This document shows, piece after piece, positions 1 to 46,276 of a stretch of DNA of 46,276 nucleotides. The stretch is from Spirogloea muscicola. Taxonomy: Eukaryota; Streptophyta; Zygnematophyceae; Spirogloeales; Spirogloeaceae. The notes below the pieces were generated by a model. The model made no database searches. It saw only the letters and a program-made list of their open reading frames with translations, and was not told the origin of the DNA. The translations under genes were made by a program, and so were the position numbers. Positions within the stretch are counted from its first letter, which is position 1. Every line of letters starts with the position of its first letter. The stretch covers positions 1 through 46,276 of the forward strand of contig WELB01000014.1 in assembly GCA_009602725.1 (NCBI GenBank), read 5' to 3'.

Positions 1-3000
1 GCTGCCGCCGCTGCCGCCTGCGCAGGGGCTGGAGGCGCTGAGGAGGCCGCCGCCGGCTCCAGCGGGCTCGCCGTTTGTGCCGCCGCGCGCCGCGGGGCTC
101 GACGGCAATGGCAGGCCGGCCGAGGACGACGACTCCGAAGGCGACGTGCTCAGCATCTCTTCTGACGACGACGACGACCACGTGGCCACGTCGAAGGTTG
201 TCGGCCCAGCGGTCCACCAAGCTTGGGCAACTGACCTTAGATGCGAGCCTTAGGCCTGGCGGCGGCATGCAAGGCAGCTTGCTGTTCACGCCTTCCAATG
301 TTGCCAGCTTAGTGACAGTCAAGTATCTGAAGTTGCAGCTCAAGTCTTCATCCTTGGCACTTGCAGATGAAGATAAATCCCTTCAGATCCTAGCGGCCGA
401 GGTGAGACTGACGTAATGATCTCGTCATGTATATCATTCTGGAGGAGCAGAAGGACAGGAGCGACACTGTGGTCAAGCGGCAGGAACAGCCACGCCGTGC
501 TCCCCTTGCCAAGGATGACGCGGAGCTGGACGAAGACGGCGAGGAGCCCATAGCGTGGGACGAGGTGCGAGAAGAAGAGGTGAGCGGGATTCGCCAGAAT
601 TGAGCTTTCGTGGAAGCCTTTCCATGCCTTTCAAAACTGTACTGGTAACCAGGTCCAGATTTTTGCACGTCATTCACATGTCATTGGAGCACAGTGACGG
701 CCTCAACCACCGTGAGGGATTCATATTGCTCAATGTATCACCTGCCTTGTGGGAGGGCAGCTTGAACGCCGGGTGCGAGATATGAGGCAGGGCCCTCCTG
801 TGGACCCTATCCGTACAGGTACCACGGTCGTCGGTGACTCGATGCAGATACAGCAGGGTGATCTCTTGGATCCACTTGGACTTGGGTAGGCTGCTAAGAA
901 CTTACAGCTTTCTTGTATCAGGAATGCCTTGTTCACTTGCAATGCCAGCCTTGACTATCTGGTCAAGTTTTTGTCTCAGCCCCAAAGTCCCCTACATGTA
1001 CCCAAGATTCCTGCAATGCATAGCTTAATATAGTGTGATAAAAGTAACAGTGTACAATATCCTGCATTGATTTTAAGCCTGCCCTCCTCATGCAGGGCCA
1101 TCAACCTGAAATCGATGACGCTCCTCCGCGGAGTCCACGTATCAATGTCGGGAGGTTTGTCCGCTCCTGGCTCCAACACGTCGTCGCCAGCAAGGCAGGC
1201 AATGCTTCGCGGCATGATGAAGGATGGCAAGATTAATTATGATGGGCTTCAGGTCCCAGAGTCGCCAGCATCATCGCAGGCAGAGACGCCCGGTGCTCGC
1301 ATAAACAATGTGCTTAAGGGTGAGATTTTTGCATATTAACATCTCAGCTGCTCTACATTGCAGCCCCAACCTTTCCCTTCTGTCCAATGGTCACCTTCCT
1401 ACTCTGCAAGCCGTTCCTATGCTTTCCCTATCTAACTACCACATGCCATCTTCTCACTCCCTTTCCTCACCCATGTTGCCCAGCATCCCTCTTCCCCATC
1501 CCCTCCTTACATCACTCTCCTCCCTTCACATTACTCCCTCCCTCGCCCCCTAACCCCAATGCACATTACCATGTTGGTTAGGGACGTGCAGTCATTTCTG
1601 AGGAATTCTCCGGTCTGCCTCCTCTGCTTCTTACCTACCAGCCACTCTAGAAACTTGGCCATGATTTGCTAGATAAACATGCCTGCTCTCTGACACAGCC
1701 ACTAAATAACAGGACTCCAAGTAGATTATTCAACCTGGTGAATGAGGAGATGAGAGATCAGTATCTGACATGAGACATCGGACAGCTAACAGCATCTGCT
1801 TACAGCACGTTTGTTGTTGGTTTGCAGACAAGTGCACTTACTACAGTGAAAACTTTGACTCCAAAGCTTACCTTGCAACAATTCATCGCGAGACTCCAGC
1901 CGCTGATCTTGAGAGTGGACAACTTGCGTTGAAAAAGGACCTACACAATCGAAAAGAGCAGCTGAAGCGGCTTGTGAAGGAGAATTTTGACTGTTTCATT
2001 TCGTGCAAGAATACAATAGATGGCAAGATCCTTTTCTCTACTACACACACTTGGCTGACAGCATCCTGCACTCCAGCTTGGTTTTGTCAAGGATGCAGAT
2101 TGACTTTGACATAAACGATGATCCTCTTCTGACATCTCTTGCTATCTCAACATTGTGTATCAAACAGACATACACAAGCGCATGAAAGAAATAGAGGAGG
2201 ATAAGGAGGGTGCTGGTACAATCCAGTTGAGCGCTGCCATAGCAGAGGTTGACTCTGTTGCCAAGCTGGCTTTTGGAACCCTTCTGGAACGTCAGGTCAG
2301 TGGTGTTGCTCCCTGAAGCACCAGGATACTTATAGCTGAGCAAGCATCAATAGAAGCTATTCGATCTATAGGCTCAGCCACAAGCTGGTCAGAATCATAA
2401 ATTCACATTAATGGCACTTCTCCTGAATACTACATCAGGACTGCCACTCGCTTGACGCTTCTTACCTCGCACGTAAAGTCATTGTTCTAACAGGAGCATG
2501 CAGATAGAATACGATCAGTGCAAGGGCTGTTGCAGCGCTTCCGAACGCTCTTCAATCTGCCTAGTACAATCCGAAATCATATCAGGAGAAAGGAGTACGA
2601 TGTGGCCATTCGAGAATACAAGAAGGCCAAGTCGCTAGTCATACCCACTCAGGTACAGCTCTCATGCCATTACATTCTCAAACCATCTTCCTGCACTTAA
2701 AAAGGCTGTCACTATTTTGACTTTCCAAGTGCTGATTGATTCTTTGTATAGATTGAAGATCGTGTGTGTTACATTTTGCCAGCAATCTTCATGATGTGCA
2801 GGTAGGCATACTGAAACGTGTACTTGAAGAAGTTGACAAAGTCATTCACGAGTTTAAGGAAGTGCTCTACAAGTCTGTGGAAGATCCCAATGTGGAGCTT
2901 TCTGAGGTACGAATTCACTTTCACTCTCCAACCTTGTGGTATTGCCTGCAGTCTCCTGGATTTTGCTGCCCCTTAATGTTGGTGTGAATTGATCTGCAAC

Positions 3001-6000
3001 ATGCCTACCAATCTGGCCTTGACAAGGACCAGCCTGTGCACTAGACAGACTGACAGCTACTATGACGCTCTTATTGGAGCTAATTGTTCGGGTATGACTG
3101 GTGCTGGACAGGTCGAGAAGAGCATACAGCTTCTGCATGAGTTAGAGCCAGACTCCGATCCTGTCTGGCACTATCTCTGCATACAGGTGAGCCTTCCTTA
3201 GTGTGGATGTGATATTCAATGGAGGTTCTTTTGGAAGCAGTCGATGACCGTGACATATTGTCATATATGTGCAGCACGACAGAGGCTGAAGCCAGTCATG
3301 AATACTACTATGGTACTACTGCAAGTAGTCCACTGACAAGCTGGGAGCTCAAATATATACTTTCTAAGCAGGATCGGCGCATACGAGGTTTGCTTGAAGG
3401 CTGCAGCATTGAGCATGAGAGTCACATGGAGGCTCTCCAAGAGAAGGTTCAGGAGCAGAAGGCAGCTGCTCAACGCTGGAAGGAACTTCAGCAGATTTCT
3501 TCCCAGTCTGTGAGGGCTCTTCCATGCTTTACAGCAACTGCAGGACTTAGTAGGCCATTCTGTGCTGGCCGTGTTGAGACTCGCATTCTCTTTGAGCCAT
3601 GTAAAATTTTTAGACATTGAGATGTGAAATTTGTCATCATGTAGCCACTGCAGTGACACATTTCACCTTAAGGCCACAGACTGCAGTTCCTCCGTACTTG
3701 AAGGTCTAGTTGAAGGCGAAGGCTCTAATTGCGACTGCTTGCCCGCAGTCAGAAGTGGACCTCTCACTGCTTGTGGGCGACGACGACGAGGATGATGAAA
3801 GCGGGGCGACAGGCACGAGCGGTGGCCTCATAGAAGAAGCTGACGCACTACAGCTGAGGCTCATCCGCAGGTTGTCAACCATCCTAGAGAAGAATGTGCC
3901 GCACTTCTGGCGGCTGTCCATTTCCATCTTCTCTGGCCGATTTGGTATGGACGAACAGGTGAGTCAAATCTTTCTCAATATCATGCAGGGTTGGGACGTG
4001 ATTTTCTAGCAGCTATTAAAGGCTCACAAATGCAGTAGTATAATTTAGTTGACGAGAACAACCATGACAATCCTGCATCTGTTGCTTATGTGATTAATCG
4101 GACATGTATCTGGAGGATTGCAGCTAAGAGGAGGAAAAGCAGGAAGTAGAGTAATTCCAGGCGTAGATGATAGTAGTAATAGATACATGCGGCACACAGA
4201 GGAAGAGGTGGAGGGGATGATACTTGGCATATTCGCTCTATATGAAAGCAAGGCAAGTGGTTCCAAAAGTTCAAGCCTGCAAAGGCGCATATTAGCTAGC
4301 AGAACTTGTCAACTTGTAGATCTTTAATAGGAGACAAGAACACCCAGGACACTTGGAAGCATGCAGTGTTGTCTATGTCTCTGCAGTTTTGAGTGTTATG
4401 CTGGCCACCCTTGAGAGCTGTGGGCGTGGAGCCTTGACGATTGGTGATTCTGAAGCCTATCTTGATTGCTCTCTCCAGATTCAAGTGGCCTTTGTTGCAC
4501 TGGCAGAAGGCAATATCTTGAGACCACAAGTTCGGTCTGCAGTTAGCGACATTGCATCTACATGCTCAGCTTTTATGAGTAATGACTGGGCCCCTCCAGC
4601 TGCAGGTATGCTATGTACCTCTTCCTATGCCTCTCATACCTCCTCCTCCCCTACCCCACTCTCTCCATCCGCCCGTCCAATATCCCTGTCCATCCAACCA
4701 TCTCAATGATGACAATGTCTAACTGGTAGCTTGATATAGCTGACCAGCACCTGCAGTACTCCGTGATAGTTGGTGGATTATGGTTCAATGATGTTTTGCA
4801 CTTGTTTGCTGGTTGTCGAGGCTGCTCCTTGCACAGGCCTAGCACCTGTGACCACAACTTGCATATACTTGTCATGCAGTGCAAGCAATCGTGGTGCTGA
4901 GGATTGAGGTCACCTTATTCTTTGTCACGAGGCTCTGCTCCTTGATGAGAGCCACGACGCAGCAGCTCTCAGAGGAGGAGGACTGGTGTCCAGTGCCCAA
5001 TACTCTGAGACAGGAAGCCCCAGTTGCCATCTCTGCATTCCCTCTCCGGTTCTTGGAGATGATGACTGCAGCAATGAGTCACATCTCTGAGTAAGACACA
5101 GTCACTGGACCTCTTGGAGGCCAATGCATGACTACCACACTGCCTTGACCTTAGAGATCTGATTGCTTAAAAGGTCAGGCAGTTGCTGCATTGGACTATT
5201 GAACTCTTCGTGGTTGCCTTGACCAACTTGCATTTTCCTGCTGACAATACTGTAACTAGCATGGAAAGAATTGGCGATGGCTACCCTTCTTTTGTGACCT
5301 TAGACACACTTCTACTTTTTCTCGGACTTTTCACAAGTACCGCTTGACCGCTTGAGCATTAGGCCGCCCTCAAAGGCATCTTCATCACCCCTTGGCAGTG
5401 TGCTAGAGAAAATGTGGGAGGATGACAACGAAATGGCCAATTGGGGCATCGAACAAGGCAATGCAGTGGCTGAGGCTATGACTGGTATCCAGAATTCTGT
5501 AAAAGTTGCATTTTTAGACTCATTCTTTGATTCTCTGGTGAGTCCCAACTTGAGCTCTTGCTTTCTATCAGCAGGTTACGTCAGTTGCCAATAGAGTGGC
5601 ATATCACCTGCTGGTCAATTTCTCAGGTTCTTTGACATCGATCACTGTCTTGATGCAAATTATTTGGCTGTACTACTCTCTGTTGACCTGCTTTGACAAG
5701 TTTTGCCTTAATTCGGCCTTTGCTTGCAGATTGCATCGAAAAGGTGGCAGAGCAGCTTCCTCAGACCAGCACACCAGACCAGGGGGTGTTGGAGAGTCCA
5801 GGAGTAGGTCCCGCCTCCCCCAATGGGTCAATGCTGGGTAATGGCTCAGGCCTTTCAACGAGCTACATGGGCCTGGAGGCAGGAGAGGAGGTTGCCTCTC
5901 CACATCAGCGGATACTCATGCTGCTCTCGAACTCTAGCTTCTGCCGTGTCATCATCCTACCTGAGCTGACCTTAAAGCATGAGCGACTCTGGATAGGCGT

Positions 6001-8020
6001 GGATGGCAGGTCAGTAGAGACGCTCTGATCAAGTGCCATGCAAAAATTGTTCAGCGAGTGCTGTATAGAAAAGCAAGAGATGGAGTTGTCGTTGTGCCTC
6101 GCTGGTTGGAAAATTGGTTTCTCTTGATCGATATTTTGGTCCTCTCCTTCCAGCGAGGACATGCAACAGCATCCAGGGGTCCCCTTGCCGTCGTACATGC
6201 AGAGGCCCGAGACCGACAACAACTACCTCACCAGCCAGAAAGTCAACGAGCACCTCATCAGCCTGGAGGAGAAGCTTCTGAATCAGTACCTTGATGCAAA
6301 GGCGGCACTTCTAGGCCCTGCAGTTGCTGCTTACCTTCTGGAAGATGGCACACAATGGTCGTCTGCTCCGCCAGTCAAGGTTTGATACTTGAGCACACAA
6401 GTGCCAGTTGTGCAGTGGACTCCTTGACCACTTGCAGGACCTATGAACTTGGACATGACAGCCTCACTCTGCCATTCCTTACCTTGTATCAACACCAACT
6501 TGTCCTCTTAAACCATGATATAGCGCATTTCGCATTGTAATTTTCCAAGTGCCTTCTGCTCCATGCTTGGATTATGGACAGGAATAGCTTCACTGAGTTG
6601 AGCAGCTGTTGAGGCTGGACTGAGACAAAGGTTGAGACTGAGATGCCCTCCATTGTGCATGCGTCAGGGCCTGAGGGACTCGGCACTGGAGCTGATGCAC
6701 CCGCTTGTTGAAGTACACGCTGAGGTGTTCACAGGGGCCATGCCGTTCCTTCACCGTGCCATTGCGGTGTTGGCGGAGGGCCTCATGCACGCACTCTTGT
6801 CAGTGTCCTCGGAGCACAAGGCGCTTAATCAGCTCGATCCGAATGCCTTCTGCCAGCTCTCACTCGAGGTACTCCGTTGTTGTAAGAGAAAAACGCAGTT
6901 GTTTGATGATGTGACTTGCCCTCTTCTGCTAGCTCAGCACCAAGGCTGGCCAACCTGGACTGAAGAGAAATTTGTATGACGTTGTGTTCAGCTGGACTAC
7001 TTTGAAACCATTCTAGCATCCTTCACGACACCGGCAATGGAGGACACGGTCATCTCCCTGCGTGAGCAGCTCCTTGACCGGACTTTGGAGGGCCTCCAGC
7101 TCTACAATGAGTCGCTAGAGCCCGCTGGGGCCCGAGGTCGCAGGGGCCAGCAGGAAGATGTGGATGATAAGGCCGCTGCACTGCCCCTCCTGCATAGCCC
7201 TGAGGACGTGCTGGTGAGTGCTTGCCAACAACCTCAGCTCCTTCTTATCACATCTGATTATACACGGTTTGCAATGCGTCACCACTTCCTGCAGGGATGC
7301 TCTTCAGCTTTGCCGCTTGTGGTGTTGTGGGCCGCTCATGCCAGGATATAGATTGACGTCTCCGCCCACACCATTTGGCACTACATTTCTTGTCTGCTCA
7401 AGCTGGTTGCTTCTGGCGGTTCCCTCGCGTCCATAACAGCTTTGCACACCCCGCCGCTGTGACCACAGGCAATGGCAAGGGGGCTGAGCGCTGACTTCCT
7501 GGCAGCGGAACTCAAGCGGACGCGCATAAATGTTGTCTGCTTCACTGAGGCCCGCCCACAGGAGGACGGGTTGGGCTACGGCATGCTCGGTCAAAGAGCC
7601 GGCACTGGGCAGCCTGTTGCTGGACGGCCATACAATGCGTCCTCCCAACAAGGGCCGCTGGCCGGCAGCAGCGGCAGGCCATACGGAGGTGGCAGCGTGC
7701 CTCCCACTTATGCTCCTCCTCAAGTCGGAGGACCTCCGCTGCAGAAGACGCTGTCCGGCGGCGGGTCAACGGGTGCCAGGAGCCTACGGCGTAAGGAGGG
7801 CAGCGGCGAGCTCCTGCCAGCCCGAGGCCCGGGCCTGCCGCCCCTCCCCTCCCATGCACCGTCGCTGTCCAATGCATCTGACACCAGCTCCGACTATGGC
7901 GAGCGCTTCAGCAAGGCCCCTGCTGGCCCAGGCCCAGGCACAGCTGCTGGATCCCGCCGAGCTCCCAAGTCGCTGCGGCGGAGCCTCAGCCGGCAGTCAG
8001 ATGATGAGCTCCACTATTAG
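1..8020 (+). CDS. SEC5: Exocyst complex component SEC5 (EXOC2), 5' end outside window
   Basis: SEC5 is a subunit of the exocyst, which tethers secretory vesicles to the plasma membrane. Joined exons: <1-196, 367-402 (doubtful), 445-579, 761-885, 1096-1319, 1828-2022, 2168-2295, 2494-2652, 2802-2906, 3112-3186, 3372-3509, 3749-3958, 4124-4252, 4479-4605, 4880-5090, 5357-5537, 5575-5626, 5730-6009, 6154-6379, 6668-6868, 6992-7213, 7469-8020. Phases agree from 1096 on. The conserved core matches plant SEC5 as I know it: DPLGLG, YYSENFDSK, NFDCFISCKNTIDDI, LLQRFRTLFNLPSTIR, YDVAIREYKKAKSL, ELEPDSDPVWHYL, LELMHPLVEVHAEVFTGA and ELKRTRINVVCF. The N-terminus is acidic, with LSISS followed by Asp residues. 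About 1,300 codons are visible, longer than the roughly 1,100 aa of plant SEC5. The excess is mainly a Gly/Pro/Ser-rich C-terminal tail with RRxS motifs. Two introns appear to be GC-AG (2023 and 4253). The N-terminal splicing is the least certain part. Confidence 0.93.
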
Positions 8021-8590
8021 TCAAGTACTACTATTGACTCCTGACAAATAAGACTGCCTAGAGACGCAGTGAATGTGTTTTTCTCAAGTGGTTCAGGATG
8101 ATTGAGCTGCTGGCGTCCAGGCCGACCAGCGGCACACATCCTGGTCCTCCTCATTGCCCATTCGACCTCTTGCTGCTTTAGCAGCACTGAACGTCCTCTT
8201 TGAGCCTCAGTTGCCCTCTCGGCTGATCTTGGTGAAGAACCTGCAACTCCTTCAGATGTCTATGGCCAAAGTGGTCATAAGACTTCGTTGTACTCGTGCT
8301 TTTCTTATCCATATCCTTCGTCACCTGCACGGAATCTGATAACAGAGGGAAGCAGTAACCAACGGCTTGACGTCCCGATGTCCTGACGTCATAGCGATCT
8401 CAATGTTACCAAGGGGAGCAGGCCGATGTCACCACGCAGGTGTATCGCATGCGCCTGTCTGTACCGCTGCGGTCAGTGGCACATGCATTGCATCTGCGTG
8501 CTGGTCAAGTTTTGGCCGCAGCTTTTGGGTGTAGACAGGGGACTTGCTACATGGAGACAATATCTGTGACCTGCGGCTGCTCAACAGGGG
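8021..8590. other. SEC5 3' untranslated and intergenic DNA
   Basis: No coding signal on either strand. The stretch presumably carries the SEC5 3' UTR. I saw no tRNA, no hairpin and no clear polyadenylation signal near the stop. Confidence 0.5.
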
Positions 8591-8740
8591 GCATTGAGCA
8601 CCCAGTGGCCACTTGAGTCGCTGTGTTTTATTTGGCGCTCTTCTGGCCCCTTCCAACTTCGTGCATTCTTTCTTCTAGGCTGGTCAATCGCAGCCATCGC
8701 CCTCTACTGGAAGAGTCTTTCTCTTGTAACCTGCAAAGGC
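8590..8740 (-). repeat. Dispersed hairpin repeat (family R1), one copy
   Basis: The stretch 8676-8728 carries a GGCTGG...CAGCC stem followed by CATCGCCCTCTACTGGAAGA, which recurs near 10218 and 10664 and, inverted, near 21577. The flanking phrase 'gagcacccagtggccac' at 8596 recurs at 10581. It is antisense to the copies at 16-22 kb. Confidence 0.75.
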
Positions 8741-9900
8741 AGGCGTAGTTGCAGAAGGGCCAGGCCACAGACGATAGGCGGGGGTCAGGATGTTAACAGT
8801 GGGTCAGAAGCCACGGGGTCGCATAAGCTAGACCAAAGGAGGCGAGACGGCGCCCTTCCGACGTTTGTTTCAAATACACGAAATTCTCTTCCGACGAGCA
8901 AGTGAGGCGAGTGGGGAGCAGTCGGCGCAATGCCACAAAACCTGGCGCTGGTGCAAATAGAGAGCGGGGGTCAAAGAGGCCGGCGCGGAAGCAAGCAAAG
9001 GAAGGCTGCCTTCTCACGAGAGGGCAGTCAGTGGCTGTGAGGAGGCAGCAGTTGAGGAGTTCACGGAAGCTCTCTGGAGCCGGACTGGGCCAGGCAGGGC
9101 GTGGGCGCCGCCGAGAAGGCTGGTGGCGTACAAAGGACGCAGCGGCGGTGGTTCTTTTCCCCTTGGTGTACGTGTATTCGTGCAGCTTTTCCAAGATATC
9201 GACATAATCAACTTATGGCGCCGCAGCATGCAGGGCCGCAGCATGCCAGGAGGAGGCGGAGGAGGAGGTGCTCCGCCGCGGAGCCTCGGAGCTGCAGCTG
9301 TGCAGGAGCACTTAGAGCGGAGGGAGGGCGGCGGATGCAGAAGAAAGGAAGAAAGAAAGGGCTCGCCTGTTGAGGATGGGGGCTGGAAAAGCCAGCCCAA
9401 AAACGAAGATGCAGCGGTCACTGAGCCAGGCAAAGCGGTTTTGCTAATTCGGAGGGGCGGCTGTGAAGGCCAGCCGAGTGCCCCCGGAGGGAAATGGAGA
9501 CTGTATAAAGAGACGGAGGGCCTGTGTGGCCAAGTACGAAGGCAAGCCCACAGAGGGACTGGCTAGAGCACAAACGCTGCGTGGAGATGCAGGCTGGGCA
9601 AATGGGCTAAAGGGGGCCTCCTCGTGTCAGCAAGGAGAAGTCAGGTGGGAGCGGGAAACTTGCGTGTATTGAAAAAATGGAAGGGTTGAGTGGTAAGTAC
9701 GTTGGCAAGCACAGGTGGGCTGCCGGGAGGGAGGGAACCTCGCTGCGCTTCGGCCACAGTGGGGGCCGCCTGGGACACGACTGTGTTCTGAGTGATAAAA
9801 ACAAAAAGTGTGATGGAGGGCCTGAGTTGGCCATGTACGTGGGCAAGCATGCTGCAGCTCTTCCCAAGGCGATGACGGCAGTGGAAGGCCAGCACCAAAG
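8740..9900. other. Repeat-derived intergenic DNA with three retrotransposon-tail modules
   Basis: No gene is supported here. Three short copies of the module GGAGGGCCT..GTGGCCAAGTAC, followed by GGCAAGC, lie at 9514-9548, 9678-9711 and 9811-9850. The same module ends the retrotransposon tails near 15385, 20605, 31110 and 31670. A GGCTGGAAAAGCCAGCC hairpin is at 9384-9400 and a (GGA)n stretch at 9249-9270. Open frames here are Arg/Gly-rich with no recognisable domain. Confidence 0.6.
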
Positions 9901-9906
9901 AGAAGG

Positions 9907-9935
9907 GGGGGGGGGGGGGGGGGGGGGGNGGGGGA
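9907..9935. repeat. Poly-G tract with one undetermined base
   Basis: A run of about 28 G residues is interrupted by a single N at 9929. The length is probably not reliably sequenced. Confidence 0.95.
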
Positions 9936-10009
9936 AGGGAGGAGAGAGAGATGGCGCGAGGTACGCATGCAGTGAGAGGGAGGCCAACTTGAAGCCAACA
10001 CTGCGCTCC

Positions 10010-10910
10010 GGCAGAGTGCCGCTTTTCCTACTTCGAGTTATTCTGATGTGCTGTTACTCACTCGTGGATACTGAGCATCCACCTTTGTAGTCCTTTTCAG
10101 CATCTTTTTCTTTTTCGGCTTTGGATACTGTCCATTCTTCTAGGGCTGGCTTTGCCAGCCCCTCTTCTCTTCTCTACGGGCGAGCACTTTATTCTCTTCT
10201 TTTGGACGACGTACATTGCTTTGGGCTGGCCTCTCGCAGCCATCGCCCTCTACTGGAAGAGTCTTTCTCTCACAGCCATTGCTATACATTCGAGGAGCTC
10301 TTTATCTTAGGCAAAGCTAGTGCAGATGTTGGGGCTACATGAAACGGAGCCCTATGCTATGCGGGGTTACTAAGCTCCGATACGCTGCAGTCTCTTGCTT
10401 AGCCTTGTGATCTGGCGCCTTTTGGCCCTGTAGACCCTGTCCACTCCTTCTGGGCTGATTACTTAGTGATCATCCTACATGGTCCGTGCTTATAATATCT
10501 GTCAGCGCTACTCGGCCCTTCGGACCTTGTCAACCATCGTCGGCCTGGCTGTTCACAGCCAGCCCGAAAACAGGGGATACTGAGCACCCAGTGGCCACCT
10601 GAGTCGCTGTGCGCTTCCAACGCTGTTCTGGCCCCTCGAACCTTGTTCAATCTTCTCCTCGGACTGGCCAATCACAGACATCGCCCTCTACTGGAAGAGT
10701 CTGCCTTTCCATTCCTTTGGGCTGGCCTTTCCCAGCCACCAGTCAATCTGGCCGCGCTTCTTGCTTTCACAGCCCCAGCCCCCTTTGGAAGAAAGAACGA
10801 GCTCACTTGGAACGAGCTCATCTTTTCTTCTTCTTGAATTGGCCTCCCTTTCAATTCATGCGCCCCGCGCGCCTTCTCTCTTCTACTTGGAAGAACTCCT
10901 CTTGCTAAGG
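10010..10910 (-). repeat. Cluster of dispersed repeats R1 and R2
   Basis: 10080-10200 is an inverted copy of R2: GGCTGGCTTTGCCAGCCCC next to the phrase gggcgagcacttt. The same unit lies in the opposite orientation at 20245-20440, 38395-38500 and 38885-38985. 10218-10274, 10541-10563 and 10664-10740 are R1 copies with the GGCTGG/CAGCC stem and CCCTCTACTGGAAGAG. 10850-10880 (ggcctccctttcaattcatgcg) matches the reverse of 21456-21484 and 42825-42850. Copies are diverged but clearly homologous by eye. Confidence 0.75.
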
Positions 10911-11055
10911 AGGCTATGGAGGCTTAAGATGATAGTGTGACGTCAGAGTATATAGGGAGGGAGAGAGGAAGGAAGGAGGGAGGAGGCGATCGTCGCCGGG
11001 GCAATGGGCGGACGGGCACGGCAGGGGCGCCAGGGAAGGAGGAGGGAGGATGTGA

Positions 11056-11090
11056 CTCTCTCTTTCTCTCTCTCTCTCTCGCTCTCTCTT
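11056..11090. repeat. CT-rich microsatellite
   Basis: An imperfect (CT)n run lies about 220 bases upstream of the ankyrin-BTB start codon. A second pyrimidine-rich block at 11163-11210 may belong to its promoter or 5' UTR. Confidence 0.9.
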
Positions 11091-11307
11091 TTGGCTCCGT
11101 CATAAACACCTGTATGCATCTGGCTGGCAGTTTACAGCCAATTTTCTAATATCAGCAGCCGCTTCTTTTTTTCTCTCTCGCTCTGCGCGCACTTTCCTCT
11201 CCTCTTCAGAGGCTCGCCGAGGCCAACAGAGCTCCCGCCGCCGCCGCGCCGCCGCCACCGCCGCCACCGCCGTCGTGGGTGGCGGCGGCATTGGCGGCGA
11301 AGGCGGG

Positions 11308-13160
11308 ATGGCGTCCGGTGCCGAGCCCCCGGCGGCTGCGGCGGCGGGCGTGGAGGCGCAGCTGGAGAGCGTGGGCCTGGCGGCGGACGCCGGCGCGCAC
11401 GTCGGGTCGCTGAACCAGGCCACGTTCTTCCGCCTCGTCGCCGACGGCAACCTCCGGACGCTGGGCACGCTCCTCCGCCAGCACCCCGACGTCGACCTCG
11501 ACGCCTACAATGACGAGGTCCCCACTAAGCCGCCGCGCTCACTGTGGCGGCGCTCACTGTAAAGGCGGCCAGTAGCTGGAGACGAGAACCCATCGTTGAG
11601 CATGTGGCTGACATGGGCAATGCAGGGCCTTGATGGTGGGCGTGCGTCTGCAGGGCATCACGGCGCTGCACCTGGCCGTCTACGGCTACGAGAACGGGCG
11701 CGACGTGGGCACGCTGCGGCTGCTGCTGGAGCACGGCGCCGACGCCGGCCTGCCGGCGGCCACGCCGCCGTCGGCGCACAAGATCAGCATCGCGCGCCAC
11801 GACCGCCGCCACCCGCACGGCGAGGCGCTCGTGGAGACGCGCAAGATCTCCGTGCTGCACAAGACCCCCCTCCTCCTCGCGCTCGAGCTCAAGTCCTCCC
11901 TCTACCTCCGTGGTCAGCACTGCCCACTACCCCTCATGGCTACTCCAGCAGTGCCAACGATGCTGCCACAAAGCCTGCATCCACAGCCGCTTCACCTGTG
12001 ATCATCACGTTGAGCACGCCGTGCGCGACATGTGCAGGATGGGAGTACCGCCATTGGGACGCTGTTCTGGAGCTCCTGGCTGCTGCAGGCGCAGCACAGC
12101 TCGAGAAAAAGGGCGTGGCAGAGGTGCCGCTGGACGCTGCCGCTGTCCTGTCAGAGGTGCAGCGTGGCTGGGCCGCCATCTACAGGGCTCGAGACCACGA
12201 GCTGGTCGAGGTCTGGGCTGAGGGCAGCTGGGTGCCGGCGCTGAAGCTCCTCCTCCACGAGAGCTCCAAGGTCCGGCCCCGGCGGTGGGCTCGTTCAGAA
12301 GTGCTGCTGTGCTCGACGCAATGACGACCATCGACATCTGACGCAAGGCTTGATTTGGGTACTATTTGCAGTTATTCAAGGCCAACATTGAGCCAGTGAC
12401 AGCGCTGACCGCCGCACGTCTGCACATCAAGGATGCATCTTTCCCCATCGTCCAGATGCTCATACAGTTCATATATACCGGTCACCTAGATACTGACTAC
12501 CTTGAGCGCCGCGGCCATGATCTCCTCCGATTGGCACACAAGGTAACCGCCTGAAGCGCTGCGACGAAAGTATGGAGGCGTTTGGTGACTACTTTGGGCT
12601 CTTCCATCTACCACAATAGAATTGAATGTGCCATGTGTGTTGTGGTGGTGCAGTACAATGTGACGAGTCTGGTGAAGCTTTGTGAGCAGCACGTACTCAT
12701 TGAGCCAGGTGTGACTTTTATTGCTCCCAGTCCTGGTGCATATTCTGTTTTTTTGGAGGGGCTTGCTTCATATGCTTACCAATTGCATGCTGTGCTCTCA
12801 TAGATACAAAAGTTCCATGTGGATAGGGAGTGAGTGTGGTGTGTGTGGTCTGTCTGCAGGCACTAAATTATACATGTGTATGTACACATTGGCACAGACT
12901 AATCCTAGATTACTGCTATTGTCATATTCGCAGAAAATTGGATCAAGGTGCTGCATGTTGCAATTGAGAGCAAATCTGACCTGCTGGGACTGAAGTGTCA
13001 CCGGTCTATTCGGGACGAGATGGCAAGAAGGGTAGATAAGGCGCTTGTGCACACAATTAGCTACTCAGATCGACTGGCACCAACAGGCGGGCCCCAGCAA
13101 CTCTTCCAGCCGGCCGAGGGCTTGGACGAAGCTGAGGAAGCTGACAAGCAAAGTACATAG
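11308..13160 (+). CDS. Ankyrin-repeat/BTB-domain protein
   Basis: Six exons join in phase: 11308-11517, 11654-11912, 12038-12270, 12372-12542, 12654-12708, 12934-13160, giving 384 aa. The start is the first ATG in the (GCC)n-rich leader. Ankyrin repeats occupy about residues 30-135, seen in LVADGNLRTLGTLLRQHPDV, GITALHLAVYGYENG, TLRLLLEHGADAG and TPLLLALELKSSLYL. A BTB/POZ fold follows at about 170-255: WVPALKLLLHESSKLFKANI, then HIKDASFPIVQMLIQFIYTG and LLRLAHKYNVTSLVKLCE. BTB proteins commonly recruit targets to CUL3 ubiquitin ligases, and ankyrin repeats bind partners. The substrate cannot be told from sequence. The usual His of the N-terminal BTB motif (HK.LL) is Leu. The tail is acidic, ending EEADKQST. 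A shorter end, produced by splicing within the last codons, is possible. Confidence 0.85.
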
Positions 13161-13458
13161 ATGCTCATTGCTAATGTCCTTAATTGCTCGCCTTCTCTTT
13201 CAGTTTGACCAACCCAATCGAATTGTGCATGAAGGGCAATAGACAATTTAGGAAGTCAAAATGAGTCCCCATATTTGACTTTGTGTTGAATCTGAGCCAA
13301 AGAAGTCAGGACGATTTATCTTGCAAGTCACCTTTGCTCACAATTGTACATAAGAGATCTGTGATCTTGGCCGAGCCGTCTGCCCCCCCTTCCATTGGTT
13401 CTAGGAGCGCAATTTGATGTGAACAGTATTCGCTGGTGTACAGACGGTGTGTCCATCC
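13161..13458. other. Convergent intergenic spacer
   Basis: This spacer lies between the stops of the ankyrin-BTB gene (+) and the Gln/Gly/Met-rich gene (-). It probably holds both 3' UTRs. Nothing else is visible. Confidence 0.5.
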
Positions 13459-14933
13459 CTAAAACAAGCCCCCACCGCCGCCCTGCTGCAGCACAGGCGG
13501 ATCAGGGTAGGTTATAAACAGACAGGTCATTCTTATTGCAGGTCAGCTGGTAATAAAGAGGACAAGAGCACAATTGCCTTCTGCATTACATATGATGAGC
13601 AGAAGATTGTCCTGGGCCGCCGAGTAGCAGGGAGGAGCTAAGGACCTCTACCCGCCCCCTCATTGGCTGCAACTGATGTTTCAGTGTGGTCAGCTCGCAT
13701 GACCTAGTGGAGTCCCAGCGGATGGAAAATCTATACAAGGGCCTGTACAAATTCTAATCAACTGCGATAGAGAGTCTTAACCTGTAATCACCTCAAATAC
13801 CTTCAAATACCTTCACACCTGCAGGATGTATGAGCTGTACATACCTTCATACTGTAACCTGTCTCCGGTGTATACCTGACTATGGACAGCATGCGCTGGC
13901 CCTTTGTGCTTAGTGGGGGTGTCTCAAGCGGTAGTAGAGACTGCCATATACCTGGTTGGAGTTGCCCCCCTGGTTTGGGCCCAGCACGCGGTCCTCCACA
14001 AAGTCAACTCCATATGCCTCCGCCTTGCCGAGCATGCCCTGAAGTGGGCGTGGACAGCTGAACATGAGTCAAGTAGACAACAGCTGGGCCGAGGGCAGTC
14101 CGACGACTGTGCTCCAAGCAGCCATTTGACGGACTTAACGCCACAGCTGGAGCAAAAGCGTGTGCATGGCCAGCCAAGATAATTGGCATTGATATGCAAT
14201 TGACAGGGATGCCAGCCAAAAAGGATGGCCTAAATACCTCTGACAAGGCGGATGCCGTGGTCGGAGATGATGGGAAAGAGTGCACTCACCGTCTGCTTGC
14301 CAATCACGCCATCAATCTGCTGCTGGATCATGGCGCGCTCCCCTTCGTTCTTCATATTGTCCATGAAGCCGCCCTGCTGCTGCTGCCCGCCCATGCCGCC
14401 CCCCATCTGGCCCTGGTTGCTGTTGTTGCCGCCGCCCATGAACTTCTGCTCCAGGCTGTTTAGGAAGCCTCCCTCACCCTGCTGCTGCTGCTGCGGCACA
14501 TGGAATGCAGAGCCGCAATTGAGCCACTTAGCTGCGGCAGAGCCACTGTGAGCAGAACATGGGTGACCACAATCCATACAATCTCCCGTCTTGCGGGGCC
14601 GTCACAGCCAGCGCCGCCATGAACATCTCTGCAAGGTCGAGCCCGCGTGACGGAGCAACGGCGGCCTCACCTGGCCCATGCCCTGGCCCATGTCCTGGCC
14701 CATGCCCTGGCCCATGCCCTGGCCCATGCCCTGGGCCTGGCCCATGTCCTGGCCCATGCCCTGGCCCATGCCCTGGCCCTGCTGGCCCATCATCCCCTGC
14801 TGGTTCCCGTCGTTGTTCTGCGCAGGCGGCCCACCCAAGGCGCAAGGTCAGCCCGCCTGCGCAGAGGAAAGGACGGCCGGAGCGCGGCCAGCCGCCACAG
14901 CGGCGCGGGCCTCACCCCACCGAAGAAGCTCAT
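13459..14933 (-). CDS. Small Gln/Gly/Met-rich low-complexity protein
   Basis: Five exons on the minus strand join in phase 0: 14933-14916 (only MSFFGG), 14817-14671, 14490-14290, 14038-13952 and 13485-13459 (QGGGGGLF then stop), giving about 159 aa. Exon 2 is almost wholly a (GMGQ)n / (DMGQ)n repeat. Exon 3 carries QQQQ, FLNSLEQKFMGGG and GFMDNMKNEGERAMIQQQID. Exon 4 carries GMLGKAEAYGVDFVEDRVLG, the part that looks conserved and folded. I do not recognise the family. The GVDFVE-type motif recalls short cytosolic fungal and algal proteins, but that is only an impression. The composition suggests an intrinsically disordered, possibly phase-separating protein. The last intron (13486-13951) could hide another exon. 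Confidence 0.65.
14671..14817 (-). repeat. Tandem 12-nt coding repeat (GMGQ units)
   Basis: On the plus strand the repeated unit is ggcccatgccct or ggcccatgtcct, with at least nine nearly identical copies between about 14671 and 14790. The period is an exact multiple of three, so the frame is kept. Confidence 0.9.
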
Positions 14934-15288
14934 GGCGGCGGCGGCGGCGTCGGCAACGGCGACGGCGGCGGCGGCGGCGGCGGCGGCGTGGACTACGGCG
15001 GCTAACGCGGCGGCTTTCCTGACAGCTTCTGTGGCGGCTTGGTAGCGATGGGGGGGGGTGGCTCTGGCGCGCTGGCCACGTGGCGGGGTGTCGAGGGCGG
15101 CAATCCTGCCACGTGGCGGGCGCTGGGGGCGGCGGTTGACTGTGCTGCCCGCGGCAGCGCGCTGACGCGGCCCGTCCCGGGCGACACCTGCCCCGGCGGC
15201 CGCTCGCCCTCCGCGTGGCGGGCTGTCACTTGCGCTGCGCCCCGTCAGACTTGCTTTCCCGTGATACGATAGATTAGGTGGATGCGAG
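14934..15288. promoter_or_regulatory. GC-rich, probably bidirectional 5' region
   Basis: This DNA lies between the minus-strand start at 14933 and the possible plus-strand start at 15289. It holds a (GGC)n run at 14934-14990 and three near-copies of 'ccacgtggcgg' (15075, 15108, 15211). No TATA-like box is obvious. The promoter role is inferred from position. Confidence 0.35.
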
Positions 15289-15348
15289 ATGTCGTGCTTC
15301 GGCATGTCGTCGCTGCTGGAGTCCCACCGTCGAGGCGAATTGAGAGAG
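15289..15348 (+). CDS. Possible orphan first exon (MSCFGMSS...)
   Basis: An ATG downstream of GC-rich DNA opens a 20-codon reading frame beginning MSCFGMSSLLESHRR and ending in GAG|GTGACA, a plausible donor at phase 0. No continuing exon was found. The sequence downstream is retrotransposon copy A, and beyond that the genes lie on the other strand. It may be the 5' remnant of a gene broken by the insertion, a gene with a very long first intron, or chance. Confidence 0.25.
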
Positions 15349-15374
15349 GTGACAGAGAAATCTTCGTTTCAGAA

Positions 15375-16215
15375 CAAAACAAAGGCCAAATGGCCAATGG
15401 TATGAAGGGAAGCACATCTCGAGACGTACGTCATCTACAGCAGATTGACCCGCTCAGTAACCACGGGTCAATACATGATGGTCTGCTAATCGATGACTGA
15501 ATACTGGATGGCAGCTACGAAGCCCTTCTGATACCAATCAGAGCTCGCCCAGCTTTCTGGTGCAAAGCATTAGCCTGAGCACGCTGCAAACAGGCCGACA
15601 TGCGTCGTCGCAAGAACGACAGATATGCAGCTGGCAGGCCCATCTCAGCCGGAAATACAACTGCACGTCGTGCACAGCCTAGATTGGTAATATTCTGCAG
15701 GCGAGTGTGGAAACGAGGACCTAAGCAGCCAAAGATGTCAACTGCAGCTGGCAGGAGCTGATCGCATTGTGGGTCATCGGAGTAGTGCTGCAGCTTTTTC
15801 TTTTCTGCACTGCCTACTGCGTGGCCCACGATGTGCGTCGATGCTGGACCTTTATACGCCTCCGTAACAACCACATCGACCAAGGCCCGTGGACCTCCAC
15901 TAGGATGCACGCCCACATTGTCAAGTGTGCGGCGATGATGACGTCCCTGGGACATCCGTGGTAGGCATGACGTTGTGCACTTCCACGACCGCACGGTACC
16001 CGGCGTCGCGCATCAAACCCGCCAGAGCATTGCGGGGAGGAGGTTGTGGATGCCCACCATTTCTGGTCCAGTGGGGCAACGCAGCATATGAGTGGCGAGC
16101 TCAGCACCCTCTGCGCGGAAGCCACACTCACACTGGCGCACCCCAATCAGGCAGTTAGGTGGGAGGCCGAGGAAGAGTTGAAGCGACATCCGGCAGGCCA
16201 AATCGACAGAGGGCG
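15375..16215 (-). mobile_element. Non-LTR retrotransposon fragment, copy A (3' end only)
   Basis: The minus strand encodes the C-terminal end of a LINE-type polyprotein, in two frames. First is LFLGLPPNCLIGVRQCECG with a C-x-C...H-x3-C zinc knuckle ending HMLRCP (about 16200-16013). Then comes HHRRTLDNVGV, ALVDVVVTEAYKGPASTH, CDQLLPAAVDIFGCLGPRF and FPAEMGLPAAYLSFLRR, with the coding part ending at 15515. Asp plus VD-x-VVTE in this order resembles the PD-(D/E)XK-like tail after the knuckle in many algal and plant non-LTR elements. No reverse transcriptase remains. A frame break near 16000-16030 makes it non-functional. The tail at 15375-15515 carries GACCCGCTCA...AACCACGGGTCA, shared with copies B, C and D. 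Confidence 0.85.
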
Positions 16216-16590
16216 CCGCGATGCAGAGCGTCCAAGGACTATTTTTCCTATTTCATTCTTTTCAAGGTCGGGGGCCATGTTCATCCCATGTGTCCCTCAC
16301 ACAGCACTTTCATATATGGCAATGGCTATGAGAAGTAAGAGTTTGTGACTGTGAGAGGCCAAGCCCGAAAAACATGATGGAGGAAAGAAGAATAGAGCTG
16401 CCAACTTGACAGCAGTGGCTGTGAGAGGCCAGCCCAAACGAATGGACAAGGTCTGAAAGAGCTGGATGGCGCAAGAAGCAAGATACTAATCGCTAAGACG
16501 TCAGCAAGTAGGCTCTCAGTAACCTCTAAACAGTAAGTGCAGGTCGGAAAGGATCCCCTGTCAAAGCCACCAATGTAACCCCGTGACCCT
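16216..16590 (+). repeat. R1 repeat copies between the retrotransposon and the next ORF
   Basis: Two R1 units, GACTGTGAGAGGCC (16347) and GGCTGTGAGAGGCCAGCCC (16420), are followed by the phrase 'aatggacaaggtctgaaag', which recurs near 22383 and 42930. Nothing coding is seen. Confidence 0.7.
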
Positions 16591-16593
16591 CCA

Positions 16594-16866
16594 CTACATC
16601 ACCACTAGACCCACTTCAGACGCCTTGCGGTGGTGCACATGCTGATAGTCCCATACTCGGTGTGCAGCGATCTGCCGAGCATCCTCAGTCTCTGCAGCCA
16701 GAGCAGCAGCTGCGGCTGCAATCAAGCGGCTGGAGTCTGGTGGCGCTGCCAACGCCAGCCCTGTGTCTCGCTCTTGTTGTATGCTGAATGCAGATGCAGG
16801 TGCAACAGCAGCCAATGACATGACCACTGATATTACTAACAGGCTTAGGATAGAGATTGACTGCAT
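16594..16866 (-). CDS. Possible small secreted protein
   Basis: An unspliced 90-codon frame starts at an ATG and begins MQSISILSLLVISVVMSLAA. It continues VAPASAFS, a textbook signal peptide with an A-S-A cleavage site at about residue 26. The remaining 64 residues include an Ala-rich helix-like stretch and a His-rich end (YQHVHHRK). I recognise no family. It lies 355 bases downstream of the DsbA-like gene on the same strand and might be an exon of something larger. An 18-residue hydrophobic core can arise by chance, so confidence is low. Confidence 0.3.
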   Translation of the reverse strand: MQSISILSLLVISVVMSLAAVAPASAFSIQQERDTGLALAAPPDSSRLIAAAAAALAAETEDARQIAAHRVWDYQHVHHRKASEVGLVVM

Positions 16867-17220
16867 GGATGAAGAACGAAGATGAAAAAGATTGGGCCTG
16901 CATGATAGCCTTTGCATGTGCACTTCTACAGGATGGAGTACTGTACATGTCCTCCCCTGCTGCAGCCACCAAGTGCGGCCAAGCACGACTGCTCTGGCAC
17001 ATCGTCCTAGACAGATGCAACCAAGCGACCCAAGAGGGACCTTTTCAGCGGGACAGGGCCCATCCCCAGCATCATAAGCTGCGCAGCAACTCTCTGCACA
17101 GATTGCCTATATTTACACTCTACCTTCCTCAGCGCCGTCACCAGCTCGCACGTGGCAGAGGCCAATGGCCTACTCCTGGAGGAGCCTCGAGCTGCTGAGC
17201 TACAGCTGTGCTGTCCTTCT
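16867..17220. other. 3' region of the DsbA-like gene
   Basis: The stretch downstream of the minus-strand stop at 17221 contains one TGTAA on the minus strand (around 17110), the usual polyadenylation signal of chlorophyte algae. No other feature is seen. Confidence 0.3.
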
Positions 17221-19480
17221 TCAAGAATCCTCAGTGGCAATCTCGAAGGCCTCTACAAAGCTCTCAGCTGGTTGGGCGCCTGACAATTGGCAGCGGTTGT
17301 TAATCTGGCAGCAACAGTACAACAAGAATATGGTCAAATGTACTCGCAATATTGAATTTCTGATTTCCATCTGAGAGCACGTCCTGAGCAGCACGTAGTC
17401 TGACTTGAGGCGATCAATGTTGTCTTTTACTATATCTCTGAATGATAACACCAAATAGCCTGCATCGCAACCTCTCCCCATCCTCTTCATGCGCCTTCGA
17501 GATCTACTTTGCTGTACTTACCACAAAGTGAGGCACCCCAGTTACTCCCCTGGCGTGCTTGGAAAGTCCCATCTTGACCTGCCATGCAGCAAGAATCAGG
17601 ACTCCCACCTACTGCATCAAAGCAGACAGCTGGACCACCCAAGAAGAAAAGCAACCAGTCCCAAATGACTGAGTACTGCTCTTGCTTGGTGTTGCGGAGA
17701 GATTGATGGAAGGCTGCATCAATATGCTTGACTACTAGTGATTTTGCTGTCTTTAAGCAATTCCAGTGTCAGCCCATGCACTGACACGTCATACCTGCAT
17801 ATCCAAACAATCTTTCCACTCTCTTGGGTTGCTGTTAACAAGAACAAACCAATTACACTTTCAATGCTCAGTAACTCACCTCTTTCAGGCCTGCGTTCTC
17901 GTCCTCAAGGTACTCACGAGCACCTTTTACGCCAACTTTGTCTGCTGCTGCGATGAGAACTTCTCTGTTGGTATGCACAGAAGGTCTCCTTCAGCCAAAA
18001 TAGCACCTTCTTGTTCCCTTACTCCACATCACAAGATAAGCCTCCAAGAACAGATTGTCAAGCATTCTTGCCAATGAAGGTAGGTACAAATTGTCTATCT
18101 CATGGTTAGCTGTAAGACATGAATGATTACCTGTCTCCAATATACTTCTCTTCTGAGAAGTACTTTTTGAAAAGCTCATCAACCAGCGCATTCTGCTTGT
18201 CTAATCCTTGCTTTGCGGCATATTCCAGGAGTCGGTGCGAGTCAAGTGTATTGCCCCTGCCAGAATGAGAAGGTACTGTAAGACAACTGTGAGACATGCA
18301 AGGAGTAGCCTACCTACTACTGATTGCCACCTAGGCTTGAGCCTCCCGTCATTACACAAGGATCGATCTAACCAGAAAAGGTGCACCAAGACATCATCAT
18401 AATCTTGGCATCACAGCGTACAGACCTAAGAGAACGCCTTATGATAAGATATGTGTTTCGAGCCTTCTTTGTGTCATCTTCATTGCTTTCACAACAACAA
18501 GGACGTCATTCTTTGGTCGTCATGAGCAACAAGGGAAGAACTTACGTCTTTCCGCCTAATGAATAGTCAAGGCCGTAAGCTGAGAAGTGCTGGTGAGAAA
18601 TAAGACATGGACGGAATTCAGGAGGCTCCTCATATACCTCGTTGAAATCAAGCTTCTGATAGCAAACTCTACTAATTAAGTCTGAACAGACTTGACTTTA
18701 GAGGAAGATACCCTTGCTTGAGCTGATGGGCAAATAAACAAGCACAATTTGCAGTGCCGATGCTTGCCGATACTACAAGGCAGGCTGTTAGTGGCATGGT
18801 TGATATCAATAGACAAAGGACAATGGCCATTTCATCCACCTCCTTCATCTGCCCTTCCATAGACGGCACCCGGCTCTCGCCAAACTTGCTGATGTAATAG
18901 TTTCTCTTATCAACACCCTCCTTTGGCGCATTTGGATTCAAGAGAAAAGGATGCCACTGAACCTGCTCTCAACATGAAACAACAAAAATGAAAGTCTCCG
19001 TGAGTTAACCTGCAGTCCCGAGAAATCTGGCTAATGGTGAAGCAAGCAACTAGATCAACAGCACAGAATGCCAGATTGCCTGCAACTTGCAAATCATACT
19101 AGCTGTCTTCCATGAAGAACACATTCAAGGGAAAGGGAATGCAATATCGTCTTCCGATGGCAGGACATTCAGCAGCTACAAGCTGCAGCTAGCTCAAGCA
19201 AAGAAGACATGACCACTACTCAGCCTCCCAGCACAGCAACTAGCTATCCACCAACTGCAGAAGTTCCTGTGCCGTGCATTTGCACTGCTGGTTAGGGCAG
19301 AGCAGGCGACGACGCCGCGCGCACCTCAACGTCGTACTTGTCCTGAGTCTGCTTGATTGCCTCCTCCAGTCGCTTCTTCCCCACAAAGCACCACGGGCAG
19401 ACGGTGTCGGACGTGACATCCACGTGGACCTTCTGCCGGGCGTTGCCTGCCCCGTTGGAGAGCTTTCCCCCTCCCTCCAT
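17221..19480 (-). CDS. DsbA/FrnE-family thioredoxin-fold oxidoreductase
   Basis: Seven minus-strand exons join in phase: 19480-19325, 18962-18840, 18589-18546, 18256-18131, 17964-17880, 17578-17522, 17304-17221, giving 224 aa, typical for FrnE/2-hydroxychromene-2-carboxylate isomerase-like proteins. The thioredoxin-fold start VHVDVTSDTVCPWCFVGKKR carries the CPWC redox site at about residue 29. Next come VQWHPFLLNPNAPKEGVDKR, LDYSLGGKT, TGNTLDSHRLLEYAAKQG, the helical insert, VLIAAADKVGVKGAREYLED, the cis-Pro loop RGVTGVPHFV at about residue 190, and QLSGAQPAESFVEAFE. The family performs disulfide exchange or glutathione-dependent isomerisation; the plant members' substrate is not established. 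No clear targeting peptide precedes the domain. The upstream in-frame extension has no other ATG. The neighbouring repeats do not interrupt it. Confidence 0.92.
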
Positions 19481-19847
19481 AGCCAGCAGCTTCCGCCGAC
19501 GTACACTCCTGTGATTTGTCAACAGCCCGTGCGTCCACTCAGCTCAAGGAATCACGCAATATGGTGCTGCTGGCCAGCCCCACACACCGCTTTATGTTGC
19601 ATCCGTGGTGCATTTTTACAATATCCTGCCCCGCGGCGTCGCAAGCTGTGGCTCAAACACAAGGTGAACGCTGCAGGCAGCCAGCCAGTTGCACGACGGG
19701 TGCCGCGGCAGCTCCGAGTTAAGGCCAGCAGCGAAAGCTAGCGGAAAGGCATCGATATGGCCTGCCTGGCAGTGGCCTCCCAGCGAGCGCCGAAGACTAG
19801 CGGCAGCGACGCAGCACCGTCGCCGCCGGCGGCGGCGAGCGCGGCGA

Positions 19848-19851
19848 GGGC

Positions 19852-19878
<27 letters not shown>
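19848..19878. repeat. (GGC)n microsatellite
   Basis: About ten tandem GGC triplets. Similar tracts mark most gene starts in the window. Confidence 0.9.
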
Positions 19879-19882
<4 letters not shown>

Positions 19883-20064
19883 TGGCAGCGATGGGAGTGC
19901 AACGAGTGCTGAACTGGGGCCTCAAGTATTTCTCTTATAAGGAGAGGGAGTCGCCCGTGCCGATATATCGTCGCTAAGTACCTCCCCGCCGCTGGCCTCT
20001 GCCACGCCGAGCCCGGCCGTGCCGCTCGTCCTCGACATGTCCTCGCTAAGCCCCCCGCGTCATC

Positions 20065-20092
20065 GCCGTGGATGCGCCGACGCATCCACGGC
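20065..20092. repeat. Perfect inverted repeat, 12-bp arms, 4-nt loop
   Basis: GCCGTGGATGCG, loop ccga, then CGCATCCACGGC. All 12 pairs match. It sits between the (GGC)n tract and the first R1 repeat. Confidence 0.9.
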
Positions 20093-20194
20093 TTCTCGGC
20101 CGCCCACCTTCGAGAAGGACACCCCCCCTATCCCGCCTCACACCGCGGCGGAGAGGAAGCTTCCTGTCAGGCCAAAAGAAGGCAAGGAATAGCG

Positions 20195-20600
20195 CCCTAC
20201 TGTATAAACAATGGCTGTGAGAGGCCAGCAACGAGACAGTGAGCTCTTCCAAAGGAAGAAGGTGCTCGCTCATTGAGAAGAGGGGCTGGCAAAGCCAACC
20301 CAAAAAGAATGGACAATGTTCAAAGCCAAAGAAAGAGGTGCTGAAAAAGGACTACACTACAAAGTGCAAGATGGTGCAGAGGGAGATGCAGATGGCTGCT
20401 CAGTATCCACGTGTGAGCAACAGCAGATCAGAGTAACTCGGAGCAGGAGAAGCGGCACTTTGCCGAGACCCGGAAGCAGCTGCCATAGCACGGCCAGCCC
20501 GCGCGTGGACCGCATGAGCCAAAGAGGGCGAGGGATGTGAAAGCCAGCCTAAAAAAAGTGAACAAGGTCCGAAAAGAAGAGTTCCGTGTATAAGAAACTA
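20195..20600 (+). repeat. R1 and R2 repeat copies
   Basis: R1 at 20202-20235 (ATGGCTGTGAGAGGCCAGC). R2 at 20245-20440: GCTCGCTCATTGAGAAGAGG, GGCTGGCAAAGCCAACCC, AAAGAATGGACAATG, then AAAGAGGTGCTGAAAAAGGA. It is an inverted copy of 10030-10200, extending to the 'actgagcatcc' segment. Confidence 0.75.
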
Positions 20601-21430
20601 ATGGAGGCCAAATGGCCAAGTACAAAGGCAAGCACATCTAATGATCTACATAACCTACAGAGAGATTGACCCGCTCAACAACCACGGGTCAAAACACAAA
20701 GGTCACTAATCGATGCATGAATACTAGATGCCAGAAACGGAGCCCTTCTGCCACCAACTAGAGCTCGCCCAGCATTCTGGTGCAAGGCACTAGCCTGAGC
20801 ACGCTGCAAACAGGCCGAATCTTGTTGTCGCAAGAGCGACAAATATGCATCTGGCAAGCCCATCTCAGCCGGAAACACATCTGCACGTCCAGTGTAGCCT
20901 AGATTGGCAATGTTTTGAAGCAGTGTGGAAACGAGGACCCAGACAGCCATAGATGTCGATTGCCGCTGGCAGGAGCTGATCGCATTGGGGGTAATCGGAG
21001 TAGTGCCGCAGTTTTCTTTGTTCTGCACCGCCCACTGCATGCTCAGCGATGTGTGTCGATGCTGGGCCCTTGTATGCCTCCGTAACAACAACGTCGACCA
21101 GGGCCCGTGGTCCTCCACCAGGTTGCACGCCCACAACGTCAAGTGTGCGGCGATGATGACGTCCCTGGGCGTCCGTGGTGATAGGCATGATATTGTTGAC
21201 TTCCACGACCGCTCGGTAGCCGGCATCGCGCATCAAGCCCGCCAGGGCATCGCGAAGGAGATTGTGAATGCCCACCACTTCTGGTCCATTGGGGCATCTC
21301 AGCATGTGAGTGGCGAGCACAGCACCCTCTGCACGGATGCCGCACTCGCACTGGCGCACCCCAATCAGGCAGTTAGGTGGGAGGCCGAGAAAGACTTGAA
21401 GCGATGTCCAAAAGGCCTCTGATGCTGGAG
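20600..21430 (-). mobile_element. Non-LTR retrotransposon fragment, copy B (3' end only)
   Basis: Same 3' terminal part as copy A, same strand, about 5.2 kb away. The minus strand reads FWTSLQVFLGLPPNCLIG, the zinc knuckle CECG...THMLRC, GPEVVGIHNLLRDALAGL, GYRAVVEVNN, HHRRTLDVVGV, ALVDVVVTEAYKG and CDQLLPAAIDIYGCLGPRFH. A one-base deletion near 20925 shifts the frame, which then resumes as LLQNIANLGYTGRADVFPAE to ALVGGRRAP. Intact across the knuckle and nuclease-like motifs, it is less decayed than copy A but lacks reverse transcriptase. The tail at 20605-20740 matches copy A (GACCCGCTCA..AACCACGGGTCA). Confidence 0.87.
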
Positions 21431-22445
21431 GCGTTGGCGACGAAAAGAGAGAAGGCGCACAGGGCGCATGAACTGAAATGGAGGCCAATTCAAGCCGATA
21501 TATTGTTCAGGCAGAGTCTAGGGCAAACTGAAAAGAGGAAAGCTGTTCCAGAAGGGTGTCAAGGCTGTGAAAGAGAGAAAGACTCCTTTCAGTAGAGGGC
21601 GATGGCTGTAAAAATTGGGGCCAGCCCCGATTGTGAAACAGCACTCTCAAAGTAAGGTGATGGCCTCCGAGAGGCCAGCCCAAAAGAAGAGGAAATTGTT
21701 TCTGCGAAGTAGGCATCGGAATGAAAGAGGACAATGAACAAGGTCTGCCAAGGAGCCGCCAAGTGTGGGGTAGCGCCATAACGTCGTTGGCCTGCCGCAG
21801 CATACACAAAGAAATAGAAGGCGCGCGATTCGCATGACATGAATGGAGGCCATATCAAGCAAGCTGATAGACTATCCAGGAATATCAGGCAAGCTGATAG
21901 CCTATCCAGGAGTGAACAAGAGTAGTTTCATGCTTTTTGCGCCTTTCGGCCCTTTCAGACCTTGTTCATTTCTTTGGGCTGGCCTCTCACAGCCATGCAA
22001 TGCGTTTTGAAGAGCTGGTTCTCCAGGCAGAAGCAGAGATAAAGAGTGGGGCAACAACAGAACGAAGCCCTATGATGAGGGAGGCTAAGGAATAAAGAAA
22101 TAGCTCTTTCAACTGTAAGGCATTGGCTGTGAGAGGCCAACCCAAAAGAGAAAAGAAGGTCTGAAAAGGTAACCGTGCACAAACTGGCTGAAGGGGGGCC
22201 TTCAGTACCTTAAGGAGAGCAGGCGCGCGGCGCGCATGATATGCAAGGGTGGCCAAATCAAGCCAATACATTATTAAGGCAAAACGACTCCGAGATAATG
22301 AAGAAGATTGAGCTCTTCCCAAGAGGAGTTGGTGGTAATGGTGAAAGTCCAGCCCAAAGGAAGATGCTCTCCTGGAGGGGACGACTCCTGTGAAAACCAG
22401 TTGAAGAGGTAATGGACAAGATCCAAATGGAAGCTCCAAAACGGA
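21430..22445. repeat. Dense cluster of R1 repeats
   Basis: At least five R1 units: 21577-21620 (GTAGAGGGCGATGGCTGT), 21645-21690 (GAGAGGCCAGCCCAAAAGAA), 21956-22018 inverted (GGCTGGCCTCTCACAGCC), 22098-22175 and 22311-22400. Three copies of the module 'gcgcatga...ggaggccaattcaagcc' lie at 21456-21495, 21808-21850 and 22214-22265. A 30-bp tandem duplication is at 21852-21911. No coding signal. Confidence 0.75.
21852..21911. repeat. 30-bp tandem duplication
   Basis: Two adjacent units, each starting ATATCA and ending CTATCCAGGA, differ at two positions. Confidence 0.9.
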
Positions 22446-23104
22446 AGCGCCAATTGCTCAGCAGAATGAATGGCTACTGTACTGTGAATGGAGGAGAAGC
22501 TCTACCAGAATCCTCTTGAATTTGCAACTATGGCTACAGAAGCAGAGACCAATAAGATCAGCCAACAGATTGGCAATCACAAGTATTAATACCCCTCAGC
22601 CACCTATCTTTGCATGTCCACATGGATACACCTGTCACTCTGGTGGGACCTGACTGAAGAGTATGTGAATGCATCAAGCTGCTGTGTGGACTTGCTGTTA
22701 CACTGTAAGATTCACAATTGATCACCACGGCTGAAACCTTCCAACTATCAATAACATGTGAACACCAAAGCCATGATGTGACAAATTACACCACACTGTT
22801 ACAGTAAAGCGTGAGGCGCTGTTGTCATCAAGTTCTTTTGTTACTAAAGAAACATACTTAGACGCTCTCTTAACTAAATAACATCTACAGACACTAAAGG
22901 GATCACAATGCACTGTGTATGCCCGGCCCATCAGCAGGGGCTGCAGTCTGCACTCCAAAGAGGGCAGGGGCTTGAACTCGTCCTATCCATCAGCAAGCCC
23001 CACCAATCAGCAGCTAGGCCTGAGCCAAGGTGATGTACACTCAATGAAGAAGAGAAATGCAGGACCTAGAGGTCCTTGAGTCCCATCTTATGCCCAAGAT
23101 TGCA
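22446..23104. other. Intergenic DNA 3' of ALB3
   Basis: No supported gene, repeat or RNA. It presumably includes the ALB3 3' UTR at its right end. Confidence 0.45.
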
Positions 23105-26100
23105 TCAAACTGTCCTTTTGGACCGCTTGGACCGTTTACTCCTCTTTGCTGCCGGGTTAGACGTGGCACCGCCATTGGTAGCTCCCACCTGACAAAAGCT
23201 TGTGATTGAGTTATATAAAGCTGAAGTATCTCGAACATCAGATGTACTGGATGAAGAGAAACAACAGCACAACCCACACCACATGGCTATTCTGCCTGAG
23301 ATGCAAGGCGGCCTAGTCGACACATAGAGGCGAGATTGAAGTAGCTGCCAATCTACAATTCGGTTGTCTGACGAATATGCAAGCCGCAAGAACCATATCA
23401 ACAATATAAACAATAGAAAGGCAAACAATCCCTTGTTTGCCTGATTATCCCCAGCCCTCACCCTGGCTGGCGCGACATCTGGAACAGCGAACTCATCATC
23501 ACCATCCTCCTCGTCCTCTCCATCATCGCCACCCTCGTCCTCTACGTGTGCGCTCTGCTGCTGCTGCTGCTCTCTCAACAACCTCTCTCTATTTTCCTGC
23601 GCTCTCATTGCTGCAGCCTTGGATGCCTCCTCAGCAGCTTGCCTGGCTGTGGCCTTCTTTACTTGCTCGGCCTCTTTTAGTTGCCGGAACCTACAGCATG
23701 CCAAGGTGACGATTGTCAGCTCACACTACTTTGTATTGCAAATAGTACCGACTGCAGTGTTCAGCTCTTGTATATATCCATTTTTGCAGAAGTCAAAGGT
23801 GAGAAATGAACAGCACGTCTTTCATACCCAGACACAAGCAATAAACCACTCAGTAGCCTTTGGAAACTCTGAACACCTGTCTGGTTGGATAGCCAACAAT
23901 ATGACCTGGAACTTACCTCTCACCCCGTTGCCTCTCCTTCTCACTATCTGTTGCAATCTGGCCGGATCTGCGAGCTTGACCCACATCGATGATGTCCGCA
24001 ACATCGGTCGTGAGGACATTGGCGGCTCCTCCCATCTTTCTCAAGTATACCTGTTGGGCTGTGCTAAGAAGGTTGTTGGTGAACCTGTACAAGCAACCAC
24101 ACAATGAGATTAGAGATGCAATAAGAACACATATGATATACACATCCTGCTGAGCATCTTAAAGTAATACATGCTGCTGTTGTGGCGCTACACAAATATT
24201 GGTATGGGTGTACAGCAAGTGCAATAAGCTGCTTTGGTAGGAGGCTCACCAGTACAGGCTAAGACCTGATGGCACTGACAGGGAGAAATAACCAATCATA
24301 AGTGGGAGGAACTTCAATATGGCCTGTGTATTTTTTTGGGCAGGGTCGTCACTCTGCACGATGCAAGAACAACAAATCTAGTCAAGCAGGACAAAAGATG
24401 GCTCTCATGTGGCCAGATCACAGCATGCAGTCTCACAAGCAGGTGGGGAGGTAACAGACACCATCAGCCTTATCATGTAAGACTCACCTGTGCAGTCTGC
24501 ATCATCTGCATGCTGTAGTACTGCGATGCCACAAGGAGCACCGGAAGGACCAGATATGCAGCCGTGTCTTGCCACCCAAGCGGAGGGGCTCCATCCTACT
24601 CAGAGATCAGAACAGCCATCAGGATGTCATCTGCAGTCACTCTGTGCGTCTGGATAGCACTGCTTGCCAGTCTCGCTAAGAAAGTCTTGTAGGTGCAACT
24701 TTGCCTGGTTAAAAGTATGTTGCCTATGAGCACTTGCGTAAGGCAGCCAGACTGCAGCTGTATCTAAGCATGCATACTGATTTTGGACAAAGAAGGCCAC
24801 AGGTGCTCACCACAAATGGGAAAAGCCATGAGATTCCAGTACCAGCTTGCCTTGCTGCAATGCTTGTCGGGCCAGCCAATGATGGAATCCAGAAGAAGCC
24901 TTCTGTCAAGACTCCCTGCCATGCACAAGAAACAATGCACAGGTGACCAGATGCCTTGTCAACACTCCCTGTCAAGGGCCAGACCAGGTCGCAAGTTGGA
25001 CAGAAAAATGTTCACAAACATGCAGGGCAAAGCTTAGCGCAGCCCCTGCTTTGAGATTGTCCTTGTAGGGCTTGATCGTTTCAAATGCTAAACTCTGCCA
25101 GAATTTCCAATCTGCTCAACACAGTCGTCCAGTCCAAGCCAAACTTGCACGTACCTCATTAGCAACATTGCTCAAAGCTCGATAGAGTCCAATCCAGATT
25201 GGGAGAGTTGCAAGAGTTGGCAAGCAACCTGGAGCTCGTAAACAGTGAAAGTATCAGTGCCAAGCACTAAGGGCATCTGAAGTAAGAGTGTGACACATGA
25301 CCTCTGAAGCCGTAATATTGCAGACAGAGAAGCTGCAGAGCCGCAGGCCATCGGTGTTACCTATCCTGGTTAAGTACTTCCTAGGCTTGCACAGTCAACC
25401 AGCCTGAACAGCATTGCACTTGTTCGCACTTGATCACACCCATTATGTGAACCACCTTGGACGGAAATGGGTGAACACAAGGGAGCTGTTTGCTGAAAGA
25501 TGTATGCTGAAAGCCAACCTGCCAATGGATTTACGCCAGCCTGCTTGTACAAGCGTGCTGTCTCCAGCTGTATCCTTTCCTGCCACCAGCTCACAGAGGC
25601 AAAACTCTTCATCACCTAACTGCCACTAAAGAGCTTACATCTGACCAAAGGATTGATGGACTTCAGGCTGGGATATTGGCGCTGTTCAAAACTCCACCAG
25701 TAGATCAGCAACCAGAGTATCAGCATAGCCAGGATCAAGCACAAGCTCAACACCTGCCCTTATCTAGGGCACTCTGCAGAGGGCACCCAAGCCACATTAA
25801 GGAGACAGAGCCTGCACCGTCTGTTGAGGACAACAATACATACCTGCTCGCCTTTGTACCTGGCCTGGATGGCCTTGATCTTTGGCTGCAGGCTCTGCAT
25901 TGCCAGGGTCGACTCAACCTGCAACTCCACACAAAGCCACATCAAGAGTACGGCCTTTCGTAAAAGGTTGCGATGTGACTCCCAGTAAAATAACTGTCTG
26001 TGCTATATCCTGCTGCAGTAGCCAACGATGGTGTGAGGGTTGTGAGCTTGTACGGGGCAACCCAAGGAGAAGACACAAAGCTAAGCATGCCGCTAAAGGC

Positions 26101-27165
26101 TTGCCACTGTCTGCAGAGTGTGGCATGCACAAGTGGGCTTTTGTGAAGCACTGCCACTGAGGGATAAGCAAGGCAAGCACACACTGTGAGAGAAAGAGAC
26201 ACTGTGAGGATGAGACAATTGGGATTCAGTATTGGGGGCAACAACCCTACACCAGACTGCTGCAAGCCAGGGTACCTGCTTCTTCGTCAGAGGATATGTT
26301 GCAGCCTTCACGAGGATGGTGAGGAGGATAATAGAGAAGCCATATGCATACGGAATATGCACAGCGGATATGCCACCCTCCAGCAGCTGCACAGCAGGGG
26401 AATGTGATGTTCACTTGATTGCCAGGTTGGTTGTAACGTGGCCTTACGACAGACAGGTGTTGCCACTTGAGGTAAGCAACATTTAATCTGGACTTAAACA
26501 AAGTTGCAACTGATGCTAATAGGAGCCATGCAGCACTACATGCTGCAGTGCAACTTGGGATAGCTTGACAGCAGAGTTGGCAGCTCTTACGCCTGTCCAA
26601 GACACATGATACAGAGGGCTACAAGAAGCGCCATGGCATCAATAACCACTACACTCACAGCCTCTTTCGATGGACTCTGTCAGGACAATCGCAGGACTTG
26701 GGGAGGTCTGCAGCCTATGCTGACCTTCAGAACCCACTCCAGAGAATCCGTGACACCAGACAGCCAGTCGCTCTGCTTCACAACGGCAGCGGCGGCATCG
26801 GTGGCTGAGGCGGCCGCGCCGCCTGCAGACGCCGCCGCAGCGGCGGCGGCATCTGCAGCGGACGAGGCAGCCCCAGCCGCTGCATCGACCACGCCGCCTG
26901 CTGCGTCGGCAGTGGCATCCGCTAGGACGAGAGCGCGGCTGACGACGCTCTCGAGCATTCGGCCATGAGTATCCAACAAGGCCCTGGCGACGGGCAGCCT
27001 GCTGGCGGAAGCGGCATGGCGCGCAGAGAGTGGCCGGCGAAGGAGGCCGCCGGTCCCACGGCCAAACGTGCGGAGGGAGCCGACGGAGGCGGCGGCGGGC
27101 CGCGCGCAGCGCAGGCTCGGCGGCGAGGAGAGGCAGCGCGATGGCGCGGCGGCGGCGGCGGAGGC
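23105..27165 (-). CDS. ALB3: ALBINO3 thylakoid membrane protein insertase (YidC/Oxa1/Alb3), 5' end in assembly gap
   Basis: ALB3 inserts light-harvesting proteins into thylakoids with cpSRP. Exons (minus): >27165-26725, 26386-26276, 25918-25844, 25579-25519, 25228-25155, 24915-24811, 24595-24488, 24353-24250, 24084-23917, 23690-23462, 23188-23105. All phases agree, giving 372 aa after exon 1 and at least 147 codons of exon 1. Membrane core: AYGFSIILLTILVKAATYPL, VESTLAMQSLQPKIKAIQAR, QAGVNPLAGCLPTLATLPIW, GFFWIPSLAGPTSIAARQ, TAAYLVLPVLLVASQYYSM, FLPLMIGYFSLSVPSGLSLY. The stromal tail has GQARRSGQ and the terminal KRSKRSKRSKRTV, matching basic motifs known to bind cpSRP43 in plants, with an acidic linker between them. 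The N-terminus (SLRTFGRGTGGLLRRPLSAR) looks like a transit peptide, followed by an Ala-rich linker of about 45 residues. No ATG is visible before the gap. Confidence 0.97.
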
Positions 27166-27911
27166 NNNNNNNNNNNNNNNNNNNNNNNNNNNNNNNNNNN
27201 NNNNNNNNNNNNNNNNNNNNNNNNNNNNNNNNNNNNNNNNNNNNNNNNNNNNNNNNNNNNNNNNNNNNNNNNNNNNNNNNNNNNNNNNNNNNNNNNNNNN
27301 NNNNNNNNNNNNNNNNNNNNNNNNNNNNNNNNNNNNNNNNNNNNNNNNNNNNNNNNNNNNNNNNNNNNNNNNNNNNNNNNNNNNNNNNNNNNNNNNNNNN
27401 NNNNNNNNNNNNNNNNNNNNNNNNNNNNNNNNNNNNNNNNNNNNNNNNNNNNNNNNNNNNNNNNNNNNNNNNNNNNNNNNNNNNNNNNNNNNNNNNNNNN
27501 NNNNNNNNNNNNNNNNNNNNNNNNNNNNNNNNNNNNNNNNNNNNNNNNNNNNNNNNNNNNNNNNNNNNNNNNNNNNNNNNNNNNNNNNNNNNNNNNNNNN
27601 NNNNNNNNNNNNNNNNNNNNNNNNNNNNNNNNNNNNNNNNNNNNNNNNNNNNNNNNNNNNNNNNNNNNNNNNNNNNNNNNNNNNNNNNNNNNNNNNNNNN
27701 NNNNNNNNNNNNNNNNNNNNNNNNNNNNNNNNNNNNNNNNNNNNNNNNNNNNNNNNNNNNNNNNNNNNNNNNNNNNNNNNNNNNNNNNNNNNNNNNNNNN
27801 NNNNNNNNNNNNNNNNNNNNNNNNNNNNNNNNNNNNNNNNNNNNNNNNNNNNNNNNNNNNNNNNNNNNNNNNNNNNNNNNNNNNNNNNNNNNNNNNNNNN
27901 NNNNNNNNNNN
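27166..27911. other. Assembly gap (746 N)
   Basis: Undetermined bases. The gap hides the start codon of ALB3 (leftward) and the start of the RS/CCCH gene (rightward), so the two are probably divergent from a shared promoter region. Flanks are very GC-rich. Confidence 1.
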
Positions 27912-29866
27912 CGCGGCTCAGCTGGTGCCGGCCGGCGCGGCCGACGGCTTCCCGGCCGGCGAGCAGCCCGACGCGCAGCCCGACGCCAAGCAGACGGCCG
28001 TGCAGGACGCCGCGGTCGCGGACGCGGACGGCAACGGCCACGACAAGGGCCCGGCCGACTCGCCTGGCATCCAGGACCGGAGCCGGAGTCGGAGCCGAGA
28101 GCGGAGCCGGAGCCGGAGCCGGAGCCGGGAGCGGAGCCACGAGCGGCGGGCGGGCGACGGGCACGCGGCCAGCGCCGACGGCGACGCCAAGGACCGGAGG
28201 GAGTCCCCTCGGCGGGCGCAGGAGCCCACCGCGGCCCTGGAGCACCCAGCGGGCGTGACGGACTTCGCCAGCCCTGCCGATCGGCACGGTTATGGGACCC
28301 ATGCGGATGAAGCTGCCGATGCTGGGGACTACATTGCAGCAGGAGCTGCAGCTGATGCTGCGGCTGCGGCTGCAAACTTTGCCTCTGCTGAGAATCCCTA
28401 TGGAGCGTATAGCCAGTATATCACCAAGTCATTGCCCAGCCAAGCTAGTTACTACATGGAGGCTCAGAATTGGCAGGTGCGATAGGAACCTTCTTTGATC
28501 AGAGGGACAGAAGGCCAAAATCAGTGGTTTTGCATAATGCAGAGGAGAAGGTTGTCTGCTAGAACATGCTTGGCCCTGATGCTGCAGGTCTTGCTCGCTT
28601 GCTCAGGTGACAGGCGACAGAGGTGCTGCTGCTGCTGCCTTTACTGAGCAAGCCTTCCCTGGGGTAAGTATCTCTTCTGTACTTGTTGGACTTGACAGAA
28701 ACCTCTGTACTTGTCTTTGACTGCAAGTATGTCTTCACCCGCCTTTCACCAAGGTTGCCCTACCAAGCCTCAGTCCTGCAGGTCACTATCTGTTACTTGC
28801 TATTGTTGAGAATATAACATGTGAGGGAGCACTGTTGAGGAAGACGCTTGGCAAGCTGGGTCGTTTGTATTCAGCAGGGTCCTCAGCGAACATGAGACAA
28901 TGTTCGATAAGCTGATGCTTGTCAATGAGTACCTATTGAGTGCAGCGGGAGGTTTGCAGAGACTTCCTTCAGGGCCGCTGTGCAAGAGGCACCGGTTGCA
29001 GGTCTGGCATTGAAGCTCCTCAATATGATCGTTCTGATCTCTAGCTACCCTTGACCTGGAAGAGTGCATTTGCATTGCAGACCATGGTCAGGGTGCTAAG
29101 TTTGCGTGAATACAGAAGTGTAGTTTTGCAAGCAGTGCTTGTCTGCTCCTATAACACGGATGTGACTTGCTGTCAAAAACCAAAACAATTCCTCTTGTTG
29201 CAGGTATCTCCACCAAGCTCCTGAGCGAGGATTTGTGGAGCCAGAGGTGCGAGGTTTTTCCTTGGTCACTTACACTTACAGATGGCGCACGTAGGTTCTT
29301 TGACTGTGCCGTTACGTAGGTCGTGGCTATAATCTATCATATGTGTACCTTTTGGGCCTCTCTGCTAGCTTGTCAGAGCAAAGCTTGAACTTTAAGGTGC
29401 CCTTCTGAGACGAAGTCCAAGGCAACAACAACTCATGAGGCGGAATTTGTTACGCGCTATGCAGCCCTGCCGAGACTTCCTCGTGGGGAGGTGTATGAGA
29501 CCCTACTGCCGTTACTTACATGCGGGCGCACCTTTGTGTCGGGACTTCTTCAATGGCTTTTGTTCACGAGGCACAGAGTGCCGGTAAGCTTCCCATGCCT
29601 TTGCTAACAGCCTCCCTGATGAGGCCATTGCTAGTCAGCGTCAGCATTGTTTAGTTGGTCACGAACCGTGCAAAGATTTCTCCTGACATTGGTAAGTCTT
29701 ACTTGTCAAGGCAAGCGCAACTTAGTACATGGTGTCACCATGGGGCTGTACATGTTGCTTGTCATGAAAGTCAAGTGGGTCCACTTGTAATTCTTTAAGT
29801 GGTCTGTCTTGCCATTGTGCATGCAGGCTCTCTCACGTTGAGCACATTCGACGGCCTAATTACTAG
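27912..29866 (+). CDS. RS-rich protein with tandem CCCH zinc fingers, 5' end in assembly gap
   Basis: Supported exons: 27912-28476 (5' end in the gap), 28607-28663, 29397-29583 and 29827-29866. At least one exon between 28664 and 29396 is unresolved, because a phase-1 end is needed before 29397. The first exon has an arginine-serine block at about 28078-28146 (RSRSRSRERSRSRS type), typical of splicing-associated proteins, then an Ala-rich region with QYITKSLPSQASYYM. The third has CRDFLVGRCMRPYCRYLH (C-x7-C-x4-C-x3-H). A second finger, CRDFFNGFCSRGTEC, is completed across the splice by RLSH (C-x7-C-x5-C-x3-H), ending HIRRPNY. The final phase match puts the last His in the right place. Such proteins bind RNA. 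An mRNA-processing role is inferred from the domains. The spacing resembles ZC3H10 or MBNL-like fingers. Confidence 0.75.
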
Positions 29867-30934
29867 TTGTGTCCATGCACCAGCTACGTACATCAGATGC
29901 CTGCTCAGCTGCCCTGACAACCACCACCACTTGCAAAGGATGGACGACCACACGCAAGTAGCCGCGTTGAGGAACTACGAGATTTGTGTGCGCGCGCCTC
30001 AGGGACTCTGCTGTCTCAGAAGCCTCATAGGCCCCAAAAGCTCCAAAAGCTTGACAGCTTATGAAACCATCCATTGTTTCAAGAAAGTCATAAAATTCAT
30101 GACCAGTAGGTGTCTTTGGTCTCAGTGTCTTCAAGCGGCTTGCTTGCATATTTGAAGTCATTGCGGCGGCACAGCCTTGTGTGCAGCAATGAGCAAGCGC
30201 TTGCATAGAAATAGCTATTTGCTTTGTCATGAACATCGTTTGTGCACAGCACGCAAGCTGAGCCTTGTGAAAGCCCGCAGTGCTTGCTTAATGGTCCCAG
30301 GCTTGTGGGTACTGGGTTTCCCCGGTTGGGCTGTCTGTGACGAACCTCAGTGACAGGCGTAAGCCGAGCTTTTGTGATCCTGTGTTGAGAGGTGTCAACT
30401 TCCACAGTGCAAAAAGAAGACTTGCCCGTCAAATATGGTGCATGCACAGGAGAATGGTTGTGTGGAGTTGCAGCAAGCTGTTGGGGTTCTGGATTGGCTG
30501 CTGCCATGCCTTGATATTGCGCCCATATGGCCTCCTACTTGGCTGAGCGCCAAATATGCTGAGCACGAGGGGTGCACAAGCACTGGTTATCTCATTGCCA
30601 CACATCGACTGACCAGAAGAGCTTCGTCTATTGCACTACACTGGCGCCAAGACAGATGTCATGGCTTGGCATGGCGCCCTTAGCTGGTACTAATGTCTGG
30701 GTCATGGCTGTGGACGATTTGAGACCGGCTGCATCTGGTTGATCACACAATACGGCCATTGCTCGAGTGTACTCGGTGGGACACTGCAATATTTAGGGAT
30801 GATTCGGCACTCTGCATGCAGCAGCTGCTCATAGGACAGCGGCGGCCTGATGCTACGCCGCCGCAGGTGCGGTCCTGAATGCAGCAGCATGTCAGTGCGA
30901 ACCGGCGCCGTAGGTGGCAGTGGAATCATGCGCT
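29867..30934. other. Intergenic DNA
   Basis: It starts with the 3' region of the CCCH gene. No supported coding region or RNA. The right end may extend retrotransposon tail C leftwards, but similarity before 30935 is too weak to call. Confidence 0.4.
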
Positions 30935-31145
30935 GCGGCGGCGTCTGGGCACCAGAAAGCTGGTCGAGCCTTAGCTGGTGGTACAAGGGCTTGTCAAGTT
31001 GCCGTCCGGAATTCGGGCATCAATTAGCGGCCTCTATGTGCTGACTCGTGGTTAGTGAGCGGGTCAGCTTAGCAGCAGGTGATGTACATCTTCCAATGAG
31101 CTTGCCTTCGTACTTGGCCACCCAGGCCCTCCACCATGCAGTATA
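30935..31145 (+). mobile_element. Solo retrotransposon tail, copy C
   Basis: Plus-strand match to the minus-strand 3' ends of copies A and B: GCACCAGAAAGCTGG..GAGC (end of the coding part), GTGGTACAAGGGCTTGTC, CTGACTCGTGGTTAGTGAGC, GGGTCAGCTTAGCAGCAGG, then GCCTTCGTACTTGGCCACC. Only the last few codons and the 3' UTR are present. Confidence 0.75.
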
Positions 31146-31206
31146 TACTTTTTATCACTCAAGATATGCTCAATCCGCTGAAAGACATGACCATGACTTG
31201 ACTAAG

Positions 31207-34200
31207 ATGGCGGCCGCGACGGCGGCCGCTGCGCCGCATGGCGCCCCGGTAGCCGCGAGNTGCGGCGCGCCGTGCCGGAGCCGCCGCCGCGCCTGGCCGT
31301 CGCAGCTGGCGCCGGAGCGAGACCGCCGAAGCGGCGCCGCCGCCATTGCCATTGTGGGAGCTGCGGGGCTTGACGAGGACGAGGAGCGGGAGGAGCGGGG
31401 CATGGCCTTCCGCACCGGCGCCGCCTTCTTCCGCCGCGAGAGCGCGCTCGGCCGCGACCTCGGCGTGCTCGCAGGTCAGCGGATCGACTCCGGGCTCTGA
31501 CAGCTGACGAGGGCTTGTCGATGGCCGTCCGGATTTCGAGCATCAGTCAGCGACCTCTACGTGCTAACTCGTGGTTACTGAGCGGATTCATTTAGCACCT
31601 CTACGTCCTAACTCGTGGTTGCTGAGCGGGTTAGCTTAGCAGCAGGCGGTGTACACCTGTCGATGTGCTCGCATTTGTGCTTGGCCACTCAGACCCTCCA
31701 TCACTGGATACAGAATCCATTACCTTCATCAGCTGCAGCAGCCACAGATGAAGCAGCAGTTCTGAAAATAAGTACTCCTAAAACGAAATGTATTGCCTGA
31801 CGAGTGTGAGCCCCCGAGCCCTGCCATTGTTTCTCAGCTCCCAAGCTGCACCGGAAGTTATCGTGGCGACCACCGAGTGCTGGTTGGTCGGGCTTGGGTG
31901 ATGCAGATTTTGCATACTCGGCTGCTCAAGTGCTCTTAATGTCCTTCAGGCTCTGCTGCCACAGTTATAGCTCTATACACAGCATCGATACAAGAAACAG
32001 TTTAGCAAATGGCTGGGAAATTTGAGGCAAAGCTAGGTCGGATATGAAGCTTTAAGTATGGGCCTTGCAAATGTTCACAGCATTGCTTTCAAGAATGACA
32101 GTCAGGCCATTATATGTACCCACCTTGTAATCTATCCCCAAACATAATTCCTGAGTGCGCCGAACTTTGGAGTTGGCGTATGCCTCGAATACATTTTAAT
32201 ACAAATTTTGAACCACGAATGTGCTGCCAAGGACAGGAATACTAGTAATGTGAAGGATGCTCGGCACTTGTTCTTGTTCTGTTCGGCAGCACTCTATCGT
32301 CATGCTGGGGATCATGCTGGGGCTCACTTGTATGTAATGCTCGATGCAGCTGCTCTGTACAAGCAGGAGAAGGGGGCACTCCGGGTGTTGGACGTCATGA
32401 GCGCCAGCGGCGTGCGGAGCGCCCGCTACCTCCAGCAGGCCGGCGCCGACTTCGTCTGGGCTAACGACGCCGACCTGAGCACGCATGACACGCTTGAGCA
32501 GAACTTGTCGAGGCACTCGGAATGCAGCGCTGATAGCACCTTCCGCACAGGCAGCCGCTCTGAATCCAGGTCGCAAGCGCAAGCGTGCGCCGACGAGCCA
32601 GCATCAGTATGTGCAAACGGGTCATTAATCAAGATGGAGGACAGTGCTGCACAGTCGACCTCTGGACGCTCGACCTCGGGCTCTGTCCAAGACAAGGGCC
32701 ACTTGCAAGGGGCTCAGCGGACGGACTGGTCGCACGCTTTTGCGGCCTGGTGCGGAGGAGAGGCCAGCTCCGGCAGTGCCCGCTGGCAAGTGACGCACGA
32801 GGACGCCAACAAGATACTCTTCTCATGCTACCAAGCAAAGGACTACTACGACCTCGTGGATGTGGACTCATTCGGTAGCGATTCTGTGTTTCTGGGCTCT
32901 GCCCTCATGGCCGTCCGGCACGGCGGCTTGGTATATGCTACCTCCACTGACGGCTTCTCTAGCGGCGGCCACCGGCCCTTTCGGTAATAGCAACATGATT
33001 TCTTCCTTGCATGACTGAATTTTCTGACACGGTACTATTTGCAGTAAATTCATGATCTGTATTGGCTATCCTTTGGCACAGCTCCCTTCTGACTGAGCTC
33101 CTTCCTGTTCACCTGGAATGTTCATGGCTCAGGGCGCTAGGAGCTTACGGTTCCTACATACGGCCCCTGCCGTATGCAAACGAACTCGGCCTCCGGATGC
33201 TCACTGGCGGCATGGTGCGCGAGGCGGCGCTGCGGAGCCTGCGGGCAGAGCCGCTCTTCAGCTACTACTCACACCATGGCCCGGTGTTCCGGGTAATGCT
33301 GAGGGTGACTCCGTGCAGGGTGTGGCAATCGGAGTGAGTGAGTCACACGACCCTGTGCAGACGTGCACCTCGTGGCCAGCCTTGTTGGGTCCAGGTCCTC
33401 TTTTATCCTCTTTTGGCTTCATATAATTCTTGAGAAACTCGCTCGCTCTCTCTGAGTGCCTGCCATGTCGGCTTTGATACATCCGCACTGATTGTGGGCT
33501 TGTTCTTGCTCTTCCACTTAGCTGATCCTTTCAGGTCATTGTTAGGCAGTCAGCTCGCACGATGTCAGAAGACTGTCTTGAAGTTCTTGCCTTTATTCCG
33601 GAAGCTCTTTGTTTGCAGCTGACGAGATCACTCTCTGTTCATCACAGGGACTATGGCTTCATCGGGCACTGTCATGCTTGTGGTGGATCCCAGGTCATTT
33701 CCTGGGAGCTGCTAGGTCGAGCTCAGTGTGAGGAATGCGCCAAGGACAGCTGCAAGGTCAGGAGAGACAGATTGAGTCTCTCATTGGTTGCAAGACAACA
33801 CTGCTGCTGCTGCTTCCTTCCTCTGTCAGAGATGTCAGTCAGAAACACAGCTAATCCTGATGATACAAATTTGTCATGCTTGGGGCAATACCGAGGACTT
33901 ACTATGCACAGAATGTGTATGATCCTGATTGGAATTAAGTTGTCTCAGATTTGCACTCTGCCTGCTCCACCTCACATTTTGTCAGACATTCTGTGTAGTC
34001 ACTGAGTTGCATACGTCACTGTCCAGGCTCGGCCATTGGTCATATGTGGCCCAATGTGGACGGGCCCTCTGCACAGCCAGCCGTTTGTGGGTTCAATGCT
34101 GAGCCTAGCACAAGCATGGGGCTGGCATGATGCTCTCCCACTTGAGGTGACTTTGCCAGAGGACCTGCGCTTGACAATCTTGTGCAGGCTAGAGGTGTTC

Positions 34201-34940
34201 AAAGCCTCAAGCATGCCATTGGTGGGGGAGGTCTTTCAGGTGGGAGCCGCTGGGCAGGCGACTCGCTCCAGCAGGAGCACCAATTGGGATCTCAGGGGCC
34301 TGCTGAGGTTGATGGCCGACGAAAGCGACCCCCGTTTGGCGCCCGGATACCTCAAGCTAGACGAGGTCATCAGCTCAGACTGGTCACCGAATGCCACTTT
34401 TTGCACGAGCTCTGACTTCTGAGATGCTTGGATCGATTTTTTGCAGCTCTTAGCAAATGTATCTTGGCATGTTGCTACAGACAGGAAGCTGGGTGCCAAG
34501 GAAGTACTGATGTATGGGATTGTTGACGTGATGTCCTGCATACACAGGTCTCCCGAATGGGTAAGGTGCCAACACCCAGCTGCAGGAGCTTGATGGATGT
34601 GCTTGTGAAGGTACACTCATGAGCTTTCATTGAGGTCAACTGAGGCTGCAGCAGTCCAGATTGGAATACTCTGAAAGTTTTGAACACAGAAGACTTCTTA
34701 GGTTTCCCAAGGTTGCTTGAAAGTCTCATGTCTCGTTCAATGGATTCTGCAAGGACTTCAGGCATGTAGTAATTTGTTTGTGCCCAACCGAACAGCTGCT
34801 TATGGAATAAATAGACTGTCGTCAATTTGCAGAATGGGTTCGCCGCCAGCCGCTCGCACGTCGAAGCCAATGCAATCAAGTCGGATTCTTCGATGGCGAC
34901 CTGCATCGGTCTTTCAAGACAGCTGGCACAACAGACATGA
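31207..34940 (+). CDS. TRM1: tRNA (guanine26-N2)-dimethyltransferase TRM1
   Basis: TRM1 dimethylates G26 of tRNAs using S-adenosylmethionine. Seven exons join in phase: 31207-31474, 32350-32983, 33133-33333, 33648-33756, 34027-34365, 34548-34610, 34833-34940, giving 573 aa. The N-terminus has FFRRESALGRDLGVL (family FYNP..EFNRDL). The SAM site is LRVLDVMSASGVRSARYL plus WANDAD. Then come DYYDLVDVDSFGSDSVFLGS, YATSTDGFSSGGHRP, SYIRPLPYANELGLRML, LFSYYSHHGPVFRVMLRV, the zinc motif CHACG...CEEC, GPMWTGPLHSQPF, DPRLAPGYLKLDE, and the end NGFAASRSHVEANAIKSDSS. Two inserts are unusual: a Ser-rich stretch of about 60 residues after the SAM site, and about 45 residues after GWHDALPLE that might be an unrecognised intron starting at 34147. 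Exon 1 is Arg/Ala-rich, possibly a transit peptide, and has one N at 31260. Confidence 0.95.
31500..31712 (+). mobile_element. Solo retrotransposon tail, copy D, in TRM1 intron 1
   Basis: Same tail as copy C and same orientation: GGGCTTGTCGATGGCCGTCC, CTAACTCGTGGTTACTGAGC, TTAGCTTAGCAGCAGG and GTGCTTGGCCACTCAGACCC. It contains an internal 44-bp tandem duplication. Confidence 0.8.
31552..31639. repeat. 44-bp tandem duplication inside tail copy D
   Basis: Two units, each beginning ACCTCTACGT and ending TTAG, with the CTAACTCGTGGTT core in each. Copies A, B and C have only one unit. Confidence 0.85.
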
Positions 34941-36093
34941 CTGCCGTTGAAGCCAGTCAGATGGATAGTCGTGGGACCTCCAATCAGATCATGACGTTAG
35001 CAGTGTCAATTTGCCAGAGGCTTGTACAAGCAGGGAGCAAGTTGCACGTGGACGGCATGATCATGGGTGCAGCTCTCCGAATTGCTCAGGGCGGCCAGAT
35101 TTTCAGACGGCTCCCAAGCTGCTGAATTTTGATCTTCTGCTTGGGGTACTCGGCTAGGTTTGTCCACATTGAAGGCGCCTAACAAGAGCCCGTTATTTGT
35201 TAGTATTGAAGAGGACACAGGATGAGAGCATGAAGGGCTGCAAGGGGACTACTGAAAAGCAAAGGTGACTCCCAAAGTCCACTACCACTCTTGTGCACCT
35301 CTGTTTTAGGTGACTGACAAGTCGACACCCTTTCAGCATCCAAGGACTCCAATCTTCTCCGAGGATTATTGGCATAGCAGCTTATCGATGAGACTCTTTG
35401 CTTGCAACTGACCTCATGTGCACATTGCTCTCGAGTTATGTCATCATATTTTGCTGGGAAGCCCCACATTGTTCCTTTTTGAATTTCTTACCATTGATTC
35501 CCTCGGGATTGAGGTGTAGATTGCACTGTAGATCGAGGGGAAGCCCTTGAAGGACTTCTTAGCCAGGTTACATTTTCAATCCCTATATTCGTGCGTCTAC
35601 CCCCTGGGCAAACACTGGTTTCATTCAGTGCAAAGTCCACAGCCAGCCCACAACGTGTATGAAAGCAATTATGTCATGATCTTTGTCAGACATGAAATGC
35701 AGCATGTTCAGGTGGACTGAAAGTGCTTGAGGAGGACTGAAGCAGAATCGGCAATCAGAGATGCTGGTGGGGTTGCCTCCGTCTCTTTGATACAACCGTG
35801 ATGATGTGTCTATTAAGGGGTCCTCTTTTTGCACCATTCTGGAAGCCTTTGCAGACTTTCTCAAATGACATAAAATGGAGGGAAGGTCAGTTAGGCTGGT
35901 GGTGGCAAAGCCCCAAACAGAAATGTCCCTACCAGAGCCAAAGATATGTACTTTCAGAGAAGAACATCTCCGGAAAGATCAAAAAAGAAAAACCTTTATT
36001 GTTGAAGAAGGCACGCCAGCTTCAGTGCAGGGAGGCTTTCATGGAGCACCAGGTTACTCTTGCCAGTGCTATGTCTTTGACCTGCCTGTGCAG
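34941..36093. other. Convergent intergenic DNA
   Basis: This lies between the stop of TRM1 (+) and the stop of the Ala-rich gene (-). An open plus-strand frame at 35875-36180 overlaps the minus-strand coding end and has no recognisable domain. No RNA gene or repeat seen. Confidence 0.45.
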
Positions 36094-37631
36094 TCACTGC
36101 TCACCGCTGTCAAGCTGCAAGCCAAGGACCACAAGACCGACAGCGGTGACGAGGGCGAGGAAGGAGAGGCCGCTGCCTAGCACATCCAGTGCGCCGGTCA
36201 GCTGGCCAGGATCGCCTCCGCCACCACCCACACCGGCCTTCAGCTGCCAGACGAGCGCTGAGATCACGGCGCTTGCCGCGGCACCGCCCAGCGCTGAGCC
36301 CCTCGTCAGGTCCAGCTGGAGGTCGCCGAACTGGTCACCCATCCCAAAGGCAAGACACAGTACAGGTGAGGATACCCACCTTGTGTCTGTTTACTTCAGC
36401 AGCTCACATATCATGTTGCAGATTCTCAACATTGAATCAAGCTGACTCGCTCGCCTGCCTTCATGCTGCGGGCTGCTGTGAAGATAGGCACATGACATTA
36501 AAAGAGCGTGGAGTTGCCTTCCTCATGTCAGCATGGCGATCACCTTGAGCACGCGGGGTGACGAGGGGGCCGGCGGTGGCGGGGGCTCGGTGCAGCCCGC
36601 CGCGACCTCACGACCGGCAGCCTGGAATGCCTTGGCCAGCGCCGCCACCTCGCCGGCGCCGTAGGAGCCCATGAGGCTGAACTTCTGTCCAGCCGCCGTC
36701 AGCCGCCGCCCAAGGGCTGCATTCACAATTGCAACGCAGGAAGAGGGGGCCGCAGCCATGTCAGGTGGAAGCAGCAAGACTGTTAAGGTGAGTACTCAAG
36801 AGGAAGCAGCAGAGATTGCAGAGTTGCACGATGAGCATGTCCAGGAGTGCATGCCTCCTACCTGCTCGTTGGCTGCTGCCCTCTGGCAGAGCGGCAGCAG
36901 ATGCCGCCAGCTCCGCTGCGGCTGCGGCGGCCGCTGCTGTGGTTGCTGACTCCAGGGCGCCACCAAGGCGCTTGAGGGCACTGGCTGCCTCCCCGCCAAC
37001 CTTCATGGGAGAGGTTCCCGACTCAGCCACGAGCGAGAACTTCCATGACAGACAGCGTGGTGGAAGGCTGTGCAAGCGGCAGCCAACATGACAATCTCGC
37101 GCTTCTGCATTGCTTAGTCGGATTACGGCGTGGTGCCTGACCAACGCCTCCAGCGAGTGGGGATCACGTTGGGGTCAGCTCACCTCACGCTCGACGGGCC
37201 CATTGGAGAGCGCGAAGCCCGCGTCCCGGAGCTGGGCACGCCCACGCGAGCAGATTGGAGGCATTGCACGTCAAAGGCGAGAACGAGCGACTGGGTCCCG
37301 CAAGCTAAGGAGGGGCCTGTTGGGGCAGCCGGCATTCAGCGCTGCCAGCGCCAACCGGCCCGGCGTGACTGGCAGCGCAGCGACCGCAGTGCTGAAGCTT
37401 ATTACGTATGTGAAAGTTTCTTTTCATAATAAATCGTGTCGGTCTGAGCGCGAAGGAGGCGCGCACGTCGACTTGGAGGTCGGCGGGCAGCGCGCCGAGG
37501 AAGTCGCCGTCCAGGCTCTCGAAGCCCTTCTGCAGCGGCCGCGGGGCGGCCACAGCGGCACCGAGGGTCCCCATGAGCGGCCTCTCAGCGGCCGCTATGG
37601 CTGCATTGCCTTGCAGGTGCCTCGTTTCCAG
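36094..37631 (-). CDS. Unidentified Ala-rich, probably membrane-anchored protein, 5' exon(s) not placed
   Basis: Five minus-strand exons join in phase: 37631-37473, 37231-37184, 37039-36862, 36716-36544, 36330-36094, giving 264 aa at least. Exon 1 includes GFESLDGDFLGALPADLQ, exon 2 LRDAGFALSNGPVERE, exon 3 FSLVAESGTSPMKVGGEAAS then an Ala-rich helix, and exon 4 QKFSLMGSYGAGEVAALAKA then a Pro-rich linker. Exon 5 has FGDLQLDLTRGSALGGAAAS and a C-terminal hydrophobic segment (SGLSFLALVTAVGLVVLGLQ), followed by LDSGEQ and stop. The FSL(V/M) and DLQL motifs each occur twice, suggesting internal duplication. I recognise no family. A candidate 5' exon is MAATARIAASAVG... from 38128 leftwards, which looks like a transit peptide, so a chloroplast membrane is a reasonable guess. 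Repeat R1 (37655-37785) would lie in the intron between. Confidence 0.65.
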
Positions 37632-37654
37632 CTGCAAGTCGCTCCGACTCGCGG

Positions 37655-37785
37655 CTGCTGACTCGGGGTTACCAAGCTCCCATTTATTGAGTCTCTTGCT
37701 GTGTAAGTTTGGCGCCTTTGGCCCTTTGGGCCTCGTTGATTATTCCTGGGCTGGCCGTTCATAGTTCCTGCCGCCGTTGGCAGAG
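37655..37785 (-). repeat. R1 repeat copy
   Basis: GCTGACTCGGGGTTACCAAG, then TTTGGCCCTTTGGGCC and CTGGGCTGGCCGTTCATAG. The same order of modules is found at 10345-10563. It probably lies in an intron of the Ala-rich gene. Confidence 0.6.
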
Positions 37786-37789
37786 CTGC

Positions 37790-38210
37790 ACGTCTAGCGA
37801 GAGCCGCGCATGGCGGCGGTGGAGGAGGGAAGGAGGAGGGGGGCGAAGCAGGGAGGCGCTGGGAGAGGAGGGGCGGCGCACCGCGAGGTCGCGCAGGCTC
37901 CCGAGCGCCGCACCACTGCGCCCGCCGCCGCCGTCGCCGCCGCCGCCGCCGCATGCGCAGGCGTCTCAGTCAGCGCTGCCTGCCATGCCACCGCTGCTCT
38001 CAAAGGACGCGGGAGAGAAGTAATCAAGCCGGAGGCGGGCGCCGCACCTCGATGCCACGGGCCGCTGGTCGCCGGCGGCGCGCGGCGNTCCCACCGCCGA
38101 GGCGGCAATGCGGGCCGTCGCCGCCATGGCGGCGACGGCGAGGGCGGCGGCGGCGGCAGCAGCAGCGGCGGCGACGGCGGCGGGAGCTGGTCGAGGGCGG
38201 CGGGGTGAAG
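37790..38210 (-). CDS. Candidate 5' exon(s) of the Ala-rich gene
   Basis: The ATG at 38128 opens MAATARIAASAVG, one undetermined residue (N at 38088), then PRAAGDQRPVASRCGARLRL. It is rich in Ala, Arg and Ser with almost no acids, as in chloroplast transit peptides. No convincing donor connects it to 37631, so the exon end is unknown. (CCG)n tracts at 37930-37950 and 38130-38180 fit a gene start. Confidence 0.3.
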
Positions 38211-38990
38211 CTGATGTGGCACCACGATATCTGTACTCGGACACGTGTCTCCGTGGAGAGCCCTGGGGTTCTGTTCACACTGCCTTCCGGCGTGGCTGAG
38301 GACCGCAGCCGGCGCCGTGCGATCGCCGTCCCCCTTCCGCATCGGACGGCATGAGGGTGCCCCGTCCTTTCCCACGTCTCCTTCGAGGGCCGTGAAGAAG
38401 TGCTCGCCCATTGAGTAGAGGGCTGGCAAAGCCAGCCCAGAAAGAATGGACAATGTCCAATGCCCAAACGATTAAGGTGCCGAAAAAGGAACTACGTGAG
38501 AAAGGATGAACTCATTCTTCGAGAGGCTATTGGCCAGCCCAGAAAAACAATGGAAAAGGAAAAAGGACAAAATGAGTTCCAAGAGGGACCAGAAAAGCGG
38601 TAAGGCACACGGCGACTCAATTGGCCACATTCTTGAGATTTTAAGTGGGAATTTTTGGGACGGACGGGAGAGACTTAGGTGGGAACTTTTGGGTCGGACG
38701 GGAGAGACGCTGAGCGCTGGAGGTGATTGTACTCTGTTCTCGTACTCTGTTCATTCTTTTTCGGGCTGGTTGTTCCAGCCCCTATTCTCAATGGGCGAGC
38801 ACTTTCTTCTGATTGTTGACTGCGGATGACGATGTTGGTGGCAGCAGCTGTGTCACCAAATTTGGGAAAGGGATTTGCCGACCGAAGAAGAAGCTCGCCT
38901 ATAGAGAAGAGGGGCTGGCAAAGCCAAACCCAAAAGAAGGACCAAAGCCAAAGAAAGAGGTGCCGAAAAACACTACAAAGAAGGGAAGGC
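38211..38990. repeat. R2/R1 repeat cluster with a tandem duplication
   Basis: R2 copies at 38395-38490 (+), 38745-38810 (-, GGCTGGTTGTTCCAGCCCC) and 38885-38985 (+, GGCTGGCAAAGCCAAACCC). R1-like at 38528-38560 (GGCTATTGGCCAGCCC). The two adjacent R2 copies at 38745 and 38885 face each other as an inverted pair about 80 bases apart. Tandem units of about 34 bases at 38643-38708 share GGACGGGAGAGAC... or TCGGACGGGAGAGAC. Confidence 0.75.
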
Positions 38991-39210
38991 GGGGGTGGAG
39001 CGGTCCGGGTCAGAGCCACCCCACCACAGCCCATGTCCAGGTACCACACGCCCGCCGGGGAGCGCCGCGCCGGTACGGGGACAGGGCACGGCAAGGCCCC
39101 ATCCGCGAAAAGCATGGGCCGGGCAGCCGGCACCGCGGCTTCCTCCCCCCGGTACACTTTCCCAGGCGGCCCCCCCACCCCCCCCCGCCCGAGTCACTCA
39201 CCGTCAGAAC
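38990..39210 (-). other. Codon-like stretch of unclear status
   Basis: The minus strand reads GKVYRGEEAAVPAARPMLF, ADGALPCPVPVPARRSP and AGVWYLDMGCGGVALTR without stops, next to a second open stretch (39403-39200) ending LGSDG|GTGAGT. It could be 5' exons of the Ala-rich gene separated by repeats, or GC-rich DNA that is open by composition. Confidence 0.25.
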
Positions 39211-39246
39211 CCAGCCTCGGTGACACCACTTCGCCCGCCGCCTCCA

Positions 39247-39277
<31 letters not shown>

Positions 39278-39436
39278 GACGTCGGCCTCGGCGACGGCGG
39301 CCCTTCGCAGCTCCCCGAGCGCCCGCTCCCGCAGGAGTCCGGGCGGGCGGCCACGTCGGAGGCCCCGAGGATATCGGTCGCCCGTCGGGACGCGGCCTCG
39401 CACGCCTTCTAGGACACGCGCTTAGCCATCGTCAGG
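39211..39436. promoter_or_regulatory. GC-rich 5' region of CBSX3
   Basis: (CCG)n at 39250-39280 and no ATG in frame before 39437. The promoter or 5' UTR role is inferred from position. Confidence 0.35.
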
Positions 39437-41082
39437 ATGCAGAGCCTGGCGAGGCTGCTGCAGGCGAGGGGCCAGGCGGCCTCCGGCGCCGTCCTCCGGC
39501 GTATGCGCGTCGCCGTTGCCGGCAGCAACCCGTCCCTGGACGCCTTCTCACGCGGCCGCACGCTGGCCGGGGAGCCCGCCAAGGAGCAGATTCAGGAGCA
39601 CGGCTTCGAGAGCACCACAATTGCGGACATCATCGGCCAGAAGTCCTCCGAGGAGGACGGCTCGTGGCTCTGGTGCACCACGGAGGACACTGTCTACGAT
39701 GCCGTCAAATCTGTAATTCGGCTCTCCTCCTCCGTGAATTGCTGTCAGAGCACGAGCACTGCTGCGCTCTTAATTCGCAACAGCAGCTTCGCAATCAAAC
39801 AATCTTTCCTCTGTCCTTGGGAAGGTACTAGAAAGTGACTGCATAGCTTGCAAGCATGCATTGCACTACCTAGAGTGTTGAGCCGTTCTGGACTCTCCGT
39901 GATAGGAGTCAGTCTCCTCATTCCAGATGACTTCGCATAATGTGGGCGCCCTGGTGGTTGTAAAGTCAGACTCACATGGAACAGTTGCTGGCATTTTCAC
40001 AGAGAGAGGTGCATTGCCTAGTCTACTCTGAGCTGATTAAGTTGCTTCAATGCCCTGCATTTCCTGGCCTGAAGTATCTCGTCTGCCAGCACAGCAGCAA
40101 GCTTGTGTATTTAGAGTGGCAGGCGGAGCACGTGAACTTGATGTCAAGCATGTTACTTGCTATTTAGGCCTACTACTTTTATAATGCAAGGCAAATTGTG
40201 CTTTAAGCATTGCCATCCTTGGAGCTTGTACTGGCCTGCATCGTCCTAATGTACTTCACTTACCATACATCCTGATCTTGACAGATTATTTGAGGAAGAT
40301 TATTGTGCAAGGTCGGACTTCAAAGACGACCAAAGTGGGTGACATCATGACTGAAGAGGTATGCAATTCTCTGGCTGACCTCTGCATTGGTGAGCGATCA
40401 GCTTGCATCACCCTGCAGACTTCATGTCAGCCAGGGCATATGAGATTCTCAACTCGAGTTAGGCTTCTGCAATCATGGTATTCGGTACTCTGCACCTTGA
40501 GTAAATCCACATTCGATCTACGTTGACGGTGGTGATACTATGCGCATACTATCAAGTACAGTGCCAAGGTGCTGCATCAGGTCTTAGAAGCAATAGAGAT
40601 GACCTTCCTCACTTGCTCGTGTAACATCGCAGAACAAGCTTATCACAGTGACACCGCAGACCAAGGTACTGAAGGCTATGGAGCTCATGACTGGTGAGCC
40701 AACGCTCTAACAATGTGAAAGCATGGTGTCATGCCGAGCTTCTTGGAATCGGGCTTAACTTGTGGGTCAAAGAGTAACTTGGAGATTGTAAATGTATCTA
40801 AGAGATCTGCCCTGTGCTGTCTATCAGGGGTGGTTGCCTGGTCAATGGCTTGAAGCTTCTTACATTGACCCAGGCTTTGGAGAAGGGTCCAACCACAAAC
40901 CCAGCCTTTGATTGTAACAAACTCGTCATGTATATGCAGACAATCGTATCAGGCACATCCCTGTCTGCGAGGGCAAGAAGATGCTGGGAATGGTGTCCAT
41001 TGGTGATGTGGTCCGTGCAGTTGTCCATGAGCATCGCGAGGAGGTCAACCGTCTGAGCGAGTACATCAGTGGAGGTTATTAA
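39437..41082 (+). CDS. CBSX3: Mitochondrial-type CBS-pair protein (CBSX3-like)
   Basis: Five exons join in phase: 39437-39712, 39927-40008, 40285-40358, 40633-40693, 40940-41082, giving 211 aa, close to plant CBSX3 (about 206). The N-terminus MQSLARLLQARGQAASGAVL is basic, Ala/Leu/Arg-rich and acid-free, as expected of a mitochondrial presequence. CBS1 (about 65-125): TIADIIGQKSSEEDGSWLWC, TVYDAVKSMTSHNVGALVVV, TVAGIFTERDYLRKIIVQGR. CBS2 (about 130-205): KVGDIMTEENKLITVTPQTK, LKAMELMTDNRIRHIPVCEG, MLGMVSIGDVVRAVVHEH. Plant CBSX3 binds adenosine nucleotides and regulates thioredoxin o2 in mitochondria; that role is carried over by similarity. The start is the only in-frame ATG after the (CCG)n leader. 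Confidence 0.95.
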
Positions 41083-42164
41083 GAAACGGGGTCATTCTGC
41101 TCTGGCATCCATTTTATCTCATGGCGCACATTGGTTGAGACGCTTTAGGGCTTGCCAACGCATACTGAAGTACTACATCTACCCTGCAAAGTAGTCAATT
41201 GCAGCATCTTAGTTGTACATCAAGTCATTGTGTCAGATGGAGCAAGTCCACATCGCACTGCGTTTCAGTGGGACTTGTATATCATCTGCAATATGTAAAG
41301 TCACGCTGTTAATCTAGCCACCAGAAATGCAAATGATATGCAATATCAATTTGATGGCTATTTAGGACTAACCTGTACTTTGACCCGTGCCTACAAGACA
41401 CGAATCCCAAGCCTCCAACATGTGCTGCAAGTTATTGCCATCTGTGGGACGGGAACACGTGACAGGCACTAGTCAGCTGTCAGATTGTTAAGAAGGACCA
41501 GAGTGGGCTTTATCACAATGATGTCGATGCAGACTTGCTGACAGACTTGCTGGCAGCAGACTGTGAAGCAAGACTGGCCTCGACGTTGCCAACGGGGAGT
41601 CTGTAGGTGTCCCAACTGGCTGGTGCTAGTGGTGGCCACTCACGTCATGGAGGCAATGGCCTACTCATGCTGTGCATGTCATCTGCAGTCTGGACAGCTC
41701 AATCGGATAAAGATGCACCGAGCACAAATGTGATCAGAAGATGGCAGTGGGGCGAGGAGTGGGGGTGGTGATGCTCATCTAGCGCAGCAAGGGGCTGCCT
41801 TTGCGGCGATTTTATTTGTACCCTCTATACTTCCAACAGCCTAAGGTGGACAGACTGACCAAGGAGGATTCGCTCGAGCAGCAGAATAGTGGCTGGGTAT
41901 CACCAAGTCAGAACAGACGAGATGCTGCTGTACTAAGGTCAGTAACCAGGTCTGCCAGGCTGACCTCGGTGTCAGACATGAATGACACAATTACGTATGG
42001 AGAGTGAAGGATAAATTTCTGTTGCCGAGTGGAAGTAACTATGAAGGAACAATCTTCAGATATGAAGGACAAGAAGGGCGGGGGAGCAAAAGCACAAAAC
42101 AGCACTTCCAGAGCACGTGCTCCGGTCTTCATTAAAGGGTCGCTGCGGCGCGCAGGAGGCTCCA
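41083..42164. other. Intergenic DNA 3' of CBSX3
   Basis: No supported gene. A TGTAA at about 41293 is a possible polyadenylation signal. The remaining sequence shows no repeat I can match. Confidence 0.4.
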
Positions 42165-42260
42165 ATGGCAAGTCTCTTATCCATTTTGTGTTAGGTTGGC
42201 CTCTCCCAACTACCGCCTCCGCTTTGGATGAACCTTTCCAAATGCTAATCACATGCAGGT
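42165..42260 (-). repeat. Diverged R1 repeat copy
   Basis: GTTGGCCTCTCCCAAC followed by TACCGCCTCCGCTTTGGATG fits the R1 order (stem, then CATCGCCCTCTACTGG), with many substitutions. Confidence 0.45.
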
Positions 42261-42839
42261 GCTGACTAGGGGTTACTGAGTGGCCATCTGTTCAAGTGGT
42301 TGCCTTGGCACGCACTGGGGAGGGCTGAAGGCGTGGAGGAGCGTGGGAATGCAGACCACCTCACCGATTACAACTTTGTTGCTCTAGCCTCAATGTCCAT
42401 AGGGCATGTGAGACTTGATGGCTAGACTTGCTCCAGAGGCTTACGCAGCAAGCAATTACCCAACCTCAATGACAACAGAGCGAGCAGCCCGCCGGTCATG
42501 CCACCTGGTTTCAAGTTCAGGTACAGCAAATGCGCCTTGCGCTTGTGCTAAAGAACCGTTCCCAGGCATTTGCCGTGCATTTGCGGGCAGGCTGTGCCCG
42601 CTTTGTGCTTTGACCATCTCCTTGCCTGCTGCCAGCTACTAGCTGCAATTTACTTGGACTTGCGGGTTCTTACTAGGCGTTCTTTGGCTACCATTCGTGT
42701 TTAGTAACTTGATGGAGGTGGATTGTGCTCTCCAGCAGATTTTGCTCACTCGAGGATACCAGTGCCTCCCTCAGCCAACTTGTTACCCCGTTACCAAGAC
42801 ATTTGTAAGGCTGAATTAGCCTCTCTTTCAATGTCATGC
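42261..42839. other. Intergenic DNA
   Basis: 'gtgctgactaggggttactgag' at 42260 resembles the tail element CTGACTCGTGGTTACTGAGC. Otherwise nothing is recognised. Confidence 0.35.
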
Positions 42840-42970
42840 GCACCTCCCGCCTTTCCCCCAGCTGAAGAAAGAAAGAAGAAGAAGCTCTTCCAATAAAGGC
42901 AAATGCTTTGAGAGGCCAGTCTAAAGCAATGAACAAGGTCTGTAAGTGCCGGATGGTGCAGAGAGATACA
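42840..42970 (+). repeat. R1 repeat copy
   Basis: GAAGCTCTTCCAATAAAGGC, then GAGAGGCCAGTCTAAAGCAA and TGAACAAGGTCTG, then GGATGGTGCAGAGAG. The order matches 16411-16470 and 22098-22175. Confidence 0.7.
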
Positions 42971-43744
42971 AAACTTCTCTCCATTGCTTCTGCAGATGGA
43001 CACAATGATGAACGGTTACCCGCTTTGGATCTTGTACACTCTTCATGGCGTGTGGCCTCTTACTGACACTGTGCCCTCCTGGAAGACATATGCAGAAGTA
43101 CCAAGGAGCCTGACTAAGGCCCTTGCATGAAGCAGCAGCAGCTGCAGTATGTCTGGCCCATGAATGCATGTGACAGCATATCTGACCACGTACTGCCTAA
43201 TAAAGACATGCAAACTCAGGGGTTGGGGTGCAGTGTGCAGCTGTCCTTGCAGATGGTTTCTCAGAATGTGAACCTGGCTATCACCACAACTCTACTCAGA
43301 CACAAAGGTTCTGACTTGAAGCGCTTGGCTTTGCGCAGGATCTCCTGTGCGTCTGACACAGGTTTCCTCATTCTTGTGCATGTAGCCACTTAGCGCAAGA
43401 CAGAGGGCTGAAGCCGTATATACTGTACACTGACAGAGTTCAAATTGCACAGGAACTGCATACAAGCCCAGCCATTGCTGCGCAGGCATAAGGGGCAATC
43501 CGCCACTCTTTTGTCGAAACGCCTTGCAAGGTCTGCAGCTACCTGCTAGACCCATATTATCATTGACCTATAACCCCCAATCCTAGTTCAGACCCCAATC
43601 ATGCTTCCAGGCAGCTGATCTGATGTACAACATCCACACAACCTAAAAGTAAAGTCTACGTCGAAGTGGTTGCTGCAACTGGCGGTGCTTGGCAGGACCA
43701 AAATTGGCTCTTGTATTGGTATTCGACGAGAGACTGCCAGGACA
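42971..43744. other. Intergenic DNA 3' of the PAS/receiver-like gene
   Basis: No supported gene or repeat on either strand. Confidence 0.4.
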
Positions 43745-46276
43745 TCAGCGGGAGAGATTGAGGGGGTTGTGAAAGGTGCCAGAGAGTGCGCGGGGAAGGG
43801 AGGTGGGCACGTCCAAATACTTGGAGCGGACGCCGAGACGGCGCAGCGTGAGCTTGAGCTGCTGCATTGTTACATGCCGTGTGATATATGCGTCCACGCC
43901 TGCGCTGATGCCTTTGTCCATGTTTGTGTCCATGCCCGCAAGGTCCCACCTGACATTTGAACGTCCAACGTCCACAGGAATCAATAACTGCAGGTTTTGT
44001 ACTTCCATTGACCAGCTTAGACATTTGATAAGTTTACAGTGACAGGCAGACATTGCGGGCAGACTCTGCAAGAAACCTGGGCTGCCACAGTTTCGTAATG
44101 CATGCGCACCGGTTCATGTTTGTGACGGCTACAATGAGCACATGGTCTGAGAGGCCATCAGCATCCTTGGGCATCAGCTCCTTCTCCAGCCGCCGAATCT
44201 CCAGCACGGCCTCGAATCCATCGCTGCTGGCAGCCTGGGAAGCCACACGTTTGAAGAAACAATTAATGAGCTACTTCTCATCAAGGCCACACCTCTAATG
44301 ACGACTGTTGTACTGAAAATCTCTCCTAATTCTTTGGATAGATGCTACTATATGTATAAGCAGCAGCTCAAATGTTGCAACGGAACATGAAGCAATACAA
44401 TTCAGGGCAAAGTTGGCAAAAGACAAGGGCAAGTATCAGATGATACGTTTGTCGCTTGTGGCTACCTGGAGCTCAAGGAGCACAACGTTGAAACGCACGC
44501 CGCCTGGAGGCTCCAGTAGGCTCTGCTGAAAGCGCCATGCTGCTTCCTTGGCTGTGCTCACCGTCGCGACGCCCAGCCCACACCGCTCCAGCTGCGTTGT
44601 CAGCAGCCGTCGGCTGCTGGCAAACGAGTCCATCACCAGGGCCATGGAAGCCGGGCTGCTGCCCGCCTCCTGCCCCTCGTCGATCCTATCCAGTGACGAC
44701 GTCGAGCCGCCTGCATGGCCATGGAACACAATGGCTGCAGAAGACTGCTGGCAGGATTTGTACATCCTTCTCCTGAGTCATAGCGGACTACATAGCAGAG
44801 TAATGCAGTCGCAGCACTGCATCAGTGCAGGCACAGCCACTGACCTTGGGACGACGTCAAGCTCCCCAGCGAGAGCTGTGCTGACAGGCGCGGCGACGGA
44901 GAGAAGGAGGCCGATGGCGTCGGCGAGGACGTTGGCCGCAGGACGTGCTCAACGGCGGTGGGGGCTGGCCAGGTCGGCGTGCCGGGCTCTGTGAGCGAGG
45001 ACGGGCTCGTAGTGCCGCTGCTGATCTTGTCAATCTCCTCCTCACCATCATCTGCATTTGATGGCAGGCTCATCAGCGGAAGCCGCAGCAGCACCGGCGG
45101 TACTGCCACTGTCCACAGAGACTGTGCGTTGCAGCGCTTTGGCATCCATGGCCGCCTCACCTTCGCACTGCTCGCGAAGGATGCTGTCGGGGGCCCAGTC
45201 CGGCTCGATGGTGAGCCTCGTAACGGCAGCAGCGCCACTGGCGGTGGGCTCAGTGGGGACCGCCGGGAGAGGGACGAGGACACACATGGCGCCGCGGCCG
45301 GGCTGCGGGCTGGCGAAGAGCAGCACGCGCAGGGAGCTGCTGTCGCGCGTCCTGAGCAGCAGCTCCTCACCGTCGACCTCCGCACCGGCCAGCACGCTGC
45401 GCAGCATGTCGTTGCAGCTCCTGGGAATACAAAGGCCACCCAAATCAGGACCGCACTGACCGAAGCGGAGCATGCCACTAACTGCTTTATATTTTGAAGG
45501 TATACAGGTGTATACAGGGATATACAGGCTTGACTGGTGCAGTGGCGGTTATGTATAAAGGCCACACCTGTGGAGGAGGCTGAGCGGCGAAGCGAGCACG
45601 ATGGCAGGGAAGGCCACCGCGGCGAGCGCGTCGGCCTCGGGCCAGCCGCTGAGGGCGGCCAGGCGGCGGTTCCACATCGTGCAGGCGAGGCCGGGCCCAA
45701 CAGCGAACGCCGGCAGCGGCAGCTCGTCGCTGAGGACCATCGAATTGCCGCACTCCCTGCTGGCGACGACCGACGGCCAGGACTCTGCCGCGGGCACAGT
45801 CATGGCCGGCCTCGCTGGCCCAGCGAGCTCCAGGACGAACTCCAGCGCCGCCTGCCGGTTGCCGCCGCCGCCGCCGCTGCCACCGTGGCCGCCGTCGCCG
45901 CCGCCGCCGCCGAAGCAGCCGCCATGACCATTGTCAATCGGCGATAGAGCCGGCTTGAGGGCGTTGCCTGGGAATGCGGGAATGCCGTCTTCAGCCATGA
46001 TGGAGCCGCCGCCGTGGTGGAAGCTCGAGCCGTACGCGCAGCCGAAGCTGCTATGGACGCCGCCGCCACAGCACCCGCCGGCAGCACCGAGGCCGGCGAA
46101 GAGCGGCGCCGGCGCCGCCACCATGGCCTTGCTGTAGTGCGCGTCGAGGAACATCTCGGCAACGGCCGTGACGGCGCCGAAGGCGGCGGCGGCGGCGGGG
46201 CGGCACTGGTGGAGCTCGGAAGGCGGCGGCGACGGTGGGGGTGCCGCCGCCAGCAGCCGAGCCCAGGCCGGCGACG
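43745..46276 (-). CDS. PAS-domain protein with a degenerate response-regulator receiver domain, 5' end outside window
   Basis: Minus-strand exons join in phase: >46276-45568, 45420-45104, 45051-44845, 44734-44466, 44234-44110, 43949-43745. The open frame continues past the window edge; an internal Met lies at 46154. After Gly-rich linkers comes a PAS-like region (about 45740-45260): LPLPAFAVGPGLACTMWNRR, LAALSGWPEADALAAV, DMLRSVLAGAEVDGEELLLR. A Ser/Pro-rich linker leads to a CheY-like receiver (about 44620-43790): ALVMDSFASSRRLLTTQLER, RFNVVLLELQ, DGFEAVLEIRRLEKEL, VLIVAVTNMNR, GISAGVDAYITRHVTMQQLK. The phosphoacceptor Asp position is Glu (44474-44472) and the signature Lys is Arg (43879-43877, TRH in place of TKP). 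The usual DD pair is reduced to MD. The switch Thr (VAVT) remains. No histidine-kinase H-box or ATPase lies between. Small-ligand or redox/light sensing by PAS and a phosphorylation-independent receiver are inferred. Confidence 0.8.
45500..45529. repeat. Short TATACAGG microrepeat in intron
   Basis: Three spaced copies of TATACAGG lie in the intron between the exons split at 45568 and 45420. Confidence 0.85.

Follow-up and report, generated by a model that had tools for sequence, protein, structure and literature searches.

A six-exon gene and its second copy

At its right-hand end, the window (i.e. the whole analysed stretch of 46,276 nt) carries a minus-strand gene for which we propose a model of six exons (46154-43745) encoding 542 aa. 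The exon borders were picked from the sequence alone, and the joined coding frame is open across all six exons. From N- to C-terminus, the protein comprises a weak PAS-like domain (approximately residues 148-248; 45264..45713, interrupted by intron 1), a Ser/Thr/Pro-rich linker (44646..45263) and a receiver-like domain at the C-terminus (residues 374-514; 43832..44645), which is spread over exons 4-6. Exon 1 (45568..46154) was counted from the first Met that is conserved in both copies of the gene (see below), the true start being uncertain: an assembly gap of 1190 N starts one base past the window end and the frame is open from this Met up to the gap, so that the N-terminus is provisional. 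The GT-AG borders of exon 2 (45161..45420) are also present in the second copy; its junction with the linker exon 3 (44845..45051) is ambiguous, as is the 5' border of exon 4 (44466..44710), by 24 nt. Exon 4 encodes the first half of the receiver, exon 5 (44110..44234) its middle and exon 6 (43745..43949) its end, the C-terminal tail and the stop codon. Introns 1 to 5 measure 147, 109, 134, 231 and 160 nt and all have GT-AG borders.

We re-placed the two linker introns, which now span 45160-45052 and 44844-44711. The original prediction had spliced the linker at 45104/45051 and 44845/44734; those sites are in frame in both copies and thus stay in consideration, but are probably off. The 57 nt that the donor at 45104 would add are 79% identical between the copies, with 7 of 19 residues changed, unlike the other coding sequence. 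Intron 2 (45160-45052) shows no indel when the copies are aligned, and identity over its final 52 nt reaches 90%. Its retention would truncate the protein behind the PAS-like domain in either copy, and a regulated isoform is possible.

A search of the genome DNA listed one further copy (copy B; the copy in the window is referred to as copy A), which is located on another contig (C92:387073-389614) and is 85% identical. It fits the same six exons with introns of at most 234 nt and encodes 545 residues. The downstream flank of copy A also lies beside copy B (76-82% identity), indicating a homeologous or a strongly diverged allelic region. No indels separate the copies in exons 2-6, which are 88-97% identical; the alignment of exon 1 (88%) has 15 gap columns. 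Introns 1, 4 and 5 are 74-76% identical and contain indels; the values are 85% for intron 3 and 84% for intron 2, the latter free of indels. Neither model contains a stop or a frameshift.

The gene is under purifying selection, most strongly in the receiver and the tail. Nei-Gojobori dN/dS between the copies is 0.25 for the whole gene, 0.40 for the N-terminal part, 0.36 for the PAS-like part, 0.20 for the linker and 0.092 for the receiver, and the 28-residue C-terminal tail shows no amino-acid change at all. With rounded counts and uncorrected for multiple testing, the synonymous excess yields Fisher p values of 9e-9 (receiver) and 0.0075 (PAS), and in all five parts of the gene it reaches nominal significance (p < 0.01). 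Since the two copies diverged recently, a conserved surface cannot be read from them.

Directly upstream of copy B we noted a long poly-T run beside 118 N (positions 2815-2998 of L006, the stretch of C92 with copy B), which is an assembly artefact or the edge of a gap. At gathering scores, Rfam gave no match on this stretch. Gene copies in sets of two or three are frequent in the genome.

A receiver lacking the phosphorylation residues

Recognition of a receiver-like domain at the C-terminus, as originally claimed, stood up to scrutiny at the sequence level, the similarity being above chance. A profile built from 43 other receiver loci of the genome scored 32.8 bits (copy A) and 29.5 bits (copy B), compared to 9.8 bits at most among 2000 shuffles of copy A; rows of both copies were excluded from this profile, although its columns had been aligned by means of our first receiver profile. 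The latter had pieces of the gene in its training set, and its score of 71 bits was for this reason not used, while the columns for the residue positions still derive from it. The suggested search with the Pfam Response_reg profile did find matches, all of them below the gathering score of 30.2 bits: the trimmed receiver reached 21.3 bits (E 3.2e-4) in copy A and 17.1 bits (E 0.0065) in copy B, whereas the whole protein gave E 0.017 for copy A and no match for copy B. The best matches in the PDB are receivers of plant hybrid kinases, CKI1 and histidine kinase 4 (E 3.5e-4 for copy A and 1.7e-3 for copy B). For copy A, CKI1 form 5lnm ranks first, and CKI1 is also matched in its Asp form 3mm4 (E 9.3e-4) and its Ala form 5lnn (E 2.5e-3); for copy B, the top match is histidine kinase 4 (E 1.7e-3). 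By sequence similarity, we assign the domain to the receiver superfamily (Response_reg).

Alignment with CKI1 3mm4 (ALVMDSFASSRR / VLVVDDNFISRK and LLELQAASSDGFEA / FMDCQMPEMDGYEA) and with histidine kinase 4 (7p8c; DAYITR / DGYVSK) places the catalytic positions. Two of the predicted replacements were recovered in both copies, Asp to Glu at the phospho-acceptor (LLELQ; 44472..44474) and Lys-Pro to Arg-His at the signature (ITRHV; Arg codon 43877..43879). The acidic pair had been read as Met-Asp and has to be corrected: VMDS aligns under VVDD, making the pair Asp-Ser (44625..44630), with the first Asp kept and the second lost. In addition, the Met-Pro following the acceptor is Ala-Ala, and about six extra residues follow the conserved Thr. 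The switch residues themselves are kept, namely this Thr (AVTN; 44121..44123) and the Tyr three residues before the Lys position (YITR). In place of the DDK set of a phosphorylatable receiver (acceptor Asp, acidic pair and Lys), both copies thus carry Glu, Asp-Ser and Arg, and the domain is a receiver homologue without the acceptor Asp, i.e. a pseudo-receiver or aspartate-less receiver. Lacking the acceptor Asp, the second metal Asp and the Lys, it should not join in phosphotransfer. An assembly or sequencing error was rejected, and a pseudogene is disfavoured: Glu, Arg and Asp-Ser are identical in the second copy, which makes either explanation unlikely, and dN/dS is low.

Our genome search with Response_reg listed 51 matches (51 of 147 candidates scored), all of which were fetched and correspond to 49 loci. 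Among these listed matches, the acceptor Asp is present in 49 of 49 loci and the signature Lys in all 35 that cover its position; the loci are not independent, as most belong to groups of two or three nearly identical copies. Such a listing omits divergent receivers like the present one, so other pseudo-receivers of the genome may be missed. Searching the genome directly with the receiver gave, besides the two copies, four weak matches only (best E 0.0013). In scans of prokaryotic and viral sequences with the receiver and tail, 108 and 7 stretches, respectively, fitted the pattern, none of which was confirmed.

The descent of the domain is hinted at by a phase-0 intron (44235..44465) directly after Glu-Leu-Gln. 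A pattern search found an intron at the same site, directly after Asp-x-Gln, in at least nine of the 49 other receiver loci, and each of these nine has a HisKA match on the same strand within approximately 5 kb, five of these matches being below the cut-off. The shared intron together with the nearby HisKA matches is no more than suggestive of descent from the receiver of a hybrid histidine kinase, HisKA proximity having been scored for these nine of the 49 loci. In a receiver tree, the domain has no firm position and sits on a very long stem (3.06 changes per column).

A PAS-like domain and no kinase between it and the receiver

Assignment of the N-terminal domain to the PAS family is probable only: a profile made from this genome and hhalign favour it, whereas Pfam gave no match above its cut-off. 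Pfam PAS did not match copy A; in copy B it reached 14.2 bits (E 0.046) against a cut-off of 22.6, and the unrelated family CbtA scored about as well (E 0.042). NCBIfam returned for the PAS-like part one unrelated match only (E 0.02). A profile of four PAS domains of this genome, chosen by hand and joined by eye, scored 20.3 bits (copy B) and 18.9 bits (copy A) versus 6.7 bits for the best of 5000 shuffles; in hhalign, the PAS-like part matched this four-domain profile with a probability of 92.6%. The part also has a WN...SGW pattern in common with phytochrome B. The phytochrome B match has a whole-chain E value of 0.003 (0.009 with both copies) and a single-domain E of only 8-20, and inspection by eye revealed no PAS intron in common with phytochrome-type genes. 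The N-terminal domain is probably a divergent PAS domain.

The genome contains a plant-type phytochrome gene (L057, L062; C175, probably also C101 and C16), with a PHY E value of 2.8e-16 in the C175 copy, the only one tested. PAS matches of the kind found in phytochrome genes occur on three contigs. The phytochrome gene speaks against a core chlorophyte as host; taken with a CHASE-like hybrid kinase (see below) and the frequent gene copies in sets of two or three, it points to a streptophyte alga.

No histidine kinase lies between the two domains, as had been stated at the outset: introns of 109-231 nt in copy A and of at most 234 nt in copy B are too short, and a kinase exon at this place was rejected. 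Pfam matches to HisKA and HATPase_c, which would mark a hybrid histidine kinase such as PHK, were absent from the protein, as was a match to the protein kinase domain that would be expected of Rim15. Outside the upstream gaps, neither contig has a HisKA or HATPase_c match among those listed for the genome (HisKA: 114 matches, 120 of 120 candidates scored; HATPase_c: 46 matches listed, 38 of 141 scored). From sequence reading without a profile run, the genome also appears to encode a CHASE-like hybrid kinase. A search of the genome for HPt found none at E <= 0.1, HPt exons being easily missed; the supposed phosphorelay partner is thus unseen.

Proposed function and relation to known systems

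We propose that the gene encodes a functional, kinase-less pseudo-response regulator composed of a PAS domain, a disordered Ser/Thr/Pro linker and a pseudo-receiver, acting via protein contacts; we put the probability of this reading at roughly 50%. Signalling would probably proceed by partner binding instead of the customary phosphate relay, with a pseudo-receiver predicted to be unable to take phosphate from a His-to-Asp relay. The receiver surface and the unchanged C-terminal tail may form a binding or dimerising module, as in the pseudo-receiver of the PRRs, where the receiver is reported to be required for dimers (PMC9486492). The pseudo-receiver would perhaps also compete with true receivers for phosphorelay partners. 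Likely controls are binding of a ligand or partner by the PAS domain, which may read its input directly onto the receiver, and proline-directed phosphorylation of the linker, the latter being plausible since its seven SP/TP sites are kept in both copies (7/7).

According to the original prediction, Glu mimics the aspartyl-phosphate, so that the receiver would be permanently active and the PAS domain would gate access to it. The kept Thr and Tyr of the switch are in keeping with such a locked-on state. So are the Asp70Glu variant of ARR18, reported to act in plants as phosphorylated ARR18 does (PMC6963811), and Asp-less receivers, in which Asp is most often replaced by Glu, a residue that can make them constitutively active (PMC4395418). 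On the other hand, Arg replaces the Lys expected to hold the mimic, Ser stands at the second metal Asp and Met-Pro is lost; with Lys and the second metal Asp gone as well, Glu need not mimic phosphate. Asp-to-Glu is also said to require further changes for activation in many cases (PMC4395418), and for some pseudo-receivers the idea has been disproved (PMC12632262). Locked-on activity through Glu is possible but not favoured, and we regard it as unlikely.

The layout may also be incomplete, with a kinase or another domain encoded upstream in the assembly gap. The frame is open to the 1190 N in copy A and to the poly-T run and the 118 N in copy B, and a moss PHK homologue modelled without HisKA was deemed incomplete by its authors (PMC6137987). 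Against a longer protein, a Met occupies the corresponding position in each copy, HisKA and HATPase_c are missing among the matches listed for either contig, and the one frame tested past the copy B gap (225 residues) had no Pfam match at E <= 0.01; we consider it decidedly improbable.

PHK1 and PHK2, known from moss and with homologues in Klebsormidium, resemble the present gene in having PAS upstream of a receiver of the hybrid-kinase type, but differ in possessing two PAS domains, HisKA, HATPase_c and an intact DDK receiver, whereas the kinase parts and DDK are missing here (PMC6137987). One could thus imagine a decaying, functionless remnant of a PAS hybrid histidine kinase of this type. 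The PAS-PAS-HK-REC order of the PHKs, whose homologues are reported from bryophytes, lycophytes and Klebsormidium (PMC6137987), and the receiver intron shared with hybrid kinases fit this idea; the dN/dS values of 0.25 (whole gene) and 0.09 (receiver), the unchanged tail and two models free of stops and frameshifts speak against decay, rendering it very unlikely.

A plant clock PRR that lost its CCT domain is least probable of all, as neither copy has a Pfam CCT match, the receiver is C-terminal instead of N-terminal, both the intron and the PDB matches lead towards hybrid kinases, and a distinct PRR-like gene that has CCT and intact Asp and Lys exists elsewhere in the genome, even if Asp-to-Glu is named a typical PRR change (PMC12632262). 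TOC1 and the other PRRs are similar in that their pseudo-receivers have Glu for Asp, perform no phosphotransfer on that residue and are used for dimers. They differ in their architecture of an N-terminal pseudo-receiver and a C-terminal CCT; in our protein, PAS precedes a C-terminal receiver, CCT is absent and the Lys, which PRRs keep, is Arg.

Returning to the kinase-less regulator proposed above, we found further partial parallels. Rim15 of Ascomycota, a "PAS kinase" according to a cited title, likewise carries its receiver at the C-terminus, mostly with Glu in place of Asp (PMC8510515), but is a protein kinase, in contrast to our protein by Pfam. Bacterial pseudo-receivers and aspartate-less receivers in general have lost the Asp, with Glu as the commonest substitute and Lys to Arg being common (PMC4395418, PMC12632262); aspartate-less receivers are said to keep one acidic residue and Lys-Pro, of which only the acidic residue is kept here. 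CKI1 form 5lnm shares Glu at the acceptor (Asp in 3mm4, Ala in 5lnn), but its acidic pair is intact. It differs from 3mm4 by a single residue in the aligned stretch and, as read from these letters, would be an engineered CKI1 variant; for a related receiver, a structure with Glu at the acceptor has thus been solved.

Glu for Asp and Arg for Lys, both named common in bacterial pseudo-receivers (PMC12632262), are each already known, which makes the domain less novel than first thought. The unusual part is the layout of PAS and pseudo-receiver without a kinase. In our literature search, which lay mostly outside subscription journals and outside the architecture tables in the supplement of PMC4395418, we recognised no description of such a protein in algae. 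Tentatively, and with the odds somewhat against it, one may envisage a class of kinase-free PAS-pseudo-receiver proteins in the plant lineage, apart from the clock PRRs, that arose from a hybrid histidine kinase minus its kinase core. If this class is real, the sensor would act directly on a phosphate-independent receiver surface. The switching of bacterial pseudo-receivers is called a mystery in a 2025 review (PMC12632262), and a natural protein made up of hardly more than a sensor-like domain and a pseudo-receiver would offer a small system in which to test it.

In this alga, the Asp-to-Glu change is found in a gene other than the PRR-like one, which retains Asp and Lys in its receiver. The PRR-like gene (L063; C137:267000-272000) has a CCT domain, and its receiver also keeps the acidic residues (LVLTDVVMPG, FLVKP); it differs from land-plant PRRs in retaining the acceptor Asp, as is also reported for Ostreococcus TOC1 (PMC12704426). 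Similar receiver loci are L044, L055 and L056, and CCT matches lie beside L044 (C9) and L055 (C67).

Two further elements were observed 3' of the gene. A dispersed repeat of approximately 111 bases (42743-42853) accounts for most of the 47 matches listed in a genome search with the downstream flank, mostly at 80-88% identity (40 of 1091 candidates scored). On the plus strand, a reading frame at 40918-41082 encodes a CBS domain (Pfam E 1.9e-5), and matching DNA is also present beside copy B.
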